A stretch of 64,000 bases of DNA from Parvicella tangerina (GTDB taxonomy: Bacteria; Bacteroidota; Bacteroidia; Flavobacteriales_D; Parvicellaceae), in NCBI RefSeq assembly GCF_907165195.1, contig NZ_OU015584.1, positions 3,730,978 to 3,794,977 on the forward strand, given 5' to 3'. Positions 1-64,000 of the stretch are shown one piece after another. Every line of letters begins with the position of its first letter. Position 1 is the first letter of the stretch. The notes below the pieces were generated by a model, which saw nothing but the letters and a program-made list of their open reading frames with translations, searched no databases and was not told where the DNA came from. The translations under genes and the position numbers were made by a program.

Positions 1-1093
1 CTTTTTAGCAGACGATATTGATGTAGACTATATGCTTACTGACGAGTTTAAGCAGAAAGGTGCTAGTCTACGAGGTTCAATTATGATCGTAGGACCTTTA
101 TTGGCGAGATTTGGGAAAGGGTATATTCCAAAACCAGGTGGAGACAAAATTGGAAGAAGAAGGCTAGACACACATTTTATTGGTTTTGAGAAGTTAGGTG
201 CTGGGTTTAAATATGATGCGGCTACCAACTTCTTTAAAGCAGAAGCTCCAGGGAACCGGCTAAAGGGAACTTATATGTTGCTCGATGAGGCATCAGTTAC
301 GGGAACAGCCAACATCGTTATGGCAGCGGTTCTAGCTGAAGGGAAAACGACCATCTATAACGCTGCGTGCGAACCCTACTTGCAACAACTTTGTAAGATG
401 CTGAACAGTATGGGCGCAAAGATTTCTGGTGTAGGATCTAATCTATTGACTATAGAAGGCGTTGAGAAACTAGGCGGTTGTGAACATCGCATCTTGCCAG
501 ATATGATTGAGATTGGTAGTTTTATAGGGCTTGCGGCAATGACCCAATCTGACATCACAATTAAAAATGTTTCCTACGAAAACCTTGGTATTATTCCTGA
601 TGTTTTCAAACGTTTGGGGATAAAAATGGAATTGATAGGTGATGACCTCCGAATTCCAGAACAAGAACTCTACGAAATTGAGACGTTTATTGACGGTTCA
701 ATCATGACCATTTCAGACGCTCCATGGCCAGGGTTTACACCAGATTTATTAAGTATTATTCTCGTAACAGCCACACAAGCCAGAGGAAGCGTGTTAGTTC
801 ATCAAAAAATGTTTGAAAGCCGCCTGTTCTTTGTAGATAAACTCATTGATATGGGAGCACAGATAATTCTTTGTGATCCACATCGTGCAACAGTTATTGG
901 CCTGGAACGAAAAACGCAGTTACGTGGAATTACCATGACCTCTCCTGATATTCGTGCTGGAGTATCTCTATTGATTGCTGCTTTATCAGCCGAAGGCAGA
1001 TCTCTTATTCACAACATTGAGCAAATTGACCGGGGGTATGAAAACATTGAATTAAGACTGAATAATTTAGGTGCTGATATCCGCAGGATATAG
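1..1093 (+). CDS. murA: UDP-N-acetylglucosamine 1-carboxyvinyltransferase MurA, 5' end outside window
   Basis: MurA transfers enolpyruvate from PEP to UDP-GlcNAc, the first committed step of peptidoglycan synthesis in the cytoplasm. About 363 codons are visible; the open frame runs off the left edge (reading from base 2), so roughly 70 N-terminal residues are missing compared with the usual 430-440. The EPSP-synthase-type fold is recognisable from the loop KPGGDKIGRRRLDTH, the RILPDMIEIGS segment and the C-terminal DIRAGVSLLIAALSAEG segment. In the active-site loop the residue usually Cys (Cys115 in E. coli) is Asp, codon 143-145. Asp here is known from Mycobacterium, Chlamydia and Borrelia MurA and gives fosfomycin insensitivity. 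The tlpA-like gene follows after about 50 bp on the same strand. Confidence 0.96.
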   Translation, partial: FLADDIDVDYMLTDEFKQKGASLRGSIMIVGPLLARFGKGYIPKPGGDKIGRRRLDTHFIGFEKLGAGFKYDAATNFFKAEAPGNRLKGTYMLLDEASVTGTANIVMAAVLAEGKTTIYNAACEPYLQQLCKMLNSMGAKISGVGSNLLTIEGVEKLGGCEHRILPDMIEIGSFIGLAAMTQSDITIKNVSYENLGIIPDVFKRLGIKMELIGDDLRIPEQELYEIETFIDGSIMTISDAPWPGFTPDLLSIILVTATQARGSVLVHQKMFESRLFFVDKLIDMGAQIILCDPHRATVIGLERKTQLRGITMTSPDIRAGVSLLIAALSAEGRSLIHNIEQIDRGYENIELRLNNLGADIRRI

Positions 1094-1145
1094 ACTGTTT
1101 TATGGAACAGTTTTTGCAGCAGACAGAGCTAAATTCATTTACCAC

Positions 1146-1721
1146 ATGAGAAAGATTAAGTTATTTATTATTCCATTGTTCAGCATTTTGATTCTGACAA
1201 GTAGTTTTCATTGGCCTCCTGAAAAACAGTTCTGGTCAATAAAAGCATGGCTAAAGAGTATTCAGGGAACACAAGTTGGTATTAACGTTGGAGACATTGC
1301 GCCAGATATAAAAATGGGAGGTATTGATGGGAAGGAACTTTCCCTATACGATCTTAGGGGTAAGGTTGTTTTAATTGATTTTTGGGCAAGTTGGTGCGGT
1401 CCATGTAGGTATGAAAACCCCAATGTAGTAGAAGCATACGATAAATATCACAGTGAAAAATTTCGAAACGGGAAAGGTTTTGAAGTGTTTAGCGTATCAC
1501 TTGACGCCTATAAATCAGCATGGACAAATGCCGTCAAAAAAGATAACTTAAAATGGAAGTACCACGTTTGTGACTTTAAAAAATGGTCCAATGAAGCGGC
1601 TAAGCTTTACAAAATTAACTCGATTCCTACTAATGTGTTGGTAGATGGTAATGGAGTAATTATTGCTAAGAATCTTAGAGGAATTGAACTCCATAAGGCC
1701 CTAGATAAAATTCTAGAATAG
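1146..1721 (+). CDS. TlpA-like thioredoxin-fold protein, membrane-anchored or secreted
   Basis: 191-residue periplasmic thiol-disulfide oxidoreductase. I chose the ATG at 1146 because it begins a hydrophobic signal or anchor (MRKIKLFIIPLFSILILTSS); an upstream in-frame start would overlap murA. The AhpC/TSA-Redoxin domain begins near residue 50 (GDIAPDIKMGG) and carries the redox motif WASWCGPCR, with Cys84 and Cys87. The cis-Pro loop is seen as INSIPTNVLVDGNG. The family reduces disulfides or supports cytochrome maturation outside the cytoplasm; which partner it serves here cannot be told. It ends 17 bp before the MoeB-like start, so the two may be co-transcribed. Confidence 0.9.
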   Translation: MRKIKLFIIPLFSILILTSSFHWPPEKQFWSIKAWLKSIQGTQVGINVGDIAPDIKMGGIDGKELSLYDLRGKVVLIDFWASWCGPCRYENPNVVEAYDKYHSEKFRNGKGFEVFSVSLDAYKSAWTNAVKKDNLKWKYHVCDFKKWSNEAAKLYKINSIPTNVLVDGNGVIIAKNLRGIELHKALDKILE

Positions 1722-1738
1722 ACATTGTTTTGACTGCC

Positions 1739-2788
1739 ATGGATCGTTACTCGAGACAAACGAAGCTAACAAATATTAATGAAAGAGGTCAGGAACTACT
1801 CCTGACCTCTTCTGTTTTGATTATTGGGGTTGGCGGATTAGGATGCCCAGTTGCCCAATACCTTGTGGGTGCTGGAGTGGGAAGAGTTGGTCTAGTTGAT
1901 GGCGATACTGTTGATCTCTCCAACCTTCACCGACAAGTACTCTACACCGAAGAAGATTGCAGATCACCAAAAGCATCTGCTGCCATGCGTCACCTCAAGA
2001 ACCTCAACTCAACAGTTGAGCTAGAAGCTTTTGACTCCTATCTATCTGAAGCGATGGCTTTGGAGTTATTTGATCGCTTTGAAATAATCATTGACTGCAC
2101 CGATAACATCCCTGCGAGATTGCTGATTAATGATGTATGCTGCAAACTAGATAAAGCATGGGTGTACGGGGGCGTAAGACAGTTTGAAGGGCAAGTGTCT
2201 GTATTCAACCATGAAAACGGACCTAGTTATAAATGTCTATTTCCAAATCATGCTGTTAATCAGGCTTCTTGTATAGACGAGGGAGTTTTGGGTACCTCCC
2301 CAGGAATAGTTGGCACCTACATGGCCAATGAAACCATCAAACTCATTTTAGGCATTGGTGACCTACTAAGTGGAAAGCTGATGGTCATTAACTTCCTGAG
2401 CAATAGCACACACATTTATGTCGTTAAACGTAACCCTGAAAACTTTGTGTTCGGTGAATTTGAAACGATCAGAACCATCACTCCAATTGAATTGAAGAAT
2501 AAATTTGGAAAAGAAGATTTTCTTTTGATCGATGTTCGCGAAGCAAATGAAGTTGCTATTTGCACTCTTCCTGACGCTATCCATCTTCCGCTCTCAACAT
2601 TTAGTACTTCCTACGAGGTTATTGAGAACGAAACGCGAAGACCTATCATCGCCTATTGTCATCATGGCATGAGGAGTTTACAAGCTCTTCAGTTCCTTCA
2701 ATCTAAAGGGTTTCAAAACTTACATAACCTATCTGGAGGCATTGATCAATGGGCCAAGGAAATAGATCCCGCAATGAAAAGGTATTAA
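1739..2788 (+). CDS. HesA/MoeB/ThiF-family E1-like adenylyltransferase fused to rhodanese domain
   Basis: 349-residue protein that should adenylate the C-terminus of a ubiquitin-like sulfur carrier (MoaD/ThiS type) and pass sulfur through its rhodanese domain, in molybdopterin or thiamine synthesis. I prefer ATG 1739 (MDRYSRQ, the usual family start) over TTG 1730. Residues about 1-235 are the ThiF domain, with ATP loop GVGGLGCPVAQYL, SNLHRQ arginine finger and DCTDN; residues about 250-349 are rhodanese, with catalytic Cys307 in YCHHGMRS. Oddity: MoeB proteins usually bind structural zinc with two CxxC pairs. Here the first pair is reduced to SYKC and the second is absent (KRNPENFVFG). The end overlaps the convergent gene by 4 bp. 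Confidence 0.92.
   Translation: MDRYSRQTKLTNINERGQELLLTSSVLIIGVGGLGCPVAQYLVGAGVGRVGLVDGDTVDLSNLHRQVLYTEEDCRSPKASAAMRHLKNLNSTVELEAFDSYLSEAMALELFDRFEIIIDCTDNIPARLLINDVCCKLDKAWVYGGVRQFEGQVSVFNHENGPSYKCLFPNHAVNQASCIDEGVLGTSPGIVGTYMANETIKLILGIGDLLSGKLMVINFLSNSTHIYVVKRNPENFVFGEFETIRTITPIELKNKFGKEDFLLIDVREANEVAICTLPDAIHLPLSTFSTSYEVIENETRRPIIAYCHHGMRSLQALQFLQSKGFQNLHNLSGGIDQWAKEIDPAMKRY
1783..1811 (+). other. 12-bp perfect hairpin inside the 5' end of the MoeB-like gene
   Basis: Left arm 1783-1794 (aagaggtcagga) and right arm 1800-1811 (tcctgacctctt) are exact reverse complements, with a 5-base loop. It lies about 44 bases into the coding sequence. A broken T-rich stretch (ctgttttga) follows, so it resembles a terminator or attenuator without a clean U-run. 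Function is unknown; it may limit read-through from murA-tlpA or slow translation. Confidence 0.6.
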
Positions 2789-4308
2789 ATGAGACGCTGA
2801 ACAGCTTCTTCAAAAGAAATATTACTCACCTTACTCTCTACCCAAGCCTGAATATTAAAGTACTCCTGAATCACTTCCTGATCTTGTTTTTTCAAAATGC
2901 TGCTCAACTCGTCTCTGTATTCTTCAAAAGCCGCCTTACTTGCCTTGGGACCAACTCTTACAACTTTCTTCAACAACCTAACAATGGATAGCTCTACCTC
3001 TTCCGTATTCGAACTTTTCTTGATTTTCCGAGTTGTTGATTTCATTAAGTACTCCAACAAATCATAATTTCCTAGCTCATAGTGAAGAATCAGGTTAAAA
3101 ACTCTCGCATACGTGTAAATATCTTGTCGAAGTTTTTGTTCGTTCTCATTCAAAATGGCATTGACCCACTTTAACGACTCTCGATGAAGACCAGCACCGA
3201 AATAGACATAAGCAATGTGATAACTGAACAAAAGTACTTGTTCTTTAGGTAGTTTATCCCCATAATGATTCAAGCCATCGATCATTTCATCAACCATTTT
3301 TAAGGTTGATTGAAAAGCTCCTTTTCGGTAAGAGACTGTAATTCTAGAATTATAGATACAAGTAAAAACTTTTACTTTAACATCATAAGAATTAAACCCT
3401 TTGGTGTTTGGCAATGATTCTAATTCAGAGATCAACTGTTCTGCCTTGTTGTAATTCTTCAAACTGATGTTCGCAAGAATCAAATTATGAAGTGTTCTTA
3501 CATAACGTTTGGCCAGTGAGCTCTTGAGCTTAGGATTATTATCTAGGATGAACTTGGTACGATTGAACTTCTCGAGTGATGTTTCGTAGTCTCTTTTAGT
3601 AGCATTACAAAGTCCTTGAATGTAATAACAAATTGAAGCTGCACGACTAGACAACGCAGTGTTCTTGCCTTTGATAAGATGGTGATTAGCAATTTCATCA
3701 ACAGCCGATATATCTTCAGGCTTTGTAACAAACCCACCTCTTCTAAAGATATAGTTGATCCTGGAGTAGATCATTTGATATTCCGCAAGGTTTCGCAGTT
3801 TTTCAATGACATCCAATTCTTCTTGAATCAATTTATCCAAATCATGCGTGAAATTTCCTTGCTCATAATCTTCCTCAATCAACAACTTTTCCCAGGAAAT
3901 TAATTCAAACCAATAATAGAATTTTTCGTTTTCTCTAGCTAGTTTTTTCGCACGCAAAAGGAATTTCCGACACTCTTTGTAGAGCGATTTTTTATACAAT
4001 AATTCTACATTCTTTATCTCCTCCTTGAGGATCGCACTCACAGAATTGTCAGAGTGGAAACCTCGCAAACTTTTGAGGATCAGTTTGTACAAATGATTCT
4101 TTTCGGAAGGTAGGTGGTTGATGAATTTTTCATCTTTGTAGAAATCCTTTAATTCTTCCTCATCGTAGTTAGATTGCTTATCAATAAAATCAAATATTTT
4201 GAGATAGTTCTTTTCACCACTCTGAAGAGAAGAGGTTAATTTAAAAAACCTTTTCTCCGATTTACTGAGGGACTTGATAAGATCAAAAAGTTCTGTTGAA
4301 GGCTTCAT
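2785..4308 (-). CDS. Unknown helical-repeat protein (507 aa)
   Basis: I do not recognise a named family. The protein is cytoplasmic-looking: there is no signal peptide or hydrophobic segment. It is rich in Lys, Glu and Leu, with repeated amphipathic helices such as CNATKRDYETSLEKFNR and LILANISLKNYNKAEQLI, which resemble degenerate TPR units. The N-terminus (FDLIKSLSKSEKRFFKLTSS) recalls a family of Bacteroidota hypothetical proteins of about 500 residues. It stands alone on the minus strand, convergent with the MoeB-like gene (4-bp overlap) and divergent from the M1 peptidase. A scaffolding or protein-binding role would be a guess from the helical repeats only. Confidence 0.75.
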   Translation of the reverse strand: MKPSTELFDLIKSLSKSEKRFFKLTSSLQSGEKNYLKIFDFIDKQSNYDEEELKDFYKDEKFINHLPSEKNHLYKLILKSLRGFHSDNSVSAILKEEIKNVELLYKKSLYKECRKFLLRAKKLARENEKFYYWFELISWEKLLIEEDYEQGNFTHDLDKLIQEELDVIEKLRNLAEYQMIYSRINYIFRRGGFVTKPEDISAVDEIANHHLIKGKNTALSSRAASICYYIQGLCNATKRDYETSLEKFNRTKFILDNNPKLKSSLAKRYVRTLHNLILANISLKNYNKAEQLISELESLPNTKGFNSYDVKVKVFTCIYNSRITVSYRKGAFQSTLKMVDEMIDGLNHYGDKLPKEQVLLFSYHIAYVYFGAGLHRESLKWVNAILNENEQKLRQDIYTYARVFNLILHYELGNYDLLEYLMKSTTRKIKKSSNTEEVELSIVRLLKKVVRVGPKASKAAFEEYRDELSSILKKQDQEVIQEYFNIQAWVESKVSNISFEEAVQRLI

Positions 4309-4465
4309 TTAATCCAACTTTGTGCCTTAACATTCAGGCGTTAGGAATACAATAATATGACAAAATCCTCAAAAAAACACGATTGCTGAACCCATCAATT
4401 TTCAATAGCATTCCAAGAATATCTCGCAGTATTTTGTAACTTTATACCTCAAGATCAACACCTTT

Positions 4466-6883
4466 ATGCGAGCCATTACTTTTCAATTATTTCTATTTTT
4501 ACTTACTTCTAACTTGCTTACTTTTGGGCAAGAAGCAAATCCTTACAAGTGTAGTCATTCCACACATCTCTTCGAAAAAACGGGAAGTACAGACAACCTC
4601 AGAAGTGACACTATTGACATTTTGAATTATGACATTACGTTGGATTTTGCCAATGTAGGAAGCCAAGAGATCGCTGGAATATGTCATATTAAATTCCGCT
4701 CACTTCAAAATAACGTATCTACACTGAGTTTAGACCTCTTGCAGTTAACAATTGATTCGATAACGCAGGGTGGTCAAATACTTACCTACCATTATAATGA
4801 CACACTTATCGTAGCAAACCTAGCCAGCGCTCTGAATATTGGTGACGTTGACAGTGTGACGGTATTCTATCATGGTCAACCCCAGGGAGACCCAAGTGGA
4901 TGGGGCGGCTTTTATTTTCAGGGAAACTATAGCTATAACCTCGGAGTAGGTTTTGAAGCTGACCCGCACAACTATGGTAGAGTGTGGCACCCTTGTTTTG
5001 ACAACTTTGTGGAACGTGCTACTTATGACATTACCTTACTTACCCCCAGCAATTTGAGAGGTTATGCCAATGGCTTAATAACTTCTGAAATCGATCATGG
5101 GAGCTATTATGAGCGTTCATGGAGCCTCAACCAATCAATTCCAACTTATCTGGCCTGTGTTGCTGTTGGGCAGTACACTCATGTTGAACAAAATTACCTA
5201 AGCCCGATTACTAGTAACTCAACTCCCATGTATTTGATTGCTGAACCAGCTGACACAACTGGTTTTAAGAGTTCCTTCGTAAACTTAGAGGGAGCGATGA
5301 ATGGCTTTGAGCAACAATATGGACCTTACCTATGGGACAAAGTAGGTTTTCATCTGGTTCCATTTACTTCTGGGGCCATGGAACATGCTACCAGCATCGC
5401 TTATCCAAAGGTAGCTGCAAATGGCTCATTATCCAATGAAACCTTAATGGCTCATGAGCTCTCCCATCATTGGTGGGGTAACCTAGTTACTTGTCGAACG
5501 GATGGTGATATGTGGATCAATGAGGGCTTTGCCAGCTATTCAGAAAAAATCTTCCTGGAACACGTGTACTCTTATGATCGTTACCTGACTGATGTTAAAG
5601 CGAATCATAAGGATGTTCTGCTAAACGCACACGTTAGAGACGGTGGATATTTTGCCATATCAGGTGTTCCTCATTCAATTACTTATGGAGACCATTCCTA
5701 TAACAAGGGAGCAGACATAGCACATAACCTTAGGACATATATGGGTGATTCAGCATTCTTCAATGGACTTCAATCCTTTCTTGCTGACCATGCTTTTGAA
5801 GATGTGGATGCGTATGATTTTAGGGACCATTTGAATGCAAACTCCCCTATCGATGTAACTGACTTTTTTGAAGATTGGGTGTTCAATGCAGGGTTTCCAG
5901 GGTTCGTTATTGATTCCTCGCTTTTGATTCAAAACGGCAACAATTACGATGTAGCGATTTACGTTCACCAAAAACTTCGTGGGACCAATCACTACTATGC
6001 GAACGTGCCCATGGAGATCACGTTTGTTTCAGACGGTTGGGAAGACACCACATTTTCATTTGTTTGTGATGGTGAGTTTACTACGGCTCAATTTACCGTT
6101 CCTTTCCTTCCAGTGATGTCATACCTTAATGGCAACGATCGATTAAGCATGGCGGTTACGGCCGAAAATCAAGTAGTTAATGGCACGAATACACAAGACC
6201 TTAGCTACGCTATGTTCAGATATATTCCGAGTAATGCGCCTGACAGTAGCTTTGTTAGAATAGAACATTATTGGGTAGCACCAGATGGTTTTCAAGAGCC
6301 TGAAAATGAGTTTGCGTATTACATTAGCGAAGAAAGGTTTTGGAAAGTTGATGGCATTTGGGCGGATGGTTTCCACGCTACAGGCAGAGTATATTTTACA
6401 GGTAAACCTGGCGTATCAACAGAATTAGACCCAGTTTTGGCATCAAAACCTGGCTTTCATGAGGATTCATTGGTACTTCTCTACAGAGAGAATGCTTCCT
6501 CCCTTTGGCATCCTGTGGAAAACATTAGCATTCAAACCCTTGGATCTGCCACTGATGGCAGAGCTTACATTAGCTTTGATACGTTAAAAAAAGGAGAATA
6601 TACGTTTGGCTGGAGGAAGTCTCCTGTTTCAACAGGCAAAATCCAAAATAAAAAGATAAACGTCTTTCCCAACCCTGTAAAGAATTGGCTTTCTATTGAA
6701 ATGGAGCAACCCTTTAGTAACCATACCTCTTTGGCGGTCTACAACTCTTCTGGACAACTCATGCTTACAACTAAGTATTGGGCCAATCAAATTGATGTGT
6801 CTCAACTTTCTTCAGGCGTCTATTTCTTAAAAATCATTGACCACGGCTTAGAGACAAATTCCATCACTTTCTTGAAAGAATAA
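4466..6883 (+). CDS. Secreted M1-family zinc metallopeptidase with T9SS sorting domain
   Basis: 805-residue aminopeptidase-like enzyme. An N-terminal signal peptide (AITFQLFLFLLTSNLLTFG) is followed by the M1 beta domain. The substrate loop GAMEHATS replaces the classical GAMEN, as in other bacterial relatives. The zinc site is HELSHHWWGN at about residues 330-339 with the downstream Glu in NEGFASYSE. A beta-rich region follows, and residues from about 730 to the end form a type A T9SS C-terminal domain (VFPNPVKNWLSIEM, SSGVYFLKI). It is therefore expected to be exported by T9SS and attached to or released from the cell surface to digest peptides. It is monocistronic by position, with 158 bp upstream. 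Confidence 0.93.
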   Translation: MRAITFQLFLFLLTSNLLTFGQEANPYKCSHSTHLFEKTGSTDNLRSDTIDILNYDITLDFANVGSQEIAGICHIKFRSLQNNVSTLSLDLLQLTIDSITQGGQILTYHYNDTLIVANLASALNIGDVDSVTVFYHGQPQGDPSGWGGFYFQGNYSYNLGVGFEADPHNYGRVWHPCFDNFVERATYDITLLTPSNLRGYANGLITSEIDHGSYYERSWSLNQSIPTYLACVAVGQYTHVEQNYLSPITSNSTPMYLIAEPADTTGFKSSFVNLEGAMNGFEQQYGPYLWDKVGFHLVPFTSGAMEHATSIAYPKVAANGSLSNETLMAHELSHHWWGNLVTCRTDGDMWINEGFASYSEKIFLEHVYSYDRYLTDVKANHKDVLLNAHVRDGGYFAISGVPHSITYGDHSYNKGADIAHNLRTYMGDSAFFNGLQSFLADHAFEDVDAYDFRDHLNANSPIDVTDFFEDWVFNAGFPGFVIDSSLLIQNGNNYDVAIYVHQKLRGTNHYYANVPMEITFVSDGWEDTTFSFVCDGEFTTAQFTVPFLPVMSYLNGNDRLSMAVTAENQVVNGTNTQDLSYAMFRYIPSNAPDSSFVRIEHYWVAPDGFQEPENEFAYYISEERFWKVDGIWADGFHATGRVYFTGKPGVSTELDPVLASKPGFHEDSLVLLYRENASSLWHPVENISIQTLGSATDGRAYISFDTLKKGEYTFGWRKSPVSTGKIQNKKINVFPNPVKNWLSIEMEQPFSNHTSLAVYNSSGQLMLTTKYWANQIDVSQLSSGVYFLKIIDHGLETNSITFLKE

Positions 6884-6974
6884 TCACTCATCTCACTTAT
6901 CCTATTCTTCATACCTTTTTTTTGCCATTGATCCATTCGACAATTAAAGTTCGTGTGTTTCTTTATATCTTCGA

Positions 6975-8015
6975 ATGATGTCATCTAAGAAGCTATTATA
7001 TTGGGTTTTTCAGGTACTAGGTTGGTCCTCGTTCTTCTCCTTGGTAATAATTGGTAATTACCTTGAGAAAGGCTTCGTACAGTCATCTGCCCTTCAACAG
7101 GCGTTTATCATGTTTTCCGCTGCAGTCATTTTGACTCATTTACATAGGACATTGATCATCAAAGGTAAGTGGCTTAATTTAGATATTACCAAAACTGTTT
7201 ATGTCATTCTTTTAGGTTCTGCCCTACTCTCGCTACTTCTTATAGGAGTGAATCAGGCCGTTAACCTAATTTATGGTGAGGCCAACCTTACTTTTCAAAC
7301 CTTTCTGGCTGTTTTTATCATCTATTTTGTGATCAACCTGATTTGGAACGTAATTTACTTTACCTATCACTTTTTTGACAAGTCCCGAAAACAAGAAATG
7401 AAGACGCTTCAACTGGAGTCTACCCGAAATGAAAGTGAGCTACTCAACCTAAAGAATCAGTTGAAACCTCACTTTATGTTTAACGCTATGAACAGCATTA
7501 GGGCTTTAGTTGATGATGATCCTGATCTAGCCAAACAATCGATAACTCAACTTTCGAACCTCTTGAGAAACACACTTCAATTTGGAAAGAAAAAATTGAT
7601 CACGCTCAAAGAGGAATTGCAAATTGTTAATGACTACTTAGCCCTAGAAAAGATACGTTTTGAGGAGCGATTGGCCTACAAGCAAGAAATTGATGACAGC
7701 ATACTTCACACCACTTTGCCTCCCTTACTTATACAAACCTTAGTTGAGAATGCAATCAAACATGGCATTAGCAAAAAAGCCGCTGGTGGTGAAGTTTCGC
7801 TGAAAGTGTCAACCGTAGGCTCTTCACTACACATTGAAATCAGAAATGTAGGCGAGTATAATCCATCAGCAGGCACAAATAGTGGTATAGGCTTGGACAA
7901 TGCCAAGAAAAGACTAGAAATTATATACGGAAAACAGGCGGAATTCAGCATTGGCAATGACCAAGGTACGGTCTTAACTGAAGTGAAAATTCCGATGGTA
8001 AACAAAAAGAACTAA
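6975..8015 (+). CDS. LytS/YehU-type sensor histidine kinase
   Basis: 346-residue inner-membrane kinase. Four hydrophobic segments occupy roughly residues 8-135, followed by a linker coiled coil (KSRKQEMKTLQLESTRNESELLNLKNQ region) and the His_kinase domain. The phosphoacceptor is His166 in LKPHFMFNAMNS. The ATP-binding part carries the N-box LVENAIKHG and a GIGLDNAKKRL glycine motif. The response regulator gene starts 4 bp after the stop, so the two form an operon and a two-component pair. No extracellular sensory domain is visible, so the signal is probably sensed in or at the membrane. Confidence 0.92.
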   Translation: MMSSKKLLYWVFQVLGWSSFFSLVIIGNYLEKGFVQSSALQQAFIMFSAAVILTHLHRTLIIKGKWLNLDITKTVYVILLGSALLSLLLIGVNQAVNLIYGEANLTFQTFLAVFIIYFVINLIWNVIYFTYHFFDKSRKQEMKTLQLESTRNESELLNLKNQLKPHFMFNAMNSIRALVDDDPDLAKQSITQLSNLLRNTLQFGKKKLITLKEELQIVNDYLALEKIRFEERLAYKQEIDDSILHTTLPPLLIQTLVENAIKHGISKKAAGGEVSLKVSTVGSSLHIEIRNVGEYNPSAGTNSGIGLDNAKKRLEIIYGKQAEFSIGNDQGTVLTEVKIPMVNKKN

Positions 8016-8019
8016 CCTT

Positions 8020-8739
8020 ATGAAAGCAGTATTAGTAGATGACGAAAGATTAGCCCGAAAAGAGTTAACAAAACTATTGGAAGCCTTCCCTGAAATTGAA
8101 ATCATTGGAGAGTGTTCAAACGGAAAAGAGGCAATCGCATTCATCAATGAAAAAAAACCAGACTTGGTTTTTATGGACATAGAAATGCCTGAATTAAGTG
8201 GTTTTGACGTGGTAGAACAGATCGACAAAACGCCTGCCATCGTATTTGTAACGGCTTATAATGATTACGCCATCAAAGCATTTGAGGTTAATGCATCCGA
8301 TTATCTCGTAAAACCAGTTGATCCCGCTAGGTTAAAAGAAACTATTGAAAAGATCAATGCAGACAACGAGGAGGTAGATACTGATTCTCTTGAGCGAACA
8401 ACACTCACTAGTGGGGATCAGATCTTTATTAAAGATGGTGAAAAATGTTGGTTCATTAAGCTCGATGAAATAAAGCTGTTTGAGTCTGAAGGTAACTATG
8501 TTAGAATCTACTTTAGAAACTTTAAACCTCTAGTATTAAAGTCGTTGAATAATTTGGAGGCAAAGCTCGACCCAAGACTTTTTTTCAGAGCCAACAGAAA
8601 ATACATAATCAATCTCGACACCATCACACATGTTGAGAATTGGTTTAACGGTGGTTTACAGGTTACCCTTGAAAATGATCGCAAAATAGAGATCTCTAGA
8701 AGACAAGCGGTAAAATTTAAAGCGATGATGAGTTTATAG
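8020..8739 (+). CDS. LytTR-family response regulator
   Basis: 239 residues: receiver domain at about 1-115 with acidic pocket DDE near the start, phosphoacceptor Asp53 in FMDIEMPE, Thr in VFVTAYNDYA and Lys in YLVKPVD. A LytTR DNA-binding domain follows at about 140-239 (FESEGNYVRIYFR, FFRANRKYIINL, ISRRQAVKFK). It should be phosphorylated by the kinase encoded just upstream and bind direct-repeat operators. Targets are not evident. Its 3' end overlaps the convergent lipoprotein gene by 23 bp. Confidence 0.94.
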   Translation: MKAVLVDDERLARKELTKLLEAFPEIEIIGECSNGKEAIAFINEKKPDLVFMDIEMPELSGFDVVEQIDKTPAIVFVTAYNDYAIKAFEVNASDYLVKPVDPARLKETIEKINADNEEVDTDSLERTTLTSGDQIFIKDGEKCWFIKLDEIKLFESEGNYVRIYFRNFKPLVLKSLNNLEAKLDPRLFFRANRKYIINLDTITHVENWFNGGLQVTLENDRKIEISRRQAVKFKAMMSL

Positions 8740-9910
8740 TGTCATACTGACTGATCCATTTCTGGTATGCCGGCCAGGAAGTATAATTGTCATAAGAAAT
8801 AGACAAATAGTAATCGAAATCACTGTACGAGTAATAACCCAAATCGATTAGCTCATCAACCATTGCAAAGCCTTTTTCTTTTTGATCACAATCGATATAG
8901 GCAATAGACAGTCCATCCTTGAAATCATATATCTCATCGTCACTTAAAACGGCATTATTAAAAGCGTTCAAGGCTGATTGACAGTCATTCATTTCAAGGT
9001 AGTAGCCTCCTTTGTAAAAATCAAGCACACCGTCATCAGGATATACTTCTTCAATGGCTTTTATGGATTCAATGGTCATTTCATAATCTTCCTTGATCGT
9101 ATAGTAATCAATTAGCATCAAGTCTAAGCAAGCGTCATGAGGGTAACTTGCTCGATAAGCATCCACCTTTTCCGCATAAACCTCTTCATCTAGCCACATG
9201 TAAAGCCTTAACTCCATTAGCTTCATCACTCTTGTTTGCTTTAACTCCGTTGGGAGCAATTGATATTTTTCCAAAGCTGATTCGTAATCCTCATATTGGA
9301 TATCATCTACTATGTCCTCCATCAACAACTCCGACTCCTTTGGATCCAGATTTTTGTTTTTTGAATTCATCAAATTGGTGACAAACTCCCGCATAATCTC
9401 ACTCAAAAACTGGCCATTTCCTACATTAAAGATGTCAATGATCTTCACCTCTCCCTCTACTTTGGCCAATACAAACTCATCGTAGTTTATCCCTGCATCT
9501 CCAAAGGATCTGAAGACAAGTACTGAATGACCGTCTTCATTCATATACTCCTTGACACAATCGTAGTATGACGTTCCCCAGGAAGTACTTTCCCAATAGT
9601 CACCTCTCTTGGCCAATTCTTCAGTCATTGCATCAAAAAACTCAATCTTGATTCCTTCCAGATCCATTTTGTCAAGGGTAATTGAAATTAGGGCTCGGTA
9701 ATCAACATATTTATTGATGTCTTCCAGTCTCCCCTCATAGAAGTAATTCGAGACATCTTTTTTGAGTTGCTCGTATTCTTCTGGAGTAGTTTCCTTGTCG
9801 ATACTTGACAAATACGAATTGATTTCCTCTTGAGCTTCACTTGTTCCATTAGAATTACATGCACTAAGCACAAAAGCGAATACTAAAATTGATAATACTG
9901 ACCTCATCAT
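8717..9910 (-). CDS. Lipoprotein with TPR-like C-terminal half, function unknown
   Basis: 397 residues with a lipoprotein signal peptide (LSILVFAFVLSACNSNG, acylated Cys about residue 18). The middle has no family that I recognise. The C-terminal half looks like TPR repeats (DFYKGGYYLEMNDCQSALNAFNNAV). The protein is strongly acidic, with many Asp, Glu and Tyr. It is probably anchored to the outer membrane. It lies downstream of sucB but is separated from it by a good terminator, and its end overlaps the LytTR gene. Confidence 0.8.
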   Translation of the reverse strand: MMRSVLSILVFAFVLSACNSNGTSEAQEEINSYLSSIDKETTPEEYEQLKKDVSNYFYEGRLEDINKYVDYRALISITLDKMDLEGIKIEFFDAMTEELAKRGDYWESTSWGTSYYDCVKEYMNEDGHSVLVFRSFGDAGINYDEFVLAKVEGEVKIIDIFNVGNGQFLSEIMREFVTNLMNSKNKNLDPKESELLMEDIVDDIQYEDYESALEKYQLLPTELKQTRVMKLMELRLYMWLDEEVYAEKVDAYRASYPHDACLDLMLIDYYTIKEDYEMTIESIKAIEEVYPDDGVLDFYKGGYYLEMNDCQSALNAFNNAVLSDDEIYDFKDGLSIAYIDCDQKEKGFAMVDELIDLGYYSYSDFDYYLSISYDNYTSWPAYQKWISQYDTINSSSL

Positions 9911-9916
9911 AAAACA

Positions 9917-9949
9917 TTAAAAAAGGCCACCAGTGGTGATGGTGACCTT
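9917..9949 (-). terminator. Rho-independent terminator after sucB
   Basis: On the minus strand AAGGTCACCA pairs with TGGTGGCCTT (one G-T pair), with a 7-base loop, and a run of seven T follows. It ends transcription from sucA-sucB before the lipoprotein gene that starts at 9910. Confidence 0.8.
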
Positions 9950-9971
9950 CAAATATAGTATTTTTAAACGC

Positions 9972-11225
9972 CTATAGATTCAATAAAATCTCCTCAGGCT
10001 CTTTACCTCCAAAAATCATCTTCACTGGGTTCTCCAACATTTCCTTCACTTTCACCAAGAAAGAAACAGACTCTTTTCCATCGATGATCCTGTGATCATA
10101 AGAAAGTGCAACGTACATGATCGGTCTAATTTCAACCTGACCATTTATGGCCACAGGTCTTTCAACAATATTGTGCATTCCCAAAATAGCAGACTGCGGA
10201 GGGTTGATAATTGGTGTACTCAGCATACTTCCGAAGACACCACCATTTGTGATGGTAAACGTACCTCCAGTCATTTCCTCAATAGCAATCTTTCCATCTC
10301 TCGCTTTGATTGCAAGTCTCTTGATCTCTGCCTCAATTTCGAACAAAGTCATTTGTTCTGCATTTCTGACTACAGGAACCATCAAACCTTTTGGAGAACT
10401 CACCGCAATACCTATATCTGCATAGTTATGAGAAATCATGTGATCCCCTTCTATCATCGAGTTAACAGCAGGGAAGTGATTTAGGGCTTCTGTCACCGCT
10501 TTCGTAAAGAAAGACATGAATCCCAAACTAACACCATGCGTTTCTTTGAACTGCGCTTTATACTTATTTCTCAAGTCCATGATCGGCTTCATGTCTACTT
10601 CGTTAAACGTAGTGAGCATTGCCGTTTCGTTCTTAACCGAAACCAATCGTGAAGCAATCTTTCTACGAAGCATTGACATCTTCTTAGAATTAGTATCTCT
10701 TGATCCTCCCCATCCTTGAGTAGCAGAAGCATCAAAGCCTGCAGCCATTGCCGCAAGAACATCTTGTTTCGTAATTCTTCCATCCTTACCAGTACCTTGA
10801 ATCCTCTGAACAGGAATATTATTCTCGGCAGCTACCTTTGCAGCCGCCACTGATGGTGTGCCAGCGGCATAAGAATCTTTTTTCTCTGTTTTTGGAGCAT
10901 CACTCGCTTTTGCAGGAGTAGGCGAAGGAACTACTTCCTCTTTTTTCTCTTCCTCTTTCACTTCTGGAGCGTTTGCCGGAGGTTCAGCTGATGTATCAAT
11001 CAGACAAACGACCGCCCCAACAGCTACGGCATCTCCAACATCTGCTTTAAGGGTAATTGTTCCCGATTCCTCTGCAGGTAATTCTAACGTAGCTTTATCA
11101 GAATCAACCTCTGCGATGGCTTGATCTTTGAACACGTAGTCTCCATCTGACACCAACCATTCTGCAATCTCTACTTCTGATATTGATTCTCCCGGTGAGG
11201 GAACTTTCATTTCTAATACTGACAT
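9972..11225 (-). CDS. sucB: 2-oxoglutarate dehydrogenase E2, dihydrolipoyl succinyltransferase
   Basis: 417 residues. It transfers succinyl from the E1-bound intermediate to CoA through a lipoyl arm, in the TCA cycle. Domain order: lipoyl domain 1-77 with lipoylated Lys44 in [10 protein letters not shown]; an Ala/Pro/Lys-rich linker; E3-binding domain about 120-160 ([20 protein letters not shown]); catalytic core about 185-417 with [12 protein letters not shown] near the end. A single lipoyl domain and the Bacteroidota-type core favour the succinyl rather than acetyl enzyme. The gene follows sucA by 25 bp in the same operon. No E3 gene is nearby. Confidence 0.96.
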
Positions 11226-11250
11226 GATATCTATCTAAATATGTTTTTAA

Positions 11251-13986
11251 TTAGCTTACTTTAACTTTTGAATGAGACATAATTGCATTCAGGATCTCAT
11301 TGTGTCTGATGGTATGCACTTTAGGTGATCCTGTAGCTGGGCTTGCGGACTCTCTTCTTGCAAGAACATCCAGTTGCACTGTTCTCCATTTTCTTAACAT
11401 GTACGACCAGGCTCCCATATTTTCTGGTTCTTCCTGTGCCCAAATATACTTTTTGTCCGCTCCATATTTATCCACCAGCGCATCTAATTGCTTTTGCGGA
11501 AGTGGATACAATTGCTCCACTCGTACTACGGCAATATTGTCACCAGCTCCTTCCTCTTCTTTTCTCTCTAGAATATCATAGTAGAACTTACCTGAACACA
11601 GCACAACAGTATCCACATTTTCTGCCTTAACTGACGTGTCATCCATAACCTCTTGAAACCTTCCGTTTGCGAGTTCATCTATCGTTGAAACCGCTTTAGG
11701 GTATCTCAATAATTTCTTCGGTGTGAATACGATCAATGGTTTTCTAAACTCTCTCTTCAACTGTCTTCTTAAAAGGTGAAAGAAGTTAGCTGGCGTAGTA
11801 CAGTTAGTTACCTGCCAATTCAAATCACCACAAAGCTGTAAGAATCTTTCCATTCTTCCTGAAGAGTGCTCAGAGCCTTGGCCTTCATACCCATGAGGCA
11901 ACAACATTACCAATCCATTTTGAGTATGCCATTTATCTTCAGCTGCTGAAATATACTGGTCCATCATAATTTGTGCACCATTGTTAAAATCTCCAAACTG
12001 TGCTTCCCAGATCGTTAAGCCGTTTGGAGTAGCAAAAGCATAACCGTAATCAAAACCAAGCACACCATATTCAGAAAGTAGGGAATTGTAAATACTTAGT
12101 TTTGCCTGCTTATCTGAGATCAGGTTTAATGGTACTACTTCTTCTTCGGTGTCTTCTGTTTTTACCACCGCATGACGGTGCGAAAAAGTACCTCTTTCTA
12201 CATCCTGTCCTGATATTCGAACAGGGTGGCCTTCATTCAACAGTGTTGCATAAGCCAATAGCTCGCCCATGCCCCAATCAAGGTTATCTCCTTCCACCAT
12301 AGCTTTTCTGTCTTTGAAAAGCTTAACGATCTTTCTAAAGTAATTTTTCCCTTCCGGTAAAGAAGTTATTTTATCCGCTAGATCTAACAACACTTTCTTA
12401 TCGACCCCAGTATCTGGAGATTGATCAAAGTCTTCCGTTGTAGCTGGCCTGAAGCCTTTCCAAAGTTCCTCCAGGAAATCTGATATTCTAGCTTTCTCAA
12501 TCTGTTTTGCTTCTTCCAGCCTTTCCTGAAGCATGTCATCAAACTCCTTCTTCATCGCCTTACCTTCATCCTTGCTGATGACACCTTCACTCACGAGTTT
12601 ATTCAGGTAAATCTCTCTAGGACTTGGATGCTTTGATATAATCTTATAAAGTTGTGGCTGAGTAAACTTCGGTTCATCACCTTCGTTATGCCCATATTTT
12701 CTATAACAGAGCAGATCGATGAATACATCCCTATTGAACTGCTGTCTGTACTCCAACGCAATTTGCATGGTTTTTACTACTGCTTCGACATCATCTCCGT
12801 TTACATGGAAAACAGGACTTAAGGTAGTTTTACCAACATCCGTACAATACGTAGACGACCTTCCATCAAGGTAATTGGTGGTAAAACCTACTTGGTTATT
12901 AATAACAATATGAATAGTACCTCCAGTTCTATAACCGTCCAACTGAGCCATTTGAATGACTTCATATACAACTCCTTGACCAGCTATAGCCGCATCACCA
13001 TGCACTAAGATAGGAACGATCTCATTTAAGTTGCCATTAAGGTAGTGATCAATCTTTGATCTTGAAATCCCTTCTACAACTGGGTTAACGGCTTCCAAGT
13101 GACTTGGATTTGGCGCTAAGGTCATTTTGACTGTCTTTCCTCCATCTGTTGTTGTTTCAGCACTGTAACCCAAGTGATATTTCACATCACCGTCAAATAA
13201 AACGTCTTCATATTCTTTGCCTTCGAACTCCGAAAAAATAGAGTCGTATGTTTTATTAAAGATATTCGCTAAAACGTTAAGTCGTCCTCTATGAGCCATC
13301 CCCATTACAAACTCCTTCACTCCAAGGTCTGCAGCTTTCTCTATTACCACATCTAATGCAGGAATAATGGACTCACCTCCTTCTAGAGAAAAGCGCTTTT
13401 GTCCCACGAATTTTTTGTGAAGAAACTGTTCGAAGACACTTGCTTGATTTAACTTGTGGAGAATATGTTTTTTCTGCTCAATAGTCAACTCAGGACGTTC
13501 TTTGAGCTCAATTTTTTTTCTTAACCACTCCACTCTTTCCGGATGCCTGATGTAGGTATACTCTAGCCCAACAGAATCGCAATAGTTCTCTTCAAGGTGC
13601 GCAATTATTTCAGATAACTTCGAAGGTCCTATTCCTACTTCCTCACCTGCTTGAAAGACAACATCCAGATCACTTTTCTCAAGTCCAAAGTTTGAGATAT
13701 CAAGAGTGGGTTCATACTTTCTTCTCTCACGAACCGGGTTCGTCTTCGTGAACAAATGTCCTCTGGTGCGATACCCATTGATCAGACTTAATACACGAAA
13801 TTCCTTTTGAACATTCTCTGGGATTGCTCCTCCCGCTTCTAGATCGAAATTCTTTCTTGCAAATTCAAATCCTTCAAAAAAGGTTCTCCATCCCTCATCG
13901 ACCGAATTCACATCTGCTAAATATTGGTTGTACAGTTCTTCGATGGCGTTGACATCGCCATTCGACATATAAGAAAACTTATCCAT
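11251..13986 (-). CDS. sucA: 2-oxoglutarate dehydrogenase E1 component
   Basis: 911 residues, the normal length for the thiamine-diphosphate E1 that decarboxylates 2-oxoglutarate. Visible features: N-terminal E2-binding-type helix (FSYMSNGDVNAIEELYNQYL); substrate segment GMAHRGRLNVLAN; ThDP/Mg site with HGDAAIAGQGV and INNQVGFTT; RKYGHNEGDEP; and the transketolase-like Pyr domain with ISGQDVERGTFSHRHAV and HGYEGQGSEHSSGRMERFLQ. The -7 element at 14012-14019 lies upstream and sucB follows, so the two genes form one operon. Its partners are sucB and an E3 encoded elsewhere. Confidence 0.97.
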   Translation of the reverse strand: MDKFSYMSNGDVNAIEELYNQYLADVNSVDEGWRTFFEGFEFARKNFDLEAGGAIPENVQKEFRVLSLINGYRTRGHLFTKTNPVRERRKYEPTLDISNFGLEKSDLDVVFQAGEEVGIGPSKLSEIIAHLEENYCDSVGLEYTYIRHPERVEWLRKKIELKERPELTIEQKKHILHKLNQASVFEQFLHKKFVGQKRFSLEGGESIIPALDVVIEKAADLGVKEFVMGMAHRGRLNVLANIFNKTYDSIFSEFEGKEYEDVLFDGDVKYHLGYSAETTTDGGKTVKMTLAPNPSHLEAVNPVVEGISRSKIDHYLNGNLNEIVPILVHGDAAIAGQGVVYEVIQMAQLDGYRTGGTIHIVINNQVGFTTNYLDGRSSTYCTDVGKTTLSPVFHVNGDDVEAVVKTMQIALEYRQQFNRDVFIDLLCYRKYGHNEGDEPKFTQPQLYKIISKHPSPREIYLNKLVSEGVISKDEGKAMKKEFDDMLQERLEEAKQIEKARISDFLEELWKGFRPATTEDFDQSPDTGVDKKVLLDLADKITSLPEGKNYFRKIVKLFKDRKAMVEGDNLDWGMGELLAYATLLNEGHPVRISGQDVERGTFSHRHAVVKTEDTEEEVVPLNLISDKQAKLSIYNSLLSEYGVLGFDYGYAFATPNGLTIWEAQFGDFNNGAQIMMDQYISAAEDKWHTQNGLVMLLPHGYEGQGSEHSSGRMERFLQLCGDLNWQVTNCTTPANFFHLLRRQLKREFRKPLIVFTPKKLLRYPKAVSTIDELANGRFQEVMDDTSVKAENVDTVVLCSGKFYYDILERKEEEGAGDNIAVVRVEQLYPLPQKQLDALVDKYGADKKYIWAQEEPENMGAWSYMLRKWRTVQLDVLARRESASPATGSPKVHTIRHNEILNAIMSHSKVKVS

Positions 13987-14011
13987 TTAGTTGTTTATCT
14001 AATGTGAATAA

Positions 14012-14019
14012 CAAATGTA
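14012..14019 (-). promoter_or_regulatory. Bacteroidota-type -7 element for sucA-sucB
   Basis: Reads TACATTTG on the minus strand, a match to TAnnTTTG. It lies 25 bases from the sucA ATG (13986), which gives a leader of about 18-20 nt. No convincing TTG at -33 was found, so the call rests on the -7 match and position. Confidence 0.55.
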
Positions 14020-14071
14020 GAAATTATTTAAAAGAAAAGATAGTATTAACAGACTTTTAAATCCCCATCCT

Positions 14072-14740
14072 TTAGAAGAAATTGAGTATCCAGGACAAAT
14101 CGATATCAAATGCGATCTGGATGACAATCAACAGTAAGACACAGGTTATAGCAGCCGTTACCGGACCACCGATCCACAATGCCAAAGCTGTAATACCGAC
14201 AACGAGCCCTACAAGGACAATAGTTGCCGCCAATGCAATTAATAACCACTTTAGGAAGAATCGCCAAATGGCTCTCCACATATTTTGCCACCATTGTGGA
14301 GGCTCATTACGCAGCATGATTTCCTGAGTATGAAAGCTCTGGTTATCAACATTCTGCGATGCTATGTTCATAACGCTAACTACTGACTTCTCTGGTTCAA
14401 TCTGAACTTTTGAATGTTCCACTTTAGCGTTGTAAGCAGTTACTGAAGGTAAAGAATCGCACAAGACAACATGCTTTCCATGGAGCGTTTCATTTTGACA
14501 ACCAAAATCTGGAGAGGGATTACCAACAATTATTTCCTTTGCAGACGCTGTAGGAACTGGCACTTCTGTACATATAGCGGCTGTATCCTGTTCTACTCTG
14601 GAGGTCTTGTGAAAATTATTCTTTGCTTTTAGGAAATCAAAAGGTTTTCCGTAGTCGGTGTATCTAAGGTTGATACAAGACCCTAAGGCAATACATAATA
14701 CTCCAAAAATTAATACATATTTGACCAAGAATGACTTCAC
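14072..14740 (-). CDS. Unknown lipoprotein with C-terminal membrane segments (222 aa)
   Basis: An N-terminal signal with a lipobox-like IALGSCINLRY is followed by about 110 polar residues without a recognised domain. Three hydrophobic segments make up the last 70 residues (WLLIALAATIVLVGLVVGI, ITALALWIGGPVTAAITC, VLLLIVIQIAFDIDL). An amphipathic stretch of Trp (PPQWWQNMWRAIWRFFLKW) precedes them. The start overlaps the 122-residue gene upstream by 4 bp (ATGA-type overlap), which indicates translational coupling. A glycine-rich TM domain after a lipid anchor is unusual. Function unknown. Confidence 0.7.
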   Translation of the reverse strand: MKSFLVKYVLIFGVLCIALGSCINLRYTDYGKPFDFLKAKNNFHKTSRVEQDTAAICTEVPVPTASAKEIIVGNPSPDFGCQNETLHGKHVVLCDSLPSVTAYNAKVEHSKVQIEPEKSVVSVMNIASQNVDNQSFHTQEIMLRNEPPQWWQNMWRAIWRFFLKWLLIALAATIVLVGLVVGITALALWIGGPVTAAITCVLLLIVIQIAFDIDLSWILNFF

Positions 14741-15105
14741 CTGGGAGAAAAATGCTTTTGAATACAGACCTTTCTAAACTCTCTTTCCAAAACTAAGATA
14801 CACAGGTCATCTATTGAAAGATCAGCAATTTGACGAATCTTCTTTTCAGAAACATCAATGCGATATAAAAAGTTTCTAACGTCTCCGTTTGTAAGCAGAT
14901 CGGTCAACAAAAGTTTCAATTGCTCGTACCAATCTTGCAGCGTCAAAGAAGCATCAAGCTGAAGGTTCAACCCAACGAGGCTTGCGTCTTTTTTTAACTG
15001 CTGGAAAACCTCCCATTGCACATTTGACTTAGACAAACTATACAATTGATCTTCAACTTCATAGTAGATTCTTGCAATGGCCATTGAAACGTCTTGAGAA
15101 CTCAT
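14737..15105 (-). CDS. Unknown small helical cytoplasmic protein (122 aa)
   Basis: All-helical in appearance with no signal or membrane segment (DVSMAIARIYYEVEDQLYSL at the N-terminus). I recognise no family. Because it overlaps the next gene by 4 bp, the two are probably made together; a soluble partner of the membrane lipoprotein is a reasonable inference but nothing more. It lies 16 bp downstream of kbl, so it may be read from the pan-kbl transcript. Confidence 0.65.
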   Translation of the reverse strand: MSSQDVSMAIARIYYEVEDQLYSLSKSNVQWEVFQQLKKDASLVGLNLQLDASLTLQDWYEQLKLLLTDLLTNGDVRNFLYRIDVSEKKIRQIADLSIDDLCILVLEREFRKVCIQKHFSPR

Positions 15106-15121
15106 ATCTGATTAGGAGGAA

Positions 15122-16315
15122 TCACCCTTTGATCACGCCCAATTCCTTACCGATTTTCTCAAAGGCAGCCAATGCCTTGTCCAAATGCACTTTTTCATGA
15201 GCCGCAGAAAGTTGAACACGAATTCTGGCCAGTTCCTTTGGCACAACTGGATAGAAGAATCCAATTGCGTAGATGCCTTCTTCGAGCAATTTATCCGCAA
15301 AGACTTGGGCTAACTTCGCATCGTATAACATTACTGGGACAATAGCTGAATCTCCATCTCTGATCTCCAACCCGATTTTTCGGATACCTTCCTTGAAGTA
15401 ATTTACATTCCACTCCAGTTTATCTCTCAACTCAGTAGTAGAACTCAACATATCAAAAACTTCTGATGCAGCACCTACAATTGCTGGCGCCAATGAGTTG
15501 GAGAACAAGTACGGTCTAGATCTTTGACGAAGCATATCGATGATCTCCTTTTTACCTGAGGTAAAACCTCCCATTGCACCTCCAAGCGCTTTTCCAAGAG
15601 TAGATGTAATGATGTCAACCCTACCCATAACCCCGCAGTGCTCGTGAGTACCCTTTCCAGTTTTTCCAATGAAACCGGTTGCGTGCGAATCATCAACCAT
15701 AACCAGCGCATCATACTTTTCAGCCAAATCACAGATCTGATCAAGTTTAGCCACATAACCATCCATTGAGAAAACACCATCCGTCACAATGATTCTATTT
15801 CGCTGAGCCTGGGCTTTCTTCAGTTGTTCCTCCAGATCTGCCATATCACTATTCTTGAACCTATATCGAGCAGCTTTACACAGGCGAACACCGTCTATGA
15901 TTGAGGCGTGATTTAGCTCGTCTGAGATAATGGCATCCTCTTTACCAAAAAGAGGCTCAAAAACACCTCCATTAGCATCAAATGCAGCTGCATAAAGAAT
16001 AGTATCCTCCATTCCTAAGAAGTCTGATATTTTCTGCTCGAGTTGTTTGTGAATATCCTGAGTTCCACAAATAAAGCGAACGGAAGACATTCCATACCCA
16101 TGCGTGTCTAATGCTCTTTTTGCTCCCTCAATAACTTTTGGATGATTAGACAAGCCCAGATAATTATTAGCACACATAATGATCACCTCTTCACCAGTAT
16201 TAACCTTGACTTTAGCTCCCATAGGAGAAGTAATAATACGTTCAGATTTATATAATCCGTCCTCTTTGATTTGTTCAAGTTCCGTTGCTAATTGATCTTT
16301 AAGTTTTCCGTACAT
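15122..16315 (-). CDS. kbl: Glycine C-acetyltransferase (2-amino-3-ketobutyrate CoA ligase)
   Basis: 397-residue PLP enzyme of the alpha-oxoamine synthase family. It cleaves 2-amino-3-oxobutyrate with CoA into glycine and acetyl-CoA during threonine breakdown. Seen: [11 protein letters not shown], the substrate segment [23 protein letters not shown], the PLP-contact [15 protein letters not shown], and the Schiff-base Lys in [14 protein letters not shown]. Length matches E. coli Kbl (398). Threonine dehydrogenase is not visible in the window. Serine palmitoyltransferase and BioF are relatives; the glycine-acetyltransferase assignment rests on the CxNNYLGL-type N-terminus and overall similarity. 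Confidence 0.93.
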
Positions 16316-16330
16316 GTCTAAATCTTTAAT

Positions 16331-17377
16331 TTATACAGCTGCTGCTGCCTTTAGTTTTTTCTTTTTTCGTTGAACCAAAATTAATGAAATCAATCCAAGT
16401 AGAACGATTAAGACTGTTTGTGAAGCCCATACTAGCATTCCAAAGCCCGTATCTTCTGGTTGAATACCGTCAGTTGCCAAAAATTCAGGATTTCGATAAA
16501 AGGTTATCACAGCTCCCACCATCAGAGGATAGGTGCCAATACCTCCCTGCACGATAATAAAACCTATGGTCCCTGCCACGAAACCAGCCATAATCGCCTT
16601 AACAGGTAATTCTGATGTAAAATCTACCGCATAAAAAACGACCCAAAACATGGCTACATAACAAATCCAGATATTCAGCGTGTGCAACAAGTAAGGAACT
16701 CTGTCTTTCATTTTAAAAATTGAGATAAGCCCTTCTTTCAAACCCTTCAGAAACCCAATGATCTTATCCTTCAAAGCAGGAACTCTAAACCAAATAATTA
16801 GAAACCCAACCACTCCAAGAATAAATAAGCCTACTAAAATGTATATAATCCAAGAGCTTCCATCTCCCGAAACTTCTTCGCCTTTCTTCGCTTCGTTAAT
16901 AACCTCTTTTAAACTCAACAATTCTGAAACCTTATCCAGGTTAAATAGCAAGGCACCTCCAGACACAAGAGCTAAACAAATAACATCAATTACACGCTCG
17001 GCAACTATGGAACCAAAGCCCTTATCAAAAGGCACATCATCTGTTGCTTTTAGCACTCCTGCACGACTCGCCTCCCCCATTCTTGGTACTAGAATATTGG
17101 CAATGTATCCAATCATGATTGCGTTATAAGAGCTGAAAGTGGTTGGCTCATAACCTAAGGGTTTTAAAGCATATTTCCACCTCATGGCACGACTTAGGTG
17201 ACTCATAAACCCTATCAATAAAGCAAGAAAAACCCAGAAATAGTTGGCTTGTTCAAAGACAAGAAGAAACTGATCTTTTTGCTCTTCATCAAAACTTGTC
17301 CAGAAATACCAAGAAATGTAAACTCCCAAGACTATAGGGAGGACGATTTTGAGTGTTGTTATCAGAATTTTTTTCAC
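16331..17377 (-). CDS. YbhN/UPF0104-type flippase-like membrane protein
   Basis: 348 residues with about eight hydrophobic segments. It resembles the lysylphosphatidylglycerol-synthase transmembrane region (YbhN/AglD2 family), including the conserved LSRAMRWKYAL, PRMGEASRAGVL and the VQGGIGTYPLMVGA loop. There is no catalytic LPG-synthase domain, so it is not itself an aminoacyl-lipid synthase; a lipid-handling role is inferred from the family. Its place directly after panD (13 bp) is common in Bacteroidota. The C-terminus ends in a basic stretch (RKKKKLKAAAAV). Confidence 0.88.
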   Translation of the reverse strand: MKKILITTLKIVLPIVLGVYISWYFWTSFDEEQKDQFLLVFEQANYFWVFLALLIGFMSHLSRAMRWKYALKPLGYEPTTFSSYNAIMIGYIANILVPRMGEASRAGVLKATDDVPFDKGFGSIVAERVIDVICLALVSGGALLFNLDKVSELLSLKEVINEAKKGEEVSGDGSSWIIYILVGLFILGVVGFLIIWFRVPALKDKIIGFLKGLKEGLISIFKMKDRVPYLLHTLNIWICYVAMFWVVFYAVDFTSELPVKAIMAGFVAGTIGFIIVQGGIGTYPLMVGAVITFYRNPEFLATDGIQPEDTGFGMLVWASQTVLIVLLGLISLILVQRKKKKLKAAAAV

Positions 17378-17390
17378 TTACCCCAAACGT

Positions 17391-17738
17391 TTACTTCAAC
17401 AGATTATTATCATCAGGGAAAGCAATACCAGGTTTATACGTTTTAGCCTCATGTTCATCCATCCAGGCATAACCAATAATAATGACCTTATCACCAACGG
17501 CAACTTTTCTAGCTGCGGCACCATTTAAGCAGATTACCCCACTCCCTCTCTTTCCTTTTATCGTATAAGTTTCAAGACGTTCACCGTTATTAATATTGAC
17601 AATCTGAACCCTTTCTCCTTCGATCATATTCGCTGCATCCATCAAATCTTCATCAATGGTGATGCTTCCAATATAATTAAGATCTGCCTGAGTTACTGTT
17701 GCTCGATGGATCTTACCCTTAAACATTTGAATCAACAT
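17391..17738 (-). CDS. panD: Aspartate 1-decarboxylase proenzyme
   Basis: 115-residue pyruvoyl enzyme that makes beta-alanine from aspartate for pantothenate. Self-processing occurs at Gly24-Ser25 ([10 protein letters not shown]), giving a beta chain and a pyruvoyl alpha chain. Lys9 and the [16 protein letters not shown] segment match the family. Length is normal. It sits 12 bp after panC and before the YbhN-like gene; panC joins its beta-alanine product to pantoate, so the pair makes biochemical sense. Confidence 0.97.
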
Positions 17739-17750
17739 AATTTCTCTTGT

Positions 17751-18581
17751 TTAATTTATTTGGAGGTTATCAATTAGTCTTACTTTACCAATCCTACACA
17801 CCACAAAAGCTCTTACCTCCCCGGTGTAACCTTCTGGGACCTCCTCAAGGTTATCAGCTCTACGAATCACAAAGTACTCTGGTTCCCCGTATTGCTGCAT
17901 CATGGCAAGACTTCTTTTTTCTAAATCGGCTATATTGCTCCCTGTGTAATGATCTTTACAATAATGGAGCGTTTTAATGAGTGTTGTGGCCACCTGACGC
18001 TGCGTGAATGTAAGCAACAGATTTCTTGAGCTCATCGCCAAACCATCCGCCTCTCGTATCGTTTCACAACCAACAATATGAATTCCCATATCGAGTTCAT
18101 CGACCATTTTTTTAACGATCAAATACTGCTGATAATCCTTCAGTCCAAAAAAAGCATGCGTTGGGTTTACGATTTCAAATAATAATTTCACCACACGCAT
18201 AACTCCTTTAAAGTGACCCGGTCTGTTCCTTCCTTCCATCACTTGATCGAGCACACCCAAATCTACATTGAACTCTTTTTCGTTCATGTAAACATCCTTC
18301 ACATCATTGGGAAGATAAAGCAGATCGCAACCCACCTCCTCTAATTTCTTCTTGTCCTCTTCAATCTGAATCGGGTAGCTTTGATAGTCTTTTGGATCGT
18401 TAAATTGAGTAGGATTTACGAAAATACTGCAGACCACGACATCACACGATGTTTTTGCTTTTGTCAATAAAGAAGTGTGACCCCGATGCAAAGCTCCCAT
18501 AGTTGGGACGAAACCGATGGTTTTCCCGCTATGCTTTTTAAGCTCTTCTTTTAGGCTTTCTTGTGTCGTAAAAACTTTCAT
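17751..18581 (-). CDS. panC: Pantothenate synthetase
   Basis: 276 residues from the ATG at 18581 (MKVFTTQESL), preferred over an upstream in-frame start because of family length and the promoter at 18600-18607. It condenses pantoate and beta-alanine with ATP. Motifs: VPTMGALHRGHTSL (HxGH nucleotidyl-transferase site), FVNPTQF, GVMRVVKLLFEIV, FFGLKDYQQ and the KMSKS equivalent MSSRN. First gene of panC-panD-YbhN-kbl and divergent from the glycogen-synthase-like gene. Confidence 0.96.
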   Translation of the reverse strand: MKVFTTQESLKEELKKHSGKTIGFVPTMGALHRGHTSLLTKAKTSCDVVVCSIFVNPTQFNDPKDYQSYPIQIEEDKKKLEEVGCDLLYLPNDVKDVYMNEKEFNVDLGVLDQVMEGRNRPGHFKGVMRVVKLLFEIVNPTHAFFGLKDYQQYLIVKKMVDELDMGIHIVGCETIREADGLAMSSRNLLLTFTQRQVATTLIKTLHYCKDHYTGSNIADLEKRSLAMMQQYGEPEYFVIRRADNLEEVPEGYTGEVRAFVVCRIGKVRLIDNLQIN

Positions 18582-18599
18582 AGACCACGTCAGTTGCGG

Positions 18600-18607
18600 C
18601 AAAACTA
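18600..18607 (-). promoter_or_regulatory. -7 element for panC
   Basis: Minus-strand TAGTTTTG matches TAnnTTTG and lies 18 bases before the panC ATG. It shares a 91-bp divergent region with the plus-strand element at 18641-18648. Confidence 0.5.
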
Positions 18608-18640
18608 CTGTAAATGTAGGAAAAAACGATTTTTTTTTTA

Positions 18641-18648
18641 TATTTTTG
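18641..18648 (+). promoter_or_regulatory. -7 element for the glycogen-synthase-like gene
   Basis: TATTTTTG (TAnnTTTG) preceded by a T-run, 24 bases before the ATG at 18673. The genes downstream (DUF4270 lipoprotein, glmS) are spaced closely enough to be read from it. Confidence 0.5.
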
Positions 18649-18672
18649 CATCTGAAAAGAAAATCGTGAAAT

Positions 18673-19503
18673 ATGGATAAAACAAAAGTTCTATTTATAA
18701 CCCAGGCAATTGATCCTTTTATGGAGGGTCGTTCTTTTGCAGAACTGGTTAAAACATTAGCACATGGAACTCAAGAAAGCGGGAAGGAAATTCGTGTTTT
18801 CATGCCGAGATTCGGAGTAATCAATGAAAGAAGACATCAACTGCATGAGGTGATACGTCTGTCTGGGATGAACTTGATCATCAATGACTCAGACCACCCA
18901 TTGATCATAAAAGTAGCTTCAATACCTCAAGCTAGAATGCAGGTATATTTCATCGACAACGATGAGTTTTTCAAAAGAAAAGAGATTTTTCATGATAGAG
19001 AAACGGAAGAATTTTGTTCAGATAATGCTGACCGCGCACTATTCTTCAGTAGAGGCGTGCTAGAAACAGTTAAGAAACTTGGATGGACACCAGATCTTAT
19101 CCACTGTAATGGTTGGATGACAGGTTTTACTCCGCTTTACTTGAAGACGATGTATGCAGATGACCCTCACTTTAACGAGGCTAAAATCATGTACACCAGC
19201 TACAATGAAAATGAAAATGAAAAACTGGATAATAAAATTCTTGATCGATTAGCATTCGACAATATTGACGAAAGTAAAGCTTCAGTTGTGCAAGAGGGAT
19301 CTGTTTTGAATCTCAACAAATTAGCTATTGAGCATGCAGACGCTTTTGGAATTGGAGCAGAAGGATTGAATAGTGAGATTGTTGATTATGCCAATAAATT
19401 GGAAAAACCTACGTTAGCATATCAAACAGAGGAAACCTTGGTTGAAAAACATCAGGAGTTTTACACAGAAGTACTAGAGTTGAATGAAGTTATGGCCGAT
19501 TGA
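18673..19503 (+). CDS. Glycogen/starch synthase N-terminal (GT5-type) domain protein
   Basis: 276 residues corresponding to the starch-synthase catalytic N-terminal domain only (FITQAIDPFMEGRSFAELVK, VFMPRFGVINERRHQLHEV, WTPDLIHCNGWMTGFTPLYL). The C-terminal GT1 Rossmann half that binds ADP-glucose in GlgA is absent and the frame is intact, so this is a stand-alone single-domain form. Similar short proteins occur next to panC in Bacteroidota. The usual KxGGL loop is replaced by EGRSF, so glucosyltransferase activity is doubtful. Divergent from panC. Confidence 0.82.
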   Translation: MDKTKVLFITQAIDPFMEGRSFAELVKTLAHGTQESGKEIRVFMPRFGVINERRHQLHEVIRLSGMNLIINDSDHPLIIKVASIPQARMQVYFIDNDEFFKRKEIFHDRETEEFCSDNADRALFFSRGVLETVKKLGWTPDLIHCNGWMTGFTPLYLKTMYADDPHFNEAKIMYTSYNENENEKLDNKILDRLAFDNIDESKASVVQEGSVLNLNKLAIEHADAFGIGAEGLNSEIVDYANKLEKPTLAYQTEETLVEKHQEFYTEVLELNEVMAD

Positions 19504-19510
19504 TAAGCTA

Positions 19511-20845
19511 ATGAGAAACAATACTTTTTTTTCTAAGCGGATTGCAGTAATGCTTTCCGCTACTTTTTTTATTACTGGTGTCTTTATGACCGGTTGTAAA
19601 AAGAAAGACAATGAATTGGGGTTGGGACTGCATCCCGAGGAAGACCTTGTCGGGCTAAATACTACCGATACACTGTCTTTAATTACTTACAATGCATTAT
19701 CCGACTCGATTGTTACAGATGAATTAGCATCTTCTAATTTGCTTGGGAGCTATGTTGACCCTTTCTTAGGTAAGGTGTCATCCAGTATATATACGCATAT
19801 CCGTCTCGAAGGGGCGGTTGATTTTATTCCTAGCGGAGGAACAATCAATGACATCGCCATAGACAGCGCTGTGCTCTATCTTGATATAACTGGTTTTTAT
19901 GGTACTTTGGATGAGCAAACTTTTGAAGTTTATCAAGTAACCGAGGATTTTTACGAGGATTCTACGTATTACTCCAATTCCACGCTAACAACGGATGTTG
20001 TAAATTTAGTAGCTTCAGGCATGGGTTCAATTACTCCAAATGGAGATTTGCTTTCAATCCCTCTTAGCATCAATGATTTTGCTCAGCCTATTGTTAATCA
20101 AAGTGGAACTGGTGTGCTGGATGGCAACGATGGAGATGGGGAATTCATAGATTGGTTCAAAGGGCTTTACATTAAAGTAAACAATAGTTCTCAAATGGAG
20201 GGAGAAGGGGCAATACTATATCTTGACCTCGAGAGTTCAGCTTCCAGAGTAACTTTATTTTACAGAGATACCCTTGGAGCATCAACGGAACATGACACGC
20301 TCGAATTCGACTTCAACATTAATTCAAGTTGTGCAAGATTCTCAAATTTTAATCAGGATTATACTGGAACCATGGTTGACCAAGTGTTGAACGATTCAAC
20401 AATTGGTCAAGAAACTTTTTTCTCTCAAACGATGGGTGGAGTTAGAGCCAAGGTTGATATCCCTCATGCGTTGAACCTGCTCGATAGCGGAAACATTATT
20501 GTAAACAAAGCAGAGTTGGTACTTCCCGTGCAATATTATTCAGGAGATCCGCTCTACCCACCAGATTTACTCTATCTGGTAACCGAAAATGATGAAGGAG
20601 GTATAAGTTTTATCCCTGATTACAATGATTCTCCTGGTGGGAACTTTGACGATGATGAAAGTTCATACACGTTTAACATTACGCGTTACTATAATCAGTT
20701 AATTAGTGGCGAAATAAAAGCGCAACCCCTGACAATTGTTTCGTCTGGAAATGCGGTGAGTGCAAATCGAGTAGTTTTTAATGGTCCTGAAACGATTTTG
20801 AAGGACAAACCAAAAGTAGTAATAACCTATAGTAAATACGAATAG
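19511..20845 (+). CDS. DUF4270-family lipoprotein
   Basis: 444 residues from the ATG at 19511; an earlier in-frame start would overlap the preceding gene. Signal peptide with lipobox (FITGVFMTGCKKKD). It is beta-rich with the family pattern: N-terminal NELGLGLHPEEDLVGLNTTD, repeated SYVDPFLGK-like segments and a final KPKVVITYSKYE. Surface-exposed outer-membrane location is inferred. Function is not known. Conserved next to glmS in Bacteroidota, and here separated from it by only 2 bp. Confidence 0.85.
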   Translation: MRNNTFFSKRIAVMLSATFFITGVFMTGCKKKDNELGLGLHPEEDLVGLNTTDTLSLITYNALSDSIVTDELASSNLLGSYVDPFLGKVSSSIYTHIRLEGAVDFIPSGGTINDIAIDSAVLYLDITGFYGTLDEQTFEVYQVTEDFYEDSTYYSNSTLTTDVVNLVASGMGSITPNGDLLSIPLSINDFAQPIVNQSGTGVLDGNDGDGEFIDWFKGLYIKVNNSSQMEGEGAILYLDLESSASRVTLFYRDTLGASTEHDTLEFDFNINSSCARFSNFNQDYTGTMVDQVLNDSTIGQETFFSQTMGGVRAKVDIPHALNLLDSGNIIVNKAELVLPVQYYSGDPLYPPDLLYLVTENDEGGISFIPDYNDSPGGNFDDDESSYTFNITRYYNQLISGEIKAQPLTIVSSGNAVSANRVVFNGPETILKDKPKVVITYSKYE

Positions 20846-20847
20846 AC

Positions 20848-22689
20848 ATGTGTGGTATTGTAGCTTATATTGGGCATAGAGATGCCTATCCAGTCGTGAT
20901 CAAAGGGTTGCAGCGTTTAGAATATCGAGGATATGACAGTGCTGGTGTTGCCTTGAACTGTGGTGAGGAGCTGAACCTTTATAAAAAACAAGGTAAAGTT
21001 GCCGAATTAGAAGCTTATGCCAAGGATTTAGACACATCCGGAAACATAGGTATTGGACATACCCGATGGGCCACTCACGGGGAACCAAACGATGTGAATG
21101 CTCACCCTCACCCATCTGGAAACGGGAAATTTGCTCTTGTTCATAACGGAATTATTGAGAACTATGCAGTCATCAAGGAAGAATTAGTAAAAAGAGGACA
21201 TGTCTTTCAAAGTGAAACGGACACTGAGGTTCTGATGCACTTAATAGAAGATGTGATGGATAAGCAAAAATGCAACCTCTTTACTGCGGTAAGAATTGCT
21301 CTGAATGAGGTGGTGGGTGCTTATGCCATCGTGGTTATCTCAAAAGACAATAAGAACGAGTTGATTGCAGCACGAAAAAGTTCACCACTGGTTATCGGAA
21401 TCGGAAAAAATGAATACTTCTGTGCCTCTGATGCTACGCCAATTGTTGAATACACTAAAAATGTTGTTTACCTGGATGATGGTGAAATTGCAAAGATCAA
21501 TCTACAAGAAGGCTTAAAACTCAAAACCATAAAAAATCAGGAGATCACTCCTTATGTGCAAGAGCTAGAGCTCAAACTAGAAGCTCTTGAAAAAGGTGGA
21601 TATGATCATTTCATGCTTAAAGAGATCTATGAGCAGCCACGATCTATTCACGATTGTATGCGTGGAAGGATTAACTTAGAAGATCAGCTGGTATCTCTAG
21701 GAGGAATTCTTGAGTATAAGGATCAAATTGTAAATGCCAACAGGATCATCTTTGTTGCTTGTGGTACGTCTTGGCATGCTGGACTAGTAGGAGAGTATTT
21801 GTTCGAAGAACTTGCCAGAACTCCTGTGGAGGTGGAGTATGCTTCTGAATTCAGGTATAGAAATCCTGTGATCAATGAGGGTGATGTGGTCATTGCAATT
21901 TCTCAGTCTGGTGAAACAGCTGATACACTTGCTGCCATTGAATTGGCAAAGTCAAAAGGAGCGCTGATTGTTGGTATTTGTAACGTTGTAGGAAGTTCAA
22001 TTTCCAGAGCAACGCATTGTGGTAGCTACACGCATGCTGGGCCAGAAATTGGTGTGGCTTCTACGAAAGCTTTCACAGCTCAAGTAACCGTTTTAACCTT
22101 AATGGCTTTGATGATTGGTCGAGAAAAAGATACGATCTCAAATGAACGTTTCACCAGGTTGTTGATTGATCTTCATAACATTCCAGACAAAGTGGAAAGT
22201 GTACTGAAAAGTGACGCAAAGATCCAACATATCGCAGACATTTATAAAGACGCACCTAATGCTCTATACCTGGGGAGAGGAATCAATTTTCCAGTAGCAC
22301 TTGAGGGGGCTTTGAAGTTAAAAGAGATTTCCTACATTCATGCTGAAGGTTATCCTGCGGCTGAGATGAAGCACGGGCCTATCGCACTAATTGATGAGGA
22401 AATGCCCACTGTCGTGATTGCAACAAAAGATGCGAGCTATGAAAAAGTGGTGAGCAATATTCAGGAGGTCAAAGCAAGAAAAGGAAAAGTAATCGCTATC
22501 GTCACTAAAGGAGATTCAGTAGTGAGCGGAATTGCAGATCACGTAGTTGAAATTCCAAAGACGGATGACTTACTTGTTCCGCTAATTGCGACCATACCAT
22601 TGCAGCTGTTGAGTTATCATATTGCCGTGATGAGAGGGTGCAATGTTGACCAACCCAGAAATCTGGCTAAATCTGTTACGGTTGAGTAA
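20848..22689 (+). CDS. glmS: Glutamine--fructose-6-phosphate aminotransferase (isomerizing)
   Basis: 613 residues. It makes glucosamine-6-phosphate for peptidoglycan and LPS. N-terminal class II glutaminase with the nucleophile Cys2 in MCGIVAYIGH, GHTRWATHG and HNGIIENY; two SIS domains from about residue 290 (CGTSWHAGL, SQSGETADTLAA, STKAFTAQV, and AEGYPAAEMKHGPIALI); the typical C-terminus DQPRNLAKSVTVE. Length is standard. It provides the amino sugar that MurA uses after conversion to UDP-GlcNAc. No upstream ribozyme-like element is possible in the 2-bp gap. Confidence 0.98.
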   Translation: MCGIVAYIGHRDAYPVVIKGLQRLEYRGYDSAGVALNCGEELNLYKKQGKVAELEAYAKDLDTSGNIGIGHTRWATHGEPNDVNAHPHPSGNGKFALVHNGIIENYAVIKEELVKRGHVFQSETDTEVLMHLIEDVMDKQKCNLFTAVRIALNEVVGAYAIVVISKDNKNELIAARKSSPLVIGIGKNEYFCASDATPIVEYTKNVVYLDDGEIAKINLQEGLKLKTIKNQEITPYVQELELKLEALEKGGYDHFMLKEIYEQPRSIHDCMRGRINLEDQLVSLGGILEYKDQIVNANRIIFVACGTSWHAGLVGEYLFEELARTPVEVEYASEFRYRNPVINEGDVVIAISQSGETADTLAAIELAKSKGALIVGICNVVGSSISRATHCGSYTHAGPEIGVASTKAFTAQVTVLTLMALMIGREKDTISNERFTRLLIDLHNIPDKVESVLKSDAKIQHIADIYKDAPNALYLGRGINFPVALEGALKLKEISYIHAEGYPAAEMKHGPIALIDEEMPTVVIATKDASYEKVVSNIQEVKARKGKVIAIVTKGDSVVSGIADHVVEIPKTDDLLVPLIATIPLQLLSYHIAVMRGCNVDQPRNLAKSVTVE

Positions 22690-22751
22690 TTGTTTTCAAT
22701 TATTGATGCAACCATTTCAGTATTCGCTGTCTGCTAAGTAACCCTATGCTG

Positions 22752-23396
22752 ATGAAAATCAAGAAAGCCTATCTCATAACGCTATTCGGCCTATTTTTAG
22801 GATTAACTGGAAAAGCTCAAGAAATGAGTACAACAGGGATGTTCTCGCTTGGGTCCCGATCTACCTTAAGCCTCTTCAATCATTATGGAAGTGGCATTGG
22901 CACGGGTGTAGGAGGGCAATTCAGAATCCAACTTTCGGATCGGGTAAACACGGAATGGTATTTAGACTATATCACCTCTGATGCCCAAGGTTTGATTGGT
23001 AGAAAAGACTTGCATATTGGTTGGTCTGTTTTCTTTTACTATTTGAAAAACAACTCTTCTTCCGAGAAGTTACTCCAACCTTTCTTTGAGGTGGGGCATT
23101 GCTTTGATCATACCTTCGTAAATGAAATTGGGACCGATAACTTTTTAGAACGCTGGAGTTCGGCTGCTCAACTCGGAACAGGTCTTTCATTCAATTTAAC
23201 ACCCAGGCTCGATTTCACATCAAAAGTGCAATACATGATTCACTTAGGTAGCGACATTGATGCGGAAATTTATGATGACGGTCATGATCATCATCATGTA
23301 TCCTTAAGCAAAAATAAAGGCGTTGATCTTGAAGGTCATTTCCTTGTCACACTGAGTATGAACTATAAAATTGGTCAGCTATGGGGAAGACAATAA
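22752..23396 (+). CDS. Outer-membrane beta-barrel-like protein with His cluster
   Basis: About 214 residues (ATG at 22752 or 22746), with a signal peptide ending near TGKAQEM. Alternating polar and hydrophobic strands and a terminal aromatic-rich strand suggest a small beta barrel. A DDGHDHHHV segment near residue 178 could bind metal, but that is inference. It overlaps the next gene by 16 bp, indicating co-expression. No specific family recognised. Confidence 0.7.
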   Translation: MKIKKAYLITLFGLFLGLTGKAQEMSTTGMFSLGSRSTLSLFNHYGSGIGTGVGGQFRIQLSDRVNTEWYLDYITSDAQGLIGRKDLHIGWSVFFYYLKNNSSSEKLLQPFFEVGHCFDHTFVNEIGTDNFLERWSSAAQLGTGLSFNLTPRLDFTSKVQYMIHLGSDIDAEIYDDGHDHHHVSLSKNKGVDLEGHFLVTLSMNYKIGQLWGRQ

Positions 23397-23956
23397 TTGC
23401 TACCGTCATTACCGTTTTGGTTTCATCCTTGTGTTTTTGTCAAAATCTTGAGACGAGAAGACATCTTCTTGGGGGTTCCGCAACGATCAGTCCAGGTTTT
23501 CAACAAAGCAACCCAGATATGAATATCTACGTGCACGGGTTTGCCTATTTCTATCCTGAACCTAAGGTGTCGCTTAATGGAGAAGTCTACTGGTACACTG
23601 GTGCGCAAGAACAAGAAACATTACTCGCAGAAAACAGTACACTAGTATTTGGCCCCAACTATCATTTCCTTAAAGATGGACCGTTAGATCCGCATATTGG
23701 TATCATGCCAGCAATAAGTCTGGTATCTGCAATTGATCGCACCACTTCTCAACCATCTGTTGGAGCATACAGCTTAGTACCCCTAGTTGCTTTGAATGCG
23801 GGGGTAAGGTATCATTTCATGAAGTGGTTTAATGTCTTTGCAAACGCACGTTATATGATGGGAACCCTTACTGAGAACTATCCTAAAGCACTTTCCATGA
23901 ATGAATGGCGTATTTCTTTTGGGTTGGGATTTAACGTCTATAGTTCGAAGGAATAA
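23381..23956 (+). CDS. Outer-membrane beta-barrel-like protein
   Basis: 191 residues; signal peptide (IIATVITVLVSSLCFCQ) followed by beta-strand-like segments ending in an aromatic-containing last strand (WRISFGLGFNVYSSK). Its strand pattern resembles that of the upstream neighbour, and the two genes overlap by 16 bp. Together they may form an outer-membrane pair. Substrate or partner unknown. Confidence 0.7.
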   Translation: MGKTIIATVITVLVSSLCFCQNLETRRHLLGGSATISPGFQQSNPDMNIYVHGFAYFYPEPKVSLNGEVYWYTGAQEQETLLAENSTLVFGPNYHFLKDGPLDPHIGIMPAISLVSAIDRTTSQPSVGAYSLVPLVALNAGVRYHFMKWFNVFANARYMMGTLTENYPKALSMNEWRISFGLGFNVYSSKE

Positions 23957-23991
23957 GCATTGAAACAATCTCGTAGAAAAAGCACTCGACT

Positions 23992-24288
23992 CTACTTGTC
24001 ATCTTTCTTGTGTTTTCTGGCAATGTATTCTGAGGGAGCTTCTAGAAAGTGGGCATAGTCAAATTCAAAATCCAATAATTCAGGTAAGGAACAGTCTAAT
24101 GCTGCCGCAAGCTTCACCAAGGTAATCACTTGCGGATTTGATCGACCATTTTCGATCACGCTCAAATTTGACTTTTCCATACCAATTCGATAAGCCAGTT
24201 CAGCTTGAGAAATGTTCAGTTCTTTTCTTAGGCGAACTATATTTGTTCCGAGTCTTTTCAGAAAATTCAAATCGGTGGAATCAACCAT
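23992..24288 (-). CDS. XRE-family HTH transcriptional regulator
   Basis: 98 residues with a Cro/C1-type HTH at about 12-66 (LRKELNISQAELAYRIG, KSNLSVIENGRSNP) and a short basic, His/Lys-rich tail. No sensory domain. It is transcribed away from the EGF-like lipoprotein and nuclease genes, across a 95-bp intergenic region that holds two -7-like elements, so it probably controls that divergent promoter. Such small XRE proteins often accompany restriction or toxin-type loci. Confidence 0.9.
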   Translation of the reverse strand: MVDSTDLNFLKRLGTNIVRLRKELNISQAELAYRIGMEKSNLSVIENGRSNPQVITLVKLAAALDCSLPELLDFEFDYAHFLEAPSEYIARKHKKDDK

Positions 24289-24335
24289 GAATCTAAAGTC
24301 CAGAAAAACACATCGGTGTCAGTTATGTATTTACA

Positions 24336-24352
24336 TATTTTTGCTATGTTTG
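24336..24352 (+). promoter_or_regulatory. Two overlapping-region -7 elements upstream of the EGF-like lipoprotein
   Basis: TATTTTTG at 24336-24343 and TATGTTTG at 24345-24352 both fit TAnnTTTG. The second leaves a leader of about 25 nt before the ATG at 24384. The divergent XRE gene makes this a likely regulated promoter. Confidence 0.5.
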
Positions 24353-24383
24353 TAAGACAAACCCTTTTCAAACAACAAAAAAC

Positions 24384-25025
24384 ATGAAAATAAAGTTTCT
24401 TCTCACAACAATCTTAGTTTCGGTTTCTTTAACTATTACTAACTGCAAAAAAGAAGGCTGTACAGATCCAACTGCCACTAACTACAACTCATCTGCTAAG
24501 AAAAATGACGGAAGCTGTATCTACCCTGACCCAGACCCATGTGACGGTATATCCTGTTTAAATGGTGGTTATTGCGCAAATGGAACTTGCAATTGCCCTG
24601 ATGGCTACTCTGGTTCAGACTGTGGCGTAGCACTTACTCCTACTTCAATGTCAATTACATCAGCTACCCTTACAGCCTATCCAATGACAAATGGAGGTGC
24701 AGGATGGGACCCATCATCAGGGCCAGATGTATATATAACAATCAACTCTGGGACAAGTGCAAATAATAATGAGTTTCAATCATCTTATTTTGCAGATGTC
24801 ACTGGCCAAAGTTTGACATTTACCAATGGATTCCCTATTTCTGTTCCATCACCAGCTTCAAATTACACGATAGGTATTTGGGATTATGAAACTTCGACAG
24901 GCTTAGAAGAATTCATGACTGGATTATACTTTACTCCAATAGATCACGACAGTGGATTTCCTCCTACAATAACACTGTCAACTGCTTCTATGAGTATCAC
25001 TTTGAACGTTGAATGGCAATTTTGA
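24384..25025 (+). CDS. Lipoprotein with an EGF-like domain
   Basis: 213 residues. Signal peptide and lipobox (SVSLTITNCKKEG), then a short repeat-like segment (CTDPTATNYNSSAKKNDGSC) that resembles motifs in marine Bacteroidota surface proteins. A compact EGF-like Cys module follows (CDGISCLNGG, CANGTCNCPDGYSGSDC), then a C2-like or immunoglobulin-like beta domain of about 120 residues. Likely exposed on the cell surface. It precedes the frame-broken nuclease by 12 bp on the same strand, an odd functional pairing. Confidence 0.85.
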   Translation: MKIKFLLTTILVSVSLTITNCKKEGCTDPTATNYNSSAKKNDGSCIYPDPDPCDGISCLNGGYCANGTCNCPDGYSGSDCGVALTPTSMSITSATLTAYPMTNGGAGWDPSSGPDVYITINSGTSANNNEFQSSYFADVTGQSLTFTNGFPISVPSPASNYTIGIWDYETSTGLEEFMTGLYFTPIDHDSGFPPTITLSTASMSITLNVEWQF

Positions 25026-25037
25026 CAAAATAAAACC

Positions 25038-26086
25038 ATGGAAATACAGAGTCAACTTAGAGCACTATCGGAAAAAGTAGATCAATTAAAAGATCAAATA
25101 GGAACAGAAGAAGCTACAAAAACAGCTTTCGTTCTTCCCTTTATTCATCAACTTGGATATGACATTTTTAATCCAACAGAAGTTGTTCCAGAGTTCACCG
25201 CAGACATCGGATTAAAAAAGGAGAAAAGGTAGATTATGCCATATTCCAAAACGGAGAGCCCATTCTAATTGTAGAGTGTAAGCATTGGAAAGAAAATCTG
25301 GACGTTCACAACTCGCAGCTATTTCGCTATTTTCATGTAAGCAAAGCACGATTTGCCTTGTTAACCAACGGTATTGAATACCGGTTCTATACTGATCTTG
25401 AATCAACTAACAAAATGGATGAAAAACCATTTTTAGAATTCAACATTACTTCTCTCAAGGACTCGACTATCAATGAAATTTCAAAGTTTCACAAGTCCAA
25501 TTTTGATGTAGACAAAATCGTTAGTAATGCCAGTTCTCTTAAGTACACCAAGGAAATTAAGAAACTGCTTATTCAAGAATTCGAAACACCGTCAAAAGAG
25601 TTCATAAGGCTTTTCACAAATCAGGTGTACTCAGGTAGATTGACAGAAAATGTTACTGCACAATTCAGCGAATTGGTGAAGAAAGCTGTAAATCAATTAA
25701 TCAGTGAAAGGGTCAATGATCGGCTCACTTCGGCACTTACGAAAGAGACAGAACAGCAAGCAGAAGAAAATCAAGAAGAAGAACCAGAAAGCAAAATTGT
25801 CACTACAGAGGAAGAGCTTGAGGGTTACAGAATCGTAACCGCAATCGTTCGAAGAAAAGTTACAACAGATCGAATAGCCCATCGAGATACCCAATCCTAT
25901 TTTGGGATACTACTAGATGATAACAATCGCAAACCCATTTGCAGACTCCACTTAAACGGAGGTAATAAGTATATCGGTCTATTCGATGAAAACAAGAATG
26001 AAACGAGGGAGCTGTTGGAATCAATAGATGACATCTACAACTATGAAGATCAGTTACTGAAAACGATTGATTACTACGAAAAGTGA
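25038..26086 (+). pseudogene. Type I restriction HSDR_N-like PD-(D/E)XK nuclease, frame broken at 25214-25220 (possible -1 frameshift)
   Basis: The first part (MEIQSQLRAL..., 64 codons to TAG 25230) and the second part, in the -1 frame (…GEKVDYAIFQNGEPILIVECKHW…), together make one protein of about 349 residues. The joined sequence gives the nuclease core: Asp in VDYAIF and the ECK in ILIVECKHW. This matches the N-terminal domain of HsdR and its stand-alone relatives. Residues 130-349 are helical and acidic, followed by a C-terminal beta region. Neither half has a complete active site upstream of the break. The break coincides with A AAA AAG in the zero frame, so programmed frameshifting, transcript slippage, mutation or a homopolymer sequencing error are all possible. 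Confidence 0.8.
25214..25220 (+). other. A AAA AAG slippery heptamer in the nuclease gene
   Basis: Zero-frame codons are TTA AAA AAG GAG. A -1 slip on AAA AAG moves reading to GGA GAA AAG GTA, exactly the frame of the rest of the nuclease. The zero-frame TAG is at 25230-25232, 9 bases after the heptamer. This is the same heptamer used by dnaX and many IS3-type frameshifts. I see no obvious strong stem-loop directly downstream. Confidence 0.6.
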
Positions 26087-26092
26087 CTTCTA

Positions 26093-27157
26093 TTAGTCCT
26101 TAAGACTAATCCTTTGTCTACATTCAGCTCCATTTTCAAGCTTGATTTTTACGTAGACCTCATCTTCATCATCAAAACTCCAAACTGGAATGGACTTAGA
26201 ACGTGCATTGAGGTCTTCCAATTCAAGTAGGTTCTTTCCTTTTTTCTTTTCAATAATGATCTCTTTCATCTTTACTTGAGCGCTAACCTTTATTGTACTT
26301 CCTTTGAGATATACCTTGATGAGCTGAGCAAAGTCAGACACAAAGTATCTGGCCAGCTCTGCTTCAAAAATATCAACTTGTTCGCTGGTGTAATAAATTC
26401 TACCACCTGATACTGATATCCCCTCCGTTTGGAATCCATTGGGTGAAGTCACAGGTAAAGTAACTTCGAGTGATGCATGATTTCCATCAAAATCCTTCAG
26501 GTAGGTGATAAACGGGAATTTACCATAGCCAATCAGAAAAAGACTGTTGTGCTTTTCACTAAAAAAAGCATCGGTAACCTTTCCAAAAACATCAATTTTC
26601 TCTTCCTCTTCCAACTCGTATTCACCTGGTTTTGTGGGCACTTCATAAATCTTTGACTCGTCCTTCTCCCAGTTTTTAGAAATAAGGTATAACTTATCGT
26701 TCCGTACAAAGAGTCCTTCTCCATCGAATTCATGATCATGTCCTTTATGTTTAAAATCATCCTGATCTTCGTATGAAATCTCAATCTCTTCAGCATTTAG
26801 AGCTCCACTTTTTAATCCTTCGATCGGACACTTGTAGATAACCAGATCTTTTCGTCCTCCCATATTATTACCAATATCTCCAATGTAGATGTACTTACCA
26901 TCTGTTGTAATGGCCTCCCAATCTTTATTTTTTGCTCCCTTCACTGGCAACGTTCGCAGCACTTCTCCAGAAAGTGTATCCAGTTGATAGAGTTCAGGCT
27001 CTCCTCCAGAATCATTGAACGTGTAGAACGCTCCTTCCCAAATCAAAAGACCAGATGTTTCTTTAACCTCTTCAGAAAGTGTGGTCAACTGGTGGGCTTG
27101 CTGTGCATTACAGCTAAAAAGAAAAAAGCAAAGTAAAATTGAGAGCAGTTTTACCAT
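26093..27157 (-). CDS. Lipoprotein with beta-propeller-like repeats, unknown function
   Basis: 354 residues from the ATG at 27157 (MVKLLSILLCFFLFSCNAQQ); this start places a clean lipoprotein signal at the N-terminus, one base after the paaD stop. Repeated blade-like segments (LLIWEGAFYTFNDSGGEPELYQLD, shown only in part as GAFYTFNDSGGE; KYIYIGDIGNNMGGRKDLVI; HNSLFLIGYGKFPFI) suggest a propeller related to SdiA-regulated or esterase-like proteins. Last gene of the seven-gene operon. Confidence 0.75.
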   Translation of the reverse strand: MVKLLSILLCFFLFSCNAQQAHQLTTLSEEVKETSGLLIWEGAFYTFNDSGGEPELYQLDTLSGEVLRTLPVKGAKNKDWEAITTDGKYIYIGDIGNNMGGRKDLVIYKCPIEGLKSGALNAEEIEISYEDQDDFKHKGHDHEFDGEGLFVRNDKLYLISKNWEKDESKIYEVPTKPGEYELEEEEKIDVFGKVTDAFFSEKHNSLFLIGYGKFPFITYLKDFDGNHASLEVTLPVTSPNGFQTEGISVSGGRIYYTSEQVDIFEAELARYFVSDFAQLIKVYLKGSTIKVSAQVKMKEIIIEKKKGKNLLELEDLNARSKSIPVWSFDDEDEVYVKIKLENGAECRQRISLKD

Positions 27158-27158
27158 C

Positions 27159-27650
27159 TTAAATACACTTGAAGTAGTCAAACGGTTCCTTACAGTTGTT
27201 ACATTGATAGAGCGCCTTACAAGCTGTAGAGCCAAACTGACTAATCATCTTGGTGTCTTCAGATTTACATTGCGGACAAATGACTTTTTTCTTCTCTTTT
27301 CCAATGATATAATTTTTGTCTGAAGTTTTTTCCTGAGGGGGGGCAATTCCATAGTCCTGCAATTTTTGCTTTGCGTTGTCACTCATCCAATCGGTAGTCC
27401 ATGCGGGCTCATACTGGGTTTCTATATGAACATTACTCACCCCGTTATCCTTAAGCGTTTTCAAGATATCATCCTCAAACTGATTCATCGCAGGACAGCC
27501 TGTATAAGTTGGTGTAATTGTAATCACAAAATCATCACTCACTCGTTCTACCTTGCGTATAACACCCAAATCAACAATGGTTAAAACAGGTATCTCTGGA
27601 TCAGGAATATCCTTGATCAGGTCATAAATATGTTGCTCTTCTTTATTCAC
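27159..27650 (-). CDS. paaD: PaaD-like MIP18/DUF59 protein with C-terminal zinc ribbon
   Basis: 163 residues. The N-terminal DUF59 (MIP18) domain (IPDPEIPVLTIVDLGVI, TPTYTGCPAM) is joined to a C-terminal Cys4 zinc ribbon (CPQCKSED…YQCNNCKEPFDYFKC), which is the layout of PaaD/PaaJ of the phenylacetyl-CoA epoxidase system. No paaABC or paaE is visible here; the neighbour is sufE (8-bp overlap). PaaD is thought to help Fe-S or diiron maturation, so a role in general Fe-S assembly is an equally good reading. Confidence 0.88.
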   Translation of the reverse strand: MNKEEQHIYDLIKDIPDPEIPVLTIVDLGVIRKVERVSDDFVITITPTYTGCPAMNQFEDDILKTLKDNGVSNVHIETQYEPAWTTDWMSDNAKQKLQDYGIAPPQEKTSDKNYIIGKEKKKVICPQCKSEDTKMISQFGSTACKALYQCNNCKEPFDYFKCI

Positions 27651-28059
27651 AATTCTGCAATGCTAACTCTTTTAATCGTTTGATCATCCCCACTAAACCA
27701 TTTGCTCTGGTTGGAGACAGATGATCTTGGAGTCCAATCTGGTGGATAAATTCAAAATCAGCTTTCACGATATCCTGCGGAGATGAATTATTCAGCACTC
27801 TAATGAGTAAAGCAATAATACCTTTTGTAATGATCGCCTCACTATCCCCTGTAAAATTAATTTTTCCATCCTGATACTCTGCCCAGGCCCAAACTTTACT
27901 CTGACAGCCTTTGATCAGGTTTTCTTCAGTTTTGTATTGTTCTTCAATCAAGGGGAGATCTTTGCCAAGCTCAATAATGTGCTCGTACTTCTCCATCCAA
28001 TCGTCAAACAGTTCAAACTCCTCTACAACTTCGTTACCTCTTTCTTCAATCGTCATCAT
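27643..28059 (-). CDS. sufE: SufE-type cysteine desulfurase activator
   Basis: 138 residues. SufE accepts persulfide sulfur from SufS on its Cys in the segment LIKGCQSKVWAWAE and passes it to the SUF scaffold. The family C-terminal HLSPTRANGLVGMIKRLK is present. It overlaps DUF4286 upstream (ATGA) and paaD downstream. The likely partner sufS is about 9 kb away at 36893-38107 rather than adjacent. Confidence 0.95.
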   Translation of the reverse strand: MMTIEERGNEVVEEFELFDDWMEKYEHIIELGKDLPLIEEQYKTEENLIKGCQSKVWAWAEYQDGKINFTGDSEAIITKGIIALLIRVLNNSSPQDIVKADFEFIHQIGLQDHLSPTRANGLVGMIKRLKELALQNCE

Positions 28060-28370
28060 TTATCTTGTTTGTGTACAACCTCTAACAATGTTCTAAAAGC
28101 CGCAAACCTACCAGCATACTTATCTGTATGTTCTTTTTGAAGTCTTGGTGCATGTTCTTTCTGATAGTTTTCCAGCTCATCCATACTCTTACAAAGGTAT
28201 TGGATGGAATAAGAAACTCCCCCTTCTGATTCAGCCAGAATCTTACAGATTTTATTCTCGACAAAATAACCAGTATTCATTACATCCGGAATATGAACCT
28301 CTTTCATCCAGCTCAGCCATTCATCGTGCACTTCATCATCAATGTTGATCGTTACATTATATAGTATCAT
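28056..28370 (-). CDS. DUF4286-family protein
   Basis: 104 residues, ferredoxin-like alpha-beta fold expected (MILYNVTINIDDEVHDEWL, HIPDVMNTGYF, SYSIQYLCKSMDELENYQ). A family of unknown function common in Bacteroidota. It overlaps rlmB by 4 bp upstream and sufE by 4 bp downstream, so it is translationally coupled to both. Confidence 0.88.
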   Translation of the reverse strand: MILYNVTINIDDEVHDEWLSWMKEVHIPDVMNTGYFVENKICKILAESEGGVSYSIQYLCKSMDELENYQKEHAPRLQKEHTDKYAGRFAAFRTLLEVVHKQDK

Positions 28371-29140
28371 CTTTCTGATTTTCTTTGTCTATTAATTTCG
28401 TACATCACAATACCAGCAGATACTGCCACATTCAACGAAGCAATTGTCCCTTCCATCGGGATCTTAACCTTATCATCGGATACCTTAAGGTATTCTTTTG
28501 AGACACCATCTTCTTCGCTTCCCATGATCACAGCAATTGGCTCTCCTAAACCTGCATCATACAATAACTGATCTGTTTTTTCGGTACACGCCACCACTTT
28601 TATACCAGACTGCTGACACAACAAGATTGCATCCTTCAGGTGATGCTCCCTACACACCGGGATCTTATTGAGAGCTCCAGCCGAAGTCTTAATCGCATCT
28701 GCTGTTACCCCTGCATTACCTCTTGAAGGAATCACAATAGCATGCACGCCATGACACTCGGCAGACCTTGCTATAGAACCCATATTTCTCACGTCCGTAA
28801 CCCGATCAAGTATAAAAATAAAGGGAGCCTCTCCTTTCTCAAAAGTAGCGGTGATAATTGCGTCCAAACTCTGATATTCGATTGGAGAAGCATAAGCAAC
28901 CACGCCTTGATGATTATTTTGTGTAAGTCTATTTAACTTCTGGATGGGAACCTGTTGATAGACAACATCACTTGATTTCATTTTATCCCGGAGTTCCTTG
29001 AATATCTCTCCTTCCAATCCTGTTTGGACAAATACTTTATTTAGCTGTCTCCCAGCGTCAATCGCTTCGATCACCGCTCGTATTCCATAGATCAGATTTG
29101 GATCTTCCTTTCTACTGTATTTCTCATTACCGTCTCTCAT
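28367..29140 (-). CDS. rlmB: 23S rRNA 2'-O-methyltransferase RlmB-like (SPOUT/TrmH family)
   Basis: 257 residues from ATG 29140. A substrate-binding N-terminal domain (LIYGIRAVIEAIDAGRQLNKV) precedes the knotted SPOUT domain, which has three hallmark motifs: ILDRVTDVRNMGSIARSAE, AVIMGSEEDGVS and IPMEGTIASLNVAVSAG. It methylates the ribose of a guanosine in 23S rRNA using S-adenosylmethionine. It starts 7 bp after the GWxTD gene stop. RlmB and TrmH are close relatives; the L30e-like N-terminal domain favours RlmB. Confidence 0.93.
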   Translation of the reverse strand: MRDGNEKYSRKEDPNLIYGIRAVIEAIDAGRQLNKVFVQTGLEGEIFKELRDKMKSSDVVYQQVPIQKLNRLTQNNHQGVVAYASPIEYQSLDAIITATFEKGEAPFIFILDRVTDVRNMGSIARSAECHGVHAIVIPSRGNAGVTADAIKTSAGALNKIPVCREHHLKDAILLCQQSGIKVVACTEKTDQLLYDAGLGEPIAVIMGSEEDGVSKEYLKVSDDKVKIPMEGTIASLNVAVSAGIVMYEINRQRKSER

Positions 29141-29147
29141 TATTTCT

Positions 29148-30428
29148 TCAATACTGCGCCCAATAGGCTCGTCCACTTCTCCAAATATCTACCGCTCTAT
29201 ACCAGCTGGATTTGTATGACGTTGCTCTAATCAATTTGTAATCATTCTGGGTGAAGGGATTATCCACCTTAACGAAAGTGAATTGAAGCGAAAAAGAATT
29301 TGTCTCTTCACCATAATACCAAATTTCTTCATCTCGCTGCACCCGAACCGATTTTGGGGTTCCATAAACAATACTCACCATGCCACGATCTGTTTTCCAC
29401 CCTTCCACATAGGAGGTGAAATTATCGTTCGCATCTTGTACACGATTATAGTATCGCTTGATCACTTCCCTTCCACGATCTTCATCTCCAGCTTTGGATA
29501 ACCAGAACAGATCAACGGATTTTTTTGTGTTCTCAGAATTATTAAGCTCATCAAACTCAGAATTTGAACTGATAAACCTTAAGGGTGGAACCATTCCAAA
29601 AACATTCTTAATCTTTGGGTAGTTATTTTCAAAACCAAATACCGTCAACCCTTTCCTTTGCGTTGTATCAATGACAAAATGAACAAATCCAGTATCTAAC
29701 AGCAAGTATTCAAATTTACCTGCTTCATTTATGGCCACCTCATGCTTTTCGTCTGGTTGGTAATTGAATGAATTGTGGTTAGGGTGGGCAAAAGGTGGAG
29801 CCGCTATTGGAAAACTTCTAAAATACTGATAGGCAAAAATCTTTTTTCCTTTGTTCACCTCTGATTGTACAATAACTGGGGTTCGGTCAATGGTATAGTT
29901 ATTATAGAATATCGCTGAATCTTGTTTATTCCTGATCAGATAAAACTGAGCACTGCTTTCATTGACCTTATCGACCATGAGTAGCTTCTCAAAAGTATTA
30001 TTGCGGTTGAGGTCCGTAGCAAAAACCCTTAAGTAGTACTTTTTCCCTAATTCAAGGCTGAGGTCAATTTTTCCGTTGATCAATTTGGTTACTTTCTTCT
30101 CAACGGTATCGTAGATCATTAATGAAGAACTATCAACAAGCTCCTTCTTATTATCTACCGCATAAGCCTCGTAATGGATTTTAACCTTAGATTGGTATGG
30201 CTGTGATTTATCCTTACGGGCATAAAGGACCTGCGTACTGTTAAATTGAAAATGAAGTGTGGACTTATCTCTGGCATGATGATAAACCAGGTAATCAGGC
30301 GTAATTGTCACATTCTTTTTACCATAAACCTGTGAAAAGTTTGAACCTTGTACGCCTTGGTTTGAACAACTTTGAATAACCCATATCAGCGACACTATCG
30401 ATCCGATTATTCCAATTAACCTCATCAT
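29148..30428 (-). CDS. GWxTD domain-containing lipoprotein
   Basis: 426 residues. Signal peptide with lipobox (IVSLIWVIQSCSNQG), a beta-rich middle, and the family motif GWKTDRGMVSIVYGTP near residue 365, followed by EIWYYGEE. GWxTD proteins are common in Bacteroidota and other phyla; function is unknown, location probably periplasmic face of the outer membrane. The start overlaps the preceding gene by 4 bp (or begins at the next ATG, 30425). Confidence 0.9.
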   Translation of the reverse strand: MMRLIGIIGSIVSLIWVIQSCSNQGVQGSNFSQVYGKKNVTITPDYLVYHHARDKSTLHFQFNSTQVLYARKDKSQPYQSKVKIHYEAYAVDNKKELVDSSSLMIYDTVEKKVTKLINGKIDLSLELGKKYYLRVFATDLNRNNTFEKLLMVDKVNESSAQFYLIRNKQDSAIFYNNYTIDRTPVIVQSEVNKGKKIFAYQYFRSFPIAAPPFAHPNHNSFNYQPDEKHEVAINEAGKFEYLLLDTGFVHFVIDTTQRKGLTVFGFENNYPKIKNVFGMVPPLRFISSNSEFDELNNSENTKKSVDLFWLSKAGDEDRGREVIKRYYNRVQDANDNFTSYVEGWKTDRGMVSIVYGTPKSVRVQRDEEIWYYGEETNSFSLQFTFVKVDNPFTQNDYKLIRATSYKSSWYRAVDIWRSGRAYWAQY

Positions 30429-30955
30429 CGCGTAATCAATTCGGTTTCCATAAGGTTACTAATATTCAAGGATCGATCAATCAAAGAAACGCGATACTTA
30501 ATGGAATCATTATGATTGGATATTGGGTTGTAGTAAGGCGCTTCAATGGTTATATTGATGGTGCCTTTCAATGTTTTATTCTGCCCTATGGGCGTTAAGT
30601 TCTTAATTCGATATTGAAAATTGATGGTGTCTGCTGTGGGGAAGTTATTTCCGGAAGGATCCAATCTTCCTTTCACCCATTCACCATCCATCATCTCAAA
30701 ATACTCCACATAGAGGTTGTAATGAAAAAAACTACCTGGCTCATAGGGAGAAGCGGTATCTCCTTCGTTCAATCCTACATCGCCATCTCCATCTGTGAAC
30801 TCCATGGACAACATTAAGGAGTCACCAAGTTTGGTATAGGTGACCGACTGCAACTCTGGTTCATCAGGATAAGAGATTGGCTTCAAGCAGCTACTTAAAA
30901 AAGCCATACCTGTTAACACACCTATAATTATGGTTATTTTGATACATTTGATCAT
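30425..30955 (-). CDS. Small lipoprotein, unknown function (176 aa)
   Basis: Signal and lipobox (IGVLTGMAFLSSCLKPIS), then a beta-rich domain with an acidic loop FTDGDGDVGLNEGD that could bind calcium. It is the first gene of the seven-gene minus-strand operon running to 26093, whose junctions all overlap or are separated by fewer than 8 bases. No family recognised with certainty. Confidence 0.78.
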   Translation of the reverse strand: MIKCIKITIIIGVLTGMAFLSSCLKPISYPDEPELQSVTYTKLGDSLMLSMEFTDGDGDVGLNEGDTASPYEPGSFFHYNLYVEYFEMMDGEWVKGRLDPSGNNFPTADTINFQYRIKNLTPIGQNKTLKGTINITIEAPYYNPISNHNDSIKYRVSLIDRSLNISNLMETELITR

Positions 30956-30988
30956 TACAACGTAAAGTTATTAATTTTAAAGGTAAGA

Positions 30989-31981
30989 ATGTATCCTCAA
31001 TCCTTAATTTCTAACATCTTTGAGATCAGCTCAGACCACGATTTTAACGAATGTGCACTCGAATTATTTCATTTGCAGTATAAAAATGTACAGGTCTATA
31101 AGGATTATTGTGACCTGCTGAACGTAAACCGAGAGACTATTAATTCCTTTCTGGAAATACCTTTCTTACCCATTCAATTCTTTAAGTCAAAGAAAGTAAT
31201 TTGGAATGATTTCAATCCAGACGATGCAAAGCTATTCTTAAGCAGCGGCACAACCGCTACTGGAAGAAGTCATCACTATGTTCATGATCTTGAGTTATAT
31301 GAACGATCTTTTGTTTCCACTTTCAAACAATTCTATGGATCTCCAGAAGAATGGACAATTCTTGCTCTTTTGCCTTCCTATCAGGAGCAAGGAAACTCAT
31401 CATTGATCTACATGGTGGATAAGTTGATTGAGCAATCTCAGAATGAAAACTCTGGTTATTACCTAAATTCTGAGGACACCCTAAAAGTTTTAAACTCATT
31501 ACCCAATCAAGGAAGTAAAACACTTCTGTTTGGGGTTTCGTATGCTTTACTTGATCTGATAGAGTCTCAAACCTTCGACCTTCCCAATCTTGCTGTAATG
31601 GAAACGGGAGGCATGAAGGGCAGACGGAAAGAATTAACAAAAACTGAGTTGCACGACCTATTGAAAACAGGTTTTAATGTTTCTGGAATTCATAGTGAAT
31701 ATGGCATGACCGAGTTATTGTCTCAAGGTTATTCTAGGGGAGACGAATGGTTTGATTTTCCAAAATGGATGAAGCCCGTTCTTCGCAAAACTAATGACCC
31801 TTTGACACTCATTGATCAAGAAGGAAAAACAGGAGGCATCAACATCATTGATCTTGCCAATGTTTACAGTTGTGCTTTCATTGCCACTCAGGATCTGGGT
31901 AGAATGGAAAATGGCCGACTAAAAATAATGGGTAGGTTTGATCATTCAGATACAAGAGGCTGTAATTTATTGATTCAGTGA
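30989..31981 (+). CDS. LuxE/PaaK-like acyl-protein synthetase
   Basis: 330 residues of the ANL-type adenylate-forming fold. Motifs: LSSGTTATGRSHHYV (phosphate-binding P-loop like LuxE), SGIHSEYGMTELLSQ (A5-type motif) and a C-terminal DLGRMENGRLKIMGRFDHSD. The family activates an acyl group or carries it on an enzyme Ser/Cys. No lux or other fatty-acid-reductase genes are nearby, so the substrate is unknown; similar orphan genes are common in Bacteroidota. The end overlaps the convergent DAHP synthase gene by 15 bp. Confidence 0.88.
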   Translation: MYPQSLISNIFEISSDHDFNECALELFHLQYKNVQVYKDYCDLLNVNRETINSFLEIPFLPIQFFKSKKVIWNDFNPDDAKLFLSSGTTATGRSHHYVHDLELYERSFVSTFKQFYGSPEEWTILALLPSYQEQGNSSLIYMVDKLIEQSQNENSGYYLNSEDTLKVLNSLPNQGSKTLLFGVSYALLDLIESQTFDLPNLAVMETGGMKGRRKELTKTELHDLLKTGFNVSGIHSEYGMTELLSQGYSRGDEWFDFPKWMKPVLRKTNDPLTLIDQEGKTGGINIIDLANVYSCAFIATQDLGRMENGRLKIMGRFDHSDTRGCNLLIQ

Positions 31982-33028
31982 TTTCTTATTCATCACCTCA
32001 TTCTGTTGGTTGATGCTTTCCTTATGAATAGCATTGAGCATTACTTCCAAGAACTTTTCACTCAATCCCAGTTGTTCTCCTAAAGCTTTTCGAGCATCAT
32101 GAATTTCCTTCCATCGATCCAGTTGAAGAATAGTGATGTCATTCTCTTTCTTGAAAGCTCCAATTTCCTGTGCTGTTTTCATGCGTGTAGCTAGAAGTTC
32201 CAAGAGCTCGTTATCAATCTGGTCGATCTGACTTCTTAATGACTCAATACCTTGAGCCAAGATAAAGTTTTCCGTCTCAGGTTTTCTAACTACTAAATCA
32301 GTAATCAACTTTTTGAAAACCTCTGGTGTAATCTGTTGCTGCGCATCACTCCATGCTTCATCAGGTATATGATGTGTTTCGATCATCAAACCATCCATAT
32401 CCAGATCATACGATTTTTGAGCCACTGCTTGCAACAAATCTTTTCTACCACAGATATGACTCGGATCACAAATAATCTTGATTTCTGGCATTCTAACTTT
32501 CAGTTCAATTGGTAATTCCCACATCGGAGTGTTTCGATAAACCTGCTGTCCGTAGCTGGAAAAACCTCTATGAATCGCTGCAATATCTTTAATTCCAACT
32601 GCAGACAATCTCTCGATTGCTCCCATCCACAGATCAACATCTGGATTAACAGGATTCTTAACCATTACAGGCATATCAACTCCCTTTAAAGCATCAGCGA
32701 TCTCCTGCACGGCAAATGGATTCACTGTTGTTCTAGCTCCGATCCACAAGACATCAATTCCCGTCTTCAGGGCTTTTTCTACGTGTTCTCCTTTGGCAAC
32801 TTCAGTAGTAACCGGAACATTGATTGACTCTCCGGCAGCTTTTAACCAAGGTAATCCTTCTTCTCCTACTCCTTCAAAAGAATTGGGACGAGTGCGAGGT
32901 TTCCAAATCCCTCCTCTTAGCAATGTTAGGTTAGCATCCTTCAATCCTTGAGCAATGGTCATCACCTGCTCTTCAGTTTCCACACTGCACGGACCTGCTA
33001 TGATTATTTTATGGTTAGTATTAAACAC
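31967..33028 (-). CDS. Bifunctional DAHP synthase / chorismate mutase type II
   Basis: 353 residues from a GTG start. Residues 1-255 form a type I-beta DAHP synthase that joins PEP and erythrose-4-phosphate (IIIAGPCSVETEEQV, RGGIWKPRTRPNSFEGVGEE, KNPVNPD, DPSHICGRKD). The C-terminal 90 residues form an AroQ chorismate mutase (LRSQIDQIDNELLELLATR). This fusion feeds the shikimate pathway and diverts chorismate to prephenate. A TACCTTTG element ends 4 bases from the start codon, so the mRNA may be leaderless. No other aro gene is near. Confidence 0.95.
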   Translation of the reverse strand: MFNTNHKIIIAGPCSVETEEQVMTIAQGLKDANLTLLRGGIWKPRTRPNSFEGVGEEGLPWLKAAGESINVPVTTEVAKGEHVEKALKTGIDVLWIGARTTVNPFAVQEIADALKGVDMPVMVKNPVNPDVDLWMGAIERLSAVGIKDIAAIHRGFSSYGQQVYRNTPMWELPIELKVRMPEIKIICDPSHICGRKDLLQAVAQKSYDLDMDGLMIETHHIPDEAWSDAQQQITPEVFKKLITDLVVRKPETENFILAQGIESLRSQIDQIDNELLELLATRMKTAQEIGAFKKENDITILQLDRWKEIHDARKALGEQLGLSEKFLEVMLNAIHKESINQQNEVMNKKSLNQ

Positions 33029-33032
33029 GAGG

Positions 33033-33040
33033 CAAAGGTA
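33033..33040 (-). promoter_or_regulatory. -7 element immediately before the DAHP synthase start
   Basis: TACCTTTG on the minus strand, followed by cctc and then GTG (33028). With transcription starting about 5-7 bases after the element, it would begin at or within the start codon. Confidence 0.5.
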
Positions 33041-33078
33041 ATTGAAATAGAAACAAGAAACTCATGCCTATCAAAAAG

Positions 33079-33618
33079 CTAATCAACCTTTTCGAAAATC
33101 AAAATCCTATTATGGATATAAAAGCAAGAATTGTCTAAACAAACATTATTGATTAGCTTCAATTTATCATTTCGCAATTCAAGAATCTTCCATCTTTCTA
33201 TAGCATACAATCCATTATCCATATTCAAATCGAGACCTTGCTTATTTCGAGAATCCTCACCTATGCCACAACCTTCAACAAAATAATCTTCCTTCGTTGT
33301 AAATTTCCATGATCCCACTGTACTATATAAACTATCTCCTGATTCATATGTGACCCAGTCACAAAACTCCTCCTGAAAATTCGTAAACTTAGCCTTATAA
33401 ACACCTTCGGAAATCTCGTCTTTGGTCAACTCCATGAACTGATCTACACTTGGACTCAATCGATCCACACCTTCCATGGATACTAGTTTCCATGTTCCAG
33501 TAATTCGACTCATTTTGGTCCGAAAAGAAAATCCAGGTCCCTCATCATAGGTCTTTTTACAACTATTAAAAGACAGTAGGACTACCATCAATAAATATGT
33601 CAGTGTTTTTCCTTTCAT
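33079..33618 (-). CDS. Lipocalin-like lipoprotein, unknown function
   Basis: 179 residues; signal and lipobox (LTYLLMVVLLSFNSCKKTYD). The body begins with ITGTWKLVSMEGVDRL, the typical opening of lipocalin-like domains in Bacteroidota, followed by alternating beta strands. Probably an outer-membrane-anchored binding protein; ligand unknown. Monocistronic by position. Confidence 0.8.
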   Translation of the reverse strand: MKGKTLTYLLMVVLLSFNSCKKTYDEGPGFSFRTKMSRITGTWKLVSMEGVDRLSPSVDQFMELTKDEISEGVYKAKFTNFQEEFCDWVTYESGDSLYSTVGSWKFTTKEDYFVEGCGIGEDSRNKQGLDLNMDNGLYAIERWKILELRNDKLKLINNVCLDNSCFYIHNRILIFEKVD

Positions 33619-33762
33619 ATTGTAGTAACACCTAAATTAATACATTCCTCAACTCTTTCCAAAGTTGCTCCAATTCCCATTAACACTTTTTAACCCTCCT
33701 TTAACATTTACCAACTGATAATCAATCTACTTTAGCCACTGAAACAATTAACCTATTAGAAT

Positions 33763-34251
33763 ATGAAAACATTTTACTACTCGATTTTAGCTGTCGGAAT
33801 TCTATTTACCGCTTGTGCTAAAGAAGAAGCCTCTGAGATCAAAGAAGAGATTACGATCTCAAAAGAAGTGAAAGCTGAGGTTGTAAATGGTGAAACGACT
33901 GTGACCATTACAACTACAGAAAATGGAGAGACGACAACAGAAATATTAACAGGTTCAGAGGCTGAGGCCTATATGAGTGAAGAGCACATTCCTGACGGAG
34001 AACATTCAACAGACGCGAAAGTGATCGTCAAGAAGATGGATCATGATGTTAATATCGACCTAGATATTGATGAGATACTCAATGACCCTGAACTTAAGGA
34101 TTTAGATGAAGCTACAAGAGCAAAAATCAAAACAGCCCTAGAAGGAGCAATGGAAGATATGGAATTTGATATTGACGTGGAGTATACAGATGCTGAATCT
34201 GATGAGTCGATCGTCAAAACAAAGGTTATGGTTATAGATGAAGATGAGTAG
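33763..34251 (+). CDS. Very acidic small lipoprotein (162 aa)
   Basis: Signal with lipobox (ILAVGILFTACAKEEASE), then about 140 residues very rich in Glu, Asp, Thr and Val with repeats of TTTENGETTTEI type and IDLDIDEILNDPEL. No recognised domain. The composition suggests a flexible surface or periplasmic polyanion, perhaps cation-binding. A strong terminator follows at once. Confidence 0.75.
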   Translation: MKTFYYSILAVGILFTACAKEEASEIKEEITISKEVKAEVVNGETTVTITTTENGETTTEILTGSEAEAYMSEEHIPDGEHSTDAKVIVKKMDHDVNIDLDIDEILNDPELKDLDEATRAKIKTALEGAMEDMEFDIDVEYTDAESDESIVKTKVMVIDEDE

Positions 34252-34280
34252 ATAGCTTTTTCATCTTGGTTTGGTTAGAG

Positions 34281-34313
34281 AGGAGATTCGAAAGGGTCTC
34301 CTTTTTATTTTTT
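34281..34313 (+). terminator. Rho-independent terminator
   Basis: aggaga (34281-34286) pairs with tctcct (34297-34302), extended by gatt/gggt-type partial pairing, with T-rich ctttttattttttt following. It ends the acidic lipoprotein gene and reaches into the last codons of the convergent dut gene. Confidence 0.7.
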
Positions 34314-34739
34314 ACCAGTACTCCCGAAACCACCTTCACCTCGAGCAGTTTCGTCTAGTTCAGCTACTTCGTTCCAAGCCACTTTTGTGTAAGGGGCTAC
34401 TACTAGTTGAGCAATTCGCTCTCCATCTTCCACGATAAAGTCTTCACTCGATAAATTAATTAGGATCACTCCAATATCTCCTCTGTAATCTGCATCAATA
34501 GTTCCTGGAGCGTTCAGAACGGTCAATCCTTTCTTATACGCTAATCCACTTCTTGGTCTTACCTGAGCCTCAAAACCATCGGGCAAGGCAATATGCAACC
34601 CTGTAGGGATCAATCTTCTCTCCAGCGGCTTTAGGGTGATAGGCTCATCAATATTTGCCCTCAGGTCCATACCAGCAGATTGGTCTGTCGCATAATGAGG
34701 AGTTGGGTGCTTTGAGTTATTTACAATCTGTACATTCAT
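34305..34739 (-). CDS. dut: dUTP diphosphatase
   Basis: 144-residue trimeric dUTPase, which hydrolyses dUTP to dUMP and keeps uracil out of DNA. All five motifs are visible: [43 protein letters not shown] and the C-terminal arm [11 protein letters not shown]. Length is normal. Its ATG overlaps the stop of the flippase gene by one base (TAATG), so it is translationally coupled to that gene. Confidence 0.98.
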
Positions 34740-36286
34740 TACTTTCTTCTTAAAAGTTTAGTTGAAACCATCTCCCAAAGAGACTTGTCCAAAAATAACA
34801 CTATTGCCAGATATACCCCAATCAAAGCGTTATTATATGAAAATTGCAACCAGTTAATATCTTCGCTTATATCCACTCTCCATCTAATCATAAATAAACC
34901 AAACGCGAGGAACACATAAAGTCCAACTTTTCTCAAGTTGTATGGAATTGGATAATGCTTTTGACCCATAAAATAAGAAACCACAACCATAGCACCATAG
35001 CAAACGAAAGTGGCCCAAGCGGATGCCATGTATCCATACATAGGGATGAATATCAAGTTTAGCGTCACGGTAATCAAAGCTCCCATTATGCTAATCATGG
35101 CTCCATAATAAGTTTTGTGGGCTAACTTGTACCATATACTTTGGTTGGTATAGATACCGAGCAACACATTTGCTCCAAGCAAAATCGGCACCACAACCAA
35201 CCCTTCCCAGTAAATACTATTGGGCGTGAAGTGTTTAACTATTTGAAGATTCATAGAAATTGCCAAGAACATCATTGTGACGATAATCACAAAGAAATTC
35301 ATGACCTTGGCGAAGGTCTTAACCGAGTCTTTTTCTTTTTCTTGATTAAAGAAAAATGGTTCAGCTGCATAGCGATAGGCCTGCAAGAACATGGAGATGA
35401 TCATTGCAATTTTGTAGTTTCCTCCGTAAATCCCAAGCTGACCTTGGGCTAGTTCATTAGCTTCCGTAAATGACAAGTTTGCATTTTCTTGAAGGTATGT
35501 TTTGGTTAAAATGCTCTTTAACATCATACGGTCTAGCATTTCATTGATGATAAAAGCTAGTCCAACGAACAACATAGGGTATGCATATCTAAACATTTCT
35601 TTAAAAAGCTGCCAGTCGAAATCACCCTTGTATTGGAGCTGACCTCCTAGCATCAAGAACTTAACACTACTTGCAATCAAATTGGAGATAAAAACATAAC
35701 CCACGCCAACCTCTGGACTGTAAGTAAGATCGATCAACCAGTTGGAGTTTCCTGCTTCAAAGTTTCCTTTACAATACCAGAGAAAATACAGGTTCAAACC
35801 AATATTCACTGCAACATTAACTACGTTGATCATGGCAAATTTCTTAGCTCTATTTTCTTTTCTCAACTTAGCTAAAGGAATAGACGCCAAAGCATCCAAC
35901 CCGACAATAATGGCAAACCATATTACATACTCAGCGTGATTTGGATAAACTAACCAGTTGGCAATGGGCTGGGAAAAAAGTATTGCTAGCAGGATGAATG
36001 ACCCTGATACTAGGGTAACTGAATAAAGTGAGTTACGGTAAGCAAGGCTTTGATCCACTCCTTTCTTTGTAGAATATCTAAAGTAAGCTGTCTCCATTCC
36101 GAAGGTCAGAAAGACAATCAAAAATGCCACGTAAGCATACATTTCTGTTATGATGCCGTATTGAACATCAGAAAACATTCCTTCTTGAGTGTAAAATGGC
36201 GTCAATAAGAAATTCAGAAATCTGGCGAGAATACTACTCACGCCATAAATGGCTGTTTGACCTGCTAATTTTTTTAATGCTCCCAA
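34739..36286 (-). CDS. MATE/Wzx-type polysaccharide or lipid flippase
   Basis: 515 residues with about 14 hydrophobic segments, of the polysaccharide-biosynthesis (RfbX/Wzx) exporter type ([20 protein letters not shown] at the N-terminus, [17 protein letters not shown]). The start is TTG at 36286; no in-frame ATG lies near, and the N-terminus matches relatives. It probably moves lipid-linked sugar precursors across the inner membrane. No glycosyltransferase cluster surrounds it; it is paired only with dut. Confidence 0.9.
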
Positions 36287-36451
36287 CTTAAATAGTACAC
36301 CTTAGGTAGGTTACAAAGGAACTAATTAAACTGAGGAAAGATTTACGGTTTTATTATTTGTATCAACGCTAACATGTTGGAATAACATAAGATATAATTA
36401 AACCTTTTCTGATCTCATGAGTCTAATCAACAAACGCTAAAAACAATAGAC

Positions 36452-36892
36452 ATGAATACCTTACAAAAGACACTAAGCACAATCATCATCCTTTTATTAT
36501 TTGTACCCGCTTTTGCTCAGCACCCACCCAAACACCCTAAGCATGTTAATGCTCCTGCGGTGGTCAAACATAAATGGGAAAAACTTGGCAGCAAAACTGT
36601 AAATATGAAGGCCGATACAGATCATTTGCTGGTTACAGCTTATGAGGGAGCTTTCACGAAAGTAAAATTCCATGTGGCGAAAGCACCCATACATGTCAAA
36701 TCCATCACCATCATCTTTGCCAACGGAGAAACAAAACATATTGCAATTAATAAGGACTTTCCAAAAGGAACAAATTCAAAGGTGTTTGACCTTCCTGGAA
36801 ATAAACGAGTAATTCAAAAGATCAGATTTGAATATCAAACGATTGATAATGGAAATGGAAAAGCTATAGTTACGGCTTTTGGGAAACACTAA
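36452..36892 (+). CDS. Secreted small protein, DUF2541-like
   Basis: 146 residues; signal peptide (IIILLLFVPAFAQ), a Pro/Lys/His-rich linker (HPPKHPKHVNAP), then about 110 residues of beta sandwich type (WEKLGSKTVNMKADTDHLLV, GNKRVIQKIRFEYQTI). It resembles DUF2541 proteins that follow metal or stress regulators elsewhere, but that link is weak. Its stop touches the end of the convergent sufS gene. Confidence 0.72.
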   Translation: MNTLQKTLSTIIILLLFVPAFAQHPPKHPKHVNAPAVVKHKWEKLGSKTVNMKADTDHLLVTAYEGAFTKVKFHVAKAPIHVKSITIIFANGETKHIAINKDFPKGTNSKVFDLPGNKRVIQKIRFEYQTIDNGNGKAIVTAFGKH

Positions 36893-38107
36893 TTAGCTCA
36901 ACATCATCACTGCTTTCTTCAAAGCAGCAATGAACACATCTACCTCCTCTTTCGTATTGTAAAATGCGAAAGAGGCTCTGATCGTTCCTGGGATTCCGTA
37001 AAAATCCATTAAGGGTTGTGTGCAGTGATGACCTGTTCTAACCGCAACGCCCATTTGATCCAACAATGTACCAACGTCAAAAGGGTGTGTATTGTCCACT
37101 AGAAAGCTAATCACACTTGCTTTGTTCTCAGCTGTTCCGATTATGCGTAAGCCCTCAATTTTTAGCAGCTGTTCGGTTGCATATTCTAGCAACTCCTTTT
37201 CTTGACATTCAATAAAGTCGAATCCCACTTGATTCATAAAAAGAATTGCTTCTGCAGTGGCGATTCCACCAGCGATATTGGGAGTACCTGCCTCAAACTT
37301 ATGTGGTAAGCTATTGTAAGTTGTCTTTTCAAAAGTTACTTCTTTGATCATGTCTCCTCCACCTTGGTAAGGCGGCATGGCGTTCAGCATTTCTTCTTTT
37401 CCATAAAGTATTCCTACTCCAGTTGGACCGAACATCTTGTGTGCTGAAAAAACCAGAAAATCACAATCCAAGTCTTGAACATCAACTTGACAATGCGGAA
37501 CAGATTGAGCAGCATCTATCAGCACTTTTGCTCCAGCTTTATGCGCCTCTTTGATCATTTTCTTAACGGGGTTGATCGTCCCAAGTGTGTTTGAGATATG
37601 AGCAACTGCCAATATCCTTGTCTTTTCCGAAAGTAGCCTCAAAAACTCCTCATAGATCAACTCTCCTTTTTCGTTGATTGGGATCACTTTTAATACTGCT
37701 CCTTTTTCTTCACAGATCATTTGCCAAGGTACAATATTACTGTGGTGCTCCATCGCAGAAATCAACACCTCATCACCTCTATTGAGAAACTGTTTTCCGA
37801 AGCTATTGGCAACCAAATTTATTCCTCCAGTCGTACCTGTGGTAAAAATAACCTCGTGACTATATTTTGCATTGATAAACTTTTGGATCGTACTTCTGCT
37901 CTCCTCATACTGAGTAGTTGCCAGCTGACTAAGGTGATGAACTCCTCTATGAATGTTGCTGTTGTACTCCTTATAGTATTGATCAATAGTATGAATAACA
38001 ATACTTGGCTTTTGAGCTGTAGCACCATTATCAAGGTAGACTAGCGGCTTACCATTTACTTTTTGTTCCAGAATAGGAAATTCTTTTCTAATCTCTTCAA
38101 TATTCAT
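36893..38107 (-). CDS. sufS: Cysteine desulfurase SufS/Csd (class V aminotransferase)
   Basis: About 404 residues; ATG 38107 is favoured over the in-frame GTG 38110. PLP enzyme that takes sulfur from cysteine for Fe-S clusters. Motifs: YLDNGATAQKP, SAMEHHSNIVPWQ, DAAQSVPHCQVDV, Schiff-base Lys in VFSAHKMFGPTG, and catalytic Cys in VRTGHHCTQPLM. It matches group II desulfurases, which need SufE, and sufE lies at 27643-28059. The rest of the SUF operon is not in the window. Confidence 0.95.
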   Translation of the reverse strand: MNIEEIRKEFPILEQKVNGKPLVYLDNGATAQKPSIVIHTIDQYYKEYNSNIHRGVHHLSQLATTQYEESRSTIQKFINAKYSHEVIFTTGTTGGINLVANSFGKQFLNRGDEVLISAMEHHSNIVPWQMICEEKGAVLKVIPINEKGELIYEEFLRLLSEKTRILAVAHISNTLGTINPVKKMIKEAHKAGAKVLIDAAQSVPHCQVDVQDLDCDFLVFSAHKMFGPTGVGILYGKEEMLNAMPPYQGGGDMIKEVTFEKTTYNSLPHKFEAGTPNIAGGIATAEAILFMNQVGFDFIECQEKELLEYATEQLLKIEGLRIIGTAENKASVISFLVDNTHPFDVGTLLDQMGVAVRTGHHCTQPLMDFYGIPGTIRASFAFYNTKEEVDVFIAALKKAVMMLS

Positions 38108-38125
38108 CACCTATGTTTATGCAGA

Positions 38126-38133
38126 CAAAGGTA
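38126..38133 (-). promoter_or_regulatory. -7 element for sufS
   Basis: TACCTTTG on the minus strand, 18-19 bases before the sufS ATG. It lies back to back with the plus-strand element at 38169-38176. Confidence 0.5.
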
Positions 38134-38168
38134 ATGGCAACCATTTGAAAAGAAGACCCAATTTTACC

Positions 38169-38176
38169 TATTTTTG
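38169..38176 (+). promoter_or_regulatory. -7 element for the paired membrane proteins
   Basis: TATTTTTG, ending 20 bases before ATG 38197. It supports 38197 rather than the GTG at 38179 as the start, because the latter would lie before or at the transcription start. Confidence 0.5.
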
Positions 38177-38196
38177 TCGTGCAAATCATTTCAAAA

Positions 38197-38718
38197 ATGG
38201 AAGACCACACAGAAAACCTGGAGTTTAATGCTCAACATCACGGATCAGGTAACCGCCCCTCATTTCTGTTAGTTATTTGCATTCTATCATGGATTTCAGT
38301 TGGATGGCATGTATTAGGGGCTGTGGGTCAACTTACCAAAAGTGTTGACGGTATGGAGGAGGAGGCTAAACAAGCAATTTACGATGTTAAACAAACCATT
38401 CAAGAAACTGGTGAAGCAGAGTGGATGCTTGAACACACTAAAGACTTCCTCTATGCTGGAATTGAGCATAATACCGTGCATAACTACAGTTACCTCTTTT
38501 TGTTCCTGCTCCAGGGAGTCGCTGTATATCTGATGTTTCAACAGAAAAAACTAGGGTTTTGGGCGTATCTTGGTATTCAGGCTACTGTATTAGGTGTGAT
38601 GATCATGTACTACCCCTGGCCAAATTTTATTTCGGCAGCATCAGTTGGGTATAGAGCGTTTACAAGCGTTCTTTTTACTATATTGTTTGCCGTTAATTTG
38701 AAACACATGTATAAATAA
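38197..38718 (+). CDS. Membrane protein with four predicted TM segments, paralogue 1
   Basis: 173 residues from ATG 38197. A short polar N-terminus (MEDHTENLEFNAQHHGSGNR) precedes a first TM (FLLVICILSWISVGWHVLG), a helical loop, and three further TM segments ending in FAVNLKHMYK. The next gene encodes a protein with the same layout, including an ILSWI/VLSWI first helix and a VNLKHM C-terminus, so the two are tandem paralogues. Function unknown; small Bacteroidota inner-membrane family. Confidence 0.78.
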   Translation: MEDHTENLEFNAQHHGSGNRPSFLLVICILSWISVGWHVLGAVGQLTKSVDGMEEEAKQAIYDVKQTIQETGEAEWMLEHTKDFLYAGIEHNTVHNYSYLFLFLLQGVAVYLMFQQKKLGFWAYLGIQATVLGVMIMYYPWPNFISAASVGYRAFTSVLFTILFAVNLKHMYK

Positions 38719-38727
38719 GGATTTACG

Positions 38728-39198
38728 ATGGAAAATGAAGACGAAGTATTAGAGTTTGATCTGAATTCAACAAAGAAAGAACGCACAGGATTATTAACCA
38801 CTGCCTGTGTTTTGAGTTGGATCATGGGAGGTCTGATGGTTTTAGCAACTGGTGCTATGATGTTAATGAAGAGCTTTTTCTTTGAAAACATCATGAAAGA
38901 AGCCTATGCGGAAATGGATGCATTACAAAGGGCGCAAATGGATATGCTTGCAGAAAACTTCAACAACATCTTTTTGTTTAACCTTGTTGCATACAGCGTC
39001 AGTATCTTTGCAGTAATCCTGATGTATCGCCTGAAAAAAATAGGGTTTTACATTTATGCTCCACTACACATCCTGATGGTGGTTTACCCGTATCTAACGT
39101 ATAGCCCGTTCCAAATGGACAGCGGATTTATTTTTAACGTAGCGATATTAGGAGCATTTCTCGCATTTTACGGAGTTAATCTCAAACACATGGATTAA
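38728..39198 (+). CDS. Membrane protein with four predicted TM segments, paralogue 2
   Basis: 156 residues; starts MENEDEVLEFDLNS, first TM TACVLSWIMGGLMVLATG, an amphipathic helix (EAYAEMDALQRAQMDML), three more hydrophobic segments and the same C-terminal VNLKHMD motif as the upstream gene, 9 bp away. It overlaps the convergent NUDIX gene by 4 bp. The shared C-terminal motif suggests a common partner or a heteromer; this is inference. Confidence 0.78.
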   Translation: MENEDEVLEFDLNSTKKERTGLLTTACVLSWIMGGLMVLATGAMMLMKSFFFENIMKEAYAEMDALQRAQMDMLAENFNNIFLFNLVAYSVSIFAVILMYRLKKIGFYIYAPLHILMVVYPYLTYSPFQMDSGFIFNVAILGAFLAFYGVNLKHMD

Positions 39199-39827
39199 GT
39201 CTTTGCTTCTTTTCTGTCTCTCTGATAAAAATCAAGGACGTCAATAATCGAGTTATAAGTTCTTTCAACTTGATCCTTCATATTAGAGGGGTCCACCCAT
39301 TGAACAGCTGTTATCCCTTCCTCTTCTTGCGGGACTAGTTTTTCATTTCCGTCATAAGACAAAAGATACCAATGTGTAGTCTTGAAGTATTTCCTTCCTT
39401 TGGCAGAATAGGTATGATAAGTTTTTAGTAGTTTTTTCTTGATTTCTGGGTGGTTTATCCCACATTCTTCTTCAATTTCTCTAATGGCAGCCTTTTTCAG
39501 TTCCTCATTCTTTTCAACTTTCCCTTTTGGAAGATCCCAATAACCAAGACGATCAATAAACAATATCTCTCCCCAGTTATTTTCAACGATTCCTCCAGCG
39601 GCCTCAATCCTGCGGTGGTCATCAAAGAAAAGCTTCATGAGTTTCTTTAAACTTGCGTTTACGACATAAATAGGTTTGTTCAATGGAGCCTTTCTATGCA
39701 ATGCAATCAGACTATTTTTGTCCACCTCATTTTCACAAGCAAAAGTCTTCACACCCTTTTTCAAGGCAGAAACTTCACTGGTCTCTAAAAAGAAAATTGG
39801 CTTGTTGTAAATAAAAACTTTGTACAT
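39195..39827 (-). CDS. NUDIX hydrolase
   Basis: 210 residues. A 60-residue N-terminal extension (MYKVFIYNKPIFFLETSEVS) precedes the NUDIX domain. The NUDIX box is complete: GKVEKNEELKKAA followed by REIEEECG. It should hydrolyse a nucleoside diphosphate linked to another group; the substrate cannot be read. Similar proteins with this N-terminus are common next to pyrE in Bacteroidota. The start codon overlaps the pyrE -7 element, so its own promoter must lie inside pyrE. Confidence 0.93.
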   Translation of the reverse strand: MYKVFIYNKPIFFLETSEVSALKKGVKTFACENEVDKNSLIALHRKAPLNKPIYVVNASLKKLMKLFFDDHRRIEAAGGIVENNWGEILFIDRLGYWDLPKGKVEKNEELKKAAIREIEEECGINHPEIKKKLLKTYHTYSAKGRKYFKTTHWYLLSYDGNEKLVPQEEEGITAVQWVDPSNMKDQVERTYNSIIDVLDFYQRDRKEAKT

Positions 39828-39830
39828 TTG
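39823..39830 (+). promoter_or_regulatory. -7 element for pyrE, overlapping the NUDIX start codon
   Basis: TACATTTG ends 5 bases before the pyrE ATG (39836). A TTG at 39802-39804 sits 18 bases upstream at the -33 position. The mRNA is predicted to be leaderless or nearly so. The NUDIX ATG (39825-39827, minus strand) lies within the element. Confidence 0.6.
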
Positions 39831-39835
39831 CGCCT

Positions 39836-40477
39836 ATGGTTTACGATGAGGAATGCGGGCTAAAAGTAGCAGAATTTTTGCTAAAAATCAAGGCGGTAAA
39901 ATTACAACCAGATAACCCATTTACCTGGGCATCAGGCTGGAAGTCTCCGATCTACTGTGACAACAGAAAAACGCTGTCTTACCCTGAGATCAGAACTTAT
40001 CTGAGACAACGTTTTGTAGATCTTATTTTGGAAACTTATGGCAAACCTGATGTCATTGCAGGGGTTGCTACTGGTGGTATTGCTATTGGGGCACTCGTTG
40101 CACAAGAACTTGGCGTCCCGTTTATTTATGTCCGTTCTTCTTCTAAAGCCCACGGGTTGAACAATCAAATTGAAGGAGATCTTCGAGAAGGTCAAAGTGT
40201 TGTGGTTATTGAAGATTTGGTGTCGAGTGGAAAAAGCTCTTTGGTTGCCGTTGAAGCGCTTAGAGCAGCCAATGCGATTGTAAAAGGCATGGCCGCAATC
40301 TTTACCTACGGGTTTGATGTTGCTGAAGAGAATTTCAAGAAGCACAACTGTAAACTATCTACATTGTCTAACTATTCATTGCTTCTACAACAAGCGGTGG
40401 AATCAAATTATATTTCAGAGGAGAAGTTGGAAACATTGAATCAGTGGAGAAGCTCCCCAAATACCTGGAATAACTAA
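39836..40477 (+). CDS. pyrE: Orotate phosphoribosyltransferase
   Basis: 213 residues. It joins orotate and PRPP to give OMP in pyrimidine synthesis. Motifs: NPFTWASGWKSPIYCDNRK, GVATGGIAIGALVAQEL, the flexible loop YVRSSSKAHGLNNQIEG, and the PRPP motif VVVIEDLVSSGKS. Length is normal. It is followed by an SRPBCC-domain gene 10 bp downstream. Transcription probably begins at or just before the start codon. Confidence 0.97.
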   Translation: MVYDEECGLKVAEFLLKIKAVKLQPDNPFTWASGWKSPIYCDNRKTLSYPEIRTYLRQRFVDLILETYGKPDVIAGVATGGIAIGALVAQELGVPFIYVRSSSKAHGLNNQIEGDLREGQSVVVIEDLVSSGKSSLVAVEALRAANAIVKGMAAIFTYGFDVAEENFKKHNCKLSTLSNYSLLLQQAVESNYISEEKLETLNQWRSSPNTWNN

Positions 40478-40487
40478 ATTATTGATC

Positions 40488-40895
40488 ATGACTAAAATTG
40501 AGAGTAAAGAAGTAACGGTTGGGGCAGACGCCCAGAAGTGTTTTGACTTCTTATTAGATCTAAACAACTACAATTTATTGTTGCCAAAAGATAAGATCTC
40601 CGACTGGAAAAGCGATGAGAAGAATTGTTCCTTTAAAATCCAGAACACCTATAAATTGGCTCTTCATTACTCAGATAGTGAACCAACTTCCAAAATCCTA
40701 ATCACGAGTGGAGAAGGGTCTCCATTCACCTTTGATCTTTATATTAATCTAGAAGATAAGGGAGATTCCACGGGAGCTCAATTAGTCTGTCATGCGGATA
40801 TCAACCCTTTTTTAAAAATGATGGTTCAAAAACCTCTAAACAATCTGTTTGATTACATGGCTGATAGAATGGTCAAGGTTTTCGCAGAGGAGTAA
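40488..40895 (+). CDS. SRPBCC/START-like domain protein
   Basis: 135 residues from ATG 40488. Helix-grip fold pattern: an N-terminal strand MTKIESKEVTVGADAQKCFD, a short helix LLDLNNYNLLLP, beta strands, and a long C-terminal helix (NNLFDYMADRMVKVFAEE). The family binds small hydrophobic ligands; the ligand is unknown. It sits in tandem with pyrE, as in other Flavobacteria-like genomes. Confidence 0.85.
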   Translation: MTKIESKEVTVGADAQKCFDFLLDLNNYNLLLPKDKISDWKSDEKNCSFKIQNTYKLALHYSDSEPTSKILITSGEGSPFTFDLYINLEDKGDSTGAQLVCHADINPFLKMMVQKPLNNLFDYMADRMVKVFAEE

Positions 40896-40990
40896 CCGCT
40901 TTTTCTGATTAAAATCATATCTATACATAATTAGTATCACATTATAGAGTGTATCGGTGGGTAATTTTGCTTACACGCTATATACTAAAA

Positions 40991-41509
40991 ATGAGATCTT
41001 TTTACCTTACCCTAACCCTCCTTATTGGGCTTTTTGCAATCAAAGGAACTTTTTGGTCACAAACAGAATTACAAGAGGTTCATGAGTTTCTAAGTAAAAA
41101 CAAGACTACATTGTCATCTTCATATTCAAATGAAGATTTACTTAACGGAGTAGTTCCCACCATTTGCTTCAGAAATGGAGATTACGTTCCCTCTTCAAAC
41201 GAGGAAAACGCGATTCGTCTTATTACAGATGTCAATTCAATTGAATCAATTGAGGATCAACCCCAATTAGCTACTGTAAAAGTTTTATGGCTTCAGTTAA
41301 ATCTGCAAGAATCTGTTGACAATAAAAAAATACAGCGTATTCTGAACATGGTACCAAATACTGAAGTCATCTATCTATACTTTACATACGCTCCTTGTGT
41401 AAGTTCGAATAATGAAGCACAGTGTAATTTAGACCACTTACGCAAGACGGTGGACGTTTCTTTATTGCGTGATCAACGAGTACTATACACTTACTCTCAA
41501 GAAGAATAA
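40991..41509 (+). CDS. Secreted protein of unknown function (172 aa)
   Basis: ATG 40991 starts a signal peptide (MRSFYLTLTLLIGLFAIKG); an upstream in-frame start would only add unlike residues. The mature part has leucine-rich-repeat-like segments (VLWLQLNLQESVDNKKIQ, NTEVIYLYFTYAPCVSS) and two Cys pairs. No family recognised. It precedes the giant adhesin-like gene by 26 bp and may be in the same transcript. Confidence 0.7.
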   Translation: MRSFYLTLTLLIGLFAIKGTFWSQTELQEVHEFLSKNKTTLSSSYSNEDLLNGVVPTICFRNGDYVPSSNEENAIRLITDVNSIESIEDQPQLATVKVLWLQLNLQESVDNKKIQRILNMVPNTEVIYLYFTYAPCVSSNNEAQCNLDHLRKTVDVSLLRDQRVLYTYSQEE

Positions 41510-41535
41510 ATTTCCTACTATAAGTCATTTTCAAA

Positions 41536-44500
41536 ATGAGAAACTTTCTATTTCAAAAAACACTAATTGCAATAGTAGTAGCATTAGCAATTACTACATC
41601 TGCAAACGCACAGGTGATTAAGACTTTTACTCAACGAAGTTCAAGTTATACACCTTCCAAATTGATCTACAATATACGTGGTGATTTTACCATGATCGGC
41701 AACACCAACCTTACACTTCAAAGCTATGGTAATTACACAAACAATAGTAATAATATAATGGAGTATGTTGATGTTGACGGTGATCCAAACACTTTCAACT
41801 CCTCTTCTGCAACATTAGAATTTTCGACAGAAAACGGTGCAATCCCAGAATGCTCGAACATCATTTATGCAGGTCTTTATTGGACCGGTCGATCCCATGA
41901 CGGAAGTTCTAGTCCAGAAGAGTTTGACGTAACCAAAGGTGGTGTTACAAAGACATTCAATAAACGAAAAATTTCATTAAAAGGTCCTGGACAAAGTACA
42001 TACACCTTATTTGAGGCAAACCCCGGTAATATTTACTATCCAGATGGTGTTAACGGTAATATGTACTCAGCCTATGTTGAGGTTACTGATTATGTCAGAA
42101 ACAATGGAATCGGTGAGTACTTTGCTGCGGATATGGCTATTTTAGAGGGGAATGGTGGCGCTACTGGATATTATGGCGGATGGGGAATGATCGTGGTTTA
42201 CGAGAACTCCAAAATGAACTGGCGAGACGTAACTATTTTCGATGGACACGCCTATGTAAAAGGAAATTCAACAATAAATTATGATTTACCTGTAAGTGGA
42301 TTTCATACGGTTCAGAGCGGTCAAGTCAACATGAAACTTGGTTTGATGGCTGGAGAAGGAGATGTTGGAATCTCAGGTGATTACTTCCGAATAAGAGATT
42401 GGCAGGATAACTCATGGGTAACCCTGAGTCATTCAGGAAATTCAACTAGTAATTTCTTTAACAGTTCGGTAAATACTGGAGGAAATCCAAGAAACCTCAA
42501 TCTGCAAAACAATACAGGAGTTGACATTGCCATGTTTGATATCCCAAATACAGGAAATTCTGTGATTACCAATAACCAAACTTCAACTACTTTTAGGTAC
42601 GGTTCTACTCAAGATACTTACATCATATTTTGTATTGCGATGTCTGTCGATGCTTACATTCCTGATGTTGAGGCATTGATCTCTGCTGAATATATCAATG
42701 GAGTACCTGCTAGTGGAACAGTCACAGCAGAACCAGGTGATACGATCGAATATACTCTACAAATCACTAACCCTGGTACGGAAGCAATTAATGATCTGGA
42801 AATCATTCTTCCATTACCTTATACAACGGACTATTTAAGTGGTAGTTTATCTACGAGCGTTAACTTCACACCGTTACCATCTCCAAATGATGCGCATTTT
42901 GACCCTTTACTAGGGCCAACAGGATCGATCGTATGGGACTTTGGAACTTTACCATTGCCACCGACTGGATTTCCAGATTCTGTTCTTGCAGAGATCTCTT
43001 TTCAATTCGTAGTTACTCAAAACTGTCAGATCCTTACCAACCCAGACTGTCCTCCCCAAGTAGTGCTTTCTGGAGGTCATACAACTGGTGTAGGTGCAGT
43101 ATCAGGCTCAAGTTTCGATCTTCCATTTATTCAGGGATACGAAACCTCTGGTATTTGCATAGGCGAACCTATTAGTGACCCACTTGTCATGGAAATTGAC
43201 GCAGCTCAATTTGTTGTAGATAGTTGTAATAATGTTGGGAATATTAGAGACTTCGTGTTCTGTAATTATGAGGATGCAACCATTCCTTTTGATTCTGTAG
43301 CAAGCTTATTTCCTGACGGACTAAGGTTTTACAACACCAACAATGTAACTCCATCGTCTATTGAATACGATGATACTAACCCTTTCCCAGCAACACCCGG
43401 AACAAGTGTCTATTTCGCGATTCCAGAAGGTTATTCATCTTGTTATTATACCTTTTATTTAACCGTACAGGATCCGATCATTACCTATACAGTAGTTTCG
43501 GAAAATGAGTCATGTATAGGTGAAGAGGATGGTGAAGTTGACCTTACTATTCTAGGTGGAATCACTCCGATCACTTATGATTGGACAGGGCCTTCTTCTT
43601 ACAGTTCTACCAATGAAGATATTACATCTTTAGGAGAGGGGATGTACTACATCACCATAACAGATAGTCTCGGATGTCAAGCTTCCGATAGTGCAGAAGT
43701 AGTTACCATTCCTGATAATACTGACCCTTCTTTAGTGTGTCCATTAGACATCAATGTAAACAATGACCTTGGTGTATGCGGTGCGAATGTTTCTTATACC
43801 ACTCCTGTTGGTACAGACAACTGTCCTGGAGCAACAACTGTTATGTTACAAGGGCTTGCCTCTGGGAGTTTGTTCTCTCTTGGAACAACACTTGTAGAAT
43901 ATGAAGCAACTGATCTTGCCGGGAATACCGCTACCTGTTCTTTCAATGTGACGGTAACAGACAATGAAGATCCTGTAGTTACTTCTTGTGCTGCGGATGT
44001 GACAGTAGATGCAGATCCTAGCTCTTGTGCTGCTACCGGTGTAAGTTTAGGGACACCTACAGTAACCGATAATTGTGGAATTGCAACTACAACTAACGAT
44101 GCTCCTAGTTCATTCCCGGTTGGTACAACTACCGTAACATGGACCATTACAGATGTGAATGGAAACGATGTGACTTGTTCACAATCCGTAACTGTCAACG
44201 ACACACAAGATCCAACCATCACGTGTCCAGCTCCGGTAACAACTACTGCGGATGCTGGTGTATGTTATGCGTCTGGTGCGAGTTTAGGTTCTCCAGTGAC
44301 CAATGACAACTGTGGAGTAGCTTCTGTGACCAACGATGCGCCTACTAACTTTAATGTCGGAACGACTACCGTAACATGGACCGTAACCGATGTTAACGGA
44401 AACACAGCTTCATGTACACAGTCTGTAACGGTAACCGATGATGAAGATCCTATCATTACTTGTCCTTCTGACATCTCCCTTAAAACTACTCTAGGGAATT

Positions 44501-47500
44501 GTTCTGTTGATGCTTCATTAGTAAGTCTAGGAAATCCTTCTACTTCAGATAACTGCGGTATTGCTTCTACAGTAAACAATGCTCCTGCTACTTATAATGT
44601 TGGAACAACGACCGTAACCTGGACCGTAACGGATGTGAATGGTAATACAGCTACTTGTCCGCAAGTGGTAACCGTAACAGACAATGAAGATCCTGTAGTT
44701 ACTTCTTGTGCTGCGGACGTAACAGTAGATGCAGATCCTAGTTCTTGTGCTGCTACAGGTGTAAGTTTAGGGACACCTACGGTAACCGATAATTGTGGTA
44801 TCGCAACCACAACTAACGATGCACCTAGTTCATTCCCTGTTGGATCAACTACAGTAACATGGACCATCACAGATGTGAATGGAAACGATGTGACTTGTTC
44901 GCAATCCGTAACTGTAAATGATACGCAAGATCCAACTATTACGTGTCCAGCTCCGGTAACAACTACTGCTGATGCTGGTGTATGTTTTGCGTCTGGTGTG
45001 AGCCTAGGTTCTCCGGTGACCAATGATAATTGTGGAGTAGCTTCTGTGACCAACGATGCGCCAACCAACTTTAATGTCGGTACGACTACTGTAACATGGA
45101 CCGTAACGGATGTGAATGGGAACACTGCTTCCTGTACACAATTAGTGACAGTAAATGACAATCAAAACCCTACGATCACTTGCCCTGGAAATGTTCAAGT
45201 ATTCAACGAATCAGGACTATGTGAAACTACTACCACAACGATTAGTTTGGGGAATCCATCTACTGCTGATAATTGTGGCATCGCTTCTACAATAAATAAT
45301 GCTCCAACCACTTTCAATGTAGGTACTACAAATGTTGTTTGGACGACAACCGATGTCAATGGAAACACAGCGCAATGTTCTCAAACAATTACGATAGTTG
45401 ATAACCAAGGACCAACAGTGATCAATTGTGCACCTAATGTAGTTGATTCTGTAGACACAGGAATTTGTGGTAGCTCAACTGTTTCTCTTGGAACGCCAAC
45501 AGCTACAGACAATTGTGGTATTGCAAGCATGACTAATGATGCTCCATCATTGTTCCCTGTTGGAAATACTACGGTAACTTGGACGATAACAGATGTGAAT
45601 GGAAACAGTGTTACTTGTACACAGGTGGTTACAATAATCGATGATGAACTTCCGTCAATAACTTGTCCATCAACAATTGTTGTAGATGCGGATTCAAACT
45701 TGTGTTCTGTTTCAGAAGTAACCTTAACACCGCCAACCGTTAACGACAACTGTGGTGTTGCTTCGATCACCAATAACGCTCCAAACATATACCCTGTAGG
45801 AACAACAGTTGTTACTTGGATCGCAACAGATATTAATGGAAACAGAGACACATGCTATCAAGACATCGTTGTAGAGGATAATGAAAACCCTGTTTTTACA
45901 AGCTGTCCTGTAGACACCAGTTCGTGTAACCCCGTCCTATTTTATCAGCTTCCTTCTGCTACGGACAATTGTGGTGTTTCTAATCTTAGTTTAATATCAG
46001 GTTTCGCTCCTGGCGACACATTCCCAGTAGGTACCACAACAGTTATCTACGAATTAGAGGATATTCATAGCAACTTGTCCTATTGTACGTTTGATGTCAC
46101 TATACATCCACTACCAGTAGTTTCGTTGACTGATGAGGATGTGAGTTGTAACGGATTTGACGATGGGGGAATCACTGCTAATGTATCAGTAGGTACAGCT
46201 CCATTTGATTATTCGTGGAATAATGGTGATACAACTAGCGTAATCGATAGTCTACAACCAGGGATATATGACGTTCTAGTTACAGACATATATGGATGTG
46301 AAAGAACTGCCAGCTCAACAATTACAGAACCAGACCTATTAGCTCTAAGCTATGCGCAACAGAACATCAGTTGCTACAATCTTTCCGATGGAAGTATTGA
46401 CGTAACTGTGATCGGGGGAACTACTCCATACAGCTACAATTGGAGTAATGGAGCTAACTCGCAAGACATCACTCAAGTTGCCTCAGGTGAGTACGAAGTT
46501 GTCGTAACTGATCTTCAGGGCTGTAGTGATTCCCTATCGATTGAGATCACACAACCAGATAGCCTATTCGTTACTGCTTCGATTATAGATGAGATCTGTA
46601 GTGGGTCAAATGGTTTAATTGATGTAACTGTAACTGGCGGTACGTCTCCATTCCTTTACGACTGGTCAACTGGAAGTACCACTCAGGATCTTGAAAATGT
46701 TCCAGCTGGAATCTATTCTCTGGATGTTATGGATGCTAATGGGTGTACAGTAAGTTTCTACGATACAGTAGACACTTATCAGATCATGGACGTTAATGGA
46801 ATCCTTACACAACCTCTTTGTTTTGGTGACACAAACGGCATCATTGAAATAGAAGTAGTAGATGGAACCAGTCCTTTTGAGTTTGCGTGGAACACAGGAG
46901 ATACAACTCAAACCATTTCAGACCTCGTTTCAGGATTGTATGAAGTGCTGATCACAGATGCCAATGGATGTACACAGTTAGTTCAGTACAATTTGAATGA
47001 ACCAGATTCTTTGGATCTTGATCTATACAGTCCAAATCCACTATTAGATTACAACGTAAGTGGTTTTGGAGCAACAGATGGAGAAATTGACCTAAGTATT
47101 TATGGAGGTTCAGGTAACTACGACATCCTCTGGAATACGGGTGACACGGATGAGGATCTTTATGATCTGGGGGCTGGGTTCTATTCGGTTACTGTCACAG
47201 ACATCAATGGATGTATCGCTGTTGATACTATTACCTTAACTGAACCATTCGATTTGGCTATTCCTTCTGGGTTTACACCCAACTTCGATGGATTCAACGA
47301 TTATTTTGTTGTTCGAGGAATTGATGTTTTCCCCGATAATAAACTTGTTGTCTTCAACAGATGGGGAAATGTTGTTTACGAAACCGAGGGTTATGAAAAC
47401 ACATGGGATGGAACTAGCAATAATGGTGAAGCATTACCTGATGCCACCTATTATGTGATTCTAACCATTCACTCACCAGTAGAAATAGAATTGAATGGAT

Positions 47501-47526
47501 TTGTTGATCTAAGAAGATCACGCTAA
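41536..47526 (+). CDS. Giant T9SS surface protein with HYR and SprB repeats (1996 aa)
   Basis: Signal peptide 1-26 (LIAIVVALAITTSANAQ). Residues about 30-370 are a beta-rich region of the type found in large surface proteins, followed by a DUF11-like segment (GDTIEYTLQITNPGTEAIND) near 400. One SprB-type repeat is near 655-720, ten HYR units of about 80 residues run from about 727 to 1530, then five SprB repeats (pattern …NGDTT…GIYDVLVTDIYGC) to about 1900. The last 90 residues are a type B (CHU_C/gliding) T9SS sorting domain (FTPNFDGFNDYFVVRG, VFNRWGNVVYE). Predicted cell-surface adhesin or gliding protein. It heads an operon with PorP/SprF 18 bp downstream. Confidence 0.92.
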   Translation: MRNFLFQKTLIAIVVALAITTSANAQVIKTFTQRSSSYTPSKLIYNIRGDFTMIGNTNLTLQSYGNYTNNSNNIMEYVDVDGDPNTFNSSSATLEFSTENGAIPECSNIIYAGLYWTGRSHDGSSSPEEFDVTKGGVTKTFNKRKISLKGPGQSTYTLFEANPGNIYYPDGVNGNMYSAYVEVTDYVRNNGIGEYFAADMAILEGNGGATGYYGGWGMIVVYENSKMNWRDVTIFDGHAYVKGNSTINYDLPVSGFHTVQSGQVNMKLGLMAGEGDVGISGDYFRIRDWQDNSWVTLSHSGNSTSNFFNSSVNTGGNPRNLNLQNNTGVDIAMFDIPNTGNSVITNNQTSTTFRYGSTQDTYIIFCIAMSVDAYIPDVEALISAEYINGVPASGTVTAEPGDTIEYTLQITNPGTEAINDLEIILPLPYTTDYLSGSLSTSVNFTPLPSPNDAHFDPLLGPTGSIVWDFGTLPLPPTGFPDSVLAEISFQFVVTQNCQILTNPDCPPQVVLSGGHTTGVGAVSGSSFDLPFIQGYETSGICIGEPISDPLVMEIDAAQFVVDSCNNVGNIRDFVFCNYEDATIPFDSVASLFPDGLRFYNTNNVTPSSIEYDDTNPFPATPGTSVYFAIPEGYSSCYYTFYLTVQDPIITYTVVSENESCIGEEDGEVDLTILGGITPITYDWTGPSSYSSTNEDITSLGEGMYYITITDSLGCQASDSAEVVTIPDNTDPSLVCPLDINVNNDLGVCGANVSYTTPVGTDNCPGATTVMLQGLASGSLFSLGTTLVEYEATDLAGNTATCSFNVTVTDNEDPVVTSCAADVTVDADPSSCAATGVSLGTPTVTDNCGIATTTNDAPSSFPVGTTTVTWTITDVNGNDVTCSQSVTVNDTQDPTITCPAPVTTTADAGVCYASGASLGSPVTNDNCGVASVTNDAPTNFNVGTTTVTWTVTDVNGNTASCTQSVTVTDDEDPIITCPSDISLKTTLGNCSVDASLVSLGNPSTSDNCGIASTVNNAPATYNVGTTTVTWTVTDVNGNTATCPQVVTVTDNEDPVVTSCAADVTVDADPSSCAATGVSLGTPTVTDNCGIATTTNDAPSSFPVGSTTVTWTITDVNGNDVTCSQSVTVNDTQDPTITCPAPVTTTADAGVCFASGVSLGSPVTNDNCGVASVTNDAPTNFNVGTTTVTWTVTDVNGNTASCTQLVTVNDNQNPTITCPGNVQVFNESGLCETTTTTISLGNPSTADNCGIASTINNAPTTFNVGTTNVVWTTTDVNGNTAQCSQTITIVDNQGPTVINCAPNVVDSVDTGICGSSTVSLGTPTATDNCGIASMTNDAPSLFPVGNTTVTWTITDVNGNSVTCTQVVTIIDDELPSITCPSTIVVDADSNLCSVSEVTLTPPTVNDNCGVASITNNAPNIYPVGTTVVTWIATDINGNRDTCYQDIVVEDNENPVFTSCPVDTSSCNPVLFYQLPSATDNCGVSNLSLISGFAPGDTFPVGTTTVIYELEDIHSNLSYCTFDVTIHPLPVVSLTDEDVSCNGFDDGGITANVSVGTAPFDYSWNNGDTTSVIDSLQPGIYDVLVTDIYGCERTASSTITEPDLLALSYAQQNISCYNLSDGSIDVTVIGGTTPYSYNWSNGANSQDITQVASGEYEVVVTDLQGCSDSLSIEITQPDSLFVTASIIDEICSGSNGLIDVTVTGGTSPFLYDWSTGSTTQDLENVPAGIYSLDVMDANGCTVSFYDTVDTYQIMDVNGILTQPLCFGDTNGIIEIEVVDGTSPFEFAWNTGDTTQTISDLVSGLYEVLITDANGCTQLVQYNLNEPDSLDLDLYSPNPLLDYNVSGFGATDGEIDLSIYGGSGNYDILWNTGDTDEDLYDLGAGFYSVTVTDINGCIAVDTITLTEPFDLAIPSGFTPNFDGFNDYFVVRGIDVFPDNKLVVFNRWGNVVYETEGYENTWDGTSNNGEALPDATYYVILTIHSPVEIELNGFVDLRRSR
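43961..44440 (+). repeat. HYR pair, copy A of a 720-bp-spaced internal duplication
   Basis: Encodes HYR units 2 and 3. 44681-45160 is a near-identical copy 720 bases downstream: in the first 80 bases I count about four differences, mostly synonymous. The third unit of the block (44440-44680) is more diverged. Suggests recent tandem expansion of a three-unit block. Confidence 0.85.
44681..45160 (+). repeat. HYR pair, copy B of the internal duplication
   Basis: Partner of 43961-44440; encodes HYR units 5 and 6. The two copies differ only in scattered bases (for example VGTTT/VGSTT and CYASGAS/CFASGVS). Together with the neighbouring units it makes long open frames on the opposite strand that are artefacts of repeat composition. 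Confidence 0.85.
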
Positions 47527-47544
47527 TAAGATAAAACTAGAAAT

Positions 47545-48477
47545 ATGAGATCTCTAATTATATTTTCAACGATTACCATCTCTATGCTTCTAGGCATAAA
47601 GACGGTAACACAACAAGAAGCCATGGCGAGCCAATACATGTTCAATGGGTTGTTTGTAAATCCAGCATACGCTGGGAGTCACAAATTCTTTTCAACTACA
47701 CTAGGGTTTAGAAAACAATGGGTGGCAGTAGAAGGCGCTCCGCAAACCATGGTGGCATCAATAGACGGTCCTTTAATGGACAATAAAATGGGAGTTGGAC
47801 TGGTTGTAGCCAATGATCAAATTGGTGTATCGAGAAATACAGATATTGTTGCAAATTACGCCTATAATATCAAATTAGGTGAAGGCAAAATGGCTTTTGG
47901 GTTGAAAGCTGGTTTTTCGCAGTACAAGGCAACGGTGTCAGATCTTACCTATTGGGATCAAGAAGATCCTATTTATAGCTCTGATCTAGTTGGACAAACC
48001 ATTCCAAGATTTGGATTTGGTGCATACTATCATGTTCCTGCCAAATGGTTTGCTGGACTTTCTATTCCAACATTGGTAGCGTATCAAAAAGATCACAAAT
48101 TCAATCTAAATGTTCATGATGCATCATTTTTAAGAAGGCATTATTATTTGATGGGAGGATACATATTCACGATTGATGACAAGTGGAAAATAAAGCCCTC
48201 AACGCTCATTAAATATGTAAAATCAGCGCCTGTTCAAGTAGATATTAATTGTAATGTATTCTTCAAAGACATGATTATTGCGGGACTCTCATACCGAACT
48301 GGTGATGCTATGGTTGCTATTGTGCAGTATCAAGCCAATCAGCAGTTCAGAGTCGGGTATGCCTATGATTACACGCTATCCCAGCTAGGTGATTATTCAA
48401 AAGGGTCTCACGAGATTATGGTTGGATTTGATTTTGGCAAAGATGTCCCAACTGTGCGAACTCCAAGATTCCTCTAA
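47545..48477 (+). CDS. PorP/SprF-family T9SS outer-membrane protein
   Basis: 310 residues. Signature of the family: QEAMASQYMFNGLFVNPAYAGS at the N-terminus (first part only shown as MFNGLFVNPAYAGS), then GFRKQWVAVEGAPQTM, and a C-terminal barrel strand region ending GFDFGKDVPTVRTPRFL. SprF-type proteins are encoded directly after the SprB-like substrates they help to export or anchor, as here. The last ten codons are duplicated at 51760-51790, at the left edge of the second repeat copy. Confidence 0.94.
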   Translation: MRSLIIFSTITISMLLGIKTVTQQEAMASQYMFNGLFVNPAYAGSHKFFSTTLGFRKQWVAVEGAPQTMVASIDGPLMDNKMGVGLVVANDQIGVSRNTDIVANYAYNIKLGEGKMAFGLKAGFSQYKATVSDLTYWDQEDPIYSSDLVGQTIPRFGFGAYYHVPAKWFAGLSIPTLVAYQKDHKFNLNVHDASFLRRHYYLMGGYIFTIDDKWKIKPSTLIKYVKSAPVQVDINCNVFFKDMIIAGLSYRTGDAMVAIVQYQANQQFRVGYAYDYTLSQLGDYSKGSHEIMVGFDFGKDVPTVRTPRFL

Positions 48478-50080
48478 ACGATAGAAAATGAAACTCATAA
48501 AATACATCTTTTTATTCTTGATCGTTGCACTTCTTGCTTCATGTAATTCAACCTATTATTTCAAAAAGGCTGATAAACAATTTAATTTGGAACGATACGG
48601 AAAGGCAATTCCTTTTTACGAAAAAGGGCTTTCAAAAGAACGTAATATCGATGCACTTCAAAATCTAGCAGAATGTCATGTTGCTAACAATAGAAAAGAC
48701 GAAGCTATTCCGCTTTTAGAAGAAGCGTTAACCTTAGGAGAGGTAAATCCTAGAACGTTTTTTATTTTGGGACAGTCCTACCTTTCAGAAGGTAAGTACG
48801 AAAAGTCAATCGACTTTTTGAGTAAATACTTAGAAAGGATGCCGAATGATGTTGTTGCTCAAATGCTTCTTGCGTCTGCTTACTCAATTGAAGATCGTTT
48901 TAGAGACACTACTCTTTACACCTTAAACAGTATTGACATCAGCGAATTTGAAACCGTTCCTAGAGTGGAATGTTCAGACTGTTACGACTGTTCAGAAGAA
49001 ACTCACCAAGAAAATAGAAGAACTGAATTCAAGGTTAAGAAAAAATAAATACGAAATATTACGTAAAAGAGACCTGCTTCAAATATGTAGTTTTGAAAAA
49101 AATTACATGATGAAAAACCTATTTTTAATTACACTCAGTTTTTGCCTGTTACTCTCTGGCACTAATTACTACTCACAATCTATTGACAAAGAAGTTACTT
49201 TTGAGCTAGACAAAAAAGCCAAAAGAGGCAAATTGGCCAACGTAGAAATTGACAGTCAAGGAAACTATAAACTCTACTACATTACCAAAACAAAGAGTAA
49301 AAAAATCAAATTTCAAATCTATACGTTCGACCCCAACTTCAGTTTTTTAGGGAAAGTTGATGATGAACTTGAACTTGAAAAAGTGAAGTCTAAGTATAGC
49401 TGGTTCAATTTTAAAGGAGAGCTTTATTCTGTGGTTGGAATTTCGTTAAATTGGAACCCTGCAATGCCCCTTAAGTTGAAAAAGAAAGAAACGTCTTACC
49501 ACTATGATTGGCTACTATTAGGTTACCACAAAAGAGTGAAAGTACTAGAGAAAGTGAAGCCTCGTACGGACGATGGTATGAAGTATTTTGCCAAAGGATA
49601 TTTTGAAGATGATGTTACTGGTGACATTTACATCATTGTTGGGGTTGCTCCAGGTCTAGTAAGTAAGGAAGCTGGTGCTCAGTATACAGACCTTAGATTA
49701 ATCAAGTTTGATTGGGACTTAAATAAAGTTGCCGAGACGAAGATTCCATTTGAATACGGTCAGGAGGTTGCTTTTGCAAAAGGTTTTGCTGAGCCAGATC
49801 CAGAAAACCCTACTGCAGTAGGATTCAGCGGTGGAGTCGTTGTCTTCGCTCCTACAAAAGTGAAAGGATTAGACATTCCAGTTGATGAGAATAAAGGAAA
49901 CTTCACTTTCGTAGAATTTGACAAAGACCTTAACATAATTACGCGTGAATCATTTGATAATCCATCTCCAGGTTGGACGATCGAGGATATGCAGTGGGCA
50001 GAAAATAGTGATGGCAAAAAAGACATTTACCTGTATGGTCCTGCCGCTTTTGGGAAAGACAAGTACTATCTGTATGCAAA
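48447..50080 (+). repeat. 1634-bp direct repeat, copy 1
   Basis: Runs from the last ten PorP codons, across the TPR lipoprotein gene, to codon 325 of the secreted-protein gene. Copy 2 is 51760-53393, at a constant offset of 3313 bases. I found no difference between the copies where I compared them, and both encoded protein segments are identical. Confidence 0.93.
48488..49048 (+). CDS. TPR lipoprotein, copy 1
   Basis: 186 residues. Lipobox in IFLFLIVALLASCNSTYYF; TPR-like repeats follow (QFNLERYGKAIPFYEKGL, ALQNLAECHVANNRKDEAI, TFFILGQSYLSEGKYEKSI). The C-terminus is Cys- and Glu-rich (VECSDCYDCSEETHQ). Such TPR lipoproteins commonly sit beside PorP/SprF genes in T9SS loci and may aid assembly. 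It follows PorP by 10 bp. The identical copy lies at 51801-52361. Confidence 0.88.
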   Translation: MKLIKYIFLFLIVALLASCNSTYYFKKADKQFNLERYGKAIPFYEKGLSKERNIDALQNLAECHVANNRKDEAIPLLEEALTLGEVNPRTFFILGQSYLSEGKYEKSIDFLSKYLERMPNDVVAQMLLASAYSIEDRFRDTTLYTLNSIDISEFETVPRVECSDCYDCSEETHQENRRTEFKVKKK

Positions 50081-50246
50081 AGATTTGCGGGAAGAAGTCG
50101 AGAAATTAATTGTTGAAAGTGATGTTTTTAACATAAGAAAAGTACTGGTTTCTAAAAAAGCCATAGAAATTGGTTTCGAAATAGAAGATGAAGAGTTAGC
50201 AGAACAACTAGAGAGATTAATTGATAAAATAAAAAAAGCTAACTAA
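49107..50246 (+). CDS. Secreted protein, copy 1: chimeric, with foreign C-terminal tail
   Basis: 379 residues from ATG 49107, chosen because it starts a signal peptide (MMKNLFLITLSFCLLLSG). Residues 1-326 are identical to copy 2 (52420-53991). From Leu327 the sequence changes to an unrelated helical, highly charged tail (LREEVEKLIVESDVFN…EELAEQLERLIDKIKKAN) and stops after 53 residues, against 197 more in copy 2. The join lies at 50080/50081 and keeps the frame. The tail looks like the C-terminal end of some other coiled-coil protein. Whether the chimera is functional is unknown; the original family is not one that I recognise. Confidence 0.85.
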   Translation: MMKNLFLITLSFCLLLSGTNYYSQSIDKEVTFELDKKAKRGKLANVEIDSQGNYKLYYITKTKSKKIKFQIYTFDPNFSFLGKVDDELELEKVKSKYSWFNFKGELYSVVGISLNWNPAMPLKLKKKETSYHYDWLLLGYHKRVKVLEKVKPRTDDGMKYFAKGYFEDDVTGDIYIIVGVAPGLVSKEAGAQYTDLRLIKFDWDLNKVAETKIPFEYGQEVAFAKGFAEPDPENPTAVGFSGGVVVFAPTKVKGLDIPVDENKGNFTFVEFDKDLNIITRESFDNPSPGWTIEDMQWAENSDGKKDIYLYGPAAFGKDKYYLYAKDLREEVEKLIVESDVFNIRKVLVSKKAIEIGFEIEDEELAEQLERLIDKIKKAN

Positions 50247-50259
50247 GTTGAGATAAATT

Positions 50260-50290
50260 CAGTTATAGCGGATTTGTAATCCTGCTGCGG
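50260..50290 (+). repeat. REP-like palindrome
   Basis: Contains ggatt-tgt-aatcc (50270-50282), an exact 5-bp inverted repeat with a 3-base loop, within cagttatagcggatt and cctgctgcgg flanks. Related fragments appear near 50829-50855 (gattttgtaatc) and 51334-51350 (tgttatagcgaatttt), each just after a gene stop in the inserted segment. Confidence 0.4.
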
Positions 50291-50319
50291 AATTATATAA
50301 ACAGGATAAAACAATACAA

Positions 50320-50826
50320 ATGATCAAAACCTTACTTTTTATTGTAACGTTTATTCCGGGCATCAATCAAGGCAATTTAAAACAAACTGATTCTATTGCT
50401 GAAACATGGAATTTGTTGGTCTTTGAAAAAGGCGGATGCTTGGGAGGGTGTCAATATGTTAAAGAGGAGAAAATTGAAAAAAAAGAGGTCCGAACTTTGG
50501 TTTTCAGCCAACAAGCCTGGAAAGACTTTTTAAACAAGGACAAAACCAAACTGACACATTTTTTAATTGGTGAAATGTCAGACACTACCCAGACTAGAAT
50601 TCACACCTGTCCCTTTTTTGAAGCAACAGCCGGAGAAATGGCGGTTTACTCATTACAGCGGATCCATCAAAAAAATTGGTTTGACTTTCCTGAATTCATT
50701 ACTTACAAAGACAGAGAAATGGAAAGTGCAACCGAACAACCGCAGGCGTGGTTGCAAGAGATATTAAAAAACAAAACCCAACGGGAGAAATTAGAAGCAT
50801 TGTATCACAATGAACTGAAAAAGTAA
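50320..50826 (+). CDS. Hypothetical protein with possible signal peptide (168 aa)
   Basis: N-terminus MIKTLLFIVTFIPGINQG is a weak signal peptide. The mature part begins WNLLVFEKGGCLGGCQYVKE, with a CLGGC pair, and is otherwise charged and helical. A second Cys is in THTCPFFEATAG-like context (IHTCPFFEATAG). No family recognised. It occurs only in the inserted segment and has no paralogue in the window. Confidence 0.7.
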   Translation: MIKTLLFIVTFIPGINQGNLKQTDSIAETWNLLVFEKGGCLGGCQYVKEEKIEKKEVRTLVFSQQAWKDFLNKDKTKLTHFLIGEMSDTTQTRIHTCPFFEATAGEMAVYSLQRIHQKNWFDFPEFITYKDREMESATEQPQAWLQEILKNKTQREKLEALYHNELKK

Positions 50827-50989
50827 AACCGAATGCGCAGATTTTGTAATCAATGAGATACAAACATTTTTTTAATTTATAGCCTACTAATTTGAGTCTG
50901 TACTACGGAATATGTCATAATAACATAAAATATAATGATAATATAATGATAAATAGATATATTTGACTCTTAATTATAATAAAAGTAAA

Positions 50990-51289
50990 ATGAAACAAAC
51001 ACCCATAATTTTTTTACTAGCCCTAACATTTGGATTAGCGTCATGTGAAAGTGATAAAGATAAGAGGTTGCAAGATCTTAAATCTGTTGGTTGTAAATTG
51101 ACGGAGTCTTATAGTATTTTGTTAGATAATCCAAACGATGAAGATGCAGGAATGGATTTGATTGGCCTACAGTCAGAAATTGAATCAGGTCTTGAGGAAG
51201 ATACAGGAATAACATTAGAAGACTTGGAGGAGGTTATGGAGGAAGATTGCGATAACGCGAGCTTACTCAAAGATGCTATGAAATATTGA
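50990..51289 (+). CDS. Small acidic lipoprotein (99 aa)
   Basis: ATG 50990 begins a lipoprotein signal (FLLALTFGLASCESDKD). The mature part of about 80 residues is very acidic (EIESGLEEDTGITLEDLEEV) and ends with a short helix. It resembles immunity- or chaperone-sized proteins in size only. A 163-bp AT-rich spacer lies upstream, with repeated aatataatgat units. Confidence 0.7.
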   Translation: MKQTPIIFLLALTFGLASCESDKDKRLQDLKSVGCKLTESYSILLDNPNDEDAGMDLIGLQSEIESGLEEDTGITLEDLEEVMEEDCDNASLLKDAMKY

Positions 51290-51334
51290 TTCAATCTCCG
51301 TTTTGCAGTAGTTCTAATAATTTTGGATGGAATC

Positions 51335-51373
51335 TGTTATAGCGAATTTTATTGAAGCAATTAAAATTCGTAT
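51335..51373 (+). terminator. AT-rich hairpin, possible terminator
   Basis: cgaattttattg (51343-51354 region) pairs with caattaaaattcg around a 3-base loop, with one unpaired A. It lies between the convergent small lipoprotein and the minus-strand gene at 51401, where a bidirectional terminator would be expected. There is no clean T-run. Confidence 0.35.
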
Positions 51374-51400
51374 GGAAGAAATGAATCTTAAAATAGTTCC

Positions 51401-51757
51401 TTAATTCTCTGCTGGTTCCAGTCCGAAAAATTCCTCTGCTGAACGTATTACCGAACCCGGCATATCGTGTCCGGCCCAACCTTTTTTATTGCCATCAATA
51501 AAAACATAGCCAAATCCTTCGGGTTGCAGTTCATCTTCAATTTGCTTGATTTCTTTGTCAGTCAATCCATCGTGGTATACATTGGCAAAAAGGACCTGTG
51601 GATGGTTATTGGTGAAATATTCAGAAACGTCATTCACAAACCATCCCCAATCTTCGCCTCCCTCTTCGGCATAAATTTCTTCATCTTCGGGTTTGGCATA
51701 AATTAAAATCATAGGACGTCTTTTGTTATTAATGCGGATGTCTATTGCCGAATGCAT
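51401..51757 (-). CDS. Hypothetical soluble protein (about 118 aa), 5' end at the repeat junction
   Basis: Acidic protein (MILIYAKPEDEEIYAEEGGE, WGWFVNDVSEYFTNN, GYVFIDGNKKGWAGHDMPG) with no recognised family. An ATG lies at 51757-51755, two bases from the left edge of repeat copy 2 (51760). The frame stays open into the repeat to 51820, but those 21 codons are antisense to the TPR lipoprotein gene and are not native. The original 5' end or promoter is therefore probably lost. Confidence 0.6.
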   Translation of the reverse strand: MHSAIDIRINNKRRPMILIYAKPEDEEIYAEEGGEDWGWFVNDVSEYFTNNHPQVLFANVYHDGLTDKEIKQIEDELQPEGFGYVFIDGNKKGWAGHDMPGSVIRSAEEFFGLEPAEN

Positions 51758-51759
51758 GG

Positions 51760-53393
51760 CCCAACTGTGCGAACTCCAAGATTCCTCTAAACGATAGAAA
51801 ATGAAACTCATAAAATACATCTTTTTATTCTTGATCGTTGCACTTCTTGCTTCATGTAATTCAACCTATTATTTCAAAAAGGCTGATAAACAATTTAATT
51901 TGGAACGATACGGAAAGGCAATTCCTTTTTACGAAAAAGGGCTTTCAAAAGAACGTAATATCGATGCACTTCAAAATCTAGCAGAATGTCATGTTGCTAA
52001 CAATAGAAAAGACGAAGCTATTCCGCTTTTAGAAGAAGCGTTAACCTTAGGAGAGGTAAATCCTAGAACGTTTTTTATTTTGGGACAGTCCTACCTTTCA
52101 GAAGGTAAGTACGAAAAGTCAATCGACTTTTTGAGTAAATACTTAGAAAGGATGCCGAATGATGTTGTTGCTCAAATGCTTCTTGCGTCTGCTTACTCAA
52201 TTGAAGATCGTTTTAGAGACACTACTCTTTACACCTTAAACAGTATTGACATCAGCGAATTTGAAACCGTTCCTAGAGTGGAATGTTCAGACTGTTACGA
52301 CTGTTCAGAAGAAACTCACCAAGAAAATAGAAGAACTGAATTCAAGGTTAAGAAAAAATAAATACGAAATATTACGTAAAAGAGACCTGCTTCAAATATG
52401 TAGTTTTGAAAAAAATTACATGATGAAAAACCTATTTTTAATTACACTCAGTTTTTGCCTGTTACTCTCTGGCACTAATTACTACTCACAATCTATTGAC
52501 AAAGAAGTTACTTTTGAGCTAGACAAAAAAGCCAAAAGAGGCAAATTGGCCAACGTAGAAATTGACAGTCAAGGAAACTATAAACTCTACTACATTACCA
52601 AAACAAAGAGTAAAAAAATCAAATTTCAAATCTATACGTTCGACCCCAACTTCAGTTTTTTAGGGAAAGTTGATGATGAACTTGAACTTGAAAAAGTGAA
52701 GTCTAAGTATAGCTGGTTCAATTTTAAAGGAGAGCTTTATTCTGTGGTTGGAATTTCGTTAAATTGGAACCCTGCAATGCCCCTTAAGTTGAAAAAGAAA
52801 GAAACGTCTTACCACTATGATTGGCTACTATTAGGTTACCACAAAAGAGTGAAAGTACTAGAGAAAGTGAAGCCTCGTACGGACGATGGTATGAAGTATT
52901 TTGCCAAAGGATATTTTGAAGATGATGTTACTGGTGACATTTACATCATTGTTGGGGTTGCTCCAGGTCTAGTAAGTAAGGAAGCTGGTGCTCAGTATAC
53001 AGACCTTAGATTAATCAAGTTTGATTGGGACTTAAATAAAGTTGCCGAGACGAAGATTCCATTTGAATACGGTCAGGAGGTTGCTTTTGCAAAAGGTTTT
53101 GCTGAGCCAGATCCAGAAAACCCTACTGCAGTAGGATTCAGCGGTGGAGTCGTTGTCTTCGCTCCTACAAAAGTGAAAGGATTAGACATTCCAGTTGATG
53201 AGAATAAAGGAAACTTCACTTTCGTAGAATTTGACAAAGACCTTAACATAATTACGCGTGAATCATTTGATAATCCATCTCCAGGTTGGACGATCGAGGA
53301 TATGCAGTGGGCAGAAAATAGTGATGGCAAAAAAGACATTTACCTGTATGGTCCTGCCGCTTTTGGGAAAGACAAGTACTATCTGTATGCAAA
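51760..53393 (+). repeat. 1634-bp direct repeat, copy 2
   Basis: Exact counterpart of 48447-50080. It begins with the last ten codons of porP without the rest of that gene, and continues into the full-length form of the secreted-protein gene. It therefore seems to keep the native right-hand junction, while copy 1 keeps the native left-hand junction. Confidence 0.93.
51801..52361 (+). CDS. TPR lipoprotein, copy 2
   Basis: Same 186 residues as 48488-49048, with the same ribosome-binding context. Here it is not preceded by an intact porP gene, so it has lost its presumed operon promoter and may be silent or read from the inserted segment. The inserted gene immediately upstream points the other way. 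Confidence 0.88.
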   Translation: MKLIKYIFLFLIVALLASCNSTYYFKKADKQFNLERYGKAIPFYEKGLSKERNIDALQNLAECHVANNRKDEAIPLLEEALTLGEVNPRTFFILGQSYLSEGKYEKSIDFLSKYLERMPNDVVAQMLLASAYSIEDRFRDTTLYTLNSIDISEFETVPRVECSDCYDCSEETHQENRRTEFKVKKK

Positions 53394-53991
53394 GGATGCG
53401 GCTAAGAAGAAGTCGATTCAAGTGATGAAAGTTTCATCTAGTAAGGTTGAATACTTAACAGAAACTACCTTAGAAGATATCGAAGCTGTGAAGACTATGC
53501 CCGCTGATAATAAAAAGACAACAGACTATAATGGAAAGGTAAAGCCGTCATTTAACTTTACACAACTTTCATCCGGAAACATTCTCCTCTATGGGCAATA
53601 CTATAATGAAGGCAAACCTTCTGACTACATGGCCTTGGAGTTTGACAATAGCGGAAAACTTGTAGCTAACTACACAAGAAATATGGAGACTAAAATCAAG
53701 GTGCCTTTTACTTGTGTGAATAGTGTCTCTGAGACATCAAATGGTGTGTATTGGATTTCTTATGAAGCTGAAGGGGATGAGACCACAAAATATATTGTTC
53801 CTGTAATTACCAAGCTGGACACTAAAGCGAAAAAAGTGAATGACCCAATGGTACTGGGTAAAGACGGGAAAAAACAATTATACTACGTGGACCCTTCGTA
53901 CCCGTTACTAAATATCTCACAGACACAACAAGTTTATTTCGGAAGTGACAAAAAAGGAAAGAACATTTGGTTCTGCAGAGTGAATCTGTAA
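52420..53991 (+). CDS. Secreted protein, copy 2: full-length form (523 aa)
   Basis: ATG 52420 starts the signal peptide (LFLITLSFCLLLSGTNYYS). The mature protein has repeated beta segments with Lys, Asp and aromatic residues (YSWFNFKGELYSVVGIS, FVEFDKDLNIITRESF, NILLYGQYYNEGKPSDYMAL, QQVYFGSDKKGKNIWFCRV), like a beta-propeller but with no family I can name. A propeller-like protein next to PorP/SprF fits a T9SS-associated periplasmic or surface role. A good terminator follows at 54014-54046. Residues 1-326 are shared with the chimeric copy 1. Confidence 0.85.
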   Translation: MMKNLFLITLSFCLLLSGTNYYSQSIDKEVTFELDKKAKRGKLANVEIDSQGNYKLYYITKTKSKKIKFQIYTFDPNFSFLGKVDDELELEKVKSKYSWFNFKGELYSVVGISLNWNPAMPLKLKKKETSYHYDWLLLGYHKRVKVLEKVKPRTDDGMKYFAKGYFEDDVTGDIYIIVGVAPGLVSKEAGAQYTDLRLIKFDWDLNKVAETKIPFEYGQEVAFAKGFAEPDPENPTAVGFSGGVVVFAPTKVKGLDIPVDENKGNFTFVEFDKDLNIITRESFDNPSPGWTIEDMQWAENSDGKKDIYLYGPAAFGKDKYYLYAKDAAKKKSIQVMKVSSSKVEYLTETTLEDIEAVKTMPADNKKTTDYNGKVKPSFNFTQLSSGNILLYGQYYNEGKPSDYMALEFDNSGKLVANYTRNMETKIKVPFTCVNSVSETSNGVYWISYEAEGDETTKYIVPVITKLDTKAKKVNDPMVLGKDGKKQLYYVDPSYPLLNISQTQQVYFGSDKKGKNIWFCRVNL

Positions 53992-54013
53992 TTATTTCAT
54001 AAAGCTTGGTTTA

Positions 54014-54046
54014 AGAGTGTCGTTTTGAAAAAAGCGGCACTTTTTT
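54014..54046 (+). terminator. Rho-independent terminator after the T9SS operon
   Basis: agtgtcgtttt pairs with aaaagcggcact (allowing G-U pairs and one bulge) around a short loop, followed by tttttt at 54041-54046. It overlaps the last codons of the convergent DUF2064 gene. Confidence 0.75.
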
Positions 54047-54650
54047 ATTCCTCAATGAGACCTCTTAACTCATTAGGGACTTCTTCTAAGGAATTTACTT
54101 GTGAAAGAGTCGGCAAAATATAATGGGTCTTGTGTTCTTTCTTGATTTCAAGCAGTAAATCTAGCACGACATTCTCATGTCCCCATTCTTTATTCAACAA
54201 GAGCTCACTGGAGAGGTCATTCATTCCCAAAAGATAGACACCACCCTCTTTGGTAGGACCTATTACAAAATCGTTCTGATCTAGCGCTCTGAAAGCTTCT
54301 TCTATAATTCCTGCATTCATCTCATAGCAATCACAACCCACAATAACAACCTTATTCGCCCATTCACCGAAACTGGTTTTTGAAGCGTTATACATCCGTT
54401 CTCCTTCGTCCTCTCCCTTCTGAATGGACTTCTCAAAGTGACCATCATCAAAACTATCACTGTTGGATATAAAATCTGAGTAATAACATTTTCGCTGGGC
54501 CATAACTGTTTTCGCAACACTTGCCGTATGTTTGACCAAAGCTTGATAGATGACCAAGGCATTTTCATCACCGATTTCTGCAGCAAGACGTTCCTTTACC
54601 TGTCCTTCGACTGCATTCTCACAAAATATGATCAGGTGATTAATTGTCAT
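54045..54650 (-). CDS. DUF2064-family glycosyltransferase-like protein
   Basis: 201 residues with a nucleotidyltransferase-like fold: HLIIFCENAVEGQVKERLA at the N-terminus, VVIVGCDCYEMNAGIIEEAF in the DXD-region position, and FVIGPTKEGGVYLLGM. These match the TIGR04282/DUF2064 family, whose function is not settled. Here DCYE stands where relatives often have DxP. It follows metG by 2 bp and is probably in one transcript with it. Confidence 0.85.
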   Translation of the reverse strand: MTINHLIIFCENAVEGQVKERLAAEIGDENALVIYQALVKHTASVAKTVMAQRKCYYSDFISNSDSFDDGHFEKSIQKGEDEGERMYNASKTSFGEWANKVVIVGCDCYEMNAGIIEEAFRALDQNDFVIGPTKEGGVYLLGMNDLSSELLLNKEWGHENVVLDLLLEIKKEHKTHYILPTLSQVNSLEEVPNELRGLIEE

Positions 54651-54652
54651 AA

Positions 54653-56704
54653 CTATCTTATTTCTCCACCAGGTCCCATATCTTTAGTTGGAGATACAAA
54701 CGACAAGTTTCCGTCCTGATCTTCTGCCATTAAGATCATCCCTTGAGATTCAACTCCTCTAATTTTTCGTGGTGCCAAATTCATCAAAATTGAGACTCTC
54801 TTCCCAACCACCTCCTCAGGAGAATAATGTTCTGCAATACCCGAAACCACAGTTCTCACATCCAGACCTGTATCCACTGTTAACTTCAAGAGTTTATCCG
54901 CTTTCTTTACTTTTTCTGCTGTTTTGATCTCTCCTACTCTGATGTCCATTTTCATGAAATCATCGAATGCTATCTCATCTTTCATCGGTGGAAAATTATT
55001 GGATGGTTGTTTTAATTTATCTAACTGCTCTTCAATCTTCTGGTCTTCGATTTTTGAAAACAGGATTTCTGGTTTATTGATCTCATGATTCGTTTTCATG
55101 AGATTATTCATACCCGCACTTGACCACTTCAGCGGATCGATGTTTAAGAATGAAAACAATTTTTTGGAAGTAAACGGCAAAAATGGCTCAAAAACAATCG
55201 CCAAATTTGCGGTGATCTGCAACGAGATATTAATGATCGTCTTAACCCTATCAGGATGCGTTTTGATCAGTTTCCAAGGCTCCGTATCCGCCAGATATTT
55301 ATTTCCGAGTCTAGCCAGATTCATGGCTTCTGATTGTGCTTCTCTGAAACGAAATGCTTCAATCGCTTTCCCTATTTTTTCAGGAATTGCTTCCAACTCA
55401 TTTATTACCCCCCGGTCGATTTCTTCTAATCCACCTATCGCTGGAACTTTTCCTTCGTAATATTTATGGGTAAGCACAAGCGTGCGATTTACAAAGTTGC
55501 CAAATATATCGGCTAGCTCGCTGTTATTTCTAGTCTGAAAGTCTTTCCATGAGAAATCGCTATCCTTACTTTCAGGGGCAATAGAACATAATACATATCT
55601 CAACACATCTTCCTGACCGGGAAAATCATCTAAATACTCATGTCCCCAAACTGCCCAATTTTTGGATGTACTCAACTTTTGCCCCTCTAAGTTCAAGAAC
55701 TCATTAGCTGGAACATTGTAAGGCAAAATATGATCTCCAAAGAGTTTCAACATAATGGGAAAAATGATCGTGTGAAACACAATATTGTCCTTAGCGAGAA
55801 AATGGATCAAATGTGTATCCTCAGCCTTCCAATAATCCTCCCAATTTTTTCCATTGTCTTCAGCCCATTGCTTGGTAGCAGAAATATAACCTATTGGTGC
55901 ATCAAACCAAACATACAGTACTTTTCCTTCTCCTCCGTCCACAGGCACTTTCACACCCCAATCCAGATCACGAGTCATCGCTCTGGGTTTTAAGCCACCC
56001 TCTATCCAGCTCAAACATTGGCCAATAACCTGATTCCTCCATTCTTTAGGGTAATGATGTTGCTTACCATCTAACACGCCATTTTCAATCCAGTCTTTTA
56101 CCCATGCTTCATGCTCATCCATAGGTAAGTACCAATGTGACGTCTCTTTCAATTCCGGTGTTTTTCCAGACAAAGTAGATTTAGGGTTAATTAAATCAAG
56201 TGGACTAAGATCACTCCCACATTTTTCACACTGATCACCATAAGCTCCTTCATTCTTACATTTCGGGCAAGTTCCAGTGATATATCTATCTGCTAGAAAC
56301 TGTTTGAATTCCGCATCATAATATTGCTCTGTGGTTTTTTTTAAAAACTTTCCTTCTCCCTCTAATTGACTGAAATAACCAGATGCCGTTTCTTTGTGAA
56401 GGTCCGAAGACGTTCTATGATAGATATCAAAGTTAACCCCTAACCTTTCAAAAGTAGAACTGATCATGGTATGGTAGCGATCAACAATATCCTGTGGTGT
56501 TGTTCCTTCTTGTTTTGCCCTTATAGTTATGGCAGCACCATGCTCATCCGATCCACAAACAAACAAGGCGTCTTTCCCGTTTGATTTCAAGTAGCGACTG
56601 TAAATGTCCGCTGGAATGTAAACCCCTGCCAAATGGCCTAAATGAAGCGGTCCATTAGCGTAAGGCAACGCTGCAGTTATTGTATATCTTTTCGGTTGAT
56701 TCAT
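54653..56704 (-). CDS. metG: Methionyl-tRNA synthetase
   Basis: 683 residues: class I synthetase with HIGH motif [10 protein letters not shown], zinc knuckle [18 protein letters not shown] in the connective domain, and KMSKS equivalent KLSTS. The anticodon-binding helical domain follows, then a C-terminal EMAP-II/Trbp111-like tRNA-binding domain ([32 protein letters not shown]). That domain order matches the long, dimeric form of MetG. A TATCTTTG element lies upstream. Confidence 0.98.
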
Positions 56705-56721
56705 TCATTTCCGTTTGATGA

Positions 56722-56729
56722 CAAAGATA
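56722..56729 (-). promoter_or_regulatory. -7 element for metG
   Basis: TATCTTTG on the minus strand, 17 bases before the metG ATG. Confidence 0.5.
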
Positions 56730-56866
56730 ATTTCATTTTGTAGAATCCGTTGTCAAAAAAGTCTTTTCTATGCCTTATATAAACTACTTGCAACCTTTTG
56801 TTTGCACTTAACGTCCTGATGTAAAATAAAATTTCTACTTTTAGCATTCCAATAAACTAACTGATT

Positions 56867-59800
56867 ATGAATAAACTCTACATTTTGAAAGCTGCAGCTT
56901 TTCTATTCATTTTGCTCTTCGCAGCACCTTTTTTTGCTCACAACGACATTCAAAGAGGTTTCCACTTCACAGAAAACAAAGGTCAGTTTGATGAACGTGT
57001 TGAATATCAATGTAGACTGCATCTAGGGAATTTATTTCTAGAAAAAAATCGATTTACTTTTGATTTATTCGATCCAGTTGGATTAAGTGAGATGCACGAA
57101 CCAAAAGCTAAAGATGTTAAAGACATAAATCCTTTTTTCACGAAGACTGAAAACAGTACTTCAAAGTATGAAGCATCAGAGGGACTGAGCAAACATGCTT
57201 ACAGTATGACTTTTCTTGGAGCCTCAGCAAATCCAGAAACTAAGGGTAATGAGCGCCTAAGTGGTTATAAGAACTACTATTTTGGAAATGACAAAACCAA
57301 GTGGACTTCTGAGGTTAGCTCGTATCGCGGAGTAAGTTATGAAAATATGTACCCAGGTATTAATGTTGAGATTTACAGCCAACTAAAATATTTGAAATAC
57401 GATATTATAGTTTCTCCGAACACCGATCCAGACCAAATCAAAATTTCTTACGATGGCATTGAAGGGCTGAAAGTATTGGAAAATGGAGATCTTGAGGTTC
57501 AACTTTCCAAACAGCGTGTGCGTGAAGCAAAGCTGAGTGCATATCAAGTAATTGATGGGAGTCAAAAAACGGTTCCTTGCGAATTCAAAATTATTGATGG
57601 AAACATTGTTACGTTCAACTTCCCGAATGGTTTTGACGAAAATTATGAGTTAATCATTGATCCCGTTTGGGTCTTTTCTACTTTAACCGGTTCTACAGCA
57701 GATAACTGGGGGTATACTTCTACTTATGATTCGCAAGGTAATTTATATGCTGCAGGAATCGCCTTTTCTACAGGCTACCCAACCACAACAGGAGCGTATC
57801 AAACGAGCTTTGCTGGAGGTGATATCGACATTTCTGTTTCGAAATTTTCGGCAAATGGTTCTAACCTTCTTTTTTCAACTTATTTAGGAGGTTCAAGTGT
57901 TGAGTTACCTCATAGTTTAGTTGTGGATTCACAAGATAATTTAGTCATGTTGACCTCAACAAGCTCATCTAACTTCCCTGTTACTGCTGGATGTTATGAC
58001 AATACGTTCAACTTAGGTTTCAACAACACCACAACGAGTACAAATATCACTTTTACTAATGGATCTGACATTGCCCTCGTAAAGTTTAATAGCAACGGGA
58101 CTTCTTTACTTGGCTCTACATTTGTGGGTGGAACAGACAACGAAGGCCTTAACGAAAGTTTTGATTTAAATTACGCGGATGATGTTAGGGGAGAAGTGGT
58201 TCTCGATGCGAATGATGACATTTATGTTGCTACCAGTGTTTTTTCTGATGATTTTCCAACGACAACTGGATCCTCAATAAACAACGGTTCTGGTTACGGA
58301 AGTCAGGACGCAGCAGTTTTTAAAATGAGCTCAGACCTATCCTCTCTACTATGGGGTAGTTATTACGGAGGTACAGGAAATGATGCGTCTTATTCAATAA
58401 GGGTTTCTCCAGTTAATGGCGATGTATTTATTTGTGGGGGATCTCTCAGTTCAGACCTTCCGATGGGAGGCTCTTCATTAAATGGTGGCTACATTGGCAG
58501 TGGAGACGGATTTATTGCAAGTTTTGATGGCTCCAACGGTTCTTTTCTAAATTCAACGTATCTTGGTACCACAAGTTATGACCAATCTTTTATCATCGAA
58601 ATAGATGATGATGGGGATGTATATGCTTTAGGTCAAACCAAAGGTTCATACCCTGTTTTTAATGCCCCTTACTCGAACGCAAATGGTTCGCAGTTTATTC
58701 AAAAAATAAGTCCCGATTTATCGACATCTATTTTTAGCACTGTTTTCGGGAGTGGTCGCTCAACCGTGGATATTTCGCCTACAGCCTTTTTGGTGGACGA
58801 TTGTGAGAACATCTATGTTGCAGGTTGGGGTGGTGCTACTAATTCTGAAGGTCATGTGGGAGGGATGCCACTTACTTCTGATGCGCAACAATCAACTACA
58901 GACCAAAGTGACTTTTATTTTATGGTAATGGAACGAGACGCCTCATCTTTACTTTATGGCACCTACTTTGGTGACCCATCGTCTGATGAACATGTTGATG
59001 GCGGAACGAGTAGATTTGACAAAAAAGGAGTTGTTTATCAGGCGGTATGTGCTGGTTGTGGTGGAGGAAGTTTTCCAACCACGCCAGGTGTTTACTCTTC
59101 TACTAACGGTAGCTCCAATTGTAATTTAGGTGCAATTAAGTTTGAGATGAACTTTCAAGGCGTACAAGCAAATGCTAGTATTCCAGAAGACATAACGTTA
59201 TGTACTTCGCCATATAGCGTTGACTTCGATGCTCCTACAACTGACGCTCCCCCTTCTGCGGAGTGGATCTATGGAGATGGTAATACCTCTGGAATTATTG
59301 GAGGAAGCGTTTCACCAACCCACGTCTATGCCGATACAGGGAGTTATCAAATCACCTATATTGCTATTGACCCTGCATCTTGTAATGTAAGAGATACTGC
59401 TTACTTTGATGTAACATTGATTCAGCCTGAACAATTTAGTGCATCTATTAGTGTTCCGCCTATTGACCCATGTACAGCGCCAGACAGTTTGTTGGTCTCT
59501 CTTGAGTTTACAGGATCTGGTGCTGATTCTATTATCTGGAATATGGGTAACGGAGACGTATTTTATGATTCATTAACGCTGGATTATTACTATACATCAC
59601 AAGGAACCTATACCATAGACATGATTGCCATTGACAGTGTTTGTGACAACCGCGACACGATTAGTGAGACTTTCGATTATTTGTTTACTGGAGTAAATGC
59701 AAATGCAACAGCTCCGCCAGATACCGCATTCTGTGGCCCACCTCCATACGACCTCGATTTTTCAGCTACATCACCATCTCCCTATCATTTTTGGGATTTC

Positions 59801-61009
59801 GGAGACGGATCTGGAACAAGTACTCAGCCTAGCCCGTCTTATACCTACACAACACCTGGTACTTATGATATCATGTATGTAGCAATTGATTCGTCAACTT
59901 GTAACATTGCAGATACGGTTTACTTTAATGTTGATATATCTCAAGCAGAAGAGCTCTCTGCCAATTTTAACCTGCCTACGGTAGAACCATGTACCTCTCC
60001 TGACAGTATTTTGGTAGAGTTGGATTTTACGGGAACTGGGGCAGATTCACTATCTTGGGACATGGGAGATGGAAGCACTTTTGAAGACTCTACTTCCATC
60101 GATTACTATTATACCTCTGAGGGTCAGTACATCATTACTATGCAAGCCTGGGATTTTTATTGTAACGTAACGGATGTTTTTGTGGATACCGTAGATTTCT
60201 TCACCTCTTATTCTCAAGCAAATGCTGAAGATCCTGGTGATATTTTCTTGTGTACAAGTCCATTGAATGTTGATTTCTCTGCAGGAACTAATCCTACTCC
60301 TGATGTATTTTGGGACTTTGGAGACGGTTCAGGGACAAGTACAGACCTGAATCCAACTTATACTTATGCCGACACCGGGAGTTATGAAGTGATGTTCGTT
60401 GCTATCGACTCAAGTACATGTAACATTGCGGATACCATATATTTTGATGTATCATTAGCTCAGGCGGAGACATTTGCAGCAGAGTTAAATTTCACACCAC
60501 CGCCACCATGTGGATCTTCAACTGCTCTGGTTGAAGCACAGTTCACGGGTAGTGGAGCAGACTCTATTGTCTGGGATATGGGTAATGGAGATCTTTTCTA
60601 CACAGACTCAATCTATTACATCTATACGGATCCAGGAACCTATGTGGTCTCAATGACAGCATACGATCAAGTTTGTAATCGTGAAGGAACCGTTTCAGAT
60701 ACGGTTAAGTTTGTAGGAGAAGTAATAAGTGAAGCATTGGTTCCAAATGTTTTTACACCGAATGGAGATGGAGATAATGATCTGCTTAAAATTCCTGGGA
60801 TTGATCCAACTGCTAACTTCTACATGATCATTTATAACCGTTGGGGAAGAAAGGTTTTCGAATCTGAGAATAACGGCACTTTCTGGGATGGAACAGTGAA
60901 TGGGGGTGCGGATGCTGCAGACGGTGTTTATTTCTTCGAAGTAAGATACAAGGACGTCTGTACAGATGAAGAAAAAATTGAAACAGGACATGTTAATCTG
61001 ATTCGTTAG
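56867..61009 (+). CDS. Giant T9SS surface protein with SBBP-like and PKD repeats (1380 aa)
   Basis: Signal peptide 1-25 (FLFILLFAAPFFAHN). Residues about 30-260 are a DUF7948-like domain (FTENKGQFDERVEYQC). SBBP/beta-propeller-like repeats follow to about 760 (DSQGNLYAAGIAFSTGYPTT, STYLGGSSVE). From about 770 to 1280, two alternating types of PKD domain occur (WDFGDGSGTST type and WDMGNGD type). The last 90 residues form a type B T9SS sorting domain (FTPNGDGDNDLLKIPG, IIYNRWGRKVFES). Expected on the cell surface; likely adhesive or polymer-binding. Monocistronic, with radA downstream. Confidence 0.93.
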   Translation: MNKLYILKAAAFLFILLFAAPFFAHNDIQRGFHFTENKGQFDERVEYQCRLHLGNLFLEKNRFTFDLFDPVGLSEMHEPKAKDVKDINPFFTKTENSTSKYEASEGLSKHAYSMTFLGASANPETKGNERLSGYKNYYFGNDKTKWTSEVSSYRGVSYENMYPGINVEIYSQLKYLKYDIIVSPNTDPDQIKISYDGIEGLKVLENGDLEVQLSKQRVREAKLSAYQVIDGSQKTVPCEFKIIDGNIVTFNFPNGFDENYELIIDPVWVFSTLTGSTADNWGYTSTYDSQGNLYAAGIAFSTGYPTTTGAYQTSFAGGDIDISVSKFSANGSNLLFSTYLGGSSVELPHSLVVDSQDNLVMLTSTSSSNFPVTAGCYDNTFNLGFNNTTTSTNITFTNGSDIALVKFNSNGTSLLGSTFVGGTDNEGLNESFDLNYADDVRGEVVLDANDDIYVATSVFSDDFPTTTGSSINNGSGYGSQDAAVFKMSSDLSSLLWGSYYGGTGNDASYSIRVSPVNGDVFICGGSLSSDLPMGGSSLNGGYIGSGDGFIASFDGSNGSFLNSTYLGTTSYDQSFIIEIDDDGDVYALGQTKGSYPVFNAPYSNANGSQFIQKISPDLSTSIFSTVFGSGRSTVDISPTAFLVDDCENIYVAGWGGATNSEGHVGGMPLTSDAQQSTTDQSDFYFMVMERDASSLLYGTYFGDPSSDEHVDGGTSRFDKKGVVYQAVCAGCGGGSFPTTPGVYSSTNGSSNCNLGAIKFEMNFQGVQANASIPEDITLCTSPYSVDFDAPTTDAPPSAEWIYGDGNTSGIIGGSVSPTHVYADTGSYQITYIAIDPASCNVRDTAYFDVTLIQPEQFSASISVPPIDPCTAPDSLLVSLEFTGSGADSIIWNMGNGDVFYDSLTLDYYYTSQGTYTIDMIAIDSVCDNRDTISETFDYLFTGVNANATAPPDTAFCGPPPYDLDFSATSPSPYHFWDFGDGSGTSTQPSPSYTYTTPGTYDIMYVAIDSSTCNIADTVYFNVDISQAEELSANFNLPTVEPCTSPDSILVELDFTGTGADSLSWDMGDGSTFEDSTSIDYYYTSEGQYIITMQAWDFYCNVTDVFVDTVDFFTSYSQANAEDPGDIFLCTSPLNVDFSAGTNPTPDVFWDFGDGSGTSTDLNPTYTYADTGSYEVMFVAIDSSTCNIADTIYFDVSLAQAETFAAELNFTPPPPCGSSTALVEAQFTGSGADSIVWDMGNGDLFYTDSIYYIYTDPGTYVVSMTAYDQVCNREGTVSDTVKFVGEVISEALVPNVFTPNGDGDNDLLKIPGIDPTANFYMIIYNRWGRKVFESENNGTFWDGTVNGGADAADGVYFFEVRYKDVCTDEEKIETGHVNLIR

Positions 61010-61028
61010 TCCGTAATTAATTTACGGA
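61010..61028 (+). other. 7-bp inverted repeat between the T9SS gene and radA
   Basis: tccgtaa (61010-61016) and ttacgga (61022-61028) are exact reverse complements around 5 bases. No T-run follows. It may be a weak terminator or an operator overlapping the radA promoter region. Confidence 0.45.
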
Positions 61029-61037
61029 GTTAATTTC

Positions 61038-61045
61038 TACCTTTG
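61038..61045 (+). promoter_or_regulatory. -7 element immediately before radA
   Basis: TACCTTTG followed by four bases and then the radA ATG (61050). The mRNA is predicted to be leaderless. No clear -33 TTG is seen. Confidence 0.5.
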
Positions 61046-61049
61046 AAGT

Positions 61050-62408
61050 ATGGCTAAAATCAAATCAGCATACTTCTGTCAGTCTTGTGGGCATAATTCC
61101 CCAAAGTGGTTGGGGAAATGTCCTTCGTGCGGAGAATGGAATACTTTCGTGGAAGAAGTTGTCAGTAAACCTAAAGGAACTGACAAGCTTTATTCTAATG
61201 AACAGAAGCGAACCATACCCCATCAATTAAATGAAGTGACTTCTTTAGAGAAGAAGCGTTTTAAGTTATCAGACAATGAATTTAACAGAGTCCTTGGAGG
61301 AGGGCTGGTGATTGGCTCAATTACACTCATCGGAGGAGAACCTGGAATTGGAAAATCTACTCTTTTATTGGACGTTGCGGTAAACAGTGGGTTAAAAGCC
61401 CTCTACATATCCGGAGAAGAAAGTGAAGAACAGATTAAGCTAAGAGCAGAACGTCTGGGAGCTAGTGATAGTGACTGTTACCTTCTGACCGAGACTAATG
61501 TCCAAAACATTTTACACCATAGTAAAGAGCTACAGCCCAATGTGATTATTGTTGATTCGATCCAGACGTTACATACGGCTACTATTGAATCGGCTCCTGG
61601 AAGTATTTCTCAAATTAGAGAATGCACAGCTGAGCTTCTTCGCTATTCAAAAACTACTGGCGTACCGATTATACTTATCGGTCACATTACGAAAGACGGA
61701 GCTATTGCTGGTCCAAAGATTTTGGAGCACATGGTGGATACGGTACTCCAATTCGAAGGAGATCGAAACCATGTATATAGATTGCTCAGGAGTATTAAAA
61801 ACAGGTTCGGAAGTACAAATGAGCTAGGCATCTATGAAATGTCATCTTCTGGGATGAGGCAAGTGGAAAACCCAAGCGAAATACTTATTTCAAACTTTGA
61901 TTCTCAGTTAAGTGGTGTGGCAATTGCCGCTACGTTAGAGGGTATTCGACCGATGCTAATTGAAGTTCAAGCATTGACGAGTACGGCTGCTTATGGAACT
62001 CCGCAGCGTACAGCTACTGGTTTTGATCTAAGAAGGCTACACATGTTATTGGCTGTTTTGGAAAAGAGATGTGGTTTTCGAATCGGTCAGAAAGATGTCT
62101 TTATCAACCTTGCGGGAGGAATCAAAGTAGATGATCCAAGCATTGATTTGGCAGTGGTTTGCGCGATCCTATCATCGAACGTAGATATTCCAATTGAGTC
62201 TAAAACGTGTTTTGCTGCAGAGGTTGGACTCTCAGGAGAAATCAGGCCTGTTCCAAGAGTAGAACAGCGAATCAGTGAAGCAGAAAAGCTCGGCTATAAG
62301 CGTATTTTCATTTCAAAGCATAGTAAAGGAATTACGCAAGGTCAGTTCAAGATCAAACTGGTTGCGGTTGGTAAGATAGAAGAAGTGCTCAAACATTTGT
62401 TCGGATAA
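61050..62408 (+). CDS. radA: DNA repair protein RadA/Sms
   Basis: 452 residues. N-terminal Cys4 zinc finger (CQSCGHNSPKWLGKCPSCG), RecA-like ATPase with Walker A GGEPGIGKST and VIIVDSIQTL, the RadA-specific KNRFGSTNELG motif, and a C-terminal Lon-protease-like domain. RadA promotes branch migration in recombination. Length is normal. It lies next to two polymerases of DNA-damage tolerance (dinB and a dnaE-type gene), convergent with dinB (stops adjacent). Confidence 0.97.
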   Translation: MAKIKSAYFCQSCGHNSPKWLGKCPSCGEWNTFVEEVVSKPKGTDKLYSNEQKRTIPHQLNEVTSLEKKRFKLSDNEFNRVLGGGLVIGSITLIGGEPGIGKSTLLLDVAVNSGLKALYISGEESEEQIKLRAERLGASDSDCYLLTETNVQNILHHSKELQPNVIIVDSIQTLHTATIESAPGSISQIRECTAELLRYSKTTGVPIILIGHITKDGAIAGPKILEHMVDTVLQFEGDRNHVYRLLRSIKNRFGSTNELGIYEMSSSGMRQVENPSEILISNFDSQLSGVAIAATLEGIRPMLIEVQALTSTAAYGTPQRTATGFDLRRLHMLLAVLEKRCGFRIGQKDVFINLAGGIKVDDPSIDLAVVCAILSSNVDIPIESKTCFAAEVGLSGEIRPVPRVEQRISEAEKLGYKRIFISKHSKGITQGQFKIKLVAVGKIEEVLKHLFG

Positions 62409-63614
62409 TCAAGCTCTTCGGTTAGGCAAAAGTGGGGGTGGTTCTCCATTAAACGGATTGAATCGGCTAATGGTTTTGGCTCCCATTCCAGAAGCCCTCA
62501 TTACTGCACGATCTCCATATTTATCTCTAATCTGATCCATTGCTTGATAAAGGTTGATCACCTTATCGTCCTCAAACAAGGATATTTGATGTCCTCCTTC
62601 TACTAAGTGACTATACCTTACCCCAATCAACCTCACCAGCATTCTTCTATTATAAAGTTGCTTAAACAAATCTTCAACAATGGGTAAAATCACATGGTCA
62701 GACGCACTGTAAGGAATTCGCTTTTGCAAGGTGTACGTCTGAAAATCTGAGTAACGAATCTTGACGGTAACACATGCCGTTACTTTATTTCCTCTACGCA
62801 ACTGAAAAACTAAATTCTCTGCCATTGCCGTTAATATACCTTTCAGTTTGTTCGTGTCAATGGTATCCTTGTCAAAGGTTCGTTCAGTTGAGATCGACTT
62901 CCTTTCTTGGTATTGCACAACCGGAGAGTTATCGATCCCATTTGCCTTTTTCCAAATCACTCTACCATTCTTCCCAAAGGTTCTGTCCATCACCTCAATC
63001 GGCATCTCTTGGATCGTCCGTATACGTTTCACTCCCAGATTACACAGTTGGCGGTAGGTCTTATCTCCAACCATAGGAATTTTCTTTACAGATAATGGCG
63101 CCAAAAAAGGAATCTCCGTTCCAGAAACTACCTGAATCTTATTATTAGGCTTGGCTTCTCCTGTTGCAATTTTTGAAACGGTTTTATTGATCGATAGTCC
63201 AAAAGATATCGGCAGCCCTGTTTCCTTAATAATTTTATCCCTTAGTTCAGTTGAGAATTTATACGTTCCAAAAAAACGATCCATACCCGTAAGATCTGCA
63301 TAGAACTCATCTATAGACGTTTTTTCATAAATAGGCACCTCTTCTTTGATAATATCTGTAACCGAATCAGAAAACTTACTATATATCCCCGCATTTCCTC
63401 TCAAAATAATTGCCTCCGGACATAGTTGCTTTGCCATTCGCATCGGCATGGCCGAATGGATTCCAAAACGTCTGGCTTCATAAGAACAAGCAGCCACTAC
63501 CCCCCTATCAGAAGTTCCACCAATTAGTACCGGCTTATTATTCAACTTACTGTCCATGAGACGCTCACAAGACACAAAAAACGTGTCCAAATCCATATGT
63601 ATAATTGACTTCAT
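62409..63614 (-). CDS. dinB: DNA polymerase IV (Y family)
   Basis: 401 residues. Y-family palm with catalytic acids in MDLDTFFVSCER and TSIDEFYADLTG, SYEARRFGIHSAMPM, little-finger domain at about 240-360 (TERTFDKDTIDTNKLKG). The C-terminus ends in a Pro-rich tail (GEPPPLLPNRRA) where DinB often has a clamp-binding motif; HQISLFEDD nearby (QxSLF) is a plausible beta-clamp motif. It starts one base after the stop of the dnaE-type gene, so the two are one operon. Confidence 0.96.
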   Translation of the reverse strand: MKSIIHMDLDTFFVSCERLMDSKLNNKPVLIGGTSDRGVVAACSYEARRFGIHSAMPMRMAKQLCPEAIILRGNAGIYSKFSDSVTDIIKEEVPIYEKTSIDEFYADLTGMDRFFGTYKFSTELRDKIIKETGLPISFGLSINKTVSKIATGEAKPNNKIQVVSGTEIPFLAPLSVKKIPMVGDKTYRQLCNLGVKRIRTIQEMPIEVMDRTFGKNGRVIWKKANGIDNSPVVQYQERKSISTERTFDKDTIDTNKLKGILTAMAENLVFQLRRGNKVTACVTVKIRYSDFQTYTLQKRIPYSASDHVILPIVEDLFKQLYNRRMLVRLIGVRYSHLVEGGHQISLFEDDKVINLYQAMDQIRDKYGDRAVMRASGMGAKTISRFNPFNGEPPPLLPNRRA

Positions 63615-63615
63615 A

Positions 63616-64000
63616 TCAGGCCCAATAATCTATTCTTCTATTTCTGGTTACTACTTTCTTTTCCTTTTCTTCGTCTCTCACTTCAGTATAGCGAGGATCT
63701 TCCATTACCTTCGATTTTTCCATCAGTTCTGCTTCTACCGTATAGCAGCCAAAATCTTCCACTATTTTTCCTTTTACTTCATACACTCCTGGCCCTCTAA
63801 AAGGAAAAGCTCTTGCTATTTTGGGGAAGTGAACCGTGTCTAACCAAGCACCATTTTCATCCAGAAAAGTCCCGAAAAACATTTCGTCTCCACCTTTGGT
63901 AGATGTCCGTTTCCGATGAATCAAGTAGCCCCTCACCCAAACAATCTGATCAACATAATTTGACAGTTCACATGCTGGTATAAACTGCCTTTCTTCATGC
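63616..64000 (-). CDS. DNA polymerase III alpha-type subunit, C-terminal part only (DnaE-like)
   Basis: About 128 codons of the 3' end; the frame continues past the right edge of the window without a stop. The segment is the C-terminal OB-fold region of Bacteroidota DnaE-type polymerases (MFFGTFLDENGAWLDTVHFP, AFPFRGPGVYEVKGKIVEDFG). Its coupling to dinB (one-base gap) suggests a translesion-type copy, but the replicative dnaE cannot be excluded without the rest of the gene. Confidence 0.85.
   Translation of the reverse strand, partial: HEERQFIPACELSNYVDQIVWVRGYLIHRKRTSTKGGDEMFFGTFLDENGAWLDTVHFPKIARAFPFRGPGVYEVKGKIVEDFGCYTVEAELMEKSKVMEDPRYTEVRDEEKEKKVVTRNRRIDYWA

Follow-up and report, generated by a model that had tools for sequence, protein, structure and literature searches.

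Layout of the duplicated locus

The window analyzed here is a 64,000-nucleotide stretch (bases 3,730,978 to 3,794,977) of the Parvicella tangerina genome, a single contig of 3,980,026 bases with an estimated completeness of 99.83%; the window contains no N. An intact porP/sprF-like gene (positions 47545..48477, + strand; PF11751, E=8.5e-79) ends at the beginning of a direct repeat, its final 10 codons and stop codon forming the start of the repeat. Repeat copy 1 (R1; 48447..50080) and repeat copy 2 (R2; 51760..53393) are each 1634 bases long, lie on the + strand and are separated by a segment of 1679 bases (segment F; 50081..51759). In a base-by-base comparison at an offset of 3313, the copies were identical at 1634 of 1634 positions, with the first mismatches on either side at 48446 and 50081. 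The original prediction of an identical 1634-bp direct repeat with a constant offset of 3313 was therefore borne out at every position. The window contains no second exact direct repeat of at least 100 bases apart from R1/R2, and a sample of the same genome (22 stretches totaling 424,000 bases, each compared with itself) contained only one other, which was 110 bases long. The length of the R1/R2 repeat is thus far beyond what chance would give, and the whole structure represents either a very recent DNA-joining accident or a genome-assembly error. As a separate observation, a repeat search that tolerated mismatches added one family, with a 720-base spacing, within an adhesin-like gene.

Each repeat copy carries a complete gene for a lipoprotein-like TPR protein (48488..49048 in R1 and 51801..52361 in R2, both + strand; TPR Pfam matches). 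This gene is followed in R2 by an intact gene encoding a 523-aa protein, which extends beyond the repeat (52420..53991, + strand), and in R1 by a truncated copy of the same gene (49107..50246, + strand). The product of the R1 copy departs from the 523-aa protein after approximately 325 codons, and the next 54 codons are read in frame from segment F. A homolog of the 523-aa protein in another genome (G046) is 60% identical over residues 6-523; the alignment runs through the C-terminus encoded by copy 2 and the homolog fits this C-terminus only, which identifies the right flank as native in R2. The left flank is native in R1, where the intact porP/sprF-like gene continues straight into the repeat. 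Judged by the homolog, R2 holds the native 523-aa gene and R1 holds a truncated, chimeric version of it. Taken together, the intact porP reading into R1 and the native C-terminus in R2 indicate that the parental order was porP - TPR gene - 523-aa gene, to which R1 and F were added. The same junction logic, in which copy 1 carries the native left junction and copy 2 the native right junction, had been proposed in the original prediction, and the alignment of the G046 homolog through the C-terminus of copy 2 agrees with it.

The 523-aa gene is rare and was found in 3 of the 60 genomes searched, including its own. In one congener (G001), the genes encoding MetRS and a DUF2064 protein are conserved, and no homolog of porP, the TPR gene or the 523-aa gene was found in the 8 kb past these two genes. 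As for the other two congeners, one contig stops within MetRS and the other showed no match. Matches in PHROGs were weak for both the chimeric protein (E=0.029) and the TPR protein (best E=0.004).

Contents and origin of segment F

Segment F occurs once in the 3.98-Mb genome, where it matches only itself. Two additional matches in this search trace to query ends that overhang F into the repeat; one of these continues for 40 bases within F, where it aligns less closely with the native sequence that follows copy 2. At its left end, F begins within an open frame (P0001; 50082..50246, + strand), which encodes 54 aa, lacks its own start codon and probably represents the 3' portion of a gene of the donor. 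This frame showed no Pfam match at E<=10 and only weak PADLOC matches (E=0.017 and 0.041). It is followed by an orphan gene encoding 168 aa (50320..50826, + strand), with no Pfam match above the cut-off and no NCBIfam match, and by a small lipoprotein-like gene encoding 99 aa in its ATG frame (50990..51289, + strand). The right end of F is occupied by the C-terminal fragment of a SPOR-domain lipoprotein-like gene (51401..51759, - strand), which is cut at the F/R2 junction. Four homologs of this fragment, from two MAG records and two genomes of the same order, show 45% (L017), 41% (L018), 49% (G700) and 41% (G576) identity, and both homologs that were scanned, L017 and L018, contain a SPOR domain. 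Similarity to the homologs reaches the last few residues before the F/R2 junction, and each homolog has approximately 140-150 additional N-terminal residues that are absent from F. Because a gene is broken at the right end of F and, on the evidence of the startless frame, probably also at its left end, F is best read as a chance cut; it looks like a piece of another chromosome rather than an element.

Searches for features of a mobile element gave no indication of one. None of the proteins scanned with Pfam, NCBIfam, PADLOC and PHROGs matched a recombinase family, in agreement with the original prediction that no recombinase is present, which thus holds for the scanned proteins rather than for every short frame. 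A transposon or integrase element was rejected on this basis. The region from 46000 to 56000 contains no tRNA gene, which led to the rejection of a tRNA-targeted island, and the same region contains no Rfam family at the gathering score and no inverted repeats of at least 30 bases. F contains no obvious selectable gene.

Integration of suicide plasmids through Campbell-type insertion-duplication produces the same repeat-insert-repeat topology as that found here. The structure could accordingly be read as the single-crossover integration of a non-replicating circle of 3313 bases, consisting of 1634 host bases and F, an explanation put forward in the original prediction. While the topology is exactly that of an insertion-duplication, we consider such an integration improbable. 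Host-identical DNA would already have to be fused to F at both ends, which only moves the question one step back. Moreover, no replication, mobilization or recombination gene was recognized in F by Pfam, NCBIfam, PADLOC or PHROGs, so that, unlike in suicide plasmid integration, there is no recognizable vector or replicon gene and nothing recognized that would form or maintain a circle, and the plasmid and phage records contain no match. The same 3313-base circle is also the expected deletion product of the structure.

The organization of the segment also bears some resemblance to polymorphic toxin loci, and a functional cassette with a duplicated stem, an alternative C-terminus and immunity-like genes was considered. 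The alternative 54-aa end is in frame, the small lipoprotein-like gene comes next, and the 99-aa protein has a very weak match to the BSAP-5i immunity family (E=0.072; 13.1 bits against a cut-off of 150; 30 residues). However, an in-frame fusion is expected by chance in one of three cases, the right-hand gene of F is a broken SPOR-domain gene, and the alternative end and the genes that follow it show no toxin or immunity domain above the cut-off, with PADLOC giving only the two weak matches to P0001. The cassette was rejected for this lack of toxin and immunity domains and we regard it as very improbable.

The composition of F is only mildly unusual and provides no proof of foreignness by itself. 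Its GC content (0.348) is equaled or undercut by 22 of 466 native windows sampled from 424 kb of the genome, and its 5-mer score against the same 424 kb ranks 7 of 117, which makes it mildly distinct. When the comparison was confined to the analyzed window, the GC content of F was below that of all 142 windows, and F was not set apart by a k-mer test (rank 55 of 60). Because its composition is only mildly unusual, F could also be strain-specific DNA of the same species.

The SPOR fragment (117 residues) was found in 1 of 100 relatives and in 1 of 395 genomes of the phylum, its own genome in both cases, and the 99-aa protein was found in its own genome alone among 60. The 168-aa orphan was found in 2 of 100 relatives including its own genome, the other match being weak (E=4.4e-4) and interrupted by stops. 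In the genome-contig collection, 2 of 124 candidates were confirmed for the SPOR fragment (45% and 41% identity) and 0 of 190 for the orphan. No match to F was found in the plasmid and phage collections, and 0 of 9 and 0 of 17 candidates were confirmed in IMG/VR; all of these collections may omit the P. tangerina genome itself. With a three-row alignment of the SPOR family, 10 of 399 genomes of the order, including its own, matched at E<=1e-5; only its own genome, G700 and G576 reach the C-terminal part, and the other seven stop at or before model position 149. The other genes of F were not found near the SPOR homologs that were fetched, with a best match to the 99-aa protein of 28 residues (E=0.033). 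A donor genome for F was thus not found among the relatives, the phylum genomes or the genome-contig, plasmid, phage and IMG/VR collections. The motif AGCGGATTTGTAATCC in F, which is REP-like, was considered as a clue to the donor and dropped as uninformative; it occurs once in its own genome and is matched in 8 of 60 genomes including its own with at most 1 mismatch, and a longer form of it is matched only in its own genome among 395 phylum genomes, also with at most 1 mismatch.

With its proteins missing from the sampled relatives save for one weak hit, and with its mildly unusual composition, F is likely foreign to the species. The original prediction had called the segment foreign and had suggested searching it against related genomes. 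Its presence in a single copy and the absence of its proteins from the sampled relatives fit that description, with the exception of the one weak, stop-ridden match, and foreignness is likely rather than proven.

The two joints and their possible formation

Each joint interrupts a host gene; the right joint also interrupts a donor gene. At the R1/F joint, the first 40 bases of F resemble the native continuation, with a local score of 14 that 18 of 20,000 random pairs attained, a similarity that was noticed after the fact. This resemblance may represent a short imperfect homology at the joint. At the F/R2 joint no similarity was found, the score there being attained by 15,878 of 20,000 random pairs. 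Long homology is absent from both joints.

The reading that we prefer, with a confidence of about one half, is a very recent unprogrammed rearrangement in which 1634 bases of the host were duplicated in tandem around a novel joint holding a captured fragment of 1679 bases, apparently from another bacterium. Two copies of the locus, for example on sister chromatids, would have been joined out of register via F. The left end of F would have been attached to a copy that stops at 50080, within the 523-aa gene, and its right end to the second copy, which starts at 51760 in the final porP codons. The genome would thereby have kept porP and the 523-aa gene intact, and would have acquired an extra TPR gene, a truncated chimera and remnants of donor genes. 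A single out-of-register joining event through F accounts for both joints, for the perfect identity of the repeats and for the survival of an intact set of host genes. Homologous recombination between R1 and R2 would be expected to delete F together with one copy and to restore the parent. The joining of two host copies, the entry of F by uptake and the existence of the structure in cells are what we infer from this arrangement. A more specific route, in which a foreign fragment was taken up and bridged the sister copies through illegitimate joints at both of its ends, yielding the duplication and the in-frame chimera in one event without long homology, is a speculative one and seems rather unlikely.

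The genome encodes a protein with a ComEC-type Competence domain (E=4.4e-60). The same family was matched in 10 of 14 control genomes, including Escherichia coli, and the domain is therefore weak evidence of DNA uptake. A Ku gene was not found in the genome. Wholly foreign DNA is very rarely integrated through illegitimate recombination. One study describes such integration as rarer than the Tn1 transposition that it measured (PMC8116780), and a 9.2-kb duplication was reported to be lost at 0.018 per cell per generation (PMC4432121). Because duplications are lost so rapidly, finding one in a consensus sequence needs luck or selection, which lowers the prior for a captured-fragment duplication.

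Related events have been described in other bacteria. Pneumococcal transformation can bridge sister chromatids and give rise to tandem duplications (Johnston et al. 2013, PMC3784515). The Streptococcus pneumoniae merodiploids share with the present structure a tandem duplication in which two chromatids are joined via an incoming fragment. They differ in that the incoming DNA shares homology with host repeats and in the size of the duplications, approximately 100-900 kb as compared to 1.6 kb here, where long homology is lacking and uptake is putative. Duplication joints without homology have been described in transformable bacteria, in pneumococcus (patAB) and in Acinetobacter amplifications (PMC4432121); these also consist of two direct copies with a joint that lacks repeats, although the sections of that source consulted make no mention of foreign filler. 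In homology-facilitated or double illegitimate recombination of transformable bacteria (de Vries and Wackernagel 2002 and Hulter and Wackernagel 2008, via PMC4437187 and PMC8116780), foreign DNA is likewise captured by illegitimate joints, but the passages of the two citing sources say nothing of duplicated host DNA on either side of the capture. Among the matches listed in a literature search on tandem duplication with foreign DNA, no title names exactly such a case. The structure is one more case of known rearrangements and is ordinary in kind. If real, it would illustrate how unrelated DNA can become part of a chromosome while the host genes are preserved, since one intact copy of everything remains after the duplication, alongside a chimera and a redundant TPR gene. 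As such a structure is expected to be short-lived, catching one would provide a direct handle on the frequency of the event. Its interest is modest unless reads prove it real in cells.

Assembly error as the main rival

An assembly or library artifact is the main rival and is nearly as likely as a captured-fragment duplication. Two contig ends overlapping by 1634 bases may have been joined untrimmed, with F as a chimeric tail on one of them that came from a different organism in the sample, or the consensus may have taken in a chimera made by ligation or amplification; we hold an origin of this kind to be a substantial possibility that falls somewhat short of an even chance. The two alternatives named in the original prediction, a duplication carrying filler DNA and an assembly chimera, fit the data better than the circle does, and the choice between them is left with about even confidence in the former and a lower, tentative one in the latter. 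If the structure is an artifact, the analysis exposes a spurious duplication and contaminating DNA in a seemingly complete and clean genome.

The perfect identity of R1 and R2 is what an untrimmed overlap would leave. F shows no relationship to other parts of the genome and is cut within a gene, and no element or site was recognized in it, which would also fit a chimeric tail. In addition, the 424 kb sampled contain no second such structure, as one bad join predicts, and one real event predicts the same. On the other hand, a chimera would have had to prevail over the parental path. The SPOR fragment can be aligned to its homologs without a frameshift, and the remaining frames of F are open. 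F was thus read accurately, unlike the tail of an unpolished noisy read, although an accurate chimeric read would still fit.

The ends of the record were also considered, since an untrimmed overlap of a circular contig could leave a duplication of this kind. The record ends are clean and lie elsewhere, within a gene, and the first and last 12 kb of the record have no same-strand 31-mers in common. The duplication is therefore not an untrimmed record end, and this explanation was rejected in that form; rotation of the record after a bad join would still fit. A 533-codon open frame spans the end and the start of the record, and the chromosome appears to be closed.

Distribution of the 523-aa gene

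Among the 60 genomes searched, the intact native gene encoding a 523-aa protein (52420-53991, plus strand) found matches in only three, namely the P. tangerina genome itself, G046, which belongs to another family (60% identity), and G049 (27% identity). By comparison, the nearby MetRS gene was present in 33 of the 39 family genomes, including that of P. tangerina (E<=1e-100); the 523-aa gene is therefore perhaps an accessory gene.

Contents of the segment between the repeat copies

The SPOR fragment (51401-51759, minus strand) of F, the 1679-base segment separating the two identical repeat copies, has homologs in a lipoprotein-like family (L017:2262-3047, L018:3370-4161 and L071:628-1431), whose members are encoded in two MAGs, one assigned to Bacteroidetes and the other to Chlorobi, and in genomes belonging to the same order as P. 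tangerina. The C-terminal part of these proteins is conserved and carries GEDWG, GFGY and HD motifs; in the two proteins scanned with Pfam (those of L017 and L018), only a SPOR domain was found, located in the N-terminal half.

F also contains a REP-like motif, AGCGGATTTGTAATCC (50267-50282), which occurs once in the P. tangerina genome when up to one mismatch is allowed. Weaker resemblances to this motif, judged by eye, lie downstream of the other genes of F.

Repeat-rich genes

Adjoining the porP/sprF-like gene on its upstream side is an adhesin-like frame of 1996 aa (41536-47526) with an internal repeat family spaced at 720 bases, its 300-base copies lying at 43948, 44668 (92%) and 45388 (61%). 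Both ends of the genome record (L039:1-490 and L040:10910-12000) fall midway in one repeat-rich gene, and the record has therefore not been rotated to a gene start.
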